From contig CAISET010000001.1 of the NCBI GenBank assembly GCA_903884505.1, positions 1-64,000 on the forward strand: a DNA stretch of 64,000 bases, given 5' to 3'. The notes beneath the pieces are model-generated. The model was not told the DNA's origin. It ran no database searches and saw nothing but the letters and a program-made list of their open reading frames with translations. Origin of the DNA: an uncultured Microcaldota archaeon. Its GTDB lineage: Archaea > Micrarchaeota > Micrarchaeia > Burarchaeales > Fermentimicrarchaeaceae. Of this stretch, positions 1-64,000 are shown piece after piece. The translations under genes and the position numbers were made by a program. Position 1 is the stretch's first letter, and the number at the start of each line of letters is the position of its first letter.

Positions 1-2823
1 GCCCGTGATGTTGTTGTAGGCCGAGGCCAGGTAAAGGCCTATTGCGCCACTGATGTTGTTGCCGATTACGCTGTTGTTGTTGCCGATGACGCGTAGGGCT
101 GCGTCAGCGCCCGAGCTTAGGATGTTGTTTTGGATGAGGGAGTCGTGGGAATCCACCTCCACGTCGTGTAGGAAGTTGCTTACGTTGCAGTTTTCAACGG
201 TTATGTTGCCGTTGCCCTGGAGATAGACTCCGTTTAATGAGGTGCCTGTGGCCATGATGCTGCGCTGCTGGCAGTCCAACACCACATCGCCCGCGGTGAT
301 GGCTATGCAGGCATAGGAACTGGACGCGACCAGGCCGCTGGCGTTGATTGTGTAGTTTCCAGGCACGTCGAGGGTGCAGTCGCAGGCGCCCACTTCCCAG
401 CCAGGGGCGCATGATGGCGGGGGTACATGGCAGGAATTGACCCAGGCGCAGGAGTCGGGGTCGTCGCAGGTATTGCCCAAGTCATTGTTCGTGCTCGAGT
501 CCCCGCAGTCGAAGTCATGGACGGAGTTGCCCGTCACGTTGTTGCCGGTGAGGTTGTTGCCGGCCGAGCCGCCGTTAAAGAACATGCCGGCATTGTGGTT
601 CGAGGTGGCGTTGTTGTACGTTACGGTGCTGTTGCTGGAGCCCTGCAGGTAGAAGCCGTAATTGTCGTCCGTTGCATTGTTGCCGCTTATGCTGCTGCCA
701 TTCGAAGACTGCAGGTAGACGCCAAGGTTGTTGGAGTTTACGCTGTTGCCCGTGAGGTTGTTGCCGTTGGAGTCCTGCAGGTAGAAGCCGTAATTGTCGT
801 CCGAGACGTTGTTGCCCGTGAAGTTGTTGCCGTTGGATTCGTACGTGTAGACGCCAAAAGCGCCATTGCCGGTTGCATTGTTGCCGCTTACGCTGTCGCC
901 TTCCGAAGACTGCAGGTAGATGCCGTAATTATTGTTGGAGTGCACGCTGTTGCCAGTCAAATTGCTGCTGTTCGAGCTGTACATGTAGATTCCAAAGTTG
1001 AAGTTGGTTACGCCGCAGTTCTCCACTGCCACGTTCGTAGCAGTGTCTATGTAAATGCCGTAGTGGCCTCCCGAGTAGCCGGTGAGCGTCTTGCCATTGC
1101 AGTTCAGGGTGACGTTGCTGGCGCGTACCTCTATGCAGTTTTCATCCGTAGTCATGCTTATGTTGTTATCCACGACGTAGTTGCCGCTTGAGCTTATGTA
1201 GTATGGGCAGTCTGTGATATCTGTATGCAGTGCCGAGCAGGTGAGCCAGCCGCCTGACGATGCATTGCAGCCGTCGGAGTCGATGCAGATGTTGCTCCCG
1301 AGGTCGTTGTTCAAGTTCGAGCTGCTGCATTCGAAGTCGTAGTTGGAGTTGACCGTGGCGTTGTTGCCTGTGAAGGTGTTGCCATTTGAAGCAAACACTT
1401 CGAATCCATCATGGGTGTTTCCCGTTACGCTGTTGCTGGTGAAGTTGTTACCGGTTGAAGAATACACTTCGAGTCCATCATTGGTGTTGTTGCTGGCGTT
1501 GTTGCTGGTGAAGTTGTTGCTGTTTGAATAGTATACCATGATGCCATCATTGGTGTTGTTGCGGGCGGTGTTGCTGGTGAGGTTGTTGCTGTCGGAATAA
1601 ATTAGGATGATGCCGTTGTCGGTGTTGTTGCTGGCGTTGTTGCTGGTGAGGTTGTTGCCTGGGGAGTGGGCAAGGTAGGCTCCCACGTGGTCATTCTGGC
1701 CGAAGTTGTTGTCCGTGATATTGTTGTTGGTTGAGCTATCAAGCCGGATGCCATCCATGGTGTTTGAGTTTGCATTGTTGCCGGCCAGGCTGAGGCCATC
1801 GGCTGATTCCATGTAGATGCCGTCATCACCGCTCGAAGTGAAGTTGTTGCCCGCGACGCTGCCCCCTGAAATGCCCCACAGGTAAAGCCCGTCATATATC
1901 ATGGAGTCCACATTGTTTCCGGTGACGTTGATGTTCGTCACATTTACCGTATCGTTGCCTTCGATGTCTATGCCATAATTGCCGTTCGTGACATTGTTTC
2001 CCACAATCGTCACGTTGTCCCCCCCGGCAACTGCGAAAATCTCGTCCCACCAGGTGTCAAGCGCGCAGTTCATTACAGTCACATTGCTGGACTCGTTTAC
2101 TCCTATGCCGGTGTAATGGGTCGGGCTGCCCTGGAAAGCGCCCGATATGGTGTTGCCGCCGCAGTCAAGCACCACATTATTGGAGTTGATGCAGACGCAC
2201 GCTGGGAGATTGTCCCAATCCGAGAGGCAAGGGGTAAGATTGCCAGAGGATGCCGGCTGCGTGAAGCTCGGGTCAAGAGTGTAGCTCCCTGGAGACGTGA
2301 TTTGGCAGCAGCCGGTTATGCTGGGGCTGCAAGTGGGGAAAGGCATGGGAGTTGGTGTTGGAGTCGACGTTGGCGCTGGGGTCGGCGTGCGCGCAGGCGG
2401 CGGATTATGGTGCGATTCCAGGAGCACGCACTCCCCTATCCCGTAGGAGCAGACATAGCCATACGCGCAGCCCGCCTGCATCCCGTTGCAGTCGATGCAG
2501 GAGCAGCCCTCGCCCGCGTCGCAAAAGGAATTATGGTTGCACGATAGCCCTTGCGGGGTTGGCACGGGCGTCGATGCCGAACCCGGCGTCCCCAGCGGCG
2601 TCGGGGTTGGCGTAGGCGTTGGTGTCGGAGTAGGCGCAGGCGTTGCGGTCGGGGCTGTTGTCGGCGTTGGGGTTGGCGTGCTGAGCGGCGTCACTTGCGG
2701 AGTGTGGGTGGCAATCGGTGTGGGCTGTGGGGTCGGCGTTGGCGTGGGCCCGGGGTTCCAGGTTATGCAGCCGCATAGTAAGATGACTGCCGCCAGTAAC
2801 ATCACGAATCCAAGACGCTCCAT
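1..2823 (-). CDS. Secreted lipoprotein with Thr/Pro-rich linker and NosD-like right-handed beta-helix repeats (C-terminus runs off the window)
   Basis: Open minus frame from ATG at 2823 to the window edge: MERLGFVMLLAAVILLCGCITWNPGPTPTPTP..., lipobox-like LLCGC, then repeated GNNxTGNNAxSNxxGIYLxSS modules. Absent from the ORF track, probably because it has no stop inside the window. Confidence 0.85.
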   Translation of the reverse strand, partial: MERLGFVMLLAAVILLCGCITWNPGPTPTPTPQPTPIATHTPQVTPLSTPTPTPTTAPTATPAPTPTPTPTPTPTPLGTPGSASTPVPTPQGLSCNHNSFCDAGEGCSCIDCNGMQAGCAYGYVCSYGIGECVLLESHHNPPPARTPTPAPTSTPTPTPMPFPTCSPSITGCCQITSPGSYTLDPSFTQPASSGNLTPCLSDWDNLPACVCINSNNVVLDCGGNTISGAFQGSPTHYTGIGVNESSNVTVMNCALDTWWDEIFAVAGGDNVTIVGNNVTNGNYGIDIEGNDTVNVTNINVTGNNVDSMIYDGLYLWGISGGSVAGNNFTSSGDDGIYMESADGLSLAGNNANSNTMDGIRLDSSTNNNITDNNFGQNDHVGAYLAHSPGNNLTSNNASNNTDNGIILIYSDSNNLTSNTARNNTNDGIMVYYSNSNNFTSNNASNNTNDGLEVYSSTGNNFTSNSVTGNTHDGFEVFASNGNTFTGNNATVNSNYDFECSSSNLNNDLGSNICIDSDGCNASSGGWLTCSALHTDITDCPYYISSSGNYVVDNNISMTTDENCIEVRASNVTLNCNGKTLTGYSGGHYGIYIDTATNVAVENCGVTNFNFGIYMYSSNSSNLTGNSVHSNNNYGIYLQSSEGDSVSGNNATGNGAFGVYTYESNGNNFTGNNVSDDNYGFYLQDSNGNNLTGNSVNSNNLGVYLQSSNGSSISGNNATDDNYGFYLQGSSNSTVTYNNATSNHNAGMFFNGGSAGNNLTGNNVTGNSVHDFDCGDSSTNNDLGNTCDDPDSCAWVNSCHVPPPSCAPGWEVGACDCTLDVPGNYTINASGLVASSSYACIAITAGDVVLDCQQRSIMATGTSLNGVYLQGNGNITVENCNVSNFLHDVEVDSHDSLIQNNILSSGADAALRVIGNNNSVIGNNISGAIGLYLASAYNNITG

Positions 2824-2946
2824 AATTCCACCACCCGCACAACGCCCACGAAACCTGCCCATTTTTCTGGGTTGCCTGCCCTTAAAAAGGTAAGTCCAGA
2901 ATACGCCGCTACCGGGCAGGAATATGCGGCAGCGAGTTGCGGGCGC

Positions 2947-3120
2947 CTAAATCAGCCCTCTCTTCTTCATCTCATCTTTCAGCTTGCCCGAAATCGGGCG
3001 GCAGGCGCAGTTCTTCGCGTGGGCGAGGTGCCACTTCGCCCTCTGCTCGAAAGTCGCGTTCTTCGGCATCCTGTTTTTCCTGTGCCACTCCGCATTGATT
3101 GCCATGCCTGGATTCGGCAC
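2947..3120 (-). CDS. Small conserved hypothetical protein (57 aa), (V/M)PNPGMAINAEWHRKNRMPKNATFEQRAKWHLAHAKNCACRPI...
   Basis: Complete GTG-to-TAG frame on the minus strand; composition looks like a real conserved small protein; below the ORF-track length cutoff. Confidence 0.6.
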   Translation of the reverse strand: MPNPGMAINAEWHRKNRMPKNATFEQRAKWHLAHAKNCACRPISGKLKDEMKKRGLI

Positions 3121-3197
3121 CACAATCGCTTTAATAACCTCGCCCCTCCAATATTAGTAACTGGTTCTGTGGTCGGTTAATCCGGAGGGTGAGCCTT

Positions 3198-3659
3198 ATG
3201 CAGGAAACTTTCCAATATGCGGGCACGGTGGAATCGCTGCGCGACAAGCTGAAGCAGGGGCTTAGGGATTCTGCGGTGGTTGAGCTCAAGGAAGGAAAGC
3301 TCCGGGTTGCACGGCCATCCTTTTGGAACAGCACTGTAGCGCGCATTGAGGCGGATGGGAAGAATGTGGCGGTCAGCGTTGACAGTTCCATGAATGCGGT
3401 GCCGATTATGTTGGGGTTTCTTATGTTCGGAATCGGGGTCTTGTTTACCGGCACTTACGCGGCAGGCAAAAAGCGCGGGAATAATGAGCGCCTCCTGGCA
3501 GACATAAAAGCAGCCCTCGGTGTGAGAACGAACATCGTGAGCCGCCGCTGGGTGTCTATGCTTGGCGGGGCAAAGCTGCTCTGCTCAAAGTGCCGCAGTG
3601 AAGTGAAGAAGGAGGATAAGGCATGCCCGAAGTGTAAAGGAGTTTTCAGGAAGGACTAG
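3198..3659 (+). CDS. Membrane protein with C-terminal zinc ribbon (CSKC...CPKC)
   Basis: ORF with hydrophobic segment and CxxC pairs; GGAGG upstream of ATG 3198. Confidence 0.65.
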   Translation: MQETFQYAGTVESLRDKLKQGLRDSAVVELKEGKLRVARPSFWNSTVARIEADGKNVAVSVDSSMNAVPIMLGFLMFGIGVLFTGTYAAGKKRGNNERLLADIKAALGVRTNIVSRRWVSMLGGAKLLCSKCRSEVKKEDKACPKCKGVFRKD

Positions 3660-3681
3660 TTGGGGTGTGGAGGTTAGAGTT

Positions 3682-5259
3682 ATGGCTGGCGACGTAGTTG
3701 TCAAGCGTGCACTTATCAGTGTCAGCGACAAGACCGGCGTGGTTGAGTTCGCCAAGGAGCTGCAGGCGAGCTTCGGCGTTGAAATACTCTCTACCGGAGG
3801 GACTGCAAAGGCGCTCAGGGCAGGCGGCGTGAAGGTGAAGGACGTCTCCGAATACACGGGCTTCCCGGAAATGATGGATGGAAGAGTCAAGACATTGCAC
3901 CCGAAGATTCATGGCGGGCTGCTCGCGCTCAGGGGGAACCCGAAGCATATGGAGGAGGCGAGGAAGCAGGGGATTGAGATGATTGATTTGGTGGCCGTGA
4001 ATCTTTATCCGTTTGAGGCAACGGTTGCCAAGCCCGGGGTGAAATTGGAGGAAGCCGTGGAAAATATAGATATCGGCGGGCCGTCGATGGTGAGGAGCGC
4101 GGCGAAGAACTTTGAAAGTGTTGCGATTATTACGAACCCGGCAAGGTATGGGGATGTGCTGACTGAGATGCGCGCGAAGAAGGGGGCAGTGGGCAGCGAG
4201 ACGAGGAAAAGATTGGCATTTGAGGCGTACATGCACACGGCGAGGTATGACTCGGCAATCAGCAACTACCTCTATAACTCATTCAAGGGGATAGTGGAGA
4301 AGTTCCCGCCTTTCCTGCCGATGAGCTTCATCCATGCGGAGAAATTGAGGTATGGGGAGAACCCGCACCAGGAGGCTGCGCTCTACAAGAGCGTGCCGCC
4401 GTCTCCGGAGCCATGCATGGCGAATGCCGTGCAATTGCAGGGGGAGAAGGAGATTGGCTACAACAATGTGCTGGACGGGGATTCGGCGCTGGAGCTGCTC
4501 AGGGAATTCAACAGCGATGGGCCTGCTGCGGTTGTGGTGAAGCACAATAACCCGTGCGGCGTTGCCCTGGGGAAAAGCCTGAGGGATGCGTTCGTGAAGG
4601 CGAGGGCAACCGACATTGAGGCCGCGTTCGGGGGAGTCGTTGCGCTGAACGAGACTGTGGGCGGGGATACGGCGAGGGAAGTGATTACGCAGCTGACGGA
4701 CGTGATTATTGCGCCCGACTATTCGCCCGATGCGCTGGAAACCTTCAAGCAGAGGAAGAATATGAGAGTCATGAAGGTGGGGGAGATTAAGAAGGCGGAG
4801 AGAAGGCCGAAGATTGAGTTCAGGAGCGTTGTTGGCGGAGTGATTGCGCAGGACAAGAACGAAGAGCTGTGGAAGGAGATGAAAGTCGTGACAAAGAGGG
4901 CGCCGACAAAGGAGGAGATGGAGGCGCTCAAATTCGCAATTAAGGTTTGCAAGCATACCAAGTCGAATGCTGTGATCTATGCCAAGCCAGGATATACGGT
5001 TGCGATTGGGGCGGGGCAGATGAAGAGGGCCGATTCCTCGAGATTGGGAGCCATGAAGGCAATTGAGAGCTTGAAAGGCGCGTCTGTGGCTTCGGATGCG
5101 TTCTTCCCGTTCAGGGACGCGATTGACGTGATTGCGCAGACTGGGGCGACCGCGATTGCGCAGCCGGGCGGCTCAATTAGAGATAAGGAAGTGATTGACG
5201 CCTGCAATGAGAAAGGGATTGCGATGGTGTTCACCGGAGTGCGGCATTTCAAGCACTAG
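3682..5259 (+). CDS. purH: Bifunctional AICAR formyltransferase / IMP cyclohydrolase
   Basis: Full-length PurH-like protein (ALISVSDKTGVVEFAKEL..., STGGTAKAL, KTLHPKIHGG, RYGENPHQ, KHNNPCG, QPGGSIRDKEVIDACNEKGIAMVFTGVRHFKH). Confidence 0.95.
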   Translation: MAGDVVVKRALISVSDKTGVVEFAKELQASFGVEILSTGGTAKALRAGGVKVKDVSEYTGFPEMMDGRVKTLHPKIHGGLLALRGNPKHMEEARKQGIEMIDLVAVNLYPFEATVAKPGVKLEEAVENIDIGGPSMVRSAAKNFESVAIITNPARYGDVLTEMRAKKGAVGSETRKRLAFEAYMHTARYDSAISNYLYNSFKGIVEKFPPFLPMSFIHAEKLRYGENPHQEAALYKSVPPSPEPCMANAVQLQGEKEIGYNNVLDGDSALELLREFNSDGPAAVVVKHNNPCGVALGKSLRDAFVKARATDIEAAFGGVVALNETVGGDTAREVITQLTDVIIAPDYSPDALETFKQRKNMRVMKVGEIKKAERRPKIEFRSVVGGVIAQDKNEELWKEMKVVTKRAPTKEEMEALKFAIKVCKHTKSNAVIYAKPGYTVAIGAGQMKRADSSRLGAMKAIESLKGASVASDAFFPFRDAIDVIAQTGATAIAQPGGSIRDKEVIDACNEKGIAMVFTGVRHFKH

Positions 5260-5302
5260 CTGGGAGAGTCAGGAAGGGTATCAGGAATCAAGGAAAACTG
5301 AG

Positions 5303-5320
5303 GGGGAACCTGGGTTCCCC
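5303..5320. terminator. Perfect hairpin GGGGAACC-TG-GGTTCCCC downstream of purH
   Basis: 8-bp inverted repeat in the intergenic region; terminator role is only a guess. Confidence 0.3.
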
Positions 5321-5384
5321 TGCGGTTGTCTGTTGTGCCTAACTTTCGTAGGGATTTAAAAGCGGCTGATGCGCGGTCTTTTGC

Positions 5385-5588
5385 ATGGAGCTGAAAAGGA
5401 TAGGAAGACGGAAGCTGAAGAGGGCCTGGCGGCACGTGAGGAAGCCGGCGGGAGTCTTGAAGCTGCCGCGCCCGGTTAAGAAGAAAGTGAAGGGGAAGAA
5501 GAGGACAGAGGACAGCAGGGAAGAACTTGATAGGATACTACGGGAGTCACTGCGCAAAAATGACGCCCTTATGCGCGCCCTTTCGTGA
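5385..5588 (+). CDS. Small basic hypothetical protein (67 aa)
   Basis: ORF in an otherwise empty gap; Lys/Arg-rich. Confidence 0.45.
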   Translation: MELKRIGRRKLKRAWRHVRKPAGVLKLPRPVKKKVKGKKRTEDSREELDRILRESLRKNDALMRALS

Positions 5589-6114
5589 AGCGCATCCGTC
5601 TAACGCGGAGCCGGAGCCAATCTACGACCTCAGTTTCGCTTTTAACCCGGCCGGTAGAGATTCCAACCGCGAGACTGTAACCATCCTCGCTCGTGCATGA
5701 TATTTTGAAGCCGTTCATCCTGAGGAACTCGTCCGCAGCCTCAAAACCAGTCCGTTTGTTTCCATCAATGAACGGATGGTTGCTTATTATGCCGAAAAGA
5801 AGGTGGGCGGCTTTCCGTATGAGCCTGTCCTTGCGGATTGCGGCTGACTCATGGCGCACCATGGCGGAATCGGCAATAAAATCCAGATAACCGCCGTTTA
5901 TGGTGCCTTTGCTGCCTAGGTACTGCTCCAAAATTCGCTCGTGAATTTCGCTGATATCCTCTGCAGTGAGATAGCGGATACGCAGGTCTTGTGCTATGCG
6001 CGCCGGGCCGAGGTATTTTATGACCTTCTGGATTACTTTTCCGTTTATTCTGCGCCCTTCGACGAGATAAAGATAGGCGATGCCTTTCACGCGCTTCGTT
6101 CGGATGTATGCCAC
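5569..6114 (-). CDS. Fic/DOC family protein with an N-terminal YLVE-GRRINGKVIQKVIKYLG module
   Basis: Fic/Doc motif NHPFIDGNKRTGFEAADEFLRMNGF; N-terminus resembles the small module seen at the start of some transposases. Confidence 0.8.
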   Translation of the reverse strand: MAYIRTKRVKGIAYLYLVEGRRINGKVIQKVIKYLGPARIAQDLRIRYLTAEDISEIHERILEQYLGSKGTINGGYLDFIADSAMVRHESAAIRKDRLIRKAAHLLFGIISNHPFIDGNKRTGFEAADEFLRMNGFKISCTSEDGYSLAVGISTGRVKSETEVVDWLRLRVRRMRFTKGRA

Positions 6115-6225
6115 GTCGTATTTCTATTGCGCGATGCCTCTTAAGCGACGGGTGGCACGTCGTTTCCAGTATGGGGCGTCTCAAGCATTAGAAGGGATTT
6201 TAAGCTATCCGCGAGAAGTAACTCC

Positions 6226-7185
6226 ATGGCGTTCAATCCTGCGAAGTTCGTAGAGGAGGCTCTTTCTGAGATTAGGGGGAAGGTGGGAAAGGGGAAGGCC
6301 ATAGTCGCGATGAGCGGGGGAGTGGATTCCACTGTAACTGCCGTGCTCATGACGAGGGCGCTGGGAGAAAGGAGCATTTCCGTTTTCGTTGATACCGGAT
6401 ATATGAGGAAGGGAGAGCCCGAGAGGCTGAAGGAAGTCGCCAAGAAGATGGGAATGAATTTGCGCTTCGTGGAAGCGAGAGAGGAGTATTACGCCGCGCT
6501 GAAAGGCGTGGAGGAGCCGGAGAGGAAGAGGAAAATCATCGGGGAGAAATTCATCCGCATTTTTGAGAAGATTGCGAAGGAAGAAAAGGCCGGCTTTTTG
6601 GGCCAGGGGACGCTCGCGCCGGATTGGATTGAAAGCGGGAGCGGCTTGCGGGCAACGATTAAGTCGCACCATAATGTGGGGGGATTGCCGAAGGAGATGA
6701 ATTTGCAGCTCGTGGAGCCGGTGAGGGAGCTGTACAAAGATGAGGTTAGGAAGGTGGGAAAGGAGTTGGGGCTGCCTGAGGCGATTTATAATCGGCAGCC
6801 GTTCCCGGGGCCGGCACTTGCAATAAGGATAATGGGGGAGGCCACGAAGGAGAAGGCGGAGGTCGTGAGGACGGCCTGTGCAATTGTTGAAGATGAACTG
6901 GAGAAGGCCGCGAAGGAGGGGAAGATGGAGATTCCGTGGCAGTATTTTGCCGTTTTGCTTCCGGTGAGGACGGTTGGCGTGCTCGGGGATGCGCGCGCTT
7001 ATGGTTATACGGTGGCGGTGAGGGCAGTGGAGAGCTTTGACGGCATGACTGCGAAGGCATGCCCGGTTCCGCCGGAGATTCTGGAGAGGATTTCGAACAG
7101 GATTACGAGGGAATTGAAGGAGCACGTGAACCGCGTGGTATATGATGTCACTTCAAAACCGCCCGGGACTATAGAGTGGGAATGA
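6226..7185 (+). CDS. guaAB: GMP synthase PP-loop ATPase subunit
   Basis: IVAMSGGVDSTVTAVLM, LGQGTLAPDWIESG, IKSHHNVGGLP, C-terminal DVTSKPPGTIEWE. Confidence 0.93.
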   Translation: MAFNPAKFVEEALSEIRGKVGKGKAIVAMSGGVDSTVTAVLMTRALGERSISVFVDTGYMRKGEPERLKEVAKKMGMNLRFVEAREEYYAALKGVEEPERKRKIIGEKFIRIFEKIAKEEKAGFLGQGTLAPDWIESGSGLRATIKSHHNVGGLPKEMNLQLVEPVRELYKDEVRKVGKELGLPEAIYNRQPFPGPALAIRIMGEATKEKAEVVRTACAIVEDELEKAAKEGKMEIPWQYFAVLLPVRTVGVLGDARAYGYTVAVRAVESFDGMTAKACPVPPEILERISNRITRELKEHVNRVVYDVTSKPPGTIEWE

Positions 7186-7751
7186 TGAAGGTTCTTGTTG
7201 TTGATTTCGGAAGCCAGTGGACTCATAGGATACATAGGACGCTGAAGTACTTGGACGTGGAGTCGAAAATTGTTCCCGTGAGCACGCCGCTGGAGGAAGT
7301 TCGGAAGGCGGACGCACTCATCTTGTCGGGCGGGGCGCTGAGGATTGGATTGGGAGATGCGCCGCAGACCGGGAATGCCGGCGAGTATGCGGATAATTTT
7401 GGCGGGCCGATGCTGGGCATTTGCGCGGGGCAGCAGTTCATCGGCTTGCATTTCGGTGGGAAAGCCAGACCCTGCAAGGTGCCAGAGTTCGGGAAAGTGG
7501 AGATTATTGTTGACGAGAAGGATGAGCTGTTCGCGGGGCTGCCGGAGAGGTTCATCGCCTGGGCGAGTCATAACGACGAGGTTGTGGAGACGCCGGGCTT
7601 CAAAATTCTGGCGCATTCGAAGGACTGCTCGAACCATGCCTTCAAGTCGCTGAAGAGGCCCATTTATGGGTGCCTTTTCCATCCCGAAGTTGAGCATACG
7701 GAGCACGGGAGCGAGATTTACGCCAACTTCCTGAAGTTGGCGAAGAAGTAG
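7182..7751 (+). CDS. guaAA: GMP synthase glutamine amidotransferase subunit
   Basis: Class I GATase: LGICAGQQFIGL, HPEVEHTEHGSEIYANF; ATGA overlap with the upstream subunit. Confidence 0.92.
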   Translation: MMKVLVVDFGSQWTHRIHRTLKYLDVESKIVPVSTPLEEVRKADALILSGGALRIGLGDAPQTGNAGEYADNFGGPMLGICAGQQFIGLHFGGKARPCKVPEFGKVEIIVDEKDELFAGLPERFIAWASHNDEVVETPGFKILAHSKDCSNHAFKSLKRPIYGCLFHPEVEHTEHGSEIYANFLKLAKK

Positions 7752-7789
7752 CGAGTTTTTAATAGGCAACGACGCAAATTCGTTTACCC

Positions 7790-8004
7790 GCAGGGGTGGC
7801 AGAGCCTGGTCAAATGCGACGGACTCAAGCGACCCTTTTCCCACCCGATATCGGGCTACCGCCGCGTTCGGCAGGGTAAAAGCGTCGACGGAAAATGGGA
7901 AGAGTGGTTCGAGAAATCCGTTGTCTTAGGACTGCGTGGGTTCAAACGCGATTTTGCTGGCGCAAAAGGCGCCTTCAACTTCGTTGAATTTCCCTCCCCC
8001 TGCA
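7790..8004 (+). tRNA. tRNA-Leu(CAA) with two introns: 7830-7915 (37/38) and 7947-7990 (T-loop 59/60)
   Basis: Acceptor GCAGGGG/CCCCTGC, A73; anticodon stem ACGGA/TCCGT, CAA at 7826-7828; Leu-type long variable arm. Removing both introns restores T-loop TTCAAAT. Confidence 0.9.
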
Positions 8005-8028
8005 CTTTATTTTTGCAAAGTGAAAGAT

Positions 8029-8589
8029 ATGGAACTGGGAAAGACGTTTTATGCGGCCAACGGGAAGGCATGGCGCGCGTGGCTTTCAAGGAATCACGCT
8101 AAGGAGAAGGAGATTTGGCTCGTCTATTACAGGAAGGCGACTGGCAAGCCGAGGATACCGTATAATGATGCGGTGGAGGAGGCGCTTTGCTTCGGGTGGA
8201 TAGACAGCATCGCGAAGAGAGTGGACGGGGAGAGGTTTGCACAGAGATTTTCTCCGAGAAGGAAGGGGAGCGGGCTTTCGCAGATGAACAGGGAGAGGAT
8301 AAGGAAGATGATTTTTGATGGAAGGATGACGAAGGCAGGGCTTGCGGCGGTCGCGCACGCCTTCAAGGTGGATGAGACGTTTGCATTCCCAAAGGGGATT
8401 CTGAAGGCAATAAGGAAGGATGAAGAGGCGTGGAGGAATTTCCAGAAACTGCCGGAAAGCTACAAGCGGATAAGGGTTGCTTACATTGAGGGCAGAAGGC
8501 GCCAGGGGGAGGAGATGTTCAGGAAAAGCCTGCGGCATTTCATCAGAATGACCGCGAAGGGAAAACGGTTCGGATTTGTAAGGGAATGA
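8029..8589 (+). CDS. YdeI/OmpD-associated family protein
   Basis: NGKAWRAWLSRNHAKEKEIWLVYYRKATGKPRIPYNDAVEEALCFGWIDS...RFSPRRKGSGLS. Confidence 0.85.
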   Translation: MELGKTFYAANGKAWRAWLSRNHAKEKEIWLVYYRKATGKPRIPYNDAVEEALCFGWIDSIAKRVDGERFAQRFSPRRKGSGLSQMNRERIRKMIFDGRMTKAGLAAVAHAFKVDETFAFPKGILKAIRKDEEAWRNFQKLPESYKRIRVAYIEGRRRQGEEMFRKSLRHFIRMTAKGKRFGFVRE

Positions 8590-8592
8590 AAG

Positions 8593-9267
8593 TTACCAGG
8601 CATACGGAAGCAGGCGATATCTCGTTTTCCGGCAATACGCCCCATACCCTGGCAACTTGCGCCGAAGGAGTTCCTCTTCATTTAGGATGCGGAAGATAAT
8701 GGCGGGTATTGTGAGCAGGAAGAGTGGGAGCGCCCAGTAGGAGCCGAGGGCGATGGGGGTTGCGGTGTAGAGGAGAAGAAAGCCGACATACATTGGATGC
8801 CGCACGACTGAATAGGGGCCTGTCGAGATGACCTTCTGCCCCTTCTCAACCTCGACCGTCCGCGCCGCGTAGCTGTTCTCCTTGAAGGCGAGGAATACGA
8901 TTATGTAGCCGATGAAAACAAGCAGGTTCGCGCCAACCGCCACCTCAAACGGCACGCTGGACCATCCGAAACGCCGGTCCAAGCCCGGGATGAGGAAGCC
9001 GATGAGGAAGAGGAGGGCCGTTATTTTTACGATGGCTTTCTGCTTCGCCTCCTTCTCCTTGGTCTTGAACCTGCGCTCCAGGAACGCCGGGTCGCTCTTC
9101 AGGAAATACAGGCCGACGAATGCTACGGGAATGAAAAGGATAGCCAGGTACAGCCACGCCTGCCAGTAGTCAAAGGTGCCTGCAGGCAGGAAGAGCATTG
9201 CGCCAACTACGGGCAGCGCAGCTAGGTATAGCAAGATGGCTTTAGTCCGCAGCCCCGCCTTGTCCAC
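8593..9267 (-). CDS. Isoprenylcysteine carboxyl methyltransferase-like membrane protein
   Basis: Multi-TM protein with C-terminal GPYSVVRHPMYVGFLLLY...EEELLRRKLPGYGAYCRKTRYRLLPY. Confidence 0.85.
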   Translation of the reverse strand: MDKAGLRTKAILLYLAALPVVGAMLFLPAGTFDYWQAWLYLAILFIPVAFVGLYFLKSDPAFLERRFKTKEKEAKQKAIVKITALLFLIGFLIPGLDRRFGWSSVPFEVAVGANLLVFIGYIIVFLAFKENSYAARTVEVEKGQKVISTGPYSVVRHPMYVGFLLLYTATPIALGSYWALPLFLLTIPAIIFRILNEEELLRRKLPGYGAYCRKTRYRLLPYAW

Positions 9268-9322
9268 TATACAAGATCGGCGCCGGGCGTATAAAAACTT
9301 GCCGCGCGCTGGGATGAGTGAA

Positions 9323-10354
9323 TTAGCCGGTTATTATGCCACCGCCGAGGCAGAGGCCGTTTTTGTAGAAGGCGCAGACCTGGCCGGGGGTTACTGCCTC
9401 TATCGGCTTCTTGAAAGTGATGCAAGCTGTGCCGCTGCCGAGAGGCTTGAGAACAGCTTCCACTTCAGGCTGGTGGTAGCGGATTTGGGCTGAGAGGGTG
9501 GTTTCCTTTTCCGGAAGCTTTCCGGAGATGAAGTGGAGGTTGGAGAGGAAAGCTTCGGACTGGAGGATTTCGCTGCGGTTTTGCGTGACTGTGAGGATGT
9601 TGTTGGCGTTGTCGAGGGATTTGACGTAGTAGGTGCCGGTGCCGCCGGGAAGGCCAAGCCTCTTCCTCTGGCCGATGGTGTAGAAGTGGAGGCCTTTGTG
9701 AATTCCGAGCCTTTTCCCTTTTGAGCCGAAAATGGGACCGGGATTCCTGCCGACCTTTTCCTCTATGAATTTGGGGAGGCCTTTTCCGGAAATGAAGCAT
9801 AGGTCCTGCGACTGCTTCTGGGTGAGGAGCGACGGGAAGCCCGCCTTTTTTGCAAGGGAGAAGACGTCGGCCTTGGTGAGCTCGCCGAGAGGGAAGATGA
9901 TGCGCGAAAGCTGCTCCTTTGCGAGGAAGCATAACCCATAGGTCTGGTCTTTGGAAAGGTCCTTCGCGCGCAGGAGCTCGCCATTTTCCGTGCTCCGGGC
10001 GTAGTGGCCGGTGGCAACGTATCCGATGCCGTGCGCGTTTGCGAACTCAAACAGCTTGCTGAATTTCAGGACGCGGTTGCATTCCGCGCACGGGTTTGGC
10101 GTGCGGCCTTCCTTCAGCTCGGAAGCGAGGAAGTCGATGACGCATCGCTTGAAATCTTCCTGCACGTCGTAGATGTGGTGGGGGATTCCGAGCTTCTCGC
10201 AGACGGATTTGGCGGTTTCGATGTGCCCGCCGTCATGAAGCTTTAGAGAAACGCCGACCGGCTCCCAGCCCTGCTGCTTGAGGAGAAGGAGGGACATGGA
10301 GGAGTCGACGCCGCCCGACATTCCAATTACGATTCTCTTAGCCGCCATCCGCAT
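9323..10354 (-). CDS. mnmA: tRNA-specific 2-thiouridylase MnmA
   Basis: PP-loop GMSGGVDSS, RTPNPCAECNR, KDQTYGL, SQDLCFI, YTIGQRKRLGLPG. Confidence 0.93.
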   Translation of the reverse strand: MRMAAKRIVIGMSGGVDSSMSLLLLKQQGWEPVGVSLKLHDGGHIETAKSVCEKLGIPHHIYDVQEDFKRCVIDFLASELKEGRTPNPCAECNRVLKFSKLFEFANAHGIGYVATGHYARSTENGELLRAKDLSKDQTYGLCFLAKEQLSRIIFPLGELTKADVFSLAKKAGFPSLLTQKQSQDLCFISGKGLPKFIEEKVGRNPGPIFGSKGKRLGIHKGLHFYTIGQRKRLGLPGGTGTYYVKSLDNANNILTVTQNRSEILQSEAFLSNLHFISGKLPEKETTLSAQIRYHQPEVEAVLKPLGSGTACITFKKPIEAVTPGQVCAFYKNGLCLGGGIITG

Positions 10355-10357
10355 GAC

Positions 10358-11518
10358 CTATTCAGCTTCAAAGGTGAGGATTTCGGATTCTTCGACCGCT
10401 TTTTCCGCAAGCTCCTGGACAGGGATGCTGCCCTCGGCGGCCTCAATCTCCGCGAGGGTTGCGCGCGTTTCCGGGTGCTGCGCAATCATGAATGAGCAGC
10501 AGTCCGGGGACTGGACTATGGATGCTTCGTAGGTGCCGATTTTTCGCGCGAGCAAGGTCGTCTCGGCCTTGTTCATGCCGGCGAGCGGCGCGAAGACCGG
10601 GAGCTCGGATGCGCGGTAGATGCAGTTCAGGTTCTCGAGCGTCTGGGAGGCGACCTGGCCCACGCTGTCTCCGGTCACTATGCCCGGCGCGCGCTCGAGC
10701 CTTGCGACGCGGTTCATCACCTTCATCATCGCGCGCCTGTAGGCGACCATGCGCAGCTTCGCCGGGACGCAGATTATTATTTCCTTCTGCAGCTTCTCGA
10801 ACGGGACGATGTAGAGTTTTGAGGATAGCTGCACCTCGGTCAGGCGCGAGACTATTTCCGAAAGCTTGCCCTTCACGGCCGTTGCGCCGATGGACTTGTT
10901 GTGCGCATGGGCGAAAACTATGGGGCAGCCGCGCTTCATCATCATGAAGGCCGAGACAGGGCTGTCGATGCCCCCTGAGAGCGAGCAGACGAGCGGCGCG
11001 CTGCTGCCGACCGGAAGGCCGCCTATCCCATCGTGCTGTTCCGTGTAGAGGAACGCCTCCCTGTCGCATATCTCGGCGTGGAGCGTGATGCCCGGGTGCT
11101 CGAGGCTGACTTTCTTGCCGGTTTTCCCGCAGATGAATTCTCCCAGGTCGCAGTCTACACCGTGCGAGTCGAGCGGGAAGCGCTTGTTCGCGCGGCGCGT
11201 TGAGACCCGGAAGGTGGAGAACTCCCTGCCCCCCAGCAGGCTGAGGGCGCCATCGCGGATTTCGCCCATCTCCAGCGGGACGGAGATTGCGCGCGAGAAA
11301 TTGGCAATGCCTGGCAGGAGCGAGAGCCTGCGGCGCGCCTTTTCGAAGTCCGCGCCTTTCGCGAGCCTGGCAACCATGCGGCCGTGCATCGGCACCAGCT
11401 CCGAAACCGTGCTCCCGAGCGATTTCCTGGCGTTCGCCGCGAGCTTCTGCTCGAAAAGCCCGCGGTTTCCGCCCTTTAGGCAGATTTCGTCGTAATGCAG
11501 AAGGATGAATTCACGCAT
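10358..11518 (-). CDS. thiI: tRNA 4-thiouridine synthase / sulfurtransferase ThiI
   Basis: N-terminal THUMP-like region, SGGIDSPVSAFMMMKRG, VTGDSVGQVASQTLENL. Confidence 0.9.
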   Translation of the reverse strand: MREFILLHYDEICLKGGNRGLFEQKLAANARKSLGSTVSELVPMHGRMVARLAKGADFEKARRRLSLLPGIANFSRAISVPLEMGEIRDGALSLLGGREFSTFRVSTRRANKRFPLDSHGVDCDLGEFICGKTGKKVSLEHPGITLHAEICDREAFLYTEQHDGIGGLPVGSSAPLVCSLSGGIDSPVSAFMMMKRGCPIVFAHAHNKSIGATAVKGKLSEIVSRLTEVQLSSKLYIVPFEKLQKEIIICVPAKLRMVAYRRAMMKVMNRVARLERAPGIVTGDSVGQVASQTLENLNCIYRASELPVFAPLAGMNKAETTLLARKIGTYEASIVQSPDCCSFMIAQHPETRATLAEIEAAEGSIPVQELAEKAVEESEILTFEAE

Positions 11519-11654
11519 GCAAATGCCCTGCTTTCCGCTGGCTCTCTTTTCCCCGCCGGGCTTCTTATTGGTTTCCTGCGGATGGGCGTCGCGTTAATGT
11601 GGGGCGCGTGCGGATTTTTAAATTCTGCCCTGCAAAGGGATGGCAGGTGGATGA

Positions 11655-12509
11655 ATGGTGGATATTGCGCAAGTGATAAGCGACGCCTTTGAGCTCTACA
11701 AGGAGAGATGGCGCGATGTGGTGGTGCCTTTCCTGGTTCTTTTCGTAATTGCCATAGTCTTCGGGCTGGTGAGCTTCGGCCTATCGCTCACTTCGAAGAC
11801 GGTGTGCAAGAATGCGGTTAATCCATACATCCTGATCGCGTTGTGCTACGTCCCTCAGATAATGCAGTACGCGTTTGGGATAGTTGAGGGGCTTGTGCAG
11901 TTCATCGTGATATTGGCGGTGCTGATTCCGCTGTGGGAGCTAATAAGCGGGGCGAAGGTTTCCGACTGGTCGGTGCATCTGGGAGAGCAGCTGCTCAATG
12001 CAATCAAGGTCATTGTGCTGAGGACCGCCCTGATGCTCCTCGTAATCCTGCCGCTGATTGTGTTCGTCATCCTCAACCTCACTTTGATTGTTGCGGCCAT
12101 GAACTCCGGAGGCGGCCTGAGCGGGCTGGTGACGTTTGGCGGCTTCGCCGTCCTGGTTGGTGTCATCGTGGCTGCAGTGGTGCTGATGATAGTGATAAAC
12201 TTCCTGCTGACCTTCCTCGAGATTGAGATGGTGGTCGGGGGAAAGGGGCTGCTTGGGGCAATCGGGGCGTCCTACGGAAGGGTGATGGCGAACGTCGTGC
12301 CCTGCTTCCTGTTCAACCTCGTTTGGTGGCTGCTGCAGATTGCAATCGGGCTCCTCACTACGGTCCTCATCTGCTGCACGCTTTGCCTTGCCTATCCCGT
12401 AGCAATCATCGTCTCGCCGCTCATCGTGGCGCCGGTGATGTGGATATCCAAGCTGATGCTGTGGAAGGAGCTGGGCGGCGGAGCCCCGCAGAAACGAGAG
12501 CTATTCTGA
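11655..12509 (+). CDS. Multi-pass membrane protein (DUF4013-like)
   Basis: ISDAFELYKERWRDVVVPFLVLF and several hydrophobic helices. Confidence 0.6.
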   Translation: MVDIAQVISDAFELYKERWRDVVVPFLVLFVIAIVFGLVSFGLSLTSKTVCKNAVNPYILIALCYVPQIMQYAFGIVEGLVQFIVILAVLIPLWELISGAKVSDWSVHLGEQLLNAIKVIVLRTALMLLVILPLIVFVILNLTLIVAAMNSGGGLSGLVTFGGFAVLVGVIVAAVVLMIVINFLLTFLEIEMVVGGKGLLGAIGASYGRVMANVVPCFLFNLVWWLLQIAIGLLTTVLICCTLCLAYPVAIIVSPLIVAPVMWISKLMLWKELGGGAPQKRELF

Positions 12510-12554
12510 GTTTTTCCTTTCCGTTTTTTTCTGGTTTTTCCCCTTCAAGGGGAG

Positions 12555-13112
12555 GTGGTTAGTGTGAGGTATCTTGTTCTGGTGGTTTTGGTTGCCGCAG
12601 TGGCTTTCGCGGCCGGGTGGGCGGGTGCGGGCGCGTATGTGGCAGCGCCGGCTGGAGGAGGGGTTTGCGCGGAGAGGGTTGATGCGCTTTTCTCGCCGGG
12701 CTCCGAGGCGAGGATTGTCGGGCTCGTGGAATCGGCGAACGAGTCGGTTGACGTGGAACTCTATCAGTTCAGCTACACGCCGCTGATGGATGCGCTGGTT
12801 GCGGCGAAGGAAAGGGGGGTGCGGGTGAGGGTAATCCTCGAGCCGCGGCTGGACGGGAAGGACAACCTGAATGCGATGGCGAGGCTGAAGGGGGAGGGAG
12901 TCGATGCGCGGTGGGCGACGCTGGAGTTTGCGCTGACGCATTCGAAGACCGCGGTTATTGACGGCAAGGAGGTGCTCGTGGGCTCGCAGAACTGGAGCTA
13001 TAACGCGATGCTAAGGAACAGGGAGAGCGCGGTGGTCGTGGTAAGCAGCGAGGTGGCTGGGGAGTTTGAGGGTGTGTTCGAAGAGGATTGGGAAAAGGCG
13101 AAAGCGGGTTAG
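12555..13112 (+). CDS. Phospholipase D-like nuclease with N-terminal signal/anchor
   Basis: Single HKD-like motif LTHSKTAVIDGKEVLVGSQNWSYNAM. Confidence 0.85.
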   Translation: MVSVRYLVLVVLVAAVAFAAGWAGAGAYVAAPAGGGVCAERVDALFSPGSEARIVGLVESANESVDVELYQFSYTPLMDALVAAKERGVRVRVILEPRLDGKDNLNAMARLKGEGVDARWATLEFALTHSKTAVIDGKEVLVGSQNWSYNAMLRNRESAVVVVSSEVAGEFEGVFEEDWEKAKAG

Positions 13113-13127
13113 CTGCGCAGCGTTGCT

Positions 13128-13964
13128 TCAGACCCAGCCTTTCCGCCTCATTATGAGGTACGCACAGCCCATCAGGAACAGGGTCAACAGCAGCGAGAAG
13201 GCCTCGCCGTAGGGAGCGTTCCAGTCTATGAGCGTGTGCGTGAAGTTCATGCCGAAGTGGCCTGAGACGACGTTCGGAATCATGAAAAGGATTGTGACCG
13301 CGGTGAGCACCCTCACCACGTCCGACAGGTGCTCGATGCGCTTGTTGAGCTCGTTCGTGGACTTCATCTCGAACTTGCTCCTTAGCGCAATAGCCTCCTT
13401 CTTCAGGCCGCGGACCCTGTCGCTGAGGTGCGTGGCCTTCGCGAGGAGGACGTCGTAGTCGTAGCCTATCAACTCCGCGTCGACGAACTTGAAGGTGCTT
13501 TCCTCCAATTCTATGAGCAGGGACTCGAAGTCATGGACCGCGTCGCCGAACTTCTTCAGCCGCTTGTCTGTCGCCTCTATCTCGTCCAGGTCGAGTGTGA
13601 CGCTCAGATGGTCGGTCTGCTTGTTGAGCTTCTCGAAATAGGCGATGTAGTTGCTGAGGGTCTTCTTGAGGATGAGGAAGGCGGTGACCGTGGTCTCGCG
13701 CACCTTCTCCTTCCCCTTCGCAGGAATGGAGTAAAGCTGGTGCTTCGTGTTCACCACTTCGGGATAGATCAGGCTGTTGCGCTCGGAAAGGACGAGAATC
13801 TTGTTCGGGGTCGAGTCGAACTCGGTTAGGCTGAGGATTAGGTAGTCCTCGTATTCCTCGTAGAAGATGATGTCCAGCGTGAGAAGCGCCTTCAGGTCAC
13901 TGGTTATCCCTATCTCCTGCGCCTTCTTGACGAAGTCATCGAAGTTGCTGAATTGATGCAGCAT
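13128..13964 (-). CDS. CorA-like Mg2+ transporter
   Basis: C-terminal TM helices with GMNF motif (VSGHFGMNFTH), CorA-like coiled coil. Confidence 0.85.
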   Translation of the reverse strand: MLHQFSNFDDFVKKAQEIGITSDLKALLTLDIIFYEEYEDYLILSLTEFDSTPNKILVLSERNSLIYPEVVNTKHQLYSIPAKGKEKVRETTVTAFLILKKTLSNYIAYFEKLNKQTDHLSVTLDLDEIEATDKRLKKFGDAVHDFESLLIELEESTFKFVDAELIGYDYDVLLAKATHLSDRVRGLKKEAIALRSKFEMKSTNELNKRIEHLSDVVRVLTAVTILFMIPNVVSGHFGMNFTHTLIDWNAPYGEAFSLLLTLFLMGCAYLIMRRKGWV

Positions 13965-14032
13965 ACGTGCGCCTTCTTAGCCTGGGAGGACTGCACAGCT
14001 GGAATATATATAAATATTGGCATTAAGGTAGC

Positions 14033-14476
14033 GTGAAGGCGAAATTGTTCAGAATCCGCAGGATGGCCGCGCCGGACCGCTCCGAAGTAATCGAGATGCT
14101 GAACTGGCATTTTCCGCATGTCGGGATGACTGGGAAGAAGCTGGAGGAGAAGCTTGGGAAGGGGGCGGTGTTCTTCGTCGCAGAGAGCGGCGGGAAGATT
14201 GTGGGGTTTGCGGATTTGAGAATGGGGAAGAATGCATTAGTCCGAGGGCTGGCGGTGGAGAAGGAATGGCGGGGGAGCGGAGTTGGGACTGCGCTGCTGG
14301 AGAAGGCGGTGGAGGAGGCGAGGAAGAAGGGGTATGCGTCGGTGTGGATTAAGACGCAAGCGAAGAATGAGGGGGCCGTCCGCGTCTACCGGAAGATTGG
14401 GTTTGCGGCTGTGAGGGATACAGCTGGGAAGATGGGCGAAACGCTCCTGCTGATGAAGAAGAGGCTGGAAACGTAG
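14033..14476 (+). CDS. GNAT family N-acetyltransferase
   Basis: VRGLAVEKEWRGSGVGTALLEKAVEEARKKGY...AVRVYRKIGF. Confidence 0.88.
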   Translation: MKAKLFRIRRMAAPDRSEVIEMLNWHFPHVGMTGKKLEEKLGKGAVFFVAESGGKIVGFADLRMGKNALVRGLAVEKEWRGSGVGTALLEKAVEEARKKGYASVWIKTQAKNEGAVRVYRKIGFAAVRDTAGKMGETLLLMKKRLET

Positions 14477-14531
14477 CTGTTTTATTCACCAACCTTCACA
14501 TCTGTGGAGGTATCGGAACCGAGGAATGGCA

Positions 14532-14780
14532 AAGTGCGGAGGTTCAGGAACCGAGGATGTTGCGCAACGCGCAACAGGCAGTCGCCAACGAAGTTGGCGA
14601 TGCGCAACGTGAGTTGCGCAGTTGTCGCCGAAGGCGACTTGAGCTGTCGCCGGAAGGCGACACAATCGCCGGAGGCGACTGGATATGGCGCAAGTGAGCC
14701 TGCGATGTGCATTTCTCCGCGAGAAATGCATCAGACATCGCCGAAGGCGATGCTGAACGCAGCGCCAACCGGGGTTCTGA
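14532..14780. repeat. Hairpin-array element (long variant) directly abutting tRNA-Pro
   Basis: Borders AGTGCGGAGGTTCAGGAACCGAGGATG...GGGGTTCTGA; at least 8 tandem perfect hairpins inside (e.g. 14582-14600, 14601-14620, 14624-14638, 14645-14662, 14708-14730, 14736-14752). Confidence 0.75.
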
Positions 14781-14781
14781 T

Positions 14782-14854
14782 GGGGGAATGTGCTAACCTG
14801 GTATGCTTCCGGGTTTGGGACCCGGCGGTCCGAGTTCAAATCTCGGTTCCCCCA
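14782..14854 (+). tRNA. tRNA-Pro(TGG), intronless
   Basis: GGGGGAA/TTCCCCC acceptor, CCGGG TTTGGGA CCCGG anticodon arm, CCGAG TTCAAAT CTCGG T-arm. Confidence 0.93.
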
Positions 14855-14865
14855 TTTAATTTCCC

Positions 14866-15339
14866 CTATTCGCGTTTCCGGGCGGAAAAGAAGTATACGA
14901 CTGACAAAAAGATTAGTATGACGGTTACTCCGCAGATGCCTGCTGCGCATGTCAGCCCGCCTGAACTTCTTTGGGATACGGCAACGAGGAGGAATATCAC
15001 GGATAAGACAATGAATATCAGCGTGAGGCCAATAAGGCGTGTTGAAAGTAAGCCGGCTGCGAGATCTATGCCCGGTCCTCCCGCTTTCTTCTTTTTAACT
15101 TCCGGGATCTTTGGCGCCGTTCCCTTGTTTTTCTTCAGCGAGGCCGCGAATTTCTTGCGCGCTTTCTCGGACTGGAATTCGATTGGAAGAACGTCCCTGC
15201 CGCAGTTTGCGCAATGCAGCAGCCCCGAGAGGCCGGAGGCGCCGGTGAAATCGAAAACCGCATTTGCACCCCCGCCTATCCATTCGAGTTCTGCGGACCC
15301 GCAGTTTGAGCAGGCTTTCACGGCTGGCTTTTTCGCCAT
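14866..15339 (-). CDS. Zinc-ribbon membrane protein
   Basis: MAKKPAVKACSNCGSAELEW...LLHCANCGRD and two C-terminal TM segments; start at 15339 preferred over the longer ORF. Confidence 0.65.
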   Translation of the reverse strand: MAKKPAVKACSNCGSAELEWIGGGANAVFDFTGASGLSGLLHCANCGRDVLPIEFQSEKARKKFAASLKKNKGTAPKIPEVKKKKAGGPGIDLAAGLLSTRLIGLTLIFIVLSVIFLLVAVSQRSSGGLTCAAGICGVTVILIFLSVVYFFSARKRE

Positions 15340-15344
15340 AGGGC

Positions 15345-15782
15345 TCACCTTTTCTTTTTCCCGAAGTTGCCGCGGGGCTTTGAAATCTTGTAATCCGGGT
15401 AGGCCTTGTTGAAGGCGTCCGTGCCCACCTCGGTGAGGAAGCAGATGTTTTCGAGGAGCATTTTGTTTAGGTAAGCCTCTGCGTGGGGCAGGGCATCGGG
15501 CGATTTGCATGCGGAAAGGAGCTGTTCCCTCGGCTTGGGCGCGGAGAGGAGCTCTGCGGCTGAGGCGAAGCCTTTCTTCTTGCCTTTTGCCATCTTTGCG
15601 GCAAGCTCATCCAGTTGGAAGGTGTCGATTCCTGCGAAGGTGAAGATTTTCCTGTCTATCGCCTGCCTTGTTCCCATGAGCACGCCTATTACTTCGGGAA
15701 GGGCGGTCTTCTCGTCTATTGTGAGCTTCTTTATCGCAATCCAGTCGCCCTTCTTCGCTGCGAAGATGATTTCGTCTTCCAT
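15345..15782 (-). CDS. Hypothetical protein, likely paralog of the neighbour at 15783-16136
   Basis: ORF with no recognised family; layout similar to neighbour. Confidence 0.6.
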   Translation of the reverse strand: MEDEIIFAAKKGDWIAIKKLTIDEKTALPEVIGVLMGTRQAIDRKIFTFAGIDTFQLDELAAKMAKGKKKGFASAAELLSAPKPREQLLSACKSPDALPHAEAYLNKMLLENICFLTEVGTDAFNKAYPDYKISKPRGNFGKKKR

Positions 15783-16136
15783 CTAAACACCGGTTTTCAC
15801 GCCGAGAAGGCGGAGAATTTCCTGGTTGAAGAGCGCCTCTGCGAACGGGAGCTGCGATTCCTCCTTGCAGAATTCCTTCAGCTTGGCGCGAATCTTGGAT
15901 TGGTTGAGGGAAGTGAGTGATTGGGCGCCGCTTTTCCCTGAGGCTTCTGAGGCTGCGAATGACTTGATTGCGGAGACATCGATGCCGATGAGCTCGAAGG
16001 CCTTGGCGGAAGCCACGCCACGGATTTCCGATAGGGTCTTGGCGACTTCCGAGTCCGGGGTTGAATCGCTGACTGGAAGCCGCTTCTCCATGCTCCATCC
16101 TTTGTAATTTGCAATGAACTTTATCTCGTCAGGCAT
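15783..16136 (-). CDS. Hypothetical protein, likely paralog of the neighbour at 15345-15782
   Basis: ORF with no recognised family. Confidence 0.6.
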   Translation of the reverse strand: MPDEIKFIANYKGWSMEKRLPVSDSTPDSEVAKTLSEIRGVASAKAFELIGIDVSAIKSFAASEASGKSGAQSLTSLNQSKIRAKLKEFCKEESQLPFAEALFNQEILRLLGVKTGV

Positions 16137-17535
16137 TCTTCTCCCTCCTGATTATTTCTCCGGCGGCGATTAGGCCTGTCGCGCATGCGCCGACTATTCC
16201 GCGCGAAACGCCTGCACCGTCCCCGGCTGCGAAAAGGTTCTTGACCGAGGTCTCCATCTGCTTTGAGACGGAAACGCGGAGAGCGTGGAATTTAATCTCC
16301 GGGGCGTAGAGCAGCGTCTCGTCCTCTGCGACGCCTGGAATCACCTTGTTGAGTGCGTCGAGGCCCTCGAGGATGTCGGTGACAATCCGCGCTGGGAGGC
16401 ACATGCTTATGTCACCTGGAGTCACCTCGCGCAGGGTCGGGGAGACGTAGCTGCGGTCTATGCGCTCCCAGGTGCTGCGCCGGCCCGCTTTCAGGTCGCC
16501 TAGCCTCTGGAGCGTCGGCTTGCTGCCCCCGATTATGGTTGCGAGGCGGGCGATGCCTTCCCCGTATTTCGTGGTGTTCTCAACGGGCTCGGTGAGCGCG
16601 ACCTGGACCAGGAGCGCGAAATTGGTGTTGCCGGACTTCTTGTCGCGCATGGAGTGGCCGTTCACGCATATGTAGTCGCCATCGTAGGATTCGGTGATGA
16701 CGAATCCCTTGGGGTTCGTGCAGAAGGTGCGCACGAAATCATCGTAATGCTTTGTCCGGATGTGGAACTTGGGGTCCCAGTTGATGGCGGTCACATCATT
16801 CATTATCTCCGCGGGGACCTCGATTCTGACGCCCACGTCGAGGGGCTGGAATTTTGTGGCAACCCTGTTCTCCCTGCAGATTTCCGAGAACCAGGAAGCG
16901 CCGCCCCTTCCTGAGGCGACCAAAACGAAGTCAGCGGGAATCCTCATTATCTCCTTCGTTCTCAGGTCGCGCGCGATAACCCCTTTCGCAACATTGCCCT
17001 CGAGTATAAGGCTGTCCGCCTTCGTGCGGATTAGGAGCTGGACGCCCATCTTGCGCAAATCGGCGACTATGCTTGTGATTATCTTCGGGAGGCGGTCCGA
17101 GCCCATGTGCCTCTGGCGGATGGGGATGAACTTGAAGCCTGCGGCCTTTGCGCGGCGCTGCAGGTCCTCCGCGCGCCCGCCCATACCTGACTCGCCGCCC
17201 TTCGCCCCGTGCTTCACGAAGAATTTGTCCACCTTTTCAATAGCCTCACGCGCCTGCTCGGGTGTGAGGAATTCCAGGAGGTTGCCGCCTATCTCTGGGC
17301 TGAGGTTCAGCTTGCCGTCCGAGAACGCGCCGCCGCCGCCAACCCCGTGGATGAAATGGCAGGGGCGGCATTTTATGCAGTAGCCCAGTTTCAGCATGGG
17401 GCATTTGCGGTCCTTGATGTCGCTGCCCTCCTCGATTATGGTAACTGCCAGGCCGTGCTTAGCCAGCTCGTGCGCGGCGAGCAGGCCCGCCGGGCCGGCG
17501 CCTACAATGGCGACCCTGCGCGTGCGGCCCTTCAA
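16129..17535 (-). CDS. FAD-dependent oxidoreductase (COG2509-type)
   Basis: VAIVGAGPAGLLAAHELAKHGLAVTIIEEG, GGGGAFSDGKLN, C-terminal LFAAGDGAGVSRGIVGACATGLIAAGEI. Confidence 0.88.
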   Translation of the reverse strand: MKGRTRRVAIVGAGPAGLLAAHELAKHGLAVTIIEEGSDIKDRKCPMLKLGYCIKCRPCHFIHGVGGGGAFSDGKLNLSPEIGGNLLEFLTPEQAREAIEKVDKFFVKHGAKGGESGMGGRAEDLQRRAKAAGFKFIPIRQRHMGSDRLPKIITSIVADLRKMGVQLLIRTKADSLILEGNVAKGVIARDLRTKEIMRIPADFVLVASGRGGASWFSEICRENRVATKFQPLDVGVRIEVPAEIMNDVTAINWDPKFHIRTKHYDDFVRTFCTNPKGFVITESYDGDYICVNGHSMRDKKSGNTNFALLVQVALTEPVENTTKYGEGIARLATIIGGSKPTLQRLGDLKAGRRSTWERIDRSYVSPTLREVTPGDISMCLPARIVTDILEGLDALNKVIPGVAEDETLLYAPEIKFHALRVSVSKQMETSVKNLFAAGDGAGVSRGIVGACATGLIAAGEIIRREKNA

Positions 17536-17544
17536 AAGAACCGC

Positions 17545-17766
17545 CTAAGCCTTCTTTATTATGTAGTAGCCCGCGGCCTTCTCCCTTGCCCTGCGCGCGA
17601 CGACGCCCTTCTGCACCATGCTGGTGAGCGCGTTGCTGACCTGCCCCTTGGGCCTGTTGCACTTCTTCATTATGTCGTCCGCGGTCTTCATCTTGTCCTC
17701 GGCGGAGGCGCCAATGTCCTCCATCGCCTTAAGGACTATCTGCTCAATCGGGTTCAAATCTGCCAT
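17545..17766 (-). CDS. Small winged-helix-like DNA-binding protein
   Basis: 73 aa, KTADDIMKKCNRPKGQVSNALTSMVQKGVVARRAREKAAGYYI. Confidence 0.65.
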   Translation of the reverse strand: MADLNPIEQIVLKAMEDIGASAEDKMKTADDIMKKCNRPKGQVSNALTSMVQKGVVARRAREKAAGYYIIKKA

Positions 17767-17860
17767 GTTCTCTTCCTCCTTCTATCGGGAGAACGCCATG
17801 CGTTTCCCGTTTCTCTTATTGGAAGCAGATATTAAAAGGGTTGCCTGCAAATGGAGTTTC

Positions 17861-18415
17861 ATGGCGGAGAATGCGGCGAAAGAGCTGATTGAGGAGCATG
17901 CGGTGATAATGAAAATGATAGCCGCGCTCAAGAGGCAGGCCTTCTTCCTTTCCTTGGGGAAGGAGGTGCCTTACAAGCAGATGAAGGAGTCGCTGGAGCT
18001 GCTCGCTGATTTCGCGGACGCGTGCCACCACGCGAAGGAGGAAAAGGCGCTTTTCCCCGCGCTTGCCGGGCTGCCGAGGTATAAGGCGAAGGCGGATGAG
18101 TTTTTGGACGAGCACATGCGCAGCAGGGAATACATGAAGGCGATGAGGGCTGCGCTGCCCGTAGTCACATACGGGAGCGACTCGTCCATGCGCGTGTTTG
18201 TGGGAAACGCAAATGCTTATTGCGCGCTGCTTATTGAGCATATAAAGAAGGAGAATGCCCTGTTCGCGAAATGCGGCGAAATCTTCTCCGAAGAGGAGAA
18301 CAAAAAGATGGGAAGGGCTTTCGCGAAAATAGAAAAAGAGGAGATTGGGGAAGAGAAGCACGAGCAGTACCAGGAGAGGGCGGAGAAGCTCAGCGAGAAG
18401 GCCGCCGAACTCTGA
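17861..18415 (+). CDS. Hemerythrin HHE domain protein
   Basis: LIEEHAVIMKMI...CHHAKEEKALFPAL...DEHMRSREYM...LIEHIKKENALFA. Confidence 0.85.
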   Translation: MAENAAKELIEEHAVIMKMIAALKRQAFFLSLGKEVPYKQMKESLELLADFADACHHAKEEKALFPALAGLPRYKAKADEFLDEHMRSREYMKAMRAALPVVTYGSDSSMRVFVGNANAYCALLIEHIKKENALFAKCGEIFSEEENKKMGRAFAKIEKEEIGEEKHEQYQERAEKLSEKAAEL

Positions 18416-18467
18416 TTAATTCTCAGGCCTTCCTCCTGGCGGGCGTCTGCTTCTTCGGCGCTTCTGA

Positions 18468-20852
18468 TTATGCCTCTGGCTTCTTCCTCTCGGGCTTCTG
18501 CTTCTTCGGCTTTTCTTCCTTCGGGACTTCCGGCTTCGGGTTTCCGCCCATCATCCTTCCGATGAAGTAGGCCACGCCCCCTATTCCGCCGAGCAGCACG
18601 AGCCCGCCGCCGATTATTATGATGAGGAGCAGCAGCACGATTACGCCTATTGCGGCGTAAAGCATGGTGTTGTCCGGAGACGGCGGAGTCGGGGAGGGGG
18701 TTGCGGTGATTGCCGGGGTGGCAGTTCCGACTGGGCTGGGCGTTTCAGACGCGCTCGGAGTTGGGGAAACTTCGGGGGTGATTTCGGGCGTTGGGCCGAA
18801 TCCCATTGGCACGCAGGCCGTCCCGTCGAAGCACTTTTCATTTCCGCACTCGCAGGTCGCAACCGTGTGGCTGTCCCAAGGCGCGCAGCCGCAGCCGCCG
18901 ATAAGGCAGGTGTTGGGGTAGTCGCCGACACTGCCACAGCAGAGGCTGCTCGACAAGTGCCCACCGGATGCGATGCAGGACTGCGCAGGGTTCGGTGTGC
19001 CCGTAGCTGCAGGTGTTGGCGTTACGGTTGGGCTGGTTTGCGGTGTTGCGGTTGGGGTGGCTGCGGGGGTTTCAGTGGGGCTGCTTTCGGGGGTTGGCGT
19101 TATGGTTGCATTCGCCTCGGGGGTTGGCGTGGGCGTTGCGGCTGGTGTCGCGGTTGGGGAGGCTGCGGGAGTCGGTGTGGGGGTAGGGGACGGCACGGTT
19201 CCGTAGCCGAGGTCCGTTTCGTAAAGGTATGCCGGGCTTCCGCGCGTGAGCGTAGCCCTGTACCTGAAATACCTGCCGGCCTTGTTTATGTTCACGGTGC
19301 CGTTGTCCGAAAGGCCTAAGACCGGGATTACTGGGATGTAGCCCAAGAGGCTTGCGCCGGAAAGGGCGAGGTCCCTTCCCGCCGGCCCCGAGACCGACAC
19401 CCAGCTCGCGCCGGTGAATGAAGAGCTGTTGGAGGCCTGGTAGTCGAGGGCGACGTTCCCGTATTTCTGCCAGGAGAAGTTGGTGAACTGCTTCACCATT
19501 CCGGCATTGAATGGCGGAGAGGTGTAGGTGCCGCTGGAAACGAACTGCGGCTCTATGTCCGAGTAGCAGACGCTTATGTAGTAGGTGCCCTGCGGAACGC
19601 AGATGAAGGCCTGTGCGAAGCCTCCGCGCGGGTCAGGCGCGAGCACTGTCGAGCCCGTATCACCGTCGTATATCTTAAAGCCGAGTACGGGGCTCAGGGT
19701 CGTGCCATCGGGCTTGAAAACCTGGCCGTCCGTTTCGTTGAAAAGCAATATCACGTGCCCGGACGGCGCTGCAGTCACTTGGACCGTGCTCGCATATCTC
19801 AAAGACGTGAACGGTGTCTGCGACGAGGCCAGGCTTCCCGACGTGTCATAATAGTTCGCATAGATGTTGTAGAAGGGATCGAGGCTAGGGCGTTCGTTCC
19901 ACGCCACGACGAACTCGCCATCCGAAGGGACCCAGGCTGCGTCGTAGAACTCCTGGTCCACGGGCCCGGTTGCGACGGCGAAATAGCTCGTGGCGGAGCA
20001 CGAAGTGTCGTATATGCTCGCGTAAATGTCATCGTTTAAGGGATGGGTGCCGGACACTACAACCCAGGTCACGAAGAAGCTGTCGCCGCCCGCCGTGACA
20101 TGGGGAAGGCCTACGCCACTTGTGGATGAAGCGACATACTGCGCGCACGCAAGGCTGCCGTCCGCATTGTAGACCCTGGAGTAGATGTCCGTGGTGACAT
20201 CAAGGCGTGGGTCGAAGTTTGAGTCAAGCACTATCATGAACTGACCCGATGGCAGGGCCGCGATGTCGACGGAATCCGTGTAGTAATTTGCGACGGTTAT
20301 GCGAGCACTTACGGGGTTGAAGTTCGTGTCGAGAATCTGGGCGTAGGTCATGTTGGTCGCAACATCAACCCAGGCGGCTACTACGTTGTTTCCGGGCATG
20401 ACTGCAACCACCGGCAAGGCTGACGCGCTGCTGCTGGAGATGAGCTTTGCGTCCGGCTCAATCGTGCCGTCCTTCGAAACGCCGCGCATGTATACGTAGG
20501 CGTGGCCGCTGCTGTCCATGCGCGTGTAGGCGATTATCCTCCTTCCGGTCGAATCCACCGCGATGTCGGGATAGTAGTAGCTGATAGTGCTGTTTCCGGC
20601 AGCGATCGTTTGCGTGTCCGACGGTGCGTAGCCGTCGCCGGTAAGCGTGAGGCTGACGGTGCCGTTCGTGTAGACCTCGGTGTTGCTTGTCGTTCCCGCG
20701 CTGAAGTCATCGGATGTGGCGAGAACCCAGTGGTTTGGGGTTGGAATGGGGATGATTACGCCGCCGCCAGGGGGGGCTGCTATGGCGCTTGCAAGCAATG
20801 GGAGAAACGCCAATACGAATACGCAGGCTAAGGCTGCTCGGGACAGTTTCAT
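18468..20852 (-). CDS. Secreted, C-terminally membrane-anchored surface protein with Thr/Pro linker
   Basis: N-terminal signal peptide, beta-rich repeats, TPTPTP linker, Cys-rich module, C-terminal TM and Lys-rich tail. Confidence 0.8.
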   Translation of the reverse strand: MKLSRAALACVFVLAFLPLLASAIAAPPGGGVIIPIPTPNHWVLATSDDFSAGTTSNTEVYTNGTVSLTLTGDGYAPSDTQTIAAGNSTISYYYPDIAVDSTGRRIIAYTRMDSSGHAYVYMRGVSKDGTIEPDAKLISSSSASALPVVAVMPGNNVVAAWVDVATNMTYAQILDTNFNPVSARITVANYYTDSVDIAALPSGQFMIVLDSNFDPRLDVTTDIYSRVYNADGSLACAQYVASSTSGVGLPHVTAGGDSFFVTWVVVSGTHPLNDDIYASIYDTSCSATSYFAVATGPVDQEFYDAAWVPSDGEFVVAWNERPSLDPFYNIYANYYDTSGSLASSQTPFTSLRYASTVQVTAAPSGHVILLFNETDGQVFKPDGTTLSPVLGFKIYDGDTGSTVLAPDPRGGFAQAFICVPQGTYYISVCYSDIEPQFVSSGTYTSPPFNAGMVKQFTNFSWQKYGNVALDYQASNSSSFTGASWVSVSGPAGRDLALSGASLLGYIPVIPVLGLSDNGTVNINKAGRYFRYRATLTRGSPAYLYETDLGYGTVPSPTPTPTPAASPTATPAATPTPTPEANATITPTPESSPTETPAATPTATPQTSPTVTPTPAATGTPNPAQSCIASGGHLSSSLCCGSVGDYPNTCLIGGCGCAPWDSHTVATCECGNEKCFDGTACVPMGFGPTPEITPEVSPTPSASETPSPVGTATPAITATPSPTPPSPDNTMLYAAIGVIVLLLLIIIIGGGLVLLGGIGGVAYFIGRMMGGNPKPEVPKEEKPKKQKPERKKPEA

Positions 20853-20962
20853 TCGACCACCGCAATAAGCTTCAGCCGGGCGGTTTAAAAAACTGATGAA
20901 AATGGGAAGCCGCCGGAGCTGGGCCTGGCCGAATCAAGACCTCCTTACGGTTGGCGCCGCGT

Positions 20963-22168
20963 TCAAGCCTCGCGCAAGATGGATATCATCCGCGTTATTC
21001 CCGGCCTCTGCCCGTACATCAGTATTGTCGCCCGGAAGAGCTTGGCCGAAACCCAGACTGAAACCGCGACAGTCGCGAAAAGCAGCAGCAGGCTTGCGGC
21101 GATTTCAGCCATGGGAACGGAAGTCATCCCCATCCTCATTATCATGGAGAGCGGGGCGCTGAACGGGAACATGGAAAGGATTTGCGCGATTTGCCCGTTC
21201 GGCTCGACCATGAACACCGTGATAAACCAGAGCGGCGCCGCGGCAGGAAGCACTACGATTGCGGAGATTTGGGAGCTTTCCCTCATCGAGGTGGAAATCG
21301 AGCCGATGCACGCGAGAAGGCTGGAGTAAAGCAGGAACCCGCCGATGAAATAGAGGAGATAGACGGCGAGCAAACCGGGCGAAATGATTTCAAGCGGGTT
21401 TATCGCCCCGACAAGCGCCATTATCGGCCCCCCGAAATATGCGATGGCCACGGAGGAAAGGATTAGCCAGACGATTAGCTGGGTCAGCGAGAGCGCGCCA
21501 TTGCCGATGATTTTTCCCGCCATCAGGTCCTTTGCCGAGATGGACGAGAGCAGTACCTCCATAACGCGGCTCTCCTTTTCTTCGACGACGCTTTGCATGA
21601 GGAAGCTTGAGCTCATGAAGATTGTGAGCAGCAGGAGCAGCCCTATTCCGGTCGCGACCAGCGACTGCATAAAGTTGCTTTTCACGGGTTTTCCGGAAGC
21701 GTCAAGCTCCACGGTCCGGACCGAAGGGGGCGACTCGATTCTCGCCTGCACCTGCGGCGGCAAGCCCTTTACGAGCCCGCTGATCAGGAAAGACTGCATT
21801 GCGTTGTCGTTCAGCGTGCGCGTCAAGTCCCCTTCCCTCACTAGGACGGTAAGCGTCCCGTTCGCAAGGTAATCGGGCCCGACCACCAGGACGGAGCCGA
21901 CCTTTTGCGAGAGGAGCGCGGCTTTCGCGTCATCGACCGTTGCATACTCGATGGTCATGTTGCCGTTTCCCTGGAAGCCGAGGCCGCTCTCATCCACGAA
22001 CCCGACAGGTGTGGTGAATTGCAGGGAAGTCATCTGCGAGCCGAAAGAAGCCTGGATGGCAAAAATCACGCCCATCAAAAGCGGCAGGCCGAACACAACG
22101 TAAAGGAAGCTCTTCCTCTTCACGTTTTCCAGGTAATCCCGCTTTGCAACCTTGAAAATGTCCGCCAT
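20963..22168 (-). CDS. ABC-2 type transporter permease (NatB-like)
   Basis: MADIFKVAKRDYLENVKRKSFLYVVFGLPLLM...VEEKESRVMEVLLSSISAKDLMAGKIIG. Confidence 0.88.
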   Translation of the reverse strand: MADIFKVAKRDYLENVKRKSFLYVVFGLPLLMGVIFAIQASFGSQMTSLQFTTPVGFVDESGLGFQGNGNMTIEYATVDDAKAALLSQKVGSVLVVGPDYLANGTLTVLVREGDLTRTLNDNAMQSFLISGLVKGLPPQVQARIESPPSVRTVELDASGKPVKSNFMQSLVATGIGLLLLLTIFMSSSFLMQSVVEEKESRVMEVLLSSISAKDLMAGKIIGNGALSLTQLIVWLILSSVAIAYFGGPIMALVGAINPLEIISPGLLAVYLLYFIGGFLLYSSLLACIGSISTSMRESSQISAIVVLPAAAPLWFITVFMVEPNGQIAQILSMFPFSAPLSMIMRMGMTSVPMAEIAASLLLLFATVAVSVWVSAKLFRATILMYGQRPGITRMISILREA

Positions 22169-22169
22169 T

Positions 22170-23087
22170 TCAGGCACCACTCCCGCTTCCCGGGCCGGCC
22201 GCCTCAAGGAAGATGTCGTTGAGCGAGGGCTCGCTTGCCTCGAACTTGCTTATATCCACGCCGGAATTCAATAGCGCGCGCAAAACGTCGCCGGGCCTGG
22301 CGCCCTTGCCAATCCTCATTTCCGCATACGCCCCGAAATCATCAATCCTTGAAACCCCGGCAATCTTTTGCGGAAGCTTTCCCGAATAATCCACGCGCAC
22401 GCTTCCCTTCCCGTATTTCGCCTTCACTTCGGCGACGGTCCCGTAAAGCACGCGCGCGCCCTTGTCTATCATCATCACGCGGTCACACATCTTTTCCGCC
22501 TGCTCCATCATGTGCGTAGACAGGATTATCGCGGCCCCGCCCTGCTTCAGCGCCACAATCAGGTTCTTGACGGTATTCGTGTTCACCGGGTCGAGGCCCG
22601 AAAACGGCTCGTCGAGAACGACCAGCCTGGGCTTGTGCAGTACGGTCGCGATGAATTGCACCTTCTGCTGCATCCCCTTCGAAAGCTCGCTGACCTTCGC
22701 CCTCTCGTAGCCGGCGAGCCCGAGCTCCGCAAGCATCCTCTTCCCCTCGCGCTCCGCATCCTTTTCGGGCATCCCCTTAAGCGAAGCCAGGTAAACGAGC
22801 GTCTCAAGCACGCGCGAGTCCTTGTAAAGCCCGCGCTCTTCCGGAAGGTACCCGACCAGCTTTTTTGTCCTCTCGGAAAACTTTTTCCCGAAAATCTTTA
22901 CGTCGCCGGAATCCTGCCCGAAAATCCCCATCAGAATCCGGATGGCGGTAGTCTTTCCCGCGCCGTTCGGCCCGAGAAGCCCGAGGATTTCGCCTTCCCT
23001 GGCATCGAACGACACGTCCTTCAATACCCGCGTTGCGGCGAAAGACTTGGAAATGGACGAGGCCACGACTACCGCTTCATTCATCAA
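22170..23087 (-). CDS. ABC transporter ATP-binding protein
   Basis: Walker A GPNGAGKTT, LSKGMQQKVQF signature, LDEPFSGLDP Walker B. Confidence 0.95.
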   Translation of the reverse strand: MMNEAVVVASSISKSFAATRVLKDVSFDAREGEILGLLGPNGAGKTTAIRILMGIFGQDSGDVKIFGKKFSERTKKLVGYLPEERGLYKDSRVLETLVYLASLKGMPEKDAEREGKRMLAELGLAGYERAKVSELSKGMQQKVQFIATVLHKPRLVVLDEPFSGLDPVNTNTVKNLIVALKQGGAAIILSTHMMEQAEKMCDRVMMIDKGARVLYGTVAEVKAKYGKGSVRVDYSGKLPQKIAGVSRIDDFGAYAEMRIGKGARPGDVLRALLNSGVDISKFEASEPSLNDIFLEAAGPGSGSGA

Positions 23088-23161
23088 AAAATTTATGCCC
23101 GCGCTTCTTTAAAAGGAGAGCGCGGAATGTCCGGGCGGCGGCGAAAGCAGGGGTAGGAATG

Positions 23162-23175
23162 CAAGCCCCCGGCGA
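23162..23175. repeat. Copy of the tRNA-Thr 3' end (CAAGCCCCCGGCGA), att-like direct repeat with 23422-23435
   Basis: Exact 14-bp match to the 3' end of tRNA-Thr 260 bp away, same orientation. Confidence 0.6.
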
Positions 23176-23177
23176 AG

Positions 23178-23297
23178 TTTTTAGTTGAGGTTTTTACCAT
23201 ATCGCCGGAGCGAGCCCCAGTGCAACTGCGCAACACCCTCAGGTGTTGCGGGAGACGCGCATTGGGTGCGAGCGACGAGCGATTGGGAAAAAAGTCA
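23178..23297. repeat. tRNA-3'-end-associated hairpin unit, distal copy at the tRNA-Thr locus
   Basis: TTTTTAGTTGAGGTTTTTACCATAT ... GCGATTGGGAAAAAAGTCA; internal nested hairpin GCAACACC-CTCA-GGTGTTGC inside CCCAGTGC/GCATTGGG. Confidence 0.7.
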
Positions 23298-23422
23298 TTT
23301 TTAGTTGAGGTTTTTACCATATGGCAGCGAGCGAGCCGCAGACACGCTGCGAGCGAGCGTTGGCAACCGCAGTTGCCAACATTTCGCCGCTAGGCGAATT
23401 TGTTGCCATGGGAAAAAAGTCA
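23298..23422. repeat. tRNA-3'-end-associated hairpin unit, proximal copy at the tRNA-Thr locus
   Basis: Same 25-bp start, exactly 120 bp after the first copy, same GGGAAAAAAGTCA end, different hairpins (GTTGGCAAC-CGCA-GTTGCCAAC, TCGCC/GGCGA). Confidence 0.7.
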
Positions 23423-23541
23423 AGCCCCCGGCGAGAGTCGCACTCGCGGCCTACTGCTTGCGCGCCCTTCTTTTCCGTTAACGCTTTTCTTCGGAAGAAA
23501 AGGGTTACAAGGCAGTCGCTCTACTGCTGAGCTACGGGGGC
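23423..23541 (-). tRNA. tRNA-Thr(TGT) with 47-nt intron at 23459-23505
   Basis: GCCCCCG/CGGGGGC acceptor, ACTGC CTTGTA|intron|A GCAGT, GCGAG TGCGACT CTCGC T-arm. Confidence 0.88.
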
Positions 23542-23580
23542 ATCAGAGAATGTTGCGCCGCTCATTCTTTTTAAGCTGCT

Positions 23581-24360
23581 TCATCCGCAGTTCCTCGCCT
23601 TCCCCAGAAGTAGCGGGGTTATCACCTCGTAGCCACGCTCATTCGGGTGCGAGTCGTCCGGTGCCGAAGCGTAATCCGGGTTCAGGTAGCCGGCGGGGGT
23701 TGCAAGCGCGCCGTGCAGGTCCAGGACGCAGACTCCGGAATGGGTTCTTGCGAATTCTTCCAGCCAGGCGTCGTATTCCAGGTGGTTCTGCACGAGGCCG
23801 GGAGTTGTGTATATCTGCACCATCGGAAGCGCGTTGTCCATTATAAGCGTCTTGTGGTGCCGCACCACAGCCGTCTCGTATGCGCGCTGGACGTATCCCT
23901 CGTTCCTTTCAATGCTCCCTTCTTCAGTGCTGAAATCCTCGAAGCAGAGCTTGAAGAATACGGCATCTGCAGCCCCTCCCGCCTCTTCCACGTAAGCGTC
24001 AACGCTGTCCGGCAGGTCCGGCGGCGTGTCGATGTGCCTTGTTATGATGTGAAAGCCGCCGTAATCGCCAGAATAGCCGGTGCCGTCGTATTCCAGGCCC
24101 ATGAACCCGGCCCAGTTCTCGGTCACCGAGCGGCCGAGCATCAGGAGCGTGAGGTTCCCGCCTTCCAGGTGCGGCGTGGGCGAAGGCGCAGCCTCAGGCG
24201 CCGGAGTGAGGGCGGGCGTCGCTTCAGGGGTTGGGGTGGTGCTTGGAGATGGAGTCGCGAACGGCGCCGGAGTCGGCGTAGGCTGGGGCGGCTGGGAAAT
24301 GCACCCGGACAGCAGCACCAGAGAGCAGGCGAGCGCGAGCAGAAGGGCGGCGCGTTTCAT
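23581..24360 (-). CDS. SGNH-hydrolase-like lipoprotein
   Basis: MKRAALLLALACSLVLLSGCIS lipobox, TP linker, LLMLGRSVTENW and C-terminal DDSHPNERGYEVI. Confidence 0.7.
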   Translation of the reverse strand: MKRAALLLALACSLVLLSGCISQPPQPTPTPAPFATPSPSTTPTPEATPALTPAPEAAPSPTPHLEGGNLTLLMLGRSVTENWAGFMGLEYDGTGYSGDYGGFHIITRHIDTPPDLPDSVDAYVEEAGGAADAVFFKLCFEDFSTEEGSIERNEGYVQRAYETAVVRHHKTLIMDNALPMVQIYTTPGLVQNHLEYDAWLEEFARTHSGVCVLDLHGALATPAGYLNPDYASAPDDSHPNERGYEVITPLLLGKARNCG

Positions 24361-24423
24361 GATGCTACCTTTCCGCCTTTGTTTTATATACTTCTTCATC
24401 GCGGGTCATAACAGGTGATATTG

Positions 24424-25059
24424 ATGGGGCTCTTCAAAAAGAAGGAAGGCGGGAAAACGGGAGGGGAAACGGCACCAGAGGTGAAGCCAAAGCTTCCTGA
24501 GCCGGACTGGAGGGAAGTCGAGAAGGGGAAGAACGAAGCTTTGCGCAAGGCAGTGCCGCAAACGTTTACCTTGAAAATGAAGGAAACGGCTGGGGAAAAC
24601 CTGAAGATTGCCGAAATCCAGCTTTCCCTGAAGGAGGCGACGGATGACTTGGGGGCGAAGAGGCTCCGGTATGAAAGTGCGGACGGCTCAGTGAAGGTGG
24701 TGTTCAGGCATTTCGGCTACCACCGGAATGATGTGAGCTTTGAGAAGTTCGCCGGCAAGGAGCTGGAGTTCGGCTTTGGATATGACGTCATAGGAGACCC
24801 GAAGGACTCGTTTCTCACTACGAACTCTTTTGGCGTGGGCAAGCTGAGGTTCACGTCGCACATGGCGAACATGATGGGGGCGTCTACGGTCGCCCTTGTG
24901 ATACCGTCTGAGATAAATGATATGAGAGACACCCTGAAACTCGCGTCCGACAAGGCGGAAGAGATAAGGAGAGTACATAACGAAGTGGGCGGGGCGGTTT
25001 ATGGCGCAATCACGCCGCTTGCCTCCCAGATATTCGTAAAACTCGAGCAGAAGCCCTGA
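24424..25059 (+). CDS. Hypothetical protein
   Basis: Long ORF in an otherwise empty stretch; no family recognised. Confidence 0.6.
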   Translation: MGLFKKKEGGKTGGETAPEVKPKLPEPDWREVEKGKNEALRKAVPQTFTLKMKETAGENLKIAEIQLSLKEATDDLGAKRLRYESADGSVKVVFRHFGYHRNDVSFEKFAGKELEFGFGYDVIGDPKDSFLTTNSFGVGKLRFTSHMANMMGASTVALVIPSEINDMRDTLKLASDKAEEIRRVHNEVGGAVYGAITPLASQIFVKLEQKP

Positions 25060-25136
25060 GAGGAAGCGGCACGCGCTGCCTGCTTGTAAGTAATATAAAG
25101 GTAGTATGCGAAAACTTCCGAGGCTCAGGTGATAAG

Positions 25137-25289
25137 TTGGGAAAATTCGCGATTGCTGACCGGGAGATTGCGCACGTCTATATCTGCAAGAAGTGCAAGG
25201 CGCGCAACCCCTACGGCTCGAAGAAATGCAGGAAGTGCGGATACACGGCATTGAGGCCCAAGAGGAAGGAGATTAGGGCTAAGAAGTAG
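25137..25289 (+). CDS. rpl40e: Ribosomal protein eL40
   Basis: TTG start: (M)GKFAIADREIAHVYICKKCKARNPYGSKKCRKCGYTALRPKRKEIRAKK; missing from ORF track. Confidence 0.9.
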   Translation: MGKFAIADREIAHVYICKKCKARNPYGSKKCRKCGYTALRPKRKEIRAKK

Positions 25290-25334
25290 GCGAAATTTCG
25301 CCCCTAGGTTATTTGCTGCCCGAAGGTGCATGAG

Positions 25335-28034
25335 ATGGACGAGAAGAACGCTAAGAAAGTTTACCTGTTTGAGGAAGGCTCAGCGAAGATGAGGGATGTC
25401 CTCGGGGGGAAGGGCTGCAACCTGGCTGAGATGACGAACCTCGGGCTGCCGATTCCGCCCGGGCTCATAATCACCTGCCAGGCATGCAACGAGTACAATG
25501 CGCTGGGGAAGAAGTTCCCGAAGGGCCTGATGGAGGATGTCAGGAAGGCACTCCTTGTAGTCGAGCAGAAGGCAGGGAAGAAGTTCGGCGATGCGAAGAA
25601 CCCGCTGCTCGTTTCTGTCCGGTCCGGCGCGCCGGTCTCCATGCCCGGAATGATGGACACCGTACTGAACCTGGGGCTGAATGAGGCTACTTTGAAGGCG
25701 CTGGTTGCGCAGGCCGGGAACGAGAGGTTCGCTTACGATGCTTACCGCCGGTTCATCAACATGTTCGGCGACGTGGTGCTCGGGATGGAGCACAAGAAGT
25801 TCGAGGAGATTTTGAGCGGGAAGAAGAAAGCGAAGGGAGTGAAGCTGGACACGGAGCTGGATGCGGCTGACCTGAAGGAGGTCGCTTCTAAGTACAAGGC
25901 GCTCGTCGAGAAGGAGACCGGGAAGAAGTTCCCCGAGGATCCGATGGTGCAGCTCGAGCTTGCGATTATGGCCGTTTTCAACTCCTGGGACACGCCGAGG
26001 GCAATCACCTACAGGAAGCTGAACAGGCTGCGGAATGACATGGGGACAGCGGTGAACGTGCAGGCGATGGTGTTCGGGAACATGGGGAACGATTCCGGGA
26101 CCGGAGTCGCCTTCACGCGCAACCCGAGCACCGGGGAGAACAAATTGTACGGCGAATATTTGATGAACGCGCAGGGCGAGGATGTGGTCGCGGGAATCAG
26201 GACGCCGAAGCCGCTCATCCAGCTCGGGAAGGAGATGCCCGCGATCTACAAGCAGTTCGCGGAGATTGCGAAGAAGCTCGAGGGCCATTACAAGGACATG
26301 CAGGACATGGAGTTCACGATTGAGAAGGGAAAGTTGTGGATGCTGCAGACCAGAAGCGGGAAGAGGACGGCTGCTGCGGCAGTGAAGGTTGCGGTTGACA
26401 TGGAGAAGGAGGGAAGAATCTCCAAGGAAGAGGCGATTATGAGGGTGCAGCCGGAGCATATCGACAAGCTGCTGCACAGGCAGATAGACCCGAAGGCGAA
26501 GGTCTCGCCTGTTGCGAAGGGGCTGAATGCCTCTCCGGGTGCTGCGGTCGGGAAGGCAGTCTTCACTGCGGATGATGCCGCGAAGGCCGGAAATGGAGGG
26601 AATGGGGAGAAAGTAATACTTGTTTCTGTTGAGACGACGCCCGAGGATATCCACGGGATGGCCGCGTCGCAGGGAATTTTGACGAGCCGCGGGGGAATGA
26701 CCTCGCACGCCGCAGTCGTTGCGCGCGGGATGGGAATCCCCTGCGTTGCGGGATGCGACAAGCTGAAGGTAGATGTTTCGAAGAAGACCGCCACGGTCGA
26801 GGGGACTAATGTCGTAATCAAGGAAGGCGATGTTCTCACGATTGACGGCACGGATGGGCGCGTAATAATTGGGGAAGTGCCGCTCGTGGACCCCGAACTG
26901 ACTGGCGATTTCGAGGAGCTCCTGAAATGGGCTGACGCGGTTTCGAGGATGCATGTCCGCGCGAATGCGGACACGCCGAAGAACGCGCTCGATGCGAGGA
27001 AGTTCGGCGCGAAGGGGATAGGCCTATGCAGGACCGAGAGGATGTTCAACGACCCGGACAGGCTGCCAATCGTGCAGGAGATGATTCTCGCGGGCACGCC
27101 GGATGCGCGGAAGGCCGCGCTCGCGAAACTGAAGCCCATGCAGAAGAGCGACTTCAAGGGAATTCTTGCCGCGATGGACGGCTTGCCCGTCATCATCAGG
27201 CTGCTCGACCCGCCGCTGCATGAATTTTTGCCGAAGCTGGAGGATTTGCTCGTGGAAGTGACTAAGATGAGCTTCCACAAGACGGATGACCGCGTGTTCA
27301 ACGAGAAGAAAAAGATTTTGGACAAGGTGAGGGAGCTCTCGGAATTCAACCCGATGCTCGGGCATCGCGGGTGCCGCCTTGCAATCAAGTACCCTGAGAT
27401 TTATGAGATGCAGACCGCGGCCGTGTTCGAGGCTGCCGCGGAATTGAGGAAGGAAGGCAGGAACCCGGTTCCCGAAGTGATGATTCCGCTCGTCGGGAAC
27501 GTGAATGAGCTGGCGATTTTGAGGAAGCTGGTGAAAAAGACGGCTGACGAAGTGATTGCGAAGACCGGAGTGAAGTTCAACTACATGATTGGGACGATGA
27601 TTGAGATTCCGCGCGCCTGCCTAACCGCTGACGAGGTGGCGCAGGAGGCGGACTTCTTCTCCTATGGGACGAATGACTTGACACAGACCACGCTCGGGTT
27701 CAGCCGCGATGATGCGGAGGCGAAGTTCCTCCAGCTCTACATCAAGGAGGGAATTCTTTCTGACAACCCGTTCGAGGTGCTCGACTTCGACGGCGTGGGC
27801 AAGCTCGTGGAGATGGGCGTGAGGCTCGGCAGGAAAGTGAAGCCGAACCTGGAAATCGGGGTGTGTGGGGAGACCGGAGGCGAGCCGCGCTCAATCGAAT
27901 TTTACCACAAGGCGGGGCTGAACTACGTTTCCTGCTCCAAGTTCCGCGTGCCGATTGCGCGGCTTGCGGCTGCGCAGGCCACGATTAGGGAAAAACAGGC
28001 GGGCAAGAAGAAGGAAGGCTTCGGCGACTCCTGA
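25335..28034 (+). CDS. ppdK: Pyruvate, phosphate dikinase
   Basis: Full-length PPDK: GGKGCNLAEM, GMMDTVLNLGLN, TSRGGMTSHAAVVARGMGIPCVAG, IGLCRTERMF, FFSYGTNDLTQTTLG, GVCGETGG. Confidence 0.96.
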   Translation: MDEKNAKKVYLFEEGSAKMRDVLGGKGCNLAEMTNLGLPIPPGLIITCQACNEYNALGKKFPKGLMEDVRKALLVVEQKAGKKFGDAKNPLLVSVRSGAPVSMPGMMDTVLNLGLNEATLKALVAQAGNERFAYDAYRRFINMFGDVVLGMEHKKFEEILSGKKKAKGVKLDTELDAADLKEVASKYKALVEKETGKKFPEDPMVQLELAIMAVFNSWDTPRAITYRKLNRLRNDMGTAVNVQAMVFGNMGNDSGTGVAFTRNPSTGENKLYGEYLMNAQGEDVVAGIRTPKPLIQLGKEMPAIYKQFAEIAKKLEGHYKDMQDMEFTIEKGKLWMLQTRSGKRTAAAAVKVAVDMEKEGRISKEEAIMRVQPEHIDKLLHRQIDPKAKVSPVAKGLNASPGAAVGKAVFTADDAAKAGNGGNGEKVILVSVETTPEDIHGMAASQGILTSRGGMTSHAAVVARGMGIPCVAGCDKLKVDVSKKTATVEGTNVVIKEGDVLTIDGTDGRVIIGEVPLVDPELTGDFEELLKWADAVSRMHVRANADTPKNALDARKFGAKGIGLCRTERMFNDPDRLPIVQEMILAGTPDARKAALAKLKPMQKSDFKGILAAMDGLPVIIRLLDPPLHEFLPKLEDLLVEVTKMSFHKTDDRVFNEKKKILDKVRELSEFNPMLGHRGCRLAIKYPEIYEMQTAAVFEAAAELRKEGRNPVPEVMIPLVGNVNELAILRKLVKKTADEVIAKTGVKFNYMIGTMIEIPRACLTADEVAQEADFFSYGTNDLTQTTLGFSRDDAEAKFLQLYIKEGILSDNPFEVLDFDGVGKLVEMGVRLGRKVKPNLEIGVCGETGGEPRSIEFYHKAGLNYVSCSKFRVPIARLAAAQATIREKQAGKKKEGFGDS

Positions 28035-28076
28035 GCTCCCTTTCTTTTAATATACCTCTTCTTCGCGTTATAGCCC

Positions 28077-29348
28077 ATGCTGGTTTCCAAGAAGCAGGCC
28101 GACGTTCTGGGGAACGGGGTAGGAATTCCCACGAAAGGAATGACCTTGAGCGAAGCCCTTGCCGTGCACGAAAGGAGAATCTCGTTCGACCCGGAAAACC
28201 CAATGTTTTGGAGGTTCAAGGGAGATGACCTGCTCCGTTTCAAGCGGCCAGCTGAGGCGCTGGAATGCTTCGATAAGTCACTCAAGCTGAAGCCCGACGA
28301 GGTGGATGCGCTGATGGGGATGGGTTATGCCCTGAACCACCTCGGAAGGAGAGGGGAGGCGCTTGAGTATTTCGACCGCGCAATCAAGAAGGACCCGGAG
28401 AACATAGACGTGTGGATTGGGAAGGGATATACCCTCTCGAAGATGAGGAGATACTGGGAAGCGGAGAAGGCGTACAGCCTTGCGATAGGGCTGGATGAGA
28501 AGTCTGCGGCGGCGTGGAACGGGATGGCGTGGACGCTCCTGTTGCGTAACAGGCACGAGGAGGCGCTCCGGTGCTTCGACAAGGCTATTGGGCTCTATGT
28601 GGATGGGAGCAATTCGAGTGCCCTGGCCGGGAAGGGCAACTGCCACGTGGCTATAGGGAAGAGGACGAGCAATGTTACGAAAAGGCAGGCAGAATTCAGG
28701 GAGGCACTCAAGGCGTATGGAGCGGCTGCGAAGATTGCGCCGGACGACATCAACGTGATTTCGGGGATTGCGGATGCGTATGACGGGCTTCAGATGTTCA
28801 ACGAGGGATACGCGGCTTACAACAAATTGCTGAAGAAAGCGCCGGATAACGCGAACTATTGGTATAGGTTCGGCTTCTTCCTGGACAAGATGCGCAAGCA
28901 CAAGGAGTCGCTTAAGTTATTCGATAAGGCCATCGCTTTGGACCCGTACAAGCACCAGTTTTGGCTGGGCAAGGGGTTTGCGCTGTGTGCGGTCGGGGGG
29001 GCGGCGGGTTCCGAGGGCATCGAAAATTACAGGGAGGCGCTCGCGTGCTTCGAGAAGGCAGTGGAGATTGCGCCGGATGACGCGCATTCCTGGATGGGGA
29101 TGGGAAGGGCGCTTGACAAGCTGGGGCGCTATGCCGAGGCGGAGAAGGCATTCGGCGAGGCGCTGCGGTTCAGGCCAGAGTATGAGAAGGCACTTATCGG
29201 AAGGGGGTATGCGCGCTACATGCAGAAGAAATATAGCGAGGCGCTTGCTGATTTTGAGGCCGTGTTCAGGAATGGGCGCGGGAATGCGAGAGCGGAGCAG
29301 GGAAGGAAATTGGCGCTTGAAGCGCTAGGGCAAAGCGAGACGGAATAG
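28077..29348 (+). CDS. TPR-repeat protein
   Basis: Multiple ALECFDKSLKLKPDEVDALMGMGYAL-type repeats. Confidence 0.9.
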   Translation: MLVSKKQADVLGNGVGIPTKGMTLSEALAVHERRISFDPENPMFWRFKGDDLLRFKRPAEALECFDKSLKLKPDEVDALMGMGYALNHLGRRGEALEYFDRAIKKDPENIDVWIGKGYTLSKMRRYWEAEKAYSLAIGLDEKSAAAWNGMAWTLLLRNRHEEALRCFDKAIGLYVDGSNSSALAGKGNCHVAIGKRTSNVTKRQAEFREALKAYGAAAKIAPDDINVISGIADAYDGLQMFNEGYAAYNKLLKKAPDNANYWYRFGFFLDKMRKHKESLKLFDKAIALDPYKHQFWLGKGFALCAVGGAAGSEGIENYREALACFEKAVEIAPDDAHSWMGMGRALDKLGRYAEAEKAFGEALRFRPEYEKALIGRGYARYMQKKYSEALADFEAVFRNGRGNARAEQGRKLALEALGQSETE

Positions 29349-29350
29349 GA

Positions 29351-30607
29351 TTATGCGGGCGTGGATTCTGCTGGCATGCCTTCCTGGTTTTTGATTGCGT
29401 TGAGCACGAGCTCGTAGTAACTGCGTATTGCCGGGTCGTCCGTTATGAACAGTGCGGACTCGAACGCGTCTCTCGCGCCCTCGTAACTTTCAAGCTCCAT
29501 AAGCGCGATTCCCTTGTTTGCAAGGGATTTGAAATGGCCCGGGTTCAGCTCAAGCGCCCGCTCAATCGGCATGAGCGCGTCTTCGTATTTCTCCATGGAA
29601 ATGAGCGCGAAGCCTTTGCCTGCGAGCGCGACAACGTAGTCCGGGTTGATTTCAAGCGCCTTGCCGTAGCAGGCGATTGCTTCGTCGTATTTCCCGAGTG
29701 AGCATAGGGCAGTTCCCTTGTCCGCGAGCGCAGTTATGTAATTTGGGTTCAGTTCCAGTGCCTTGTCGTAGAGCGCGATTGCCTCGCCATAGTTCCCTTC
29801 CTTGCGCAGCGCGATCGCCTGGTCCGTGAGCGAGCCGATGAGCAGGAATTCCTTTTCGAGAATGATTCCCCTGTGCTTCGCGTAGGGGATGTTGTTCACC
29901 GGGTCGAAAATGATTTTGTTGTCCCCGTGGAAGACGACTGGGGCGAAATGCCCCGTGTCCTCGCCCCTTTCGGCTGATTTTCCGTTCTCGTATTCGCGCA
30001 CATGCACCGGCCTCGCCTTCACGCCGAGCTCCTCCGCCAGCGCGCAGTAGAGGGTTGTGAGCGCGACGCATTGCCCCTGCCTTTTTTCTAGGAGCGTGCG
30101 CAGCGAGGAGTTAGGGCTTGCGAAAAAGCCGTGGGTTTTTTCCTCGGTTTCCTCTTTCCATGGCACTATCTGGAAACCGGGGCCCGCCTTCCCTTCCGCC
30201 AACTGCACCGGAGTCGCATTGCGCTCGGTGTAGGAATAGATTGCCTCTGCAATTTCGTCTTTCTGGGATTGGGCTACGTCGCAGTTGTAATTTTCCTTGA
30301 ACCACCTTTTGAAAAGCAGGACCTCCTTGTCAACGAGGAACGGGCAGCCGAAGATGTCCTTTATCTTCATATCGCGGAGCTTCAATGCCTTCGGGGTTGC
30401 GGACTCCCCGTAAATCTGCCGCTCCAATTCCCAGACGGCTTCCTCCTTTTCCCTGATTAGCTTGGGGTCCGCGCCCGATTTTCTCAGGTTCGCCAGCTCT
30501 TTTTCTTCCGCCCGCTTCTCCCGCAGTATGTCCTTTATCTCATCCCGCACGCTTTCCGTGCGAGCGGGAAGCTGCGGTGCCTTCTGTGGCCTGTATGCTT
30601 CGGGCAT
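29351..30607 (-). CDS. Transglutaminase-like domain plus C-terminal TPR repeats
   Basis: GQCVALTTLYCALAEELGVKARPVHV...DTGHFAPVVFHGDNKIIFDPVN, then TPRs. Confidence 0.78.
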   Translation of the reverse strand: MPEAYRPQKAPQLPARTESVRDEIKDILREKRAEEKELANLRKSGADPKLIREKEEAVWELERQIYGESATPKALKLRDMKIKDIFGCPFLVDKEVLLFKRWFKENYNCDVAQSQKDEIAEAIYSYTERNATPVQLAEGKAGPGFQIVPWKEETEEKTHGFFASPNSSLRTLLEKRQGQCVALTTLYCALAEELGVKARPVHVREYENGKSAERGEDTGHFAPVVFHGDNKIIFDPVNNIPYAKHRGIILEKEFLLIGSLTDQAIALRKEGNYGEAIALYDKALELNPNYITALADKGTALCSLGKYDEAIACYGKALEINPDYVVALAGKGFALISMEKYEDALMPIERALELNPGHFKSLANKGIALMELESYEGARDAFESALFITDDPAIRSYYELVLNAIKNQEGMPAESTPA

Positions 30608-30690
30608 GGATGGAATTGCGAATTTAGTGAATATTAAGGTAGCTGAACGGCGTCTGCTTTTTATTCGGCATCTTCTCACTTAATTAGTGC

Positions 30691-30898
30691 GCGGGGGTGC
30701 CGGAGCCTGGAAAACGGGCAGGGCTTAGGAAGCCTTTCTTCGGTTGCCCGCTCGACTACCGTCGAGGGGCATGTCCTAAGAAACCCTTGGGAAAGAAGAG
30801 CTGAGGAAACCCTGTGTCTTAGGACTACGCGAGTTCAAATGCGTGTTCGCTGCGCGAACAGCCGCTTCAGCGACGCGCTGAATCTCTCGTCCCCCGCA
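30691..30898 (+). tRNA. tRNA-Leu(TAG) with two introns: 30730-30808 (37/38) and 30840-30884 (T-loop 59/60)
   Basis: GCGGGGG/CCCCCGC acceptor, A73; CAGGG CTTAGG|intron|A CCCTG; GCGAG TTCAAA|intron|T CTCGT. Confidence 0.9.
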
Positions 30899-31015
30899 CT
30901 TTTTTCCCAATCGCCCGGGGCTCCCGCACCCGGCGATACGCGATTTGCGCTGCGGCGCAAATGCGCCCCTTTGCCCGAAGGGCAAATCGGGTGGTAAAAA
31001 CCTGCACTAAAAACT
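30899..31015. repeat. tRNA-3'-end-associated hairpin unit downstream of tRNA-Leu(TAG)
   Basis: Starts CTTTTTTCCCAATCGC right after A73, ends TGGTAAAAACCTGCACTAAAAACT; hairpins 30943-30962 and 30970-30986; borders match the tRNA-Thr units in the same orientation relative to the tRNA. Confidence 0.65.
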
Positions 31016-31026
31016 GCCTGCACGTT

Positions 31027-31731
31027 TTAGGATTCGATTTCCTGCTTGTTTTCGTCGAGGAGAAGGTAAGCGATATTTCCGCCGCAGAATTTCTGGACCA
31101 GTTCTGAGAGTTCGCGGGTGGCATTTTCGATTTCTTCTTTTGTGATTGGCGGAAGGCCCTCAATCACGAGGATGCAATTTTTCGTTTCTTCGGTCAGTTT
31201 CGTCCTGTCCGCTTCCCTCCAGTTCCACCTGCGGCAGATTGTGGAGATGCCGTCCATATAGATTACTTCGCCCTCGTGGGGAGGCCGGGGCTCCTTTTCG
31301 CCGAGAAGGAGGACCGGGGCTTCATTTGCGCCTGCGAAGGTAAGGAGGATGTCGCCTTTAGCCTTGTCAAGGTCTTCGCCGCCTGCCGGAAGCATGTGCT
31401 TCAGTGAAATGAAGTTGTAGATGTCAACGAGCTTGCTGATATGCCGGAGCTGGACGCCTTGCAGAACCATGCGATAAAGGTTTTCAACCGAGGAGCGGTT
31501 CTCCTTTGGCTTTCCCCCGAAGGCGGAATAGGCTTTCCGCCAGGCGTCTATCTTTGGGTGCTGGGAGAGAGTGGGAAGCTGGAATTCGGATTTAATCCGG
31601 GATTCCTGCTCGCGGAGGCCGGCTTGGATTTCGGGGATTTCGCCGGAGTTATTTGCGCCTTTCACGATTACTGCGCCGACGACGAGGCCCGGGAATTTCT
31701 GGAAAATCCGCGAGTCGATTTTGAAGAGCAT
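31027..31731 (-). CDS. B3/B4 (PheRS-beta-like) domain protein
   Basis: MLFKIDSRIFQKFPGLVVGAVIVKG...HPKIDAWRKAYSAFGGKPKENRSSVENLYRMVLQGVQL...VDIYNFISLKHMLPAGGEDLDK. Confidence 0.8.
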   Translation of the reverse strand: MLFKIDSRIFQKFPGLVVGAVIVKGANNSGEIPEIQAGLREQESRIKSEFQLPTLSQHPKIDAWRKAYSAFGGKPKENRSSVENLYRMVLQGVQLRHISKLVDIYNFISLKHMLPAGGEDLDKAKGDILLTFAGANEAPVLLLGEKEPRPPHEGEVIYMDGISTICRRWNWREADRTKLTEETKNCILVIEGLPPITKEEIENATRELSELVQKFCGGNIAYLLLDENKQEIES

Positions 31732-31783
31732 TGAATGGATTTTAGCGCATTGCTTATTAATTCCGGCCTCTCGAAAAGCCATC

Positions 31784-32119
31784 ATGGCGGAGCTTTCGCA
31801 GCTCATCGCAGCCGCGTTACTGTTTGAGATAGCCCTTCTCGTGCTCCTGCATATGGCGAACAGGAGGATGCTGGAGACGAAAAACGCGCGCGTGCAGTTC
31901 GCGCTCGAGTGGGAGGGGCACCGGAAGCTGGTCATCATGGCAACGCTCGCTTTCGCGCTGCTGGCTGCGATGGAGGTCCTGGAATTCCTGGAAGAGCTCG
32001 GGTTCGGCAATTTCGATTCCCTGATTGGGGCGACCCACGTCCTGACCCTGCTCGCATTCATGGCTGCGCTGCTGCCGTCGTTGAGATATCACCTGGGCCT
32101 GAGGGGTGCGAAGGGATGA
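31784..32119 (+). CDS. Small membrane protein, hypothetical
   Basis: ATG 31784, three hydrophobic segments, ATGA overlap with next gene. Confidence 0.65.
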   Translation: MAELSQLIAAALLFEIALLVLLHMANRRMLETKNARVQFALEWEGHRKLVIMATLAFALLAAMEVLEFLEELGFGNFDSLIGATHVLTLLAFMAALLPSLRYHLGLRGAKG

Positions 32120-33135
32120 GCGACCTCGGTTCGATTGCCATAGAAGGACTTTCCCTGCTTGCCGCAGTGGCCTCGCTGGCTGTCACGGCTGTCCTGCTCC
32201 GCGTAGTGCTCGGCTCGTATATCATCAGCATGGATGAGCCGGCGTTCAGGAATTTCAGCCGCTCGGGGCACATGATGCTCGTCGCAATGGTGCTTTTTGG
32301 GATTGCCATGCTGGCGAGGCCAGTTGACTATTTCACCTACGATTTCCTCGAGCTGCTCGCGATACTGCTATTCCTGGCCGCGGTGCTCATTTTCGTGAAT
32401 TACTTCAAGAAAGGCGGAAGCGGTGAGAGGCTGCTGACAAGGCTTGACTGGGGGGAGCTGGAGAAGGAGGTCAAGCTCAAGGAAGTCGAGAGGGACCTGA
32501 AGGAGGACGTGGCATTCAGGAGATTCCTGCCTGCGGCGAAGGGGATGCACTTCGTGCTTGTGGAGGTAGGGCAGGGCGTCGCGCCCTTCCCGGTGCTGGA
32601 ATACTTCTACTCGCGCCTTGTGTCCGGGATATCATCGAGCAGCAATGTCTGCGTCGCGCTGGGGCCCACCACCCCGCACGAGTTCAGGCGGCACAGCGGG
32701 CAGATGGGCTACAAGTGCAACCTCTGGGTGAGCTCTGCGGAGATGCGCGAGGAATGGATGAGCGACAAGTTCACGGTCGTTACCCCTGCGGACCTCACGG
32801 ACATGGTGCATTATTTCAAATCGGTCTCCGGGACCGCGGGCGGAAATGTGGCGTTCGTGGGCGATTTCATTGACGAGCTCAGCGGCGAGCTCGGGGAGAA
32901 GGAGCTGCATGCGATGGTTTCGGATGTGCACGCGATAATGGAGGCGAATGGCAACCTCCTCGTGCTCATCGCCACAACCGGCCTCTATACGAAGGGCAAG
33001 CTCGCAATTCTTGAGAGGTATGCGGACGGAATCGCGCACGTGGAGGGGAAGCCGCCTGCGATGTCGTTCTTGGACACGCACACGAACGAGACGGCCGCAC
33101 TGGGGGAAATTCCGCTTGGGCGGGCGATGCGATGA
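32116..33135 (+). CDS. Membrane protein with DUF835-like cytoplasmic domain
   Basis: N-terminal TM helices; GMHFVLVEVGQGVAPFPVLEYFYSRLVSG...NVAFVGDFIDELSGELGEKELHAMVSDVHAIMEANGNLLVLI. Confidence 0.6.
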   Translation: MSDLGSIAIEGLSLLAAVASLAVTAVLLRVVLGSYIISMDEPAFRNFSRSGHMMLVAMVLFGIAMLARPVDYFTYDFLELLAILLFLAAVLIFVNYFKKGGSGERLLTRLDWGELEKEVKLKEVERDLKEDVAFRRFLPAAKGMHFVLVEVGQGVAPFPVLEYFYSRLVSGISSSSNVCVALGPTTPHEFRRHSGQMGYKCNLWVSSAEMREEWMSDKFTVVTPADLTDMVHYFKSVSGTAGGNVAFVGDFIDELSGELGEKELHAMVSDVHAIMEANGNLLVLIATTGLYTKGKLAILERYADGIAHVEGKPPAMSFLDTHTNETAALGEIPLGRAMR

Positions 33136-33680
33136 AGGCGCTCGTTATACACGGCGCGTACGGTAGCCCCGAGGAGAACTGGTTTCCCTGGCTGAAGCGG
33201 GAGCTGGAGAAGTCCGGGTTTGAGGTGGCTGTGCCGGAGTTCCCGACGCCTAAGGGGCAGACGCTCGGGAATTGGATGAAGGTGCTGGAGAAATATGATG
33301 GCTGGTTCGGGGAGGATTTGGTGCTGGTCGGGCACAGCATAGGGCCCGCGCTGATTTTGAGGAAATTGGAGAAAGTGGAAAAGCCGGTGAAGGCGGCGTT
33401 CCTGGTCGGGGGGTTTGCGAGGCAGATTGGCGACCCGCGGTTCGACAAGATTAATGCGACGTTCTTCGAGAAGGAATTTGACTGGGGGAAGATTAGGGGG
33501 AACTGCGGGCATTTCGAAGTGTTCCATTCGGACAATGACCCGTTTGTGCCGCTGAAATTCGGCGAGGAACTGGCGGAGAACCTGGGAGTGAAGGTTACGC
33601 TTGTGAAAGGTGCGGGGCATTTCAACAGGGCGGCTGGCTACACCGAGTTTCCGCTGCTGCTCGAGAGGATTAAGGGGTGA
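33132..33680 (+). CDS. Alpha/beta hydrolase, RBBP9/YdeN-like
   Basis: ALVIHGAYGSPEENWFPWLKREL...LVGHSIGPALILR. Confidence 0.85.
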   Translation: MKALVIHGAYGSPEENWFPWLKRELEKSGFEVAVPEFPTPKGQTLGNWMKVLEKYDGWFGEDLVLVGHSIGPALILRKLEKVEKPVKAAFLVGGFARQIGDPRFDKINATFFEKEFDWGKIRGNCGHFEVFHSDNDPFVPLKFGEELAENLGVKVTLVKGAGHFNRAAGYTEFPLLLERIKG

Positions 33681-33685
33681 GAAGC

Positions 33686-34240
33686 ATGGCTGAGAACGCT
33701 GTGATGAAGGCAATCAGGGAGAGGAGGAGCATCAGGAAGTATGAGGAAAATCCGGTGCCAAAGGAAGCCATTGACGAGCTGCTTTCCGCAGCCACGATGT
33801 CGCCTTCCGCGATGAACAGGCAGCCCTGGGACTTCATAGTTGTTACGGACAGGAAGATGATTAAGGAGCTGAGCGACCGCGTGAAAAAGCAGATGAGGTT
33901 GGTTGGCTACGCGCAGAAATACGCGGAGAGATTTACGGGCGGAGAGGATTTGGTATTCTATTCCGCGCCCCTCCTCGTCCTGGTGACTGCGCCGAAGGAT
34001 TATGAGTGGGCAGGGCTGGATTGTGGGATTCTTGCGCAGACGATGTTTCTCGCGGCATATTCGCTCGGCTTGGGGAGCTGCTTCATAGGGTTTGCGAGGA
34101 TGCTGAACAAAGACGGGGAGGCGCTCGAAATGCTCGGGGTGCCGCCGGACAGGGAGATATGCGCGCCGCTGATATTCGGGTATCCGGCTGAAAAGAAGGA
34201 GGCTCCCGAGAGGAAGCCGAAAATCGCGAAGAGGGTCTGA
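33686..34240 (+). CDS. Nitroreductase family protein
   Basis: AIRERRSIRKYEENPVPKEAIDELLSAATMSPSAMNRQPWDFIVVTD. Confidence 0.93.
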   Translation: MAENAVMKAIRERRSIRKYEENPVPKEAIDELLSAATMSPSAMNRQPWDFIVVTDRKMIKELSDRVKKQMRLVGYAQKYAERFTGGEDLVFYSAPLLVLVTAPKDYEWAGLDCGILAQTMFLAAYSLGLGSCFIGFARMLNKDGEALEMLGVPPDREICAPLIFGYPAEKKEAPERKPKIAKRV

Positions 34241-34348
34241 CGGAGCAACCTTTAAAAATCAGGATATCCTAAACACTACGCTTTCAGTCGTCTTTTCGAC
34301 GATGCGTGAAGCTTGTTACTGTAATCATCGTATATGGAGGTATTGGAT

Positions 34349-35626
34349 ATGGCCGAAAAACCGCACCTGAACCTGGTCTTCATAGGGCATGTTGACCACG
34401 GCAAGTCGACTAGCGTAGGCAGGATTCTGTATGATACTGGCGCTCTTTCCGAACAGGATTTGAGGAGGCTGAAGGAGGAGGCAGAGAAGGTCGGAAAACC
34501 CACCTTCGAGTTCGCGTTCGCGATGGACCAGCTCAAGGAGGAGAGGGAGCGCGGTGTGACCATCGACGTGGCGCACAGGGACTTCCAGACCCAGAAGTAC
34601 TACTTCACAATAATTGACGCGCCGGGGCACAGGGACTTCATCAAGAACATGATTACCGGTGCGAGCCAGGCGGATGCCGCAGTGCTGGTATGCTCCGTGA
34701 AGGAAGGGGTGCAGCCGCAGACCAAAGAGCACGCGTTCCTGGCAAAGGTGCTGGGAATCAACCAGCTCATCGTGGGAATGAACAAGATGGATGCTGTGAA
34801 CTACGACCGCGTGAAATACGAGGACGTGAAGGCGCAGCTGTCCGCGATGCTGAAGAACATCGGCTACAAGGTCGAGAACATACCATTCGTACCTTATTCG
34901 GCTTATGGTGGTGAAAACGTCGCGAAGAAGGGCGGTACCAAGATGCCGTGGTACACGGGCCCGACGCTGGTTGAAACGTTCGACTCGCTCACCGTTCCGC
35001 CGAAGCCTACGGACAAGCCGCTCAGGCTGCCAATCCAGGACGTCTTCACCATTACCGGGCACGGGACAGTGCCGGTCGGAAGGGTCGAGACTGGGATAAT
35101 GAAGGTCGGCGACACCGTCGTCTTCATGCCATCGGGCGCGAAGGGAGAGGTCAAGAGGATTGAGATGCACCACCAGGAACTTCAGCAGGCGCAGCCCGGG
35201 GACAACGTCGGCTTCAACGTGAAGGGCGTTGAGAAGAAGGACGTGAGGAGGGGAGAGGTCGTTGGGCCTTCCTCGAACCCGCCGACAGTCGCGGCCGAAT
35301 TCACCGCGCAGATTGTCGTGCTGGAGCACCCGACGGCAATCGGGAAGGGCTACACGCCTGTCTTCCACATACACACCTCGCAGGTTGCCTGCACAATCAC
35401 GGAAATCCTCGAGAAGAAGGACCCGAAGACCGGGCAGACCGCACAGAAGAACCCTGACTTCATAAAGACGGGCGACGTGGCGATTGTCAAAGTCAAGCCA
35501 TTGAGACCTACGGTCGTGGAGAAGTTCGCAGCCTTCCCGCAGCTCGGGAGGTTCGCAATCCGCGACATGGGCCAGACGGTCGCTGCCGGCGTCGTGCTGG
35601 AAATTACCCCGAGGGCGGTCGCGTAA
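34349..35626 (+). CDS. tuf: Translation elongation factor 1-alpha
   Basis: [43 protein letters not shown] upstream. Confidence 0.96.
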
Positions 35627-35662
35627 GGCTCCCTTCTTCATTTATTTTTAAATTTGATGTTT

Positions 35663-35968
35663 ATGGGCAAGGCAAGGATAAAGCTCGTGGGGAAAAACCC
35701 ACGTGAACTGGACTCGGTGTGCAAACAGATAGTGGAGATTGCGAAGGCGACCGGCGTGGAATTGCGCGGGCCCGTCCCGCTTCCGACCAAAAGGCTGAAG
35801 ATATCGACCAGAAGGACGCCCTGCGGCGACGGCTCGGACACGTATGCGCACTATGAAATGAGGATAAGGAAGCGCATCATCGAGGTCGCCGGGGATGAAC
35901 GCACCCTCAGGCAGATCATGCGCGTTAAGGTCCCGGACACTGTGCACATCGAGATTTCCCTCGAGTAA
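35663..35968 (+). CDS. rps10: 30S ribosomal protein uS10
   Basis: MGKARIKLVGKNPRELDSVCKQIVEIAKATGVELRGPVPLPTKRLKISTRRTPCGDGSDTYAHYEMRIRKRII. Confidence 0.93.
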   Translation: MGKARIKLVGKNPRELDSVCKQIVEIAKATGVELRGPVPLPTKRLKISTRRTPCGDGSDTYAHYEMRIRKRIIEVAGDERTLRQIMRVKVPDTVHIEISLE

Positions 35969-36026
35969 GTTCGTGCGCGAGGACGGTTCGCGCATTTGAG
36001 ATGCGAGACTCGGATATTTCTCGGAA

Positions 36027-36105
36027 GCATCGAAACCGACGATGTGCGCCGTGAGCGAGCCGCCCTGCTGGCGAGCGAACGAGCGCATCGGGGGTTGCGA
36101 TTTGC
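36027..36105. repeat. GAGCGAG-box hairpin element (short variant)
   Basis: GCATCGAAACCGACGATGTGCGCCGTGAGCGAGCCGCCCTGCTGGCGAGCGAACGAGCGCATCGGGGGTTGCGATTTGC: imperfect terminal inverted repeats and inner hairpin. Confidence 0.7.
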
Positions 36106-36165
36106 AAAGTTTATAACACCGAGCGGAGCAGATATAGTGTATTGCACATTATGCCGGGGCCCGAT

Positions 36166-36229
36166 TCGCCTTGCGAGGCGACGTGTCTTTCGCTTCGGCG
36201 AAAGAGCGCCCCTTCGCCCTTGGGCGAAG
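36166..36229. repeat. Three consecutive perfect hairpins upstream of tRNA-Ser
   Basis: TCGCCT-TGCG-AGGCGA; CTTTCGC-TTCG-GCGAAAG; CTTCGCCC-TT-GGGCGAAG. Confidence 0.75.
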
Positions 36230-36258
36230 TGGGAAGGTCCCCGAGCTGTGATATTGGT

Positions 36259-36421
36259 GCCGGGGTGGCAGAGCCAGGTATTGCGCCAGACTTGAGGGGC
36301 CCTTTTCCGATGCGTCGTCGCTGACGCTCCTCGCAGAGCGTAAAAGCGCCCGCGGAAAATAAGGGCTTGCGAAATCTGGTTGCCCGCAAGGGCAGTATGG
36401 GTTCAAATCCCATCCCCGGCG
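36259..36421 (+). tRNA. tRNA-Ser(TGA) with 77-nt intron at 36297-36373
   Basis: GCCGGGG/CCCCGGC acceptor, G73, CCAGA CTTGAG|intron|A TCTGG, long variable arm GCCCGCAAGGGC, T-arm ATGGG TTCAAAT CCCAT. Confidence 0.92.
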
Positions 36422-36425
36422 CTCC

Positions 36426-37292
36426 ATGCGAATCGCTTATTCCGAGAAATTCCTTGAGCACGAGAACCCGCCGGAAGTGAGCGGAAGGCTGAAGGCGATA
36501 GTGGAGCATATCGAGGGAAGCAAACTTCCCGTAGAATTTGAGGCGCCGAAGAAGATTGATGGGGAGGAGCTGCTGCTTGTTCATACGAAGAGGCTTGTTG
36601 AGGAGCTGAAGAGGAGGAGCGAAACGGAAGACAGCCTGCCGGAGAACCCCTTCACGAAAAAGACGTTTGAGATTGCGAAATTGGCGTGCGGGGGCGCGCT
36701 GAGGGCTGCGGAGATTGCGGATGAGGATGGGTTTTCGTTTGCGCTTGTTCGGCCGCCGGGCCATCACGCGGGGAGAGACTTTTACCACGGGTTCTGCTAC
36801 ATGAATAATATCGCTGTCGCAGTGAGGGGGAACTGGAGTAGGAAGAAGACTTTGATTGTAGACTTTGACGTTCACGCGGGCAATGGCACTATTGATATTT
36901 TCGAAGGTGATGATTCGGTCTTTTACCTCTCCTTGCACCAAACCGTCAGGGCGCTTTTCCCCTATGATTTGAGGTGGGAGGGGAGGAGGGCGAACATCAA
37001 CAGCGTGGGGCTGGCGCCGGGGGCGGATGATGCGGAGTATCTGCGGATTTTCAGGAAAGCGCTCGGGGAGGCGGTTTCATCCTTCAAGCCCGAACGCGTG
37101 GCGGTGAGCGCGGGTTTCGACGCCTATTGCGAGGACGGGATTGCGTCGCTGAAGCTGGATACCGAAACCTATAACGCGATTGGGAAGGAGATAGCGAAAC
37201 TCGGGCTTCAAACTTTTGCAGTTCTAGAAGGCGGCTACTACCTTCCGGACTTAGGGAAGAATGTTTGGAGCTTCATTTCCGCTTTCAGATGA
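36426..37292 (+). CDS. Histone deacetylase/acetoin utilization (HDAC) family protein
   Basis: RPPGHHAGRDFYHGFCYMNNIAVA, VDFDVHAGNGT, SAGFDAYCEDGIASLKL. Confidence 0.93.
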   Translation: MRIAYSEKFLEHENPPEVSGRLKAIVEHIEGSKLPVEFEAPKKIDGEELLLVHTKRLVEELKRRSETEDSLPENPFTKKTFEIAKLACGGALRAAEIADEDGFSFALVRPPGHHAGRDFYHGFCYMNNIAVAVRGNWSRKKTLIVDFDVHAGNGTIDIFEGDDSVFYLSLHQTVRALFPYDLRWEGRRANINSVGLAPGADDAEYLRIFRKALGEAVSSFKPERVAVSAGFDAYCEDGIASLKLDTETYNAIGKEIAKLGLQTFAVLEGGYYLPDLGKNVWSFISAFR

Positions 37293-37316
37293 GCGAATGC
37301 TCGGGGCCTTTTGCGC

Positions 37317-37769
37317 CTACTTCGAGTCGCCCACCTGCTCCAGCAGGGCCCGGTACTCGTCCGCCTGCTCGGTCGAGGATATGGTGTGCGTGAAGAACCT
37401 GCCGCCTTTAATCACCGTCTCGCCACCTATCCGCACGGCGCCGTATAGCTGCGCGTCGGAAACCGTGGCATTGTCATAGGCCTGTGCGTAGCCGTAAATG
37501 ACCGTGTTGCCTTCTATGCGCGCCATATCCCTGACTTGGGCCTTCTCCAGCACCATGGCGTTTTTACCGACATGCGCCGTCTTGTCTACTTTTGCGGTCA
37601 GTTCCACGAAACCGCCGCCATTCTCGTGGATATAACCCCTGATTTCGCGTTCCCTGTCTGCGACGCGGACCGTCCTGGTGACCACTTTGACGCTCCTGCC
37701 GTCGGGAAGCGTGGCAGTTTCAACCTTCCCCTTCGGTATTGTGAATCCCGTGTGCAACGAATCAACCAC
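37317..37769 (-). CDS. Left-handed hexapeptide-like repeat protein
   Basis: AHVGKNAMVLEKAQVRDMARIEGNTVIYGYAQAYDNATVSDAQLYGAVRIGGETVIKGG. Confidence 0.7.
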   Translation of the reverse strand: MVDSLHTGFTIPKGKVETATLPDGRSVKVVTRTVRVADREREIRGYIHENGGGFVELTAKVDKTAHVGKNAMVLEKAQVRDMARIEGNTVIYGYAQAYDNATVSDAQLYGAVRIGGETVIKGGRFFTHTISSTEQADEYRALLEQVGDSK

Positions 37770-37813
37770 CTAAGACTTCGCATAAATGGAATATAAGGAA
37801 GCGGGATGCCTGG

Positions 37814-37863
37814 GGCTTTGCTACTAAAGTGCGGTTTTTGGGCGACTTTAGGGGCAAATAGCT
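37814..37863. repeat. Left hairpin flanking the AT-rich island
   Basis: GGCTTTGCTACTAAAG...CTTTAGGGGCAAATAGC, preceded by GGATGCCTGG. Confidence 0.55.
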
Positions 37864-37897
37864 GATTTTAGGAGCAGAATCATACGCTCTTCGTTGC

Positions 37898-38137
37898 TCA
37901 TGGTTTTACCTTTTTCTTTTTGTATAAATATGCTAATGCACTTGTCACCCAAGAAATTATCAATCCAACCGCAACTCCCTTAAAGTATATGTTGCTTGTA
38001 AAATATGACAACGAAAGGAATATCACACTCAGAACTAACTCGAATAATATGAGCGTCGTATCCAACCGTCCCCGAAGTTTTTCCAATATGCTTTTTTTCT
38101 CCATGCTTTTCACCTTTTTATCATAATGTTCTGCCAC
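37898..38137 (-). CDS. Small two-TM protein in an AT-rich island
   Basis: 79-aa ORF (possible start MEKKSILEKLRG at 38104); base composition differs visibly from surroundings. Confidence 0.55.
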   Translation of the reverse strand: MAEHYDKKVKSMEKKSILEKLRGRLDTTLILFELVLSVIFLSLSYFTSNIYFKGVAVGLIISWVTSALAYLYKKKKVKP

Positions 38138-38192
38138 TGCTTAAATACTGCGTCCTTTCGGGCGGGGTTCTTTATTATGGTATTTTTCAGCA

Positions 38193-38240
38193 GGCTTTGC
38201 TACCAAACAAGGTGATTTAATGGACTTTAGGAGCAAAGCC
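38193..38240. repeat. Right hairpin flanking the AT-rich island
   Basis: GGCTTTGCTACCAAA...CTTTAGGAGCAAAGCC, followed by GGATGCCTGG. Confidence 0.55.
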
Positions 38241-38287
38241 GGATGCCTGGCGCTTTCTTTTTAATCCCTCTACGCTAAATCTCCACT

Positions 38288-41101
38288 ATGAATTTCCAGG
38301 AGATTGGGGAAAAGTGGCAGAAGAGATGGGCCGAGGAGAAGGCCTTCGAGCCGGAGCCTGAGGAGGGGAAGAGGAAATTCTTCCTCACCGCCGCATTTCC
38401 CTACCCGAACTCGCCGCAGCACATAGGCCATGCGAGGACCTACACGACTACCGATGTTTATGCGCGCTACATGAGGATGAGGGGGACGAATGTGCTCTTC
38501 CCCATGGGGTTCCACGTGACTGGGACGCCCGTGCTCGCGATGGCGAAGAGGGTTGCTGCGAAGGACCCCGAGATTCTGGAGATTTTCGAGAAGATATACC
38601 GTGTTCCTGCTGATGTTATTCCCACGCTGGATGAGCCGAAGCGGCTCGTGGACTATTTCTCCAGGGAGATTGAGATGGGAATGCGGGAGATGGGATTCTC
38701 AATCGACTGGAGGAGGAAGTTCTACACCTATGACAAGGCGTTCAATGCGTTCATCAGGTGGCAGTTCGAGAAATTGAAGGGAAAAGGGTATCTGGTGAAG
38801 GGAAACCACCCCGTCCCCTGGTGCCCGAATGAGGACAACGCGGTGGGCGCGCATGACACGAAAGGCGACGTGGACCCGAATATCGACCAGATGACGGCAA
38901 TCAAGTTTGAGCTGAAGGATGAGCCCGGGAATTACCTGCTGTGTGCGACCTTCAGGCCCGAGACGATTTACGGCGTGACGAACGCCTGGATTAACCCGCA
39001 GATAAAATATTCGCTCGTTGAGATTGGCGGGAGCAAGTACTGGGTTTCGAGCGCGGTCGCGAAAAGTTTGCCGCTGCAGATTCCCTCGATGAGGAAGATC
39101 GGGGAGAGGAATGGGAGCGAGTTCGAGGGGAAGAAGGTCCTGAACCCGGTGACAGGGGATGAACTGCCGATATTCCCCGCATCTTTCGTCCAGCCGGAGG
39201 TGGGGACCGGCGTTGTGATGAGCGTCCCTGCGCATGCGCCTTACGATTACCTTGCACTGATGGATTTGAAGGGAACGAAGTGGGAGCCCATGATTCCTGA
39301 GCCGAAGCAGGTGCTGGAGCTGGAAGGGTTCGGCGAGTTCCCGGCGAAAGAAATCGTCGAGCGGATGGGCGTGAAGAACCAGAACGACCCGAAGGCGGAA
39401 GCTGCGACGGAGGAAATCTATTCGAAGGAGGCGCACACCGGGAAGATGGTGATTGAGAAGTATGCGGGAATGCGGGGAGTGGATGCGAAGGAGAGGATTA
39501 AGGAAGAGATGGTTTCCGCGAAGAAGGCGCTCATGCTCCACGACGTGATTAATGGGCCCGTCTGGTGCAGGTGCGGGGCGAGAATCTGCGTGAAAATCGT
39601 CGCTGACCAGTGGTTCATAGACTACGGGAACAAGGAGTGGAAGGATGATGTGAAGGAGGCTTTCTCCAGGATGAATCTGATTCCGGAGAAGACGCGGCCC
39701 GAATACGAGTATACGATTGGCTGGCTGAAGGAGAAGGCGTGCGTCCGCGCGCAGGGGCTCGGGACGACGTTCCCGTATGATGAGACGAAGATGATTGAGT
39801 CGCTTTCTGACTCGACAATCTACATGGCATTCTATACGGTTGCGGATTTGATTGGGGGGATGGACCCGGAGAGGCTGAATTCGCAGTTCTTCGACTTCGT
39901 GTTCCTCGGGAAAGGGGATGCGGGCGCGGTTGCCGAAGAGGCCGGGATAAGCGAGAAGGAGTTGCGCGCGATGAGGGCGTCGTTCCTCTACTGGTATCCG
40001 CTGGATTCGAGGCATTCCGCTGGCGATTTGATACACAACCACCTGACGTTCTTCGTTTTCAACCACGTCGCTATTTTCCCGAAGGAGCACTGGCCCAGGC
40101 AGATTGCCACCAATGGATTTGTGCTGATGGAAGGGAGCAAGATGAGCAAGTCCCTTGGGAACATCATGCCGCTGAGGGAGGCCATCAGGAAGTACGGGGC
40201 GGATATCGTCAGGTTTTCCGTTGTGACGGGCGCTGAGCTGGACGCGGATTCGGACTTCAACGAGGCGATGACCGAAGGGGTTGTCGCAAGAATGAAGTGG
40301 ATGGCCGGCCTTGTTGAGGAATATTCTGCGAAGGAAGGAAGTGAGGGCAAGGCTAAAGCGATAGATTTGTGGCTGCTTTCGAAACTGCATCGGAAGATGA
40401 AGATTGCGACGAAAGCTTTCGAGAAATTGGCGCTCAGGGAGATTTCGCAGGAGGTATTCTACAGCTCGGTGAATGATTTGCGCTGGTATTTCAAGAGAAC
40501 CGGGAGCAACGCGAAGATTATGCGCGACTTCCTCCGCAACTGGGTGCTGATGATGGCGCCCTTCACCCCGCACACCTGCGAGGAGCTGTGGGTGAAGCTG
40601 GGCGGAGAAGGGCTCGTTTCGCAGGCGAAGTGGCCTGAGTTCGATGAGGGGAAAATTAGCGAGAGCGCGGAGCTTGCTGAAGAAGTGGTCGGGAAGACCA
40701 GGGATGATGTTGAGAATATCCTGAAGCTAATCGGGAAGAAGCCGGCGAAGCTCTGCCTCTACGCAGCCGAGGGGTGGAAGAGGAAGCTTTACTCCATTGC
40801 GCGCGAGGAGAAGAGATTCGATTTGGCGATGAAGAAGGCGATGGCGGATTCGGAGCTGAAAGCCAGGGCCAAGGACGTTGGAAGGGTGCTGCAGCAGCTC
40901 ATGAAGGATGTGGGGACGCTCAGGCGCCTGATGCTCACCGAGGAGCAGGAGCTTTCAGCGCTGAGGGATGCGAAGGAGTTCTTCGCGCAGGAGTTTTCCT
41001 GCGAAGTAGAAGTGATGATGGAAGGGGAAGCCGTGGGGGATGCGCAGAAGAAGAAAGCCGCTAATGCTTCTCCGATGAAGCCGAGTATTTTTATAGAATA
41101 G
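38288..41101 (+). CDS. leuS: Leucyl-tRNA synthetase, archaeal type
   Basis: FPYPNSPQHIGHARTYTTTDVYARY (HIGH), GSKMSKSLGN (KMSKS). Confidence 0.95.
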   Translation: MNFQEIGEKWQKRWAEEKAFEPEPEEGKRKFFLTAAFPYPNSPQHIGHARTYTTTDVYARYMRMRGTNVLFPMGFHVTGTPVLAMAKRVAAKDPEILEIFEKIYRVPADVIPTLDEPKRLVDYFSREIEMGMREMGFSIDWRRKFYTYDKAFNAFIRWQFEKLKGKGYLVKGNHPVPWCPNEDNAVGAHDTKGDVDPNIDQMTAIKFELKDEPGNYLLCATFRPETIYGVTNAWINPQIKYSLVEIGGSKYWVSSAVAKSLPLQIPSMRKIGERNGSEFEGKKVLNPVTGDELPIFPASFVQPEVGTGVVMSVPAHAPYDYLALMDLKGTKWEPMIPEPKQVLELEGFGEFPAKEIVERMGVKNQNDPKAEAATEEIYSKEAHTGKMVIEKYAGMRGVDAKERIKEEMVSAKKALMLHDVINGPVWCRCGARICVKIVADQWFIDYGNKEWKDDVKEAFSRMNLIPEKTRPEYEYTIGWLKEKACVRAQGLGTTFPYDETKMIESLSDSTIYMAFYTVADLIGGMDPERLNSQFFDFVFLGKGDAGAVAEEAGISEKELRAMRASFLYWYPLDSRHSAGDLIHNHLTFFVFNHVAIFPKEHWPRQIATNGFVLMEGSKMSKSLGNIMPLREAIRKYGADIVRFSVVTGAELDADSDFNEAMTEGVVARMKWMAGLVEEYSAKEGSEGKAKAIDLWLLSKLHRKMKIATKAFEKLALREISQEVFYSSVNDLRWYFKRTGSNAKIMRDFLRNWVLMMAPFTPHTCEELWVKLGGEGLVSQAKWPEFDEGKISESAELAEEVVGKTRDDVENILKLIGKKPAKLCLYAAEGWKRKLYSIAREEKRFDLAMKKAMADSELKARAKDVGRVLQQLMKDVGTLRRLMLTEEQELSALRDAKEFFAQEFSCEVEVMMEGEAVGDAQKKKAANASPMKPSIFIE

Positions 41102-41450
41102 TCGGGGGCATCTCGTTCTTCGGGATTACTTCCGGCATCTCGTCGTATCTCTTTCTCGCGGTCCGCAGTATGTCAGTGAGCCATGCGAGGACGTCGGCCT
41201 TGGTTTCGAGCTGGTAGGTCTTGCGCTTCTCGGAGAACAGGACGAGGGAGTAGCCGTCGGCGAGCTTCTTCTCGCAGCGGATTAGCAAATCGCCGCCCTC
41301 AAGGCATTCGGTGCGGACCGAAACCGAGGGGTCGTCAAGCTCGAGCTTTATGTATTCGGAGAGGAAATGGCCGACCGTGCGCACGCGGACCCTAACGTCG
41401 CCGCTTTCTAGGAGCGGGTGCTCTAACTGGGCCCCACTTTGCATTTCCAT
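41091..41450 (-). CDS. Hypothetical protein, 119 aa
   Basis: ORF convergent with and slightly overlapping leuS 3' end. Confidence 0.55.
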   Translation of the reverse strand: MEMQSGAQLEHPLLESGDVRVRVRTVGHFLSEYIKLELDDPSVSVRTECLEGGDLLIRCEKKLADGYSLVLFSEKRKTYQLETKADVLAWLTDILRTARKRYDEMPEVIPKNEMPPTIL

Positions 41451-41503
41451 TCCGGTCGCCTGACGGTATTTTTAATTGCTCCTTGATAAATCTTTCGGGG
41501 AAC

Positions 41504-42526
41504 ATGGCAAAGTGCGTGAAAGTCGAGAAGAAAAATGGCGAGGCGACGCGGCAGAAGCTTATAGCTGCGGGAGCCTTCGACCCCTCCTTTGTGCCTGAAG
41601 CCGACGAGAAATTTGTCTACTTTGCGGTGAAGAAGCCTGTGAAGGGGATGAAGATTGTTGAGAGGAGATTGAGGAGCAGGGAGAGGAAGTTCAGGTCAAT
41701 CCAGGAGGCGCTGCGCGGGAAGCTGAGCGAGAAGGAATTGGAGGAAGTTGTGAGGAGCTTCGATGTGGTTGGCGACGTTGCGATTGTTGAGATTCCCCTG
41801 GGGCTTCAGGCGAAGGAGAAGCTCATCGCCGAGGCCGTGATGGAGGTCCACAGGAACGTTAAGGCGGTCGCGAGGAAGATGGGCCCGATGGAAGGCGAGT
41901 TCCGCGTGAGGAAGCTGAAGGTCATTGCAGGGGAGAAAAGGACCGAGACGCTTTACCGGGAGCACGGGGCGATGATGAGGATTGATTTGGCAAAGGCCTA
42001 CTTCTCGCCAAGGCTTGCGTTCGAAAGGAAAAGGATTGCTGAGCAGGTGGGGAAAGGGGAGAGGATTCTGGCCATGTTCGCGGGCGTGGGGCCTTTCCCG
42101 CTCGTGATTGCGAGAAAGCAGCCGAACGTCGAAATTGCCGCGGTGGAGCTGAACCCGGATGCCGTTAGATTGATGAAGGAGAACGTGAAGCTGAACCATG
42201 CTGAGGGGAGCATCAAGGCGATTCTGGGAGACGTGCACGAGGTTGTTCCGATGAAATTCAGGGGATGGGCGGACCGAATCCTCATGCCGCTGCCGAAAGG
42301 GGCGCACGAATTCCTCGGCGACGCTTTCCTTGCCGCGAGGAAGGGGTGCGTGGTGCATTTCTACCATTTCGGGCCAGTGGGGAAGGCGGCTGCTGAGGCG
42401 AAGGGCATGGTGAGAAAGGCTGCGAGGAAGGCGGGAAGGAAAGTCTCGTTCTTGGAAGAAAGAGTGGTTAGGCCTTATTCGCCGCAGGCTGAGCAGGTAG
42501 TGGTGGACTTCAGGGTCCTAGATTGA
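41504..42526 (+). CDS. trm5: tRNA (guanine37-N1)-methyltransferase, Trm5 family
   Basis: RVRKLKVIAGEKRTETLYREHGAMMRIDLAKAYFSPRLAFERKRIA...ILAMFAGVGPFPLVIARK...EERVVRPYSPQAEQVVVDFRV. Confidence 0.9.
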   Translation: MAKCVKVEKKNGEATRQKLIAAGAFDPSFVPEADEKFVYFAVKKPVKGMKIVERRLRSRERKFRSIQEALRGKLSEKELEEVVRSFDVVGDVAIVEIPLGLQAKEKLIAEAVMEVHRNVKAVARKMGPMEGEFRVRKLKVIAGEKRTETLYREHGAMMRIDLAKAYFSPRLAFERKRIAEQVGKGERILAMFAGVGPFPLVIARKQPNVEIAAVELNPDAVRLMKENVKLNHAEGSIKAILGDVHEVVPMKFRGWADRILMPLPKGAHEFLGDAFLAARKGCVVHFYHFGPVGKAAAEAKGMVRKAARKAGRKVSFLEERVVRPYSPQAEQVVVDFRVLD

Positions 42527-42630
42527 AACGAGTATTCCGCCTACTACGATGAGGATTGCGCCGGCGGCCACGCGGAGCATCTGGGGCTGGGACGGGAGCT
42601 CGTGCAGAAGGAAGGTTAAGGTAATAAACT
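42518..42630 (-). pseudogene. Remnant of the C-terminus of an EamA/DMT-type transporter
   Basis: Minus frame ...FITLTFLLHELPSQPQMLRVAAGAILIVVGGILVSI*, open only ~35 codons, overlapping the trm5 3' end. Confidence 0.35.
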
Positions 42631-42680
42631 GCCGCGCAGCAAGGCGTTAGGTGGATTTTGAGGCACGGTAGGTGTTTGAA

Positions 42681-43163
42681 ATGGTGAAACTGACACGGTT
42701 GATCATACCCTCGATTGTCGGAGGCATTGTCATCGCGGTTTGCGCGTTCATACCGCTCGTGAGCTATTTCTGCTGCATCTATGCGCCTTTGGGCGGCTTT
42801 GTTTCCGCCGCGGTACAAAGGGCGATGGCGGGGAAGGATGAGGCGCTTGAAAGCATGGACGGAATGGCCGCAGGCGCAGGTGCCGGCGCGGTCGCTGCAG
42901 TCATATACGCAGTGGCTATGGCCATCGTGGTTCTCCTCATGGGCGGCGCTTTTTTCGGATTGGGCGCCATTACCGCGCTCGCTTCTAAGAGCCTTACGCC
43001 ACTGCTTATGATGGGCGCGACTGGTCTGTTATACGGTATCCTGATGGTTGTAATCGCCATAATCACCCTGCTGATCTACTTCGCCATTTACATAGCGTTT
43101 GGCGCAGTCGGCGGTGCAATCTGCGCGGCGACGATGTACAAGAAGGAGAATGCTGAGGGCTAA
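42681..43163 (+). CDS. Multi-pass membrane protein, hypothetical
   Basis: ORF with hydrophobic, Gly/Ala-rich helices. Confidence 0.65.
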   Translation: MVKLTRLIIPSIVGGIVIAVCAFIPLVSYFCCIYAPLGGFVSAAVQRAMAGKDEALESMDGMAAGAGAGAVAAVIYAVAMAIVVLLMGGAFFGLGAITALASKSLTPLLMMGATGLLYGILMVVIAIITLLIYFAIYIAFGAVGGAICAATMYKKENAEG

Positions 43164-44515
43164 ACCAGCGAGATGTTCGTGTCGCAGAAGTGCAGGATGA
43201 ACGGGTTTATCTCTCCGTTCGGACTCAGTAGAAGGACCTGGTAGGCACCCTCGTCCCTCAGGCTCAAGTTCAGGTCGTGGAGAAACTTCCCGAGCCGCTT
43301 CATGTCGTTGTAGAGGAGGAGCGTTGGGATGCAGTCTATCAGCACGAAGGTCTTCCTGTATTTCTCCTTCATCCTCTTCGCGGCCGAATCCACGTGCATC
43401 TTGATTGCAGTGAGCTCCTCGGGGCTGTTAATGAAGGAGAGGCCGCCCTGGTTAGCCTCCCTCCCGGGCAAGCCAAGCGTAACGAAATGGACCATCTCGG
43501 CGTCTATGCCTTCCTCCTGCAACTCCTCGAGGAAATAGGTGTGCGGGCGGTCAAGGCAGAGGAACACGCAGCTCATCTTGTTCTCCTTTGTGAGGAGCTT
43601 CAGCAGCGCCGTATCGACATCGACAGAATCGATCGCAGTGGTGATTGAGGCGGCCTGCTCGGGCCGCTTTTTCAGGAGCAATTTCTCGAGCTGCGCATAA
43701 ACCTTCTCCACGGGAGCGGGCGCCTCCTCGGGCTTGAAGCCCATGCGGCTCGTGGCCTCGAAGAGGAGGGCGCCTGCCGTCGTGAGGATGTAGCCCGCGT
43801 TATAGAGGAAATCGGATGCGTGCCCCACGTAATAGGTGTTGGTTAGCAGCAGGTATGCGTACCAGGAATCCGATAATGCGACCATCATGAAGCCGAGGAG
43901 GAAGACGGCCCAGGGAAAGCCCAGGGGTGAGCTGAAGAATGCCATTGCGAGCCTTAGCGTGAGGAACAGGATTATCACGTCGCTGACCGGGTAGAGGAGG
44001 AGGTTAAGCAGCTTCTCCACGGGGTCAAACGGGGCTGGATACATGGGCAGCAGGACGAAGGCGGCGACTGCAAGGGCGAAGATTGCGAAGATGAGCGCGA
44101 AGATAGTGTCCCGCGGCCGGAAAATCACCCGCGTCTCCATGTTCGCCTTCACGAATCCGGCAATCATGAACGCGTAGCCGAGAAGCCAGAAAACATCCGC
44201 CACTGTTGCATGGGGCGGCTCCCCGGAAACGGAGAAATACGCCCAGATGGTTTCCGCGACGAGCCAGAGCGCGAAGCCGATTACTATGTAGTACCAGTGG
44301 CTTGCCCATTCCCGGTTCAGCCTCTTCAGGAAAATGCGCATCCGGAGGAGCGCTAAAACCGCAAGCAGGGCGAAGAGGACAGTGAGCAGGCTCGTGATGA
44401 GCGCGGTTCCTAGCGTGCCCGGCTTTGCGAAAAGCATTGTGATGAAGTTCAGGGCGAGGAGCAGCAGGGCTATTGCGATTATCGGCCATCTCTGCCCTCC
44501 GAGGTCCATAGTCAC
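43160..44515 (-). CDS. Multi-TM membrane protein with DUF835-like C-terminal domain
   Basis: N-terminal multi-helix region; C-terminal SCVFLCLDRPHTYFLEELQEEGIDAEMVHFVTLG...FINSPEELTAIKMHVD...RKTFVLIDCIPTLLLYNDMKRLGKFLHDL. Confidence 0.65.
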   Translation of the reverse strand: MTMDLGGQRWPIIAIALLLLALNFITMLFAKPGTLGTALITSLLTVLFALLAVLALLRMRIFLKRLNREWASHWYYIVIGFALWLVAETIWAYFSVSGEPPHATVADVFWLLGYAFMIAGFVKANMETRVIFRPRDTIFALIFAIFALAVAAFVLLPMYPAPFDPVEKLLNLLLYPVSDVIILFLTLRLAMAFFSSPLGFPWAVFLLGFMMVALSDSWYAYLLLTNTYYVGHASDFLYNAGYILTTAGALLFEATSRMGFKPEEAPAPVEKVYAQLEKLLLKKRPEQAASITTAIDSVDVDTALLKLLTKENKMSCVFLCLDRPHTYFLEELQEEGIDAEMVHFVTLGLPGREANQGGLSFINSPEELTAIKMHVDSAAKRMKEKYRKTFVLIDCIPTLLLYNDMKRLGKFLHDLNLSLRDEGAYQVLLLSPNGEINPFILHFCDTNISLV

Positions 44516-44598
44516 AGCATTTTACTCGGCACGCCAGCTTTAAAAGCGTTCGGCTCGTCAGAGGGCGCGCGAATCAGGGAATCAGTTGCCCGCATTCC

Positions 44599-47500
44599 TT
44601 ATTTTGGCACCTTGTATACCTTCCCGGCACCGTAGTCGGTAAAGTAGACGTTGCTGCTATCCACCGCGATGCCGTAAGGGCGGCTCAGGCTACCGACAAG
44701 GGTGGTCACGTTACCGCCTCCTATCGGAACCTTGTCCACATTTCCACCATCAAACTCGGCGAAGTAAACGTAGCTGCTGTCAACCGCTATTCCGTAAGGG
44801 CGGGAGCCGCGAGCAAGGGTGGTTACGCTCCCGCCCCCTATCGGAACTTTCTTCACGTTCCCGCCACTAGCCTCGGTAAAGTAGACATAGCTGCTGTCAA
44901 CCGCTATGCTTTCCGGACCGCTCAGGCCGCTGACAAGGGCTGTCACGGTTCCGCCTCCTATCGGCACCTTGTACACTTTCCCGTCGCCATAGTCGGTGAA
45001 GTAGACGTTGCTGCCGTCAACCGTGATGCCATCCGGCTCTCTCAGGCCGCTGGCAAGGATGACCACAGTCCCGCCCCCTATCGGCACCTGGTCCACTTTC
45101 CCGCTATTATCCTCGGTGAAGTAGACGTTGCTGCTGTCAAGCGCTATGCGGGTCGGTCCCCTCAGGCCAGTGGCAAGGGCTGTCACGCTCCCGCCGCCTA
45201 TCGGCACCTTGTCTACCGCCGCGCCGCTATACACGGTGAAGTAGACGTAGCTGCCGTCAACCGCTACGTCGTACGGGGAGCTCAGGCCGCTGGCAAGGAC
45301 TGTCACGTTCCCGCCTCCTATCGGCACCTTGTCCACGTTCCCCCCATTATTATCATCAAAGTATACGTTGCTGCTATCTACCGCTATGCCGGTCGGAACG
45401 CGCAGGCCGCTGGCAAGCAGTGTAGGACAGACGGCATCGGGCGGGCAGGAGCAGAGCCAGCCGCAGGAATCCCTGCTGCCGCATGTGTTGCCAAGGTCGT
45501 TGTTCGGGGTATGGCTCGGGCAGGAGAAATCGTAATTCGTGTTGTCCGTTGCCGTGTTGCTCGTGAGGTTATTTCCAGTGGCGGAGTCAAGGCGGATGCC
45601 GGAGTCCCTGTTTGAATCTGCGATGTTGCCCGTGATGTTGTTGCTGTTCGCGCTCTGCAGCCAGATGCCGAAGTAGGTGTTTGAATTAAAGCTGTTGTTC
45701 AGGATGTTGCTGTTGCTGGCGGCGGTGAGATAAGCGCCGTAGTAGAAGTTGCTCACTACGCAATTCTTCACGGTCGCTTTGTTGACGCTGTTCAGGTGGA
45801 TGCCGACGTTGTAGCCGGTGCCCGTGATGCTGCTGCCATTGCAGTCGAGCGTCACCTGATTTGCCGTGATGTCTATGCAGTCATGGCCGTTTGAAGTAAG
45901 GCCGCTTGCGTTGATTGTATAGTTGCCGGGAGCGTTAAGGGTGCATGGGCAGGAGCCCACCACCCCGCCGGGGGCGCACGCGGGTGGGGGAGGGCAGCTC
46001 GAGAGCCAGCCGCCTTCGGGGATGCTGCAGTCCCATTCCGTGGTGCAGGTGTTGCCGAGGTCGTTGTTGGAATCCAGGGTGTTGCAGTAGAAGCCATAAA
46101 CGGCCGTTGCCGTGTTGTCCGTGAAGTTGTTGTTGCCTGAAGATGAGAGGAAGAAGCCATGGTTGCCAGCCGCAGTATTCCGCGTCAGGGTGTTGTTATT
46201 GGAGCCTTGCAGCGATATGGTTTCGTATCCCGATGCGTTGTTGCCGGTGAGGTTGTTGCCGCTTGAGGCTGCGAGGGCAATGCCGTAGTAAGTGCGACCG
46301 AGGGATATGCAGGTATTGTCCGTGATGTTATTGTCGTTTGAATAAACGAGGTTGATGCCGTAGTAGTCATTGTTTGCGATGTTGCCCACAAGGTTGTTGC
46401 TGCTTGAAGACTCCAGGTAGATGCCCATCTGGTCATTCGAGCTTGCATCGTTGCCAGACAAGTAACTCCAGTTGGAATAGGACAACTCGATGCCAAGGTA
46501 GCTGTTGAACGTCACATTGTTGCCCGTGAGGTTGTTGCTATTGCTTGAATCGGCTATGATGATTCCATATTGAGAGTTTGAAGTGGCGGTGTTTCCGTTG
46601 ATGCTATTGCCGTTGGAGGACTCCAGGTAGATGCCGTCGTAGTCCGAGCTGGCGGTGTTGCCCGTCAGGGTGTTTCCGTCCGCAGCATTTAGGGTGATGC
46701 CATACCTGAAGCTGCGCGGCTTGCAGTTCTGCACTACCACCCTGCTTGTCCCGTTCAGGTAGACTCCGCTGTATTCGCCGTTTTGCCCAGGGCCTACAAA
46801 CAGGTGGTTATGGCAGTCAAGGGTGACGTCAGTCGCATTTATTGTTATGCCGTTGCAGGCATCGCACACAATGTCGTCGTTTACCACCCACGCTCCCGAG
46901 GTCGTGATTGTCCCACCGCAGCCGCTGCAGACCCCATCCGCGCACGTGCCTGAGCATGCCGCCAGAGGGCAGCCCGCACCGCAGGAGGTGCTGTTGGAGC
47001 AGACCATGTTCTCGCCCTCCGGAGTGCAGACGTTGCCGCCTCCGTCGTTCTGCGGATCGACGCAGAGGAGGTTGCTATTGCCGTTGAGGCAGGCGTAGTT
47101 GCCCGCGAAGTTGTTGCCGCTTGAGCCGGAATCGATGATGATTCCGTTGTTGTTAAGGCTTACTTGATTGCCCGTGATGTTGTTATCGCTCACGTAGCTC
47201 AGGTAGATGCCGCCGTAGGGTATGCCATTCATGCTTACGGTGTTGTCCGCAATGCTGTTGCCATTGGAGGACTGCCCGTAGATGCCGGCATACGCGTTCG
47301 AGCTTATGGTGTTGCCGGTTATGTTGTTGCCGTTAGAGGAACCGAGTTGTAAGCCATAGCTGTCCGAGGTCACGGTGTTCCCTTCGATGAGGTTGTTGTC
47401 GGAGCTGGTTACGGTGATGCCGTAGAAGTTTGAGCTGACGGTGTTGCCCGTGAGGTTGTTGTTGTTGCTTGAGGAGAAAAGGCCGATACCGTATTGGTTG

Positions 47501-49146
47501 TTGGAATTGGCGGTGTTGCCGCTTATCGTGTTGGTGTCGCAAGAGCCATCAAAATCGAAGCCGTAGGTGTTCGAGTTTACGGTGTTGGACGTTATCGCGC
47601 TGCCGGACATGCCATACACGTAAATACCCGTGGTGAAGTTGCTCACGTTGCAGTTCTCGACACTCACTCCGCTTATGCTGTAGGTATTCCAGTTTACTAT
47701 CTGCATGCCGTTGCCCCCGCCCCGGCCTGTGATGCTGTGGTGCTTGCAGTCGAGCTTCGCATCATTTGCCGTGATGTATAAGCAGTCTCCTCCTGTGGAA
47801 GCCAGATTGCTTCCCATCGTGTAGTTGCCGGGTTTATTCAGAATGCAGCCGCAGGAGCTCACCACCCAGCCTGGGGCGCATGCTGGAGGTGGAGGTGGCG
47901 GGCAGCCGGAGTTGCAGGTGATGCTGTCCAAGCATGTAGTCTCTCCGTATGGCATGCAGATGTTGCCATTGCCCTCGGTTTGGGGCACGTCGCATTGGAT
48001 GTCCGCCTGGTTCCAGCAGGCGGTGTTGCCGGTGAGCAGGTTGTTGCTGGAACCCGAGTCCGCATAGATGCCGTAGGAGTTGCTGCTTGCGAGTGCAGTG
48101 TTACCCGTGAGGTTGTTGTCCGTTGCGGAGGCGAGGTAGATGTTGATATTGCTGTTCGAGTTGGCGGTGTTGCCGGTGACGATGTTGGCCGCACCATTAA
48201 GAATGATACCCATGTCAGCGTTCGAACTGGCTGTGTTACTTGTTATGGTATTATTGCTTGACGAGGATGCGTAGATGCCGTCCTGGTTCGCGTTGGCGGT
48301 ATTGCCCGTAATGGTGTCGTAGTTGGAGGACTCCAGGTAAATGCCGGTCCAGAAATTAGTTACCGTACAGTGCCTTACCGTTACTTCTGTGGCGCTTTGC
48401 AGGTAAATGCCGATGCCGCTATACTGGTAGATGCTGCTGTTGATGGTGTGGCCGTAGCAGTCCAGAATAGAGTTGTTGGCATCCGCGGTTATGGTTATGC
48501 AGTACCCCCCATCGGTGTCGTTCAGGTCGCTGTCAAGATAATAATAGCCGGGCTGGTCGTAAACCTGGCCGCATCCCGTAAGGTTTATCGCTCCGGGCGG
48601 CGGAGTGGGGAATGGTGTCGGGCTTCCACTTGGCTGAATGACGGACGCTGGCTCAAGCCTCGCGTTTATGTCTCCGCAGACTAGTCTTTGAGTATTGGTG
48701 CCTGATTCGGTATAGCTGACGCAGGCTGTTCCTTTGTATCTAGCGCCTGCCTCGCCCGTTGCGCCCTCGCACGCGATTCCAGTATTGGGGGAGGTTCCTC
48801 CTGTTATCCACCTGTGCTCTCCTGAGGGGACCGTGATGTCTTCCACAAGGGGAGACGTATGAAGCGCGGCAGTTGAGTTCTGGGAGCAGGAGATGCCTGT
48901 GACTTGAATGGACCTGCCCGTTGCCTGGCCGAAGTCAAGCTCCAGGGAACCGGTCACATTTCCGACTTTGAAGGTGTAGCAGGAGAAGCCTGGTTGGAAG
49001 AGGCAGGTGTTCGGCGTGGTGTTCTGGGGGCTTAGCACGCCGATGTAGAAAAGAACGGCAAGAAGAATGACGACTACGAGGATGGCCCAGCCGTTGGTGA
49101 TAAGAAACTCAATAGCTGCCTGGCCACGGGCGGATTTGCCGGTCAT
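44599..49146 (-). CDS. Giant surface protein: class III (pilin-like) signal peptide, multiple beta-helix modules, C-terminal 7-repeat beta-propeller
   Basis: ARGQAAIEFLITNGWAILVVVILLAVLFYIGV; repeated GNNLTGNTANSN modules separated by CAPGWVVSSCGCxLxxPGxYTL; C-terminal VYFTDYGxGKVYKVPIGGG repeats. Confidence 0.9.
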   Translation of the reverse strand: MTGKSARGQAAIEFLITNGWAILVVVILLAVLFYIGVLSPQNTTPNTCLFQPGFSCYTFKVGNVTGSLELDFGQATGRSIQVTGISCSQNSTAALHTSPLVEDITVPSGEHRWITGGTSPNTGIACEGATGEAGARYKGTACVSYTESGTNTQRLVCGDINARLEPASVIQPSGSPTPFPTPPPGAINLTGCGQVYDQPGYYYLDSDLNDTDGGYCITITADANNSILDCYGHTINSSIYQYSGIGIYLQSATEVTVRHCTVTNFWTGIYLESSNYDTITGNTANANQDGIYASSSSNNTITSNTASSNADMGIILNGAANIVTGNTANSNSNINIYLASATDNNLTGNTALASSNSYGIYADSGSSNNLLTGNTACWNQADIQCDVPQTEGNGNICMPYGETTCLDSITCNSGCPPPPPPACAPGWVVSSCGCILNKPGNYTMGSNLASTGGDCLYITANDAKLDCKHHSITGRGGGNGMQIVNWNTYSISGVSVENCNVSNFTTGIYVYGMSGSAITSNTVNSNTYGFDFDGSCDTNTISGNTANSNNQYGIGLFSSSNNNNLTGNTVSSNFYGITVTSSDNNLIEGNTVTSDSYGLQLGSSNGNNITGNTISSNAYAGIYGQSSNGNSIADNTVSMNGIPYGGIYLSYVSDNNITGNQVSLNNNGIIIDSGSSGNNFAGNYACLNGNSNLLCVDPQNDGGGNVCTPEGENMVCSNSTSCGAGCPLAACSGTCADGVCSGCGGTITTSGAWVVNDDIVCDACNGITINATDVTLDCHNHLFVGPGQNGEYSGVYLNGTSRVVVQNCKPRSFRYGITLNAADGNTLTGNTASSDYDGIYLESSNGNSINGNTATSNSQYGIIIADSSNSNNLTGNNVTFNSYLGIELSYSNWSYLSGNDASSNDQMGIYLESSSSNNLVGNIANNDYYGINLVYSNDNNITDNTCISLGRTYYGIALAASSGNNLTGNNASGYETISLQGSNNNTLTRNTAAGNHGFFLSSSGNNNFTDNTATAVYGFYCNTLDSNNDLGNTCTTEWDCSIPEGGWLSSCPPPPACAPGGVVGSCPCTLNAPGNYTINASGLTSNGHDCIDITANQVTLDCNGSSITGTGYNVGIHLNSVNKATVKNCVVSNFYYGAYLTAASNSNILNNSFNSNTYFGIWLQSANSNNITGNIADSNRDSGIRLDSATGNNLTSNTATDNTNYDFSCPSHTPNNDLGNTCGSRDSCGWLCSCPPDAVCPTLLASGLRVPTGIAVDSSNVYFDDNNGGNVDKVPIGGGNVTVLASGLSSPYDVAVDGSYVYFTVYSGAAVDKVPIGGGSVTALATGLRGPTRIALDSSNVYFTEDNSGKVDQVPIGGGTVVILASGLREPDGITVDGSNVYFTDYGDGKVYKVPIGGGTVTALVSGLSGPESIAVDSSYVYFTEASGGNVKKVPIGGGSVTTLARGSRPYGIAVDSSYVYFAEFDGGNVDKVPIGGGNVTTLVGSLSRPYGIAVDSSNVYFTDYGAGKVYKVPK
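44602..45430 (-). repeat. Seven ~120-bp tandem repeats encoding a beta-propeller
   Basis: Seven copies of xLASGLxxPxGIAVDSSNVYFTxxxGGNVDKVPIGGGxVT. Confidence 0.85.
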
Positions 49147-49264
49147 ATGCTTGGGAAGTTGGCGGAGGCGACTTAAAAGGCTTTTCGACTTTGCAGAATG
49201 GAGCCGTTTTCCGTTGACGCTTTTAGGACACGGAGTTCCGTTCCAGAAGTTAATGCCGAATTAT

Positions 49265-49335
49265 TTGCGGAACGCAACTCCGTGATATGAGCGCACGAAG
49301 AGCGAGCCGCTCTGCTGACGAGCGGTGCGCTCAAC
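49265..49335. repeat. GAGCGAG-box hairpin element between the two adhesin genes
   Basis: GAGCGCA...AGAGCGAGCCGCTCTGCTGACGAGCGG...TGCGCTC; core close to the 36027 element. Confidence 0.6.
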
Positions 49336-49344
49336 CGAAAAGGG

Positions 49345-52300
49345 TCATGGGCAGGTATTTGTGGGGCAGCTGCAAATCCAGTTGCAGGAATCCTTGCTGC
49401 CGCAGGTGTTGCCGCCGAGGTCGTTGTTCGTTGGCGAACTGATGCAGTAGAAGTCATTGTTTGAATTGGCTGTGTTGCCCGTGAAGTTGTTGTTGCTCGA
49501 GGAGTCAAGGAAGATGCCGTAATTGTTTGAGCTGACGGTGTTGCCTGTGAGGATGTTGTACATGTTTGATGAGTCAAGGTAGATACCAATGTTATTTGAA
49601 TTAGCGGTGTTGCCCGTGATATTGTTGCCGCTTGACCCTTGGTATAAGTAAATGCCAATGCCGTTTGAATTGGCGTTATTGTCCGTGATGTTATTGTTGT
49701 TTGAAGACCAGACATATATGCCATAGCGGCTGTTTGAATCGGCAGTGTTGCCTGCGAAGTTGTTGCTGTTGCTTGATGGAGTTAGGAAGATGCCATACTG
49801 ATTTGAATTGGCGGTGTTGCCTGTGAGGTCGTTGTTGGTCGAGGCGGAAAGTTCGATGCCGCGGTCGTTTGAATTGGCGGTGTTGCCCGTGATGATGTTA
49901 TTGCTGTTTGAAGATGATAGCCAGATGCCATTGTTGCTGTTCGAATTGGCAGTGTTGCCGCTTATGGTGTTGCTGTCGCAATGGTTGTCAAGATAGATGC
50001 CGTAGCTGTTCGAATTGGCGGTGTTGCCCGTGATGTCGCTGCCATTTGAGCTGAGCATGTAAATGCCTTCGTTGTTCGAACTGACGTTGCTGTTCAGGAT
50101 GCTGCTGCCGTTTGAGTTCCGTAGAATGATGCCAAAACCAAAGTGGTTCACGTTGCAGTTGTACACGGAAACGCCGCTTACGCCATCAAGGTTAATCCCG
50201 GCATAGTTCCCCTGCCCACTGAGGCTATGGTGCTGGCAGTCCAGCGTGGAGCCGCTGCTTGCCGGGGGGATCGTTATGCAGTCGTTGTTTCCGTTTAGAG
50301 TTAGGTCGCTGTCCAAGGTGTATGCGCCTGCCGGCCAGAGCGTGCATGGGCAGGAGTTCACTACATAGCCGGAGGCACAGGCTGGCGGCTCGGGCGCAGG
50401 GCAGCCGGAACCGCAGGTGATACCGCAGTTCGCCTGCGTGTTGCAGTTGTTTCCGCCATTGTCCGCCTGGCTTGAATCGCAGTAAAGGTCCCCGTATGGA
50501 TTGCTGCACATACTGTTGTCTGTAAAGTTGTTGTTGCTCGACGAGTAGAAGTAGAGGCCATAAAGGATATTGCTGCTTACGTCATTGCCCGTGAAGGTGT
50601 TATTGCTTGAGCCCCACAAGTAAAGGCCGTCGTAAAAGTTGCTGACGCCGCAGTTCTCCACAGTGACACCACTCACACCGCTAAGGAAAATACCTGGATA
50701 CCCTAGATGGAGTGGAGACCCGCTGATGCTGTGGTGCTGGCAGTTGAGCGTGGTGCCGTTGCTTGCAGGCGGAATTGTTATGCAGTAGTTGTTGCCGTCT
50801 AAGGTTAAGTTGCTGTTCAGGGTGTATGTGCCTGCAGGGTAAAGCGCGCATGGGCAGGAGTTCACTACATAGCCCGAGGCGCAGGATGGCGGCTGAGGCG
50901 CAGGGCACTCGGAGCCGCACGTGATGCCGCAGCCCGCCTGAATGTTGCAATTGTTTCCGCCATTGTCTATCTGGCCTGAATCACAGTAAAGGTCCCCGTA
51001 TAGATTGCTGCATGCGTTGTTGTCCACGAGGTTATTGTCATTGCTCGAAGAGTCTAAGTAGATGCCCTTGTAGGTGTTCGAGTTGGCGGTGTTGCCGCTT
51101 ATGGTGTTGTTGTTCGAGGAGGAGAGTTCGATGCCGCCGTAGTCTGAATTGGCGGTGTTGTCCGTTATATTGTTGTTGTTTGAAGACACCAATATGATAC
51201 CCCCATCTGTGTTTGATTTGATAGTGTTGCCGCTTATGGTGTTGTTGTCGCAAGCGCCAGTAAAATAGATGCCGACGCCGTTCGAGCTGAAGTTGCTGTC
51301 TCTTATCACGCTGTCAGACATGCCATATGCGTAGATAGCAGAGCTAAAGTTGCTCACGTCGCAATTCTCAACGGTCACTCCGCTTATGCTGTTAGTATTC
51401 GGGTTGTATAACGCGATGCCGCTGCCCCCATTTTGGTTTGTAATGCGGTGGTGCTGGCAGTCGAGGTTCGCATCATCTGCTGTGATGCTTATGCAGTTCA
51501 CACCTTGTGTTTCGGTGAGGTCGGTTCCAAGCGTGTAGTTGCCGGGAACGCCCAGCACGCACTCGCAGGAGCTTACAACCCAGCCGGGGGCGCACGCAGG
51601 CGGCTCGGGCGCAGGGCAGCCGGAGTTGCAGGTGATGCTGTCCAAGCATGCGGTGCTTCCCTCAGGCATGCAGATGTTGCCGTTACCATCGTTCTGGGGC
51701 GAATCGCAGTAGACGTCCCCCATGTTCCAGCAGGCGGTGTTGGTGGTGAGGGTGGTGCTATCCGAGCCGGATAGGTAAATGCCGAGGTTGGCGTTCTGAT
51801 TGGCGGTGTTGTCGGTTAGGTTGTTGCCGGAAGAAGACATCACGATGAGCCCACAGTCGGCATTCGAATTGGCAGTGTTGCCCGTGATATTATTGTTGTT
51901 CGAGGAATACAGGTAGATGCCTTCGCCGTTTGAGTTTGCGGTGTTGCCGGTGAAGTTATTGTCATTTGAAGACTGCACGTAGATGCCAAGGCTGTTTGTA
52001 TTCGAGCTGACATTGTTGCCAGTTATCGCGCTGCCGGACATGCTTTGTGCGAAGATGCCCGTGCTAAAGTTGCTGACACGGCAGTTTTGGACAGTCACTT
52101 CGCTTATGCTGCCGGTATTCGGGTTGTATAAGTAGATTCCGTTGCCCGCGCCCTGGCCTGTGATACTGTGGCCCCGGCAGTCGAGCTTCGCGTCATTTGC
52201 CGTGATGCCCAAGCAGTCTCCGCCCAGTGTTTCGGTGAGGTCGCTTCCAAGCGTGTAATCTCCGGGAACGCTTAGCACGCATCCGCAGGAGCTTACAACC

Positions 52301-53610
52301 CAGCCGGGCGCGCAGTCGGGGGGCGGCAGGGGCGGGCAGGTTGGGTTGCAGGTGATGCTGCCCGAGCACACTGTTCCCCCGTATGGCGTGCAGATGTTGC
52401 CGTTGCCATCAGTTTGGGACACATCGCAGTAGAGATTGTTATTATAGTTCCAGCAGGCAGTATTGCCTGTGAGCAGGTTGTTGCTTGAACCGGAGTCTGC
52501 GTAGATACCGATGTTGCCGTTCCCCATGACAGTGTTGCCCGTGAGGATGTTGTCGTTGCTTGAACCGACTACGACAATGCCATAATTGGCGTTAGAATCT
52601 ATGGTGTTGCCCGTGACGTTAGTGTAGGTTGAAGTCTGCATGTAGATACCCGTGTCGCCGTTCGAGTTGATGGTGTTGCCAGCGATAATGTTATTGTTGC
52701 CTGGGGTGCTTGCAGCGTACATATAAATGCCCTCAGAGTTTGAGTTGATAGTATTGTCCGTGATGGTGTCGTAGTTGGAGGACTCCATGAGGATGCCCAT
52801 CGAAAAGTTGGTGATGACGCAATGCCTCACGGTTATGTTGCTTGCGGTATTCTGCAGATAGATGCCGATGCCGGTCCATTGGTTGGTACTGCTGAGGGTA
52901 TGGCCGTAGCAGTCCAGTATGGAATTGCTGGCGTCCGCAGTCATGTGTATGCAGTGGCTGCCATCGGTGTCGTTCAGGTCGCTGTCAAGATAGTAGTAGC
53001 CTGGCTGGCTGTAAACCTGCCCACACTCCGTAATATTCAACGCTCCGGGCGGAGGCGTGGGGTATGGCGTTGGAGTCGGGCTTCCGGTTGGCTGAAGGGT
53101 GGATGCCGGCTCGAGCCTCGCGTTTATGTCTCCGCAGATTAATCTTTGGGCATTGGCGCTGGATTCGATGTAATTGATGCAAACTGTGCCCTTGTACCTG
53201 CTACCTGCCACGCCTGTCGCGCCTTCGCAGATGATGCCGCTGTTGTTGGAAGTTCCCCCGGCAATCCAGCGATGCTCTCCTGAGGGGACTGTGATGTCTT
53301 CCGCAAGGGGAGACGTATGAAGCGCGGCAGTTGAGTTCTGGGAGCAGGAGATGCCTGTGACTTGAATGGACCTGCCCGTTGCCTGGCCGAAGTCTAGTTC
53401 TAAACTGCCGGTGCCATTCCCCACTTTGAAGGTATAGCAGGAGAAGCCCGGTTGGAAGAGGCAGGTATTCGGCGTGGTGTTCTGGGGGCTGAGCACTCCG
53501 ATGTAAAAGAGGACGGCAAGAAGAATGACGACTACGAGGATTGCCCAGCCGTTGGTGATAAGGAATTCAATGGCGGCCTGAGCGCGGTTGTTACTGCTTC
53601 TGATGCCCAC
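49345..53610 (-). CDS. Giant surface protein: class III (pilin-like) signal peptide plus multiple beta-helix modules
   Basis: NNRAQAAIEFLITNGWAILVVVILLAVLFYIGV; tandem CAxGxVVxSCxCxL + beta-helix modules; paralog of 44599-49146. Confidence 0.9.
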   Translation of the reverse strand: MGIRSSNNRAQAAIEFLITNGWAILVVVILLAVLFYIGVLSPQNTTPNTCLFQPGFSCYTFKVGNGTGSLELDFGQATGRSIQVTGISCSQNSTAALHTSPLAEDITVPSGEHRWIAGGTSNNSGIICEGATGVAGSRYKGTVCINYIESSANAQRLICGDINARLEPASTLQPTGSPTPTPYPTPPPGALNITECGQVYSQPGYYYLDSDLNDTDGSHCIHMTADASNSILDCYGHTLSSTNQWTGIGIYLQNTASNITVRHCVITNFSMGILMESSNYDTITDNTINSNSEGIYMYAASTPGNNNIIAGNTINSNGDTGIYMQTSTYTNVTGNTIDSNANYGIVVVGSSNDNILTGNTVMGNGNIGIYADSGSSNNLLTGNTACWNYNNNLYCDVSQTDGNGNICTPYGGTVCSGSITCNPTCPPLPPPDCAPGWVVSSCGCVLSVPGDYTLGSDLTETLGGDCLGITANDAKLDCRGHSITGQGAGNGIYLYNPNTGSISEVTVQNCRVSNFSTGIFAQSMSGSAITGNNVSSNTNSLGIYVQSSNDNNFTGNTANSNGEGIYLYSSNNNNITGNTANSNADCGLIVMSSSGNNLTDNTANQNANLGIYLSGSDSTTLTTNTACWNMGDVYCDSPQNDGNGNICMPEGSTACLDSITCNSGCPAPEPPACAPGWVVSSCECVLGVPGNYTLGTDLTETQGVNCISITADDANLDCQHHRITNQNGGSGIALYNPNTNSISGVTVENCDVSNFSSAIYAYGMSDSVIRDSNFSSNGVGIYFTGACDNNTISGNTIKSNTDGGIILVSSNNNNITDNTANSDYGGIELSSSNNNTISGNTANSNTYKGIYLDSSSNDNNLVDNNACSNLYGDLYCDSGQIDNGGNNCNIQAGCGITCGSECPAPQPPSCASGYVVNSCPCALYPAGTYTLNSNLTLDGNNYCITIPPASNGTTLNCQHHSISGSPLHLGYPGIFLSGVSGVTVENCGVSNFYDGLYLWGSSNNTFTGNDVSSNILYGLYFYSSSNNNFTDNSMCSNPYGDLYCDSSQADNGGNNCNTQANCGITCGSGCPAPEPPACASGYVVNSCPCTLWPAGAYTLDSDLTLNGNNDCITIPPASSGSTLDCQHHSLSGQGNYAGINLDGVSGVSVYNCNVNHFGFGIILRNSNGSSILNSNVSSNNEGIYMLSSNGSDITGNTANSNSYGIYLDNHCDSNTISGNTANSNSNNGIWLSSSNSNNIITGNTANSNDRGIELSASTNNDLTGNTANSNQYGIFLTPSSNSNNFAGNTADSNSRYGIYVWSSNNNNITDNNANSNGIGIYLYQGSSGNNITGNTANSNNIGIYLDSSNMYNILTGNTVSSNNYGIFLDSSSNNNFTGNTANSNNDFYCISSPTNNDLGGNTCGSKDSCNWICSCPTNTCP

Positions 53611-53776
53611 GAGAGATGGATTTGCTGCGGCAGTTTATAAGGATTTATTCGCGGGTCCTTTGCCAGGAAGATTCGGCTGGGGCACCCGGCCCGCAACAGG
53701 GTATTGGGGTTTCTGCAAAGCCCCTGCTACGCTATCTATTTATAGTCAGTGCGGCAACTTCTTCTCGGTGAGCGCG

Positions 53777-54040
53777 ATGGGCGATTTGCTGGAGTTTTAC
53801 GGCAGGGAGTGCGGGCCGTGCAAGAAGATGGCAGTGCTTGTCAAGCAGCTGGAGAATGAGTCCGGCGTGAAGGTGGATAAGCTCGAGGTCTGGCACGATG
53901 CGAAGAACCAGGAGATGATGATGAGATATGCGGAGGGAAGGTGCATGAGCGTTCCCTTTTTCTTCAACAAGAAGACCGAGGAGTATATTTGCGGAGAGGC
54001 TGATTACGAAAGGCTGAAGAAGTGGGCGGGGGTTGGATGA
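53777..54040 (+). CDS. Thioredoxin-fold protein
   Basis: MGDLLEFYGRECGPCKKMAVLVKQLE...SVPFFFNKKTEEYICGEADYERL. Confidence 0.8.
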   Translation: MGDLLEFYGRECGPCKKMAVLVKQLENESGVKVDKLEVWHDAKNQEMMMRYAEGRCMSVPFFFNKKTEEYICGEADYERLKKWAGVG

Positions 54041-54960
54041 TGGCAAAGCCCGATTGGCTGAAGGTTAGGCTGGAGACGGCTGGGAAATTTGCAGAGACCT
54101 CGAAGGCACTTTTTGAGCTGGGGCTGAGCACGGTCTGCGACGGGGCGCACTGCCCGAACAAGTGCGAGTGCTGGGGAAAAGGCACCGCGACCTTTATGGT
54201 GTTGGGCGAGGCCTGCACAAGGAGATGCGGGTTCTGCACAGTGAAGAATGGCGTGATGGAGAGGCCGGATGAGACCGAACCGGAAAGGCTTGCGCAGGCA
54301 GTGAGCAGGCTCAGGCTGAATTATGTAGTTGTGACTTCGGTGACGAGGGATGACCTGCCGGATGGCGGGGCTGCCCATTTCGCCAGGTGCGTGGAAGAGG
54401 CCAAGAAGGCGAAGGCGATTGTGGAAGTGCTGATTCCGGATTTCAGCGGCAGGATTGAGAGCCTGAGGCTGGTAGTTGATGCGGGGCCGCATGTTCTTGG
54501 GCATAATATCGAGACCGTGCGCGAGCTTACCGGGAAGGTTAGGGACCCGAGGGCGGGCTATGAGACCAGCCTTTCTGTTCTCAGAATGTCGAAGAGGCTG
54601 AATCCGGAAATTAAAACGAAGTCCTCGCTGATGCTCGGGCTCGGGGAGAGCCGGGAGCAGGTGGTGCGCACGATGAAGGATTTGCGCGAGGCAAAGGTTG
54701 ATATCCTGACTCTCGGGCAATATTTGCGGCCTTCGGATAGGCAGGTGCCCGTGGAAAGGTATGTCCCGCCGAAGGAGTTTGCGGAGCTGAAAGAGGTTGC
54801 GGAGAAGATGGGCTTTGCCTGCTCCGCAGGGCCTTTCGTGAGGAGCAGCTACATGGCAAAAGAAATGTTCGAGAAGTGCGGAGGTTCAGGAACCGACGAT
54901 GTGCGCCGCGAGCGAGGCCGTTTGGCAACGGCGAGCGAGCGTGCGCATCGGGGGTTCTGA
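54037..54960 (+). CDS. lipA: Lipoyl synthase
   Basis: CDGAHCPNKCECWGKGTATFMVLGEACTRRCGFCTVK, C-terminal GPFVRSSYMAKEMFEK; last ~27 codons come from an inserted repeat. Confidence 0.93.
   Translation: MMAKPDWLKVRLETAGKFAETSKALFELGLSTVCDGAHCPNKCECWGKGTATFMVLGEACTRRCGFCTVKNGVMERPDETEPERLAQAVSRLRLNYVVVTSVTRDDLPDGGAAHFARCVEEAKKAKAIVEVLIPDFSGRIESLRLVVDAGPHVLGHNIETVRELTGKVRDPRAGYETSLSVLRMSKRLNPEIKTKSSLMLGLGESREQVVRTMKDLREAKVDILTLGQYLRPSDRQVPVERYVPPKEFAELKEVAEKMGFACSAGPFVRSSYMAKEMFEKCGGSGTDDVRRERGRLATASERAHRGF
54877..54960. repeat. 84-bp GAGCGAG-box hairpin element inserted in the 3' end of lipA
   Basis: TGCGGAGGTTCAGGAACCGACGATGTGCGCCGCGAGCGAGGCCGTTTGGCAACGGCGAGCGAGCGTGCGCATCGGGGGTTCTGA, flanked by 36-bp repeats 54841-54876 and 54961-54996. 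Confidence 0.8.
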
Positions 54961-54997
54961 AGGAGCAGTTACATGGCGAAGGAGATGTTCGAGAAGA

Positions 54998-56134
54998 GTG
55001 GTGGTGCGCGTGGCGTTGGTTGATGATTTTGATCCGCTGAAGGGCAAGATGCTCCAAATTCTTGACAAGGGGGGAAAAGTGGTTGCACCGAAGCTGGAGC
55101 CGAAGCTTCCCGCAGAGCTGCTGAAGAAGATTTATTACACAATGGTGCTGTCGCGGCTTGCGGATGACAGGTTCCTGAAGCTGCAGAGGGGCGGGAGGAT
55201 AGGGACGTTCGCGCCTTCGGTCGGGCAGGAGGCCGCGCAGGCCGGGAGCGCTGCCGCACTTGAAAACGATGATTGGACAGTGCACTCGTTCAGGGAGCAG
55301 GCTGCGTACCTTTTCCGCGGGCTGCCGCTTGAGAAGATAATACTTTACTTCGGGGGCGATGCGCGGGGGAACAGGATTCCGGACGGGATGAACGTGCTGC
55401 CGATGGCGGTGCCTGTCGCGACGCAGGTGCTGCATGCCGTTGGGATAGCGTGGGCTGCGAAAGCGAAGAAGGAGAAAAGCGCCGTGATGTGCTATTTCGG
55501 GGATGGCGCGACATCGGAAGGCGACTTCTACGAGGGACTGAATTTCGCCGGGGTGATGAAGGCGCCAGTAGTTTTCGTCTGCCAGAACAACCAGTACGCA
55601 ATCTCCGTGCCGAGGGGGAAGCAGACCGCTGCGAAGACGCTCGCGCAGAAGTCCATCGCCTGCGGGTTCCCGGGAATACAGGTTGACGGGAACGATGCGC
55701 TAGCAATGTACGCCGCGTGCAGGGAGGCGGTTGAAAGGGCGAGAAGCGGGGGCGGGCCCACGCTCATCGAGGCGTACACCTACAGGATGTGGATGCACAC
55801 GACTGCCGACGACCCGAAGAAGTACAGAAGCTCGCAGGAAGAGGAGGAGTGGAAGGGGAAGGACCCCATCAAGAGGATGCGGAACTATCTTGCGGGCAAG
55901 GGAATCTGGAGCGAGGAATTCGAGAAGGAGACCCAGCAGAAGGCGCTGGCGGAGATTGATAAGGCAGTGAAGGCAGCGGAAGCAATCACACCTCCGAAGC
56001 CTGACGACTTGTTCGATTACATGTTTGCAGAGATTACGCCCGAACTGGCCGGGCAGAAGGCATACCTGAAGAAGGCGCTCGCGGAGAGGGAAATCGAGGA
56101 GGAGCAGCCGGAGATAAAGGGCGGTTTCCCATAG
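54998..56134 (+). CDS. pdhA: Pyruvate/2-oxoacid dehydrogenase E1 alpha
   Basis: HSFREQAAYLFRGLPLEKI..., YFGDGATSEGDFYEGLNFAGVMKAPVVFVCQNNQYAISVPR, EAYTYRMWMHTTADDP; start uncertain, ORF-track start lies inside the repeat. Confidence 0.9.
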   Translation: MVVRVALVDDFDPLKGKMLQILDKGGKVVAPKLEPKLPAELLKKIYYTMVLSRLADDRFLKLQRGGRIGTFAPSVGQEAAQAGSAAALENDDWTVHSFREQAAYLFRGLPLEKIILYFGGDARGNRIPDGMNVLPMAVPVATQVLHAVGIAWAAKAKKEKSAVMCYFGDGATSEGDFYEGLNFAGVMKAPVVFVCQNNQYAISVPRGKQTAAKTLAQKSIACGFPGIQVDGNDALAMYAACREAVERARSGGGPTLIEAYTYRMWMHTTADDPKKYRSSQEEEEWKGKDPIKRMRNYLAGKGIWSEEFEKETQQKALAEIDKAVKAAEAITPPKPDDLFDYMFAEITPELAGQKAYLKKALAEREIEEEQPEIKGGFP

Positions 56135-56143
56135 GTGATGCGC

Positions 56144-57118
56144 ATGGAAATGAACATTGTTGAGGCGCTCAATTCCGCACTGCGCGAGGAGATGAGGAGG
56201 GACAAGAGGGTGATGGTCCTCGGGGAGGATGTCGGGATTGATGGGGGAGTATTCAGGGTGACGGATGGCCTGCTGAAGGAGTTCGGCGAGGAGCGGGTTG
56301 TCGACACGCCGCTCGCTGAGAGCGGGATAATGGGCGCGTCAGTGGGGCTTGCGCTCAACGGAATGAAGCCCGTCGCAGAGATGCAGTTCGACGGGTTCTT
56401 CTGGCCAGCCTTCGACCAGTTGATTTCGCACGCTTCAAGGTACAGGAACAGGACGCAGGGGAGGTATTCCTGCCCCGTGGTCGTGAGGTTCCCGGTTGGC
56501 GGAGGGGTGCGCGCGCTCGAGCACCACGCGGAGAGCTACGAGGCAATTTACGCGCACGTGCCAGGGGTGAAGGTCGCGTATCCCTCGGGCCCGTATGATG
56601 CGAAGGGGATGCTGAAGGCCGCAATAAGGGACCCGGACCCGGTTGTCTTCATGGAGCACAAGAAGCTTTACCGCGCGTTCAAGGAGGAGATTCCCGAGAA
56701 GGAGTATGTCGTTCCGCTGGGAAAGGGGAAGCTCGTTGAGGAAGGCGATGACCTCACGGTCGTATCATGGGGCGCGATGATGCTCGTTGCGAAGAAGGCG
56801 AGCAAGCTGGTGAGGGAGAAGGGGGTCGGCTGCGATGTGATTGACTTGAGGAGCATATCTCCGATGGATGACAAGCTCGTGGCCGATTCGGTCGAAAAGA
56901 CGGGGAGGCTCGTGGTCGTGCAGGAGGGGCACAGGTCGTTCGGCGCGGCCGCGGAGCTGATTGCAAGGATGAATGACAAGGCGTTCCTGCATCTCAAGGC
57001 GCCGCCTACCAGGGTCACGGGCTTCGATGTCCCGTTCCCGTTCTACAAGATGGAAAACTGGTATCTTCCTGATACTGACAGGGTCGTGAAGGCGATGCGG
57101 TCCGTGCTGAAATATTGA
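56144..57118 (+). CDS. pdhB: Pyruvate/2-oxoacid dehydrogenase E1 beta
   Basis: VMVLGEDVGIDGGVFRVTDGL, MQFDGFFWPAFDQLISHASRYRNRTQGRYSCPVVVR, DLRSISPMD. Confidence 0.93.
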   Translation: MEMNIVEALNSALREEMRRDKRVMVLGEDVGIDGGVFRVTDGLLKEFGEERVVDTPLAESGIMGASVGLALNGMKPVAEMQFDGFFWPAFDQLISHASRYRNRTQGRYSCPVVVRFPVGGGVRALEHHAESYEAIYAHVPGVKVAYPSGPYDAKGMLKAAIRDPDPVVFMEHKKLYRAFKEEIPEKEYVVPLGKGKLVEEGDDLTVVSWGAMMLVAKKASKLVREKGVGCDVIDLRSISPMDDKLVADSVEKTGRLVVVQEGHRSFGAAAELIARMNDKAFLHLKAPPTRVTGFDVPFPFYKMENWYLPDTDRVVKAMRSVLKY

Positions 57119-57127
57119 GGTGTTCCG

Positions 57128-58345
57128 ATGGCTATTGAGTTCAAGTTCCCGGATGTGGGCGAAGGGATTACTGAGGGCGAGATTGTTAAGTGGCGCGTGA
57201 AGGAGGGAGATTCGGTCAAGGAGGGGGACACGCTCGCGGAAGTGGAGACGGACAAGGCGGTCGTTGAGATTCCCGCGCCGTCTGCTGGAAAGATTCTGAA
57301 GCTTTTCGGGAAAGAGGGCGAGAAGATTAAGGTCGGGCAGGTGATGGCAGTAATCGGTGGAGAAGGCGAAACGGCCACGCTTCCGAGTGCTGTTCCTGCG
57401 CCCGCTGTTGCAAAAAAGCTTGCAGTGCAGGGAGTTGGCGCGTCGCCTGCGACCAGGAGCCTCGCGAAGGATCTCGGCGTAGACATAGAGAAGCTGGCCG
57501 GAACCGGGAGCGGCGGAAGGGTGACTGATGAGGACGTGCACAAGGCGGCGGAGGAAAGGATTGAGCGGATTGTGCCCCCTGCCCCGCCGCCTATTGTGAA
57601 GCCCGCGGTTAAGGTCGCGCTGAAGTACGACTTCTACGGGCACTTGGAGAGGGTGCCGATAAAGGGTATTCGGGCGACGATTGCGAGGCATATGATTGAG
57701 GCGCGTAACCACGCTGTGCCTGCCGTAGGCATGGATGAGTGCGACGCCACCGACCTCTGGAAAATCCGCGCCAAGGAGAAGAAGAAAGCGGAGAAGCAGG
57801 GCGTGCACCTGACCTTCCTGCCGTTCATAATCAAGGCCGTGGTGAAGGGGCTGCAGGAGCACCCGTTCCTGAATGCGTCCATTGATGAGGAGGCGAACGA
57901 GATACTGCTGAAGAAGTATTACAACATCGGAATCGCGGTGGACACTCCGGAGGGGCTGATGGCGCCGGTGATAAAGCACTGCGACGAGAAGGCCGTGCTG
58001 GATATAGCGCGGGAGCTAACCACGCTGGCGGATGCGGCGAGGGCGAGGACGATAGACCTGGCGGACCTCAAGGGAAGCAGCTTCTCCATCACGAACTTCG
58101 GCTCCGTGGCCGGCACGTATGGCGTGCCAATCCTGAACTACCCGGACGTGGCAATACTCGGGGTGGGAAGGATACAGGATTTGCCGCGCGTGGTCGGAAA
58201 GAAGATAGTTGCCAGGAAGGTCATGCCGCTTTCCCTGACGTTTGACCACAGGGCGGTTGATGGCGCGGAGGCTGCGCGGTTCCTCACTAAGATAAAGGAG
58301 TATATAGAAGACCCGGACCTTTTCCTGCTGGACGGGAAGGCCTAG
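57128..58345 (+). CDS. pdhC: Dihydrolipoamide acyltransferase E2
   Basis: Lipoyl domain VETDKAVVEIPAP, PSBD region ATRSLAKDLGVDIEKLAGTGSGGRVTDEDV, catalytic LTFDHRAVDGA. Confidence 0.95.
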   Translation: MAIEFKFPDVGEGITEGEIVKWRVKEGDSVKEGDTLAEVETDKAVVEIPAPSAGKILKLFGKEGEKIKVGQVMAVIGGEGETATLPSAVPAPAVAKKLAVQGVGASPATRSLAKDLGVDIEKLAGTGSGGRVTDEDVHKAAEERIERIVPPAPPPIVKPAVKVALKYDFYGHLERVPIKGIRATIARHMIEARNHAVPAVGMDECDATDLWKIRAKEKKKAEKQGVHLTFLPFIIKAVVKGLQEHPFLNASIDEEANEILLKKYYNIGIAVDTPEGLMAPVIKHCDEKAVLDIARELTTLADAARARTIDLADLKGSSFSITNFGSVAGTYGVPILNYPDVAILGVGRIQDLPRVVGKKIVARKVMPLSLTFDHRAVDGAEAARFLTKIKEYIEDPDLFLLDGKA

Positions 58346-59091
58346 CGCTGGAAATTCCACTCTTTTGTTTTGTATTTCGTTTCCACCAGCTCCTTTGCGC
58401 GGGCCAGCTCGGAGTTCGTCCAGCTGCCGGAGAAGGTTTCCTTTCCTTCCGAAAATGCGGAAACCAGCGCTTCGTAAGTTTGCGCGTAGGTTGCATTGCC
58501 GCTCTTTTTCACGGACGTGACCCTGTCTTCCACGGCTGCAATCATCTTGTCGGAGATTTTTTCCTTCGAGACGCGCAGCACGGAGAACATCCTCTTCACA
58601 TCGACATCGTAAAGGATGGTCCCATGCTGGAGAAGGATTCCGCCGCGCCTTGTCTGCGCATTGCCTGAAATCTTTTTCCCGCCCGTTGTGATGTCGTTGA
58701 TGGGCTTAAACTCCGCATCAATGCCGAGCCGGGCGAATGCATCCACGAGCCAGCCGCAGATTAATTTGTAGGAGGCGGTGATGTCCTTGCCGAAGAATGA
58801 TTCTGGCGCGGTTATGGAGTAGGTTATTTCGCCATCGCAGTCATGGTAGACCGCGCCGCCGCCGGTGCGCCTGCGGACGAAATCAACCCCGAGCTTTTTG
58901 CAGGTTTCGAGATTAACCTCGTCCTCAAGGCTCTGGAAGCAGCCGATTGAGACTGCGGAAGGCTTCCATCTCCAGAAGCGGATTGTCGGCGGGCCGCCAG
59001 CCTTCACGGATTCTCCGCAGGCCTCGTCAAGCGCCATCGCGGTTGCGGCATCGCAGGTTTCGAGCGGGATTATGCGCCATCTCCCATTCAC
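58342..59091 (-). CDS. lplA: Lipoate-protein ligase A catalytic domain
   Basis: RIIPLETCDAATAMALDEA...RRRTGGGAVYHDCDGEITYS...NDITTGGKKISGNAQTRRGGILLQHGTIL. Confidence 0.9.
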   Translation of the reverse strand: MNGRWRIIPLETCDAATAMALDEACGESVKAGGPPTIRFWRWKPSAVSIGCFQSLEDEVNLETCKKLGVDFVRRRTGGGAVYHDCDGEITYSITAPESFFGKDITASYKLICGWLVDAFARLGIDAEFKPINDITTGGKKISGNAQTRRGGILLQHGTILYDVDVKRMFSVLRVSKEKISDKMIAAVEDRVTSVKKSGNATYAQTYEALVSAFSEGKETFSGSWTNSELARAKELVETKYKTKEWNFQR

Positions 59092-59363
59092 TTGGATGCC
59101 TCCATTATCACTTTTGCGAAGTCCTGCGGGGCTGCGCCGATGAGCTGGGCGTTGTTCTTTTGCAGGAGGGAGGAGATGGTTGCGGTGATGGCGGATTCGT
59201 TGAGCAGATGATTTGCGAGTGCGGACTCTATTTCTGCCAGCGTTTCCTCCGGATGGAGGAAGAAGTCGCCCGTGATTTTGAGGGAGGAAATCCGCCCCCC
59301 GGCGGCTTGCACGCTCGCCTTCAGCAGCTTGCCGCCTGCGACCTTCAGCGAAGCAGAGCCCAC
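59088..59363 (-). CDS. lplB: Lipoate-protein ligase accessory subunit (LplB-like)
   Basis: GGKLLKASVQAAGGRISSLKITGDFFLHPEETLAEIESALANH; ATGA overlap with lplA. Confidence 0.8.
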   Translation of the reverse strand: MGSASLKVAGGKLLKASVQAAGGRISSLKITGDFFLHPEETLAEIESALANHLLNESAITATISSLLQKNNAQLIGAAPQDFAKVIMEASK

Positions 59364-59450
59364 AGTTTCACCCGGCTTATTTGCGCTTAACGAACAGCCC
59401 GCACCAGCACCTTCCCTGCTTTCCCCACGAGGGAAGGGATTGGAACTTAT

Positions 59451-59597
59451 TCAAAGCCCCATCACCTTCTTCGCTTCCGCTGCGTCAGTTCCAGTGTAAA
59501 CGTTCTTCTGCTTGCAGGTCGGGCAGATTTCCGGGCCCGCCATGCCGAAATGGATGTCGCCGCAGACCGTGCAGCGCCAGAACTTTTTCCCTGCCAT
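59451..59597 (-). CDS. Rubredoxin-like zinc-ribbon protein (48 aa)
   Basis: MAGKKFWRCTVCGDIHFGMAGPEICPTCKQKNVYTGTDAAEAKKVMGL; below ORF-track cutoff. Confidence 0.75.
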   Translation of the reverse strand: MAGKKFWRCTVCGDIHFGMAGPEICPTCKQKNVYTGTDAAEAKKVMGL

Positions 59598-59607
59598 CAA
59601 GACCACC

Positions 59608-60672
59608 TCAGACGAACTTGTAGACATCGTCGGGGCTTGCGAGCTTCGAAGTGCCCATCTCCCTCTCGATGCTCTTGAGCATTATGATGCGCTTGTAGGT
59701 GCTAGGATGCGTGGAGAAGAGCTCGTTTATCGAGTTCCAGGTGGAGCCTGCCTGCTTCTGCATCGCAAGCTCCAGTTCGCGCTCATCGAGCACGCCGTTC
59801 TTGTCCAGGTCATACTCATCCTTGTGGTCCATGACGTCGGAGATGTCGTGCTTCGCCGTTGACGGGTCGCCAATGCAGAATGCGCGGAGCCCGCTCGGCT
59901 CGTCATGCGAGATGGAAAGGCCGTAGGTGATTTTTGAGAGCGCGGAGGCGAGGGCTGAGGGGTTCTGGGTGGAGTAGGCGGAGTAGGCGTCGGCGTAGTA
60001 TTCCCTGCTGCGCGAGAGCCACATCACCAGGAGCTGGGAGATGAAATAGACCACCCAGGCAGTTATTGCGGTGAGTATGATTGCGATGGCCAGGCCGCCC
60101 CCGCCCCTCCTGTCGCGGCTGCCGCCCCCGAAATAGGTGATGGTCATGAATGAGCGGCCGACCATGAATGCGATTATCGGGACTGCGGAGACTATCGTCA
60201 TCACCACGCAGTCGTTGTGGCGCATGTGGCCGATTTCGTGTGCGAGCACTGCGGTGACCTCGGACTTGTCGAGATTTCTTAGAAGCCCTTCATGGACTGC
60301 GAGAGTGGATGAGCTCCTCGTCCTGCCGAAGACGAATGCGTTCGGCGAGGGGTCGGGGACGATTGCGAGCTTCGGGACGGGGACTTGTGCTTTGGCTGCG
60401 AGCTGCTTCACGGTTGATTCGAGCCAGGGGTTTTCGCCGGGCTTCGGGTACTGCAGGTGGCCTGCCCATGCGACAATCCACGGGGAGGTGTACCACTGGA
60501 TAAAGATGAAGATGAACGACATGAAGATGGCGAATGGTATGCCCGCCCAGAGCGGGAGGTCGGCCATCACTTCGAACAGGGTGGTCGCGACCGCAATCAG
60601 GACGAACAAGGTGCCGAAAATGAGCACCATTGTTATGAGCATCAGCAGCTTTAGCCTGTTCAGGGAAGCCAT
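59608..60672 (-). CDS. htpX: M48 family zinc metalloprotease HtpX-like, with C-terminal EF-hand-like loop
   Basis: VLAHEIGHMRHND; TM helices; DLDKNGVLDERE. Confidence 0.9.
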   Translation of the reverse strand: MASLNRLKLLMLITMVLIFGTLFVLIAVATTLFEVMADLPLWAGIPFAIFMSFIFIFIQWYTSPWIVAWAGHLQYPKPGENPWLESTVKQLAAKAQVPVPKLAIVPDPSPNAFVFGRTRSSSTLAVHEGLLRNLDKSEVTAVLAHEIGHMRHNDCVVMTIVSAVPIIAFMVGRSFMTITYFGGGSRDRRGGGGLAIAIILTAITAWVVYFISQLLVMWLSRSREYYADAYSAYSTQNPSALASALSKITYGLSISHDEPSGLRAFCIGDPSTAKHDISDVMDHKDEYDLDKNGVLDERELELAMQKQAGSTWNSINELFSTHPSTYKRIIMLKSIEREMGTSKLASPDDVYKFV

Positions 60673-60707
60673 AGATTATTAATAGAAGGGCGCCTCTTAA
60701 AAATCGT

Positions 60708-61535
60708 ATGGCGGATGTGGTCGAATCCTTCAACTGCGCCAAATGCGGCGCGCCCCTGAAGATAAAAAGCGGGGAGGCGGTTGTTGTCTGCGACTACTGC
60801 GGCTCCGCGAACAACCTGCGGGAAGACAAGTTCTATATTGTGAGGCACTCGTGGCTGCCGAATAAGCTGAGCAAGGACGAAATCATCAAGCGCGCACGCG
60901 AATGGATGAGCGGCGGGATGATTATGCCCCCGGGGATGGAGAAGAGCGAGATTACGAAAGCGGAATTGGTTTACCTGCCCCTGTGGGTTTTCAAGACGAA
61001 GAACAAGACCGATTATTCCGGGCTTTTCCTGCGCGAAGGGGAGAAGAAGGTTTCTGGAACCGAGCAGATGGATTTCTACTGGAAGATTCTGGGGAGGAGG
61101 CAGGGCGATTTCCCGGTCCAGGAATACAAGGTGCCGCTCTCCGCGAAGGTCCCTTTCTCGATTGAGGAGGCGATGGAAGGCACGATGCTCAATGGGGAGA
61201 TGAATGAGGATGAGGCCAAGGAGCAGGCGAAGCAGGAGATTACGGAGCACATGCGGAGTCTGCTCGCGGAGAAAGTGGACAAATTCGAGACGTGCGAGAC
61301 CAAGACGGAGTTCGGGGAAGGGGAGTTCCTGCACGTGCCCATCTGGTTCCTTGAGTTTGTTTACGGGGGAAAGCCCTACAAGCTGGTAATTGAGGGGACG
61401 AACGGCGAGGTCGTGAAGGGGGAGATTCCGGCAAGCGATTTCCTTGGAAGGGAGATGAAGATAATAATGGCGATTGCGGCTGCGCTAATATTACTGGTGG
61501 TTTGCGGGTTCGTCGCAATGACGTTCCTGAGGTGA
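60708..61535 (+). CDS. Zinc-ribbon protein with C-terminal TM helix
   Basis: FNCAKCGAPLKIKSGEAVVVCDYCGSANNL; IIMAIAAALILLVVCGFVAMTFL. Confidence 0.75.
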   Translation: MADVVESFNCAKCGAPLKIKSGEAVVVCDYCGSANNLREDKFYIVRHSWLPNKLSKDEIIKRAREWMSGGMIMPPGMEKSEITKAELVYLPLWVFKTKNKTDYSGLFLREGEKKVSGTEQMDFYWKILGRRQGDFPVQEYKVPLSAKVPFSIEEAMEGTMLNGEMNEDEAKEQAKQEITEHMRSLLAEKVDKFETCETKTEFGEGEFLHVPIWFLEFVYGGKPYKLVIEGTNGEVVKGEIPASDFLGREMKIIMAIAAALILLVVCGFVAMTFLR

Positions 61536-61539
61536 TTTG

Positions 61540-62829
61540 ATGAAGTGGGCGGAAATTGCGATTGTGCTTGCGGTTGCTTCGGTGCTGGCGTCAGCAGGGC
61601 AGTGCCAGGACAGGTGCAACGACCAGTATAACATCGGGCTCAATACGGCAGAGCAGTACCTGCAGGGGAAGTTTTACGAAACATCAGAACGGGTGGATTC
61701 CGTGACCAGCAATTTTTACTGCCCGCCCTGGACCCCGATGTTCGATTCCATCGATGAGGGACGGCTCAGGTCTGCGAACCAGGCATGCTATTCCGAAGAG
61801 AGAAGCTGCCGTGATGCCTGCACGACCGCGGAATGCGGGGATAACTGCGGCGATGTAGTGGTGCAGCAGTGCTGCCACAACGCAACGCTAACCCTTCTTT
61901 TGGAGGCAAAGGCGAACTGCCTTTCGCAGTGCGGAAGCGAAACGCCCACCCCCACCCCGACTGCGACTCAAACTCCAACGCCCACGCCTACACCGACTCC
62001 CACTCCGACACCGACACCTGACCAGTGCAACTTCACCAAAGCGGTGTCGAATGATGGAACGGTCACGACGAGGGCCGTGGGCTCCGAGACCGAGTATAAC
62101 GTGGGCGCAAACTCGAGCTCGGCCATAACCTTCAGCCAGGGGCAGGTCCAGTTCCTCACCATCAACCTCTACGAGAACACGCAGTTCAGGCTGGCGCCGT
62201 GCGCCGCTACGCAGCTTGCCGGAGGGGAGCCCGGGCTTCTGCTTGACGGCGGATGCGGCAGGGAGCTGCATCTTTCATCGGAGCATTCGTCGATAAGGGG
62301 AACAATCAACGGCGGAGGGGACTTCATCCAAGGGCCCGAGCCTAACGATATTCTGTTCGATGCGCCACCGCCGCCGAAAACATACCATGGGGAAGTGCGC
62401 GTAACTGACAGCGGTGCGGCAAATGCGCCCGCGTTCGTGCTTGGCGTGAGCCTACCTGAAGGCAACATGATAGTGAGTTCTGTAGGAGGCTACACTGAAT
62501 ATACCGTGGAACCGTACAGCACAGTGTATGCCGCGCCGGCTTCTGAAGTAAACGGGGCATCGCTCATGGGGGAAACGGGGATTGAAGTGCGCACCTATGC
62601 CGGCAGCGTGACTGTGACGGATGAGGCAAGCGGAGGGCAGATGACATTCGGAGGAGGGGTATGGAGGGTGATAACCATTTCGGACCTCGCCCGGCTGGCG
62701 GTTACACCAACGCCTGCACCGGGCCATACGCCAGTCCCGACGCCTGCGCCGACTCCTGCACCATTGCCATGCGGATTGGGATTCGCGGTGCTTGCCGGGT
62801 TGATGTTAGCTGGAAGGTGGTTTGAGTGA
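61540..62829 (+). CDS. Secreted surface protein with Thr/Pro linkers and FecR-like region
   Basis: N-terminal signal peptide; TPTPTPTP linker; GIEVRTYAGSVTVTDEASGGQMTFGGG; C-terminal hydrophobic helix. Confidence 0.7.
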   Translation: MKWAEIAIVLAVASVLASAGQCQDRCNDQYNIGLNTAEQYLQGKFYETSERVDSVTSNFYCPPWTPMFDSIDEGRLRSANQACYSEERSCRDACTTAECGDNCGDVVVQQCCHNATLTLLLEAKANCLSQCGSETPTPTPTATQTPTPTPTPTPTPTPTPDQCNFTKAVSNDGTVTTRAVGSETEYNVGANSSSAITFSQGQVQFLTINLYENTQFRLAPCAATQLAGGEPGLLLDGGCGRELHLSSEHSSIRGTINGGGDFIQGPEPNDILFDAPPPPKTYHGEVRVTDSGAANAPAFVLGVSLPEGNMIVSSVGGYTEYTVEPYSTVYAAPASEVNGASLMGETGIEVRTYAGSVTVTDEASGGQMTFGGGVWRVITISDLARLAVTPTPAPGHTPVPTPAPTPAPLPCGLGFAVLAGLMLAGRWFE

Positions 62830-62987
62830 AGTACAAACTGCTGGCTCTGTGCGTGGTTGCGACTGCGCTCGCATGCTATGCGGATATGCCGCGTCCGTCT
62901 CCGTATCCCTGCTGCGGATCCATGGGGATTGTGCTGCTGATGGTCGGAATTTCCGCCGCCGGTGCGCTCTATGCCTGGCGAAATTGA
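62826..62987 (+). CDS. Very small secreted/lipoprotein-like ORF (53 aa)
   Basis: GTG start overlapping the upstream stop: VKYKLLALCVVATALACYADMPRPSPYPCCGSMGIVLLMVGISAAGALYAWRN. Confidence 0.5.
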   Translation: MKYKLLALCVVATALACYADMPRPSPYPCCGSMGIVLLMVGISAAGALYAWRN

Positions 62988-63753
62988 ATTCTACAAGAAG
63001 TACGCGAACCTCTATGACCTGCAGTGGTCGGAGAAGGACAGGTTCGATGACCTTGGGTTCTGGGTGAAATTGGCGAAGCGGTTCGGCGGGCCTGTGCTGG
63101 AATTGGCTTGCGGGACCGGAAGGGTCACGCTTCCGCTTGCAAGGGCTGGAGCCAGGATTACCGGGCTGGACTCGAGCGGAGAGATGCTTGCGATTTTCAG
63201 GAAGAAATTGCCGAAAGAGAAAAGCGAGGTGAGGGAAAGGGTGGTGCTGAAGAGAGGGGATATGCGGGATTTTGATTTAGGAGAAAGATTTGGCTTTGCG
63301 TTCGTGCCCTTCAACTCATTTTTGCACCTGGAGACCGTGGAGGATGAGGAGAGATGCATCCGCGCAGTGCACCGGAACTTGAAGCCGAACGGCGTTTTCG
63401 TGATTGACGTGTTCAAGCCTGACTTCAGGAAATGGCCGGAAAAAACGCTGCACATGGACCTTTCGCGGGAATATCCTGAGGCGGGGATTAAGATTACGCG
63501 GCTTAGCTCAAGGGAGTACGAGCACCCGAAGCAGCAGATTCATGCCCACTATTATATGGATGTTATTTCTATGGAAGGAAAGGCGAAAAGGCATGAGACC
63601 GGATTCACTCTTAGGTATATCTGGGATGTGAATGAGATGAAGGCGATGCTTGAGAGATGCGGCTTTTCCTTGGAGAAGGTCTATGGCGACTACAAGTTCG
63701 GGCCATTCACGCCTTTGAGCGAGAAGATGATTTTTGTCGCAAGAAAGAAGTAA
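62971..63753 (+). CDS. Class I SAM-dependent methyltransferase
   Basis: VLELACGTGRVTLPLARAGARITGLDSSGEMLAIFRKKL. Confidence 0.9.
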   Translation: MPGEIEFYKKYANLYDLQWSEKDRFDDLGFWVKLAKRFGGPVLELACGTGRVTLPLARAGARITGLDSSGEMLAIFRKKLPKEKSEVRERVVLKRGDMRDFDLGERFGFAFVPFNSFLHLETVEDEERCIRAVHRNLKPNGVFVIDVFKPDFRKWPEKTLHMDLSREYPEAGIKITRLSSREYEHPKQQIHAHYYMDVISMEGKAKRHETGFTLRYIWDVNEMKAMLERCGFSLEKVYGDYKFGPFTPLSEKMIFVARKK

Positions 63754-63785
63754 TTTATTCCTTTGCGTTGAAAGTAGTTTAACGG

Positions 63786-64000
63786 GTGATTCCTTTGAAG
63801 CTGGAATGGTCGAGACGGAAGGCTGCGTTTTTGGTCGTGTTCGTTGCGCTCTCACTCGTGGCGTACAGGGTTAATTTCTCCTCGGTTCTTGGGACGAATA
63901 ACCAGGCGTTCACGCTCTTCCAGTTTTTTGCGCCAATCGGAGGCGGGCTTTTCAACCCGTTCTTCGGGGCGTTCTCTGCATTGCTGGCGCAGGGGCTCAA
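63786..64000 (+). CDS. Membrane protein, truncated by the window edge
   Basis: Open plus frame to the edge: (V)IPLKLEWSRRKAAFLVVFVALSLVAYRVNFSSVLGTNNQAFTLFQFFAPIGGGLFNPFFGAFSALLAQGL. Confidence 0.65.
   Translation, partial: MIPLKLEWSRRKAAFLVVFVALSLVAYRVNFSSVLGTNNQAFTLFQFFAPIGGGLFNPFFGAFSALLAQGL

Follow-up and report, generated by a model that had tools for sequence, protein, structure and literature searches.

Two short hairpin units lie in tandem directly beside a tRNA-Thr gene of an uncultured Microcaldota archaeon, between the 3' end of this gene and a detached copy of the same 3' end. Both units belong to a family of hairpins that is dispersed over the genome and is present in diverse archaea. 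We propose, with a probability of roughly 0.45, that the array consists of two tandem, non-autonomous mobile elements with a tyrosine integrase-like mode of integration at the 3' ends of genes.

The array beside tRNA-Thr

The tRNA-Thr(TGT) gene occupies positions 23423 to 23541 on the minus strand of the window, by which we mean the whole stretch of 64,000 nucleotides that was analysed. It was detected by Rfam (RF00005, 54.4 bits) and by ARAGORN with introns allowed, and it carries an intron of 47 nt in the anticodon loop. In the direction of this strand, unit 2 (23298 to 23422, minus strand, 125 bp) abuts the tRNA 3' end, unit 1 (23178 to 23297, minus strand, 120 bp) comes next in tandem, and the detached copy of the tRNA 3' end (23162 to 23175, minus strand, 12–14 bp) forms the far border of the array. 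The window contains the corresponding 14-mer, CAAGCCCCCGGCGA, at 23162 and 23421 and at no other position, with 0.05 expected from shuffles. An initial annotation, made from the letters alone, had recognised this exact repeat; its first position is correct, and the second has to be moved from 23422 to 23421. The first two letters of the right copy (23421–23422) double as the last two bases of unit 2, and the part that strictly belongs to the tRNA thus comprises 12 bases.

Each unit opens with the 25-mer TTTTTAGTTGAGGTTTTTACCATAT (at 23178 and 23298, a spacing of exactly 120 bp; expected 0) and closes with GGGAAAAAAGTCA (at 23285 and 23410). Both identities had been claimed before and are exact, and it is likewise correct that the units contain different hairpins: their interiors are unlike each other and both fold, the minimum-energy structures forming the stem of the family with z-scores of -4.0 and -4.75. 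According to grammar match and fold, both have the end triplet TGA and the core TCAA, and a third, miniature element of 37 nt with the end triplet TAA and the core TTAA lies in the tRNA-Thr intron (23471 to 23507, minus strand). A mismatch follows the triplet in the minimum-energy folds of all three. An Rfam scan of the units, at the gathering score and with E values up to 1, matched nothing except tRNA; we rejected units 1 and 2 as a known RNA family or as tRNAs, as the Rfam and tRNA scans matched only tRNA-Thr. The units themselves are devoid of genes.

A hairpin family with covarying ends

On the tRNA strand, the members of the family share the grammar NNR-CCC-TTTT-C-SS at the left end and S'S'-T-AAAA-GCG-YNNR-CGG-AAAA at the right end, with conserved mismatches and with interiors that measure only a few bases in some members and some 350 nt in the longest. 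Units 1 and 2 of the array represent a variant of this grammar (TGA-CTTTTTT left, AAAAACC-TCAA-CTAAAAA right). For the analysis of covariation, right ends were gathered without any requirement for pairing, the nearest upstream CCCTTT was located and the triplet preceding it was compared with the right triplet. Both triplets were complementary in 27 of 28 cases in the own genome, in 40 of 44 in related genomes and in 77 of 89 in named genomes, where chance predicts one in 64. Eight core types occur among 28 elements of the own genome; the first base of the core is complementary to the last one in 29 of 29 elements, and the inner dinucleotides are paired in 24 of 26 as compared to a shuffled mean of 9.5. 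We regard the hairpin family, its stem with the covariation and its archaeal spread as established. The family is apparently undescribed so far: an earlier description was not found in the open-access literature searched by motif sequence and by keyword. Its motif is easily searched for, and the covarying triplet provides a testable prediction on target recognition.

The genome from which the window was taken (1.51 Mb on 37 contigs, of which the matched stretches were read) contains 36 stretches that match the array. When as many as three mismatches were allowed, the 25-mer was recovered 10 times and the related end TTTTCCGTTAACGCTTTT 42 times (control: 7); the right-end motif AAAAGCGNNNNCGGAAAA has 31 matches (control: 0). 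Further members are present in the window itself. One with the end triplet CGA (7830 to 7895, plus strand) lies apparently in the intron of a tRNA-Leu that was read by eye, and one with the end triplet GCA (30896 to 31013, plus strand) is located probably 3' of an intron-rich tRNA, the context again being read by eye; neither of these two tRNAs was called by the tools used. By grammar match, a third with the end triplet GGG (36297 to 36359, plus strand) sits in the intron of a tRNA at 36259–36421, and the end triplet TGA (49345–49347) of a fourth (49207 to 49347, minus strand) is at the same time the stop codon of the ORF 49345–53610. Note that this ORF is one of two adjacent, huge and repeat-rich ORFs in the window (44599–53610; 1515 and 1421 aa) with NxxTGN repeats and near-identical N-termini, which are likely beta-helix surface proteins.

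Spread and genomic contexts

In other genomes of the same class AAAAGCGNNNNCGGAAAA has up to 16 matches in a patchy distribution, with almost none for the reversed control. Among pattern matches in named public genomes, a matching left end was present in 73 of 91 archaeal stretches vs none of 25 bacterial ones, the bacterial matches serving as a built-in negative control. The archaeal bearers comprise Methanophagales, Aenigmatarchaeota, Diapherotrites, Micrarchaeota, Altiarchaeota, Parvarchaeota, Methanocellales, Thermoplasmata and others. Elements inside tRNA genes (8 in the own genome, 20 in relatives and 12 in named genomes, with a few duplicates among them) are all on the tRNA strand and none is antisense. 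Others are found at tRNA 3' ends, at stop codons and in frame within genes, many of them within a few bases of a tRNA end or stop codon; beside protein genes they occur in both orientations, and T-runs flank the hairpin on either strand.

In the own genome and in the related genome G003, the tRNA-Lys genes have a common upstream sequence, and the elements that they hold at the corresponding position are not the same; the G003 element is nearly identical to the element in the tRNA-Thr intron of the own genome. At four loci right-end motifs are stacked, as if newer copies had inserted at the edges of earlier ones. A virus or plasmid as the vehicle was discarded: no match was obtained among plasmids or phages, a 20-base core of the 25-mer is found neither in viral contigs nor in other GTDB genomes, and 14 of 15 end-motif matches in viral contigs have no left end, the sole real element lying at a tRNA. 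Inverted copies of the target beside the element were also dismissed, their enrichment being slight and probably due to tRNA introns.

Some copies have unusual surroundings. In a stretch from contig C25 (position 1370 of the stretch) an element is located in the D-loop of a tRNA, an odd position for an intron, and is flanked by TCGAATGG and TCGACAATGG. In a stretch from contig C29 (around 3600–3840 of the stretch) the 5' end of tRNA-Thr(GGT) is duplicated over 18 bp ahead of an element; the complete gene lies downstream of both and has a further element on its 3' side. In Methanophagales and other archaea, minimal elements are present in frame in ORFs (in one stretch at 7591–7729) and encode peptides such as KAFTEK or KALTEK; genes for IS200-like transposases and HEPN-like genes are examples of such ORFs.

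Duplicated gene ends and empty sites

Most elements are without any duplication. In a position-anchored test, strong gene-end duplications were detected for 3 of the 36 elements of the own genome (expected 0.12) and, at a score of at least 10, for 5 of 112 elements in other genomes (expected 0.36); duplications of 25, 33 and 49 bp came from this test. Deoxyhypusine synthase, recognised separately, brings the protein genes with a duplicated end in the own genome to four, the others being the gene for triosephosphate isomerase, a pyrF/pyrE-like gene (C15) and one on C28. The fifth is a thioredoxin gene, read by eye across the break between contigs C19 and C28. The duplicated block extends from the precise end of the element to the end of the stop codon or to within one or two bases of it, and the tRNA-Thr array follows the same plan over 12–14 bp. 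The initial annotation had described the array as a non-autonomous cassette with a duplicated target end. This part is supported by equivalent arrangements at several protein genes, two of these sites being empty in a relative; the array is, however, not a one-off tRNA cassette, as its units belong to a large archaeal family that also resides in tRNA introns and at stop codons, usually without a duplication.

The gene for deoxyhypusine synthase is the one case that was worked out in detail, within one draft genome. In G003 (91% protein identity) the gene has a single end encoding MMAGALG* and no element, and the downstream sequence is shared. In the own genome, the gene continues from codon 281 into an 81-bp end that encodes MLAGALY*, followed by an element and then by a detached end that encodes the same MMAGALG* as in G003. 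The GC3 value of the 81-bp end is 0.41 vs 0.74 in the gene before it, and that of the detached end is 0.78. Judged by these sequence comparisons, the 81-bp end is foreign and the detached end is the old native one, and the foreign tract seemingly begins where the native end resumes. For triosephosphate isomerase, one gene end and no element are present in G003. The own genome has two ends and two elements before the next gene, which is the same as in G003. At both genes, a second element follows the native end. The duplicated gene ends differ chiefly at synonymous sites, which indicates that both were functional until recently; such a divergence fits the integration of DNA with a foreign gene end and does not fit the decay of a simple duplication. 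An isolated deoxyhypusine synthase end in G004 was not accepted as a remnant of this kind, as it lies where a contig stops, in line with a broken assembly.

The search for empty sites, proposed in the initial annotation for tRNA-Thr, was thus successful at deoxyhypusine synthase and triosephosphate isomerase in G003; an empty orthologous tRNA-Thr site was not found in related genomes. In G002, which has the closest ABC-transporter gene, synteny is broken upstream of that gene, and this genome thus yielded no empty tRNA-Thr site. The outcome that had been named as contradicting a mobile cassette, units that are fixed everywhere with never an empty site, did not materialise.

Mechanistic models

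We assume that the element would consist of little beyond a folded hairpin with self-matching end triplets, and that such units would integrate at the 3' ends of tRNA and protein genes in the fashion of tyrosine integrases. The missing gene end would be carried by the incoming DNA, and the gene would be rebuilt in such a way that the imported end is followed by the hairpin and then by the old end, now detached. In the case of tRNA-Thr, the last 12–14 bp of the tRNA would be the part that is duplicated. In an excised circle, AAAAAAGTCA would be connected to the imported gene end. The hairpin, in which the end triplets pair and mismatches are conserved, most likely serves as the recognition site for a trans-acting recombinase, and we infer a mobile intermediate of gene end and hairpin, the recombinase itself and recognition of the folded form. 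This model is favoured because of the dispersed copies, the covariation, the gene-end duplications, the empty sites and the foreign end, and also because of the turnover of elements between tRNA-Lys and tRNA-Thr introns, the stacked right ends and an intact tyrosine recombinase gene. Against it stand the majority of elements without a duplication, the tRNA-Thr site for which no empty counterpart was found, the size of the units inserted at protein genes (about 130–260 bp), which is very small for a conventional integrase substrate, and the fact that the gene end differs from one unit to the next, a range that a single integrase normally would not accept. The recombinase, and with it the link of element and enzyme, is a candidate only.

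The statement that a recombinase is absent applies to the tRNA-Thr locus but not to the genome, which has three Phage_integrase matches. One of them is in an intact gene for a 408-aa tyrosine recombinase on contig C36, near a tRNA whose intron holds an element; a candidate for an enzyme in trans, as the initial annotation had recommended to look for, is thus encoded elsewhere in the genome. In the stretch read from this contig (2344–4699 of the stretch) a tRNA-Leu-like gene lies shortly before the recombinase gene, and the 3' end of this tRNA occurs in two copies (CCCCCTGCACTCAG.CCTAGACTCAGAGCAG). The 5' part of the tRNA-Leu-like gene is overlapped by an ORF of 258 aa that has no Pfam match and may encode a homing endonuclease.

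A further and more tentative proposal is that the family represents an unreported class of minimal mobile elements that is spread throughout archaea. Its members, the smallest of about 30 nt, would be defined by covarying triplet and mismatched stem, would move among tRNA introns, gene 3' ends and reading frames and could import gene ends, using a novel enzyme or a novel RNA route.

Alternatively, segments of foreign gene end and element could have entered by homologous recombination upstream and microhomology joining downstream, elements already lying downstream of genes in related species and no dedicated enzyme moving them from one locus with a duplication to another. Each duplicated end stems from its own gene, which suggests transfer from the homologous locus; the imported deoxyhypusine synthase end shares its last residues (MLAGALY) with G002, and the native ends of deoxyhypusine synthase and triosephosphate isomerase already bear a second element. 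We nevertheless consider such an import rather unlikely: the join is always at the precise end triplet of the element, the apparent start of the foreign tract at deoxyhypusine synthase coincides with the resumption of the native end, as in a point insertion, and the dispersal over many genes and introns is left unexplained.

The exclusive tRNA-strand orientation inside tRNA genes, the bulged intron stem in the fold of pre-tRNA-Thr and the movement of elements between different tRNA introns would also be in agreement with a mobile family of archaeal tRNA introns of the bulge-helix-bulge type, which is spliced from pre-tRNA and spreads as RNA, the gene-end copies being landings outside tRNAs. 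An intron stem beside the exon borders of the pre-tRNA, the trait of this type, is seen for tRNA-Thr and for other intron copies; units 1 and 2 are located outside the tRNA. The copies near protein genes in both orientations, those in frame in ORFs, the foreign gene ends that are not accounted for and a genome without RVT_1 make this route improbable. The reverse transcriptase domain RVT_1 (PF00078) was found in three control genomes and is absent from the own genome, and a retroelement was rejected for this reason.

A miniature casposon, inserted by a Cas1-type integrase in trans, would duplicate 14–15 bp by the 3' end of a tRNA gene, as does the casposase of A. boonei (PMC6614799), and the tRNA-Thr repeat indeed measures 14 bp. 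Such an origin is conceivable for the tRNA locus but very improbable overall, as a duplication of fixed length and exact sequence was not found: the other duplications are far longer (25, 33, 49 and 81 bp) and recoded, some with strong synonymous divergence, and no casposon genes were seen. Least probable of all are bidirectional transcription terminators or small RNAs with flanking repeats as by-products, which would fit the T-runs on both strands and the many copies near tRNA ends and stop codons, but neither require covarying end triplets nor agree with a relative that has no elements at two orthologous gene ends, with elements in tRNA introns and in frame in ORFs, and with the lack of an Rfam match.

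Relation to known systems

The attL and attR sites of archaeal tyrosine-integrase elements such as SSV and pNOB8 (PMC3293823, PMC6563490) resemble the loci described here in their targets, tRNA genes and the 3' regions of protein genes, as well as in the duplicated target end, the imported gene end and the empty sites in relatives. Besides tRNAs, thaumarchaeal elements also target protein genes in their 3' regions (PMC6563490). The direct repeat of a target end is represented in our data by the tRNA-Thr 14-mer, by three loci of the own genome beyond chance and by deoxyhypusine synthase, and an empty site in a relative by deoxyhypusine synthase and triosephosphate isomerase in G003, not by tRNA-Thr. 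In contrast to SSV and pNOB8, the hairpin units of about 130–260 bp have neither an integrase gene (the nearest intact one is on contig C36) nor cargo, and one family is found at many genes. In Caldiarchaeum, the gain of a tRNA intron has been explained by a model in which an element integrates whose attP differs from attB (PMC3293823). The disrupted tRNA-Thr of this organism is similar in that a mobile element is linked to intron gain and to duplication of a tRNA fragment; that insertion has 1.8 kb and encodes a recombinase, whereas the hairpin is gene-less and occurs across archaeal phyla.

REP/BIME sequences, which are moved in trans by RAYT, are likewise short hairpins with mismatched stems beside genes. 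They differ from the present family, which has a variable, pairing triplet and no fixed tetranucleotide, and a REP/RAYT system was rejected since the genome has no Y1 transposase gene; Y1_Tnp (PF01797) was found in five control genomes. Integron attC sites have a folded, imperfect stem in common with the hairpins, the ends of which do not fit RYYYAAC / GTTRRRY. Rickettsia palindromic elements are small palindromic repeats that are spread genome-wide and inserted in frame in ORFs. Compared by description, the hairpin family shares these two properties and differs by being archaeal, by its covarying end triplet and by being common in tRNA introns.

If correct, our proposal would provide a concrete sequence signature for a small mobile element in the tRNA introns of many archaea and would bear on the open question of how archaeal tRNA introns arise. 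It would also mean that tiny, gene-less units can exchange the 3' ends of core genes. Note that in the Aenigmatarchaeota genome B55_G9 (minus strand, near 4624 of the stretch read) an element apparently lies within a 16S rRNA gene, inside a long stem. The 16S rRNA gene on contig C29 of the own genome (3949–6110 of the stretch read) exceeds the Rfam archaeal model by about 700 nt and has an intron-like insert near its 3' third.
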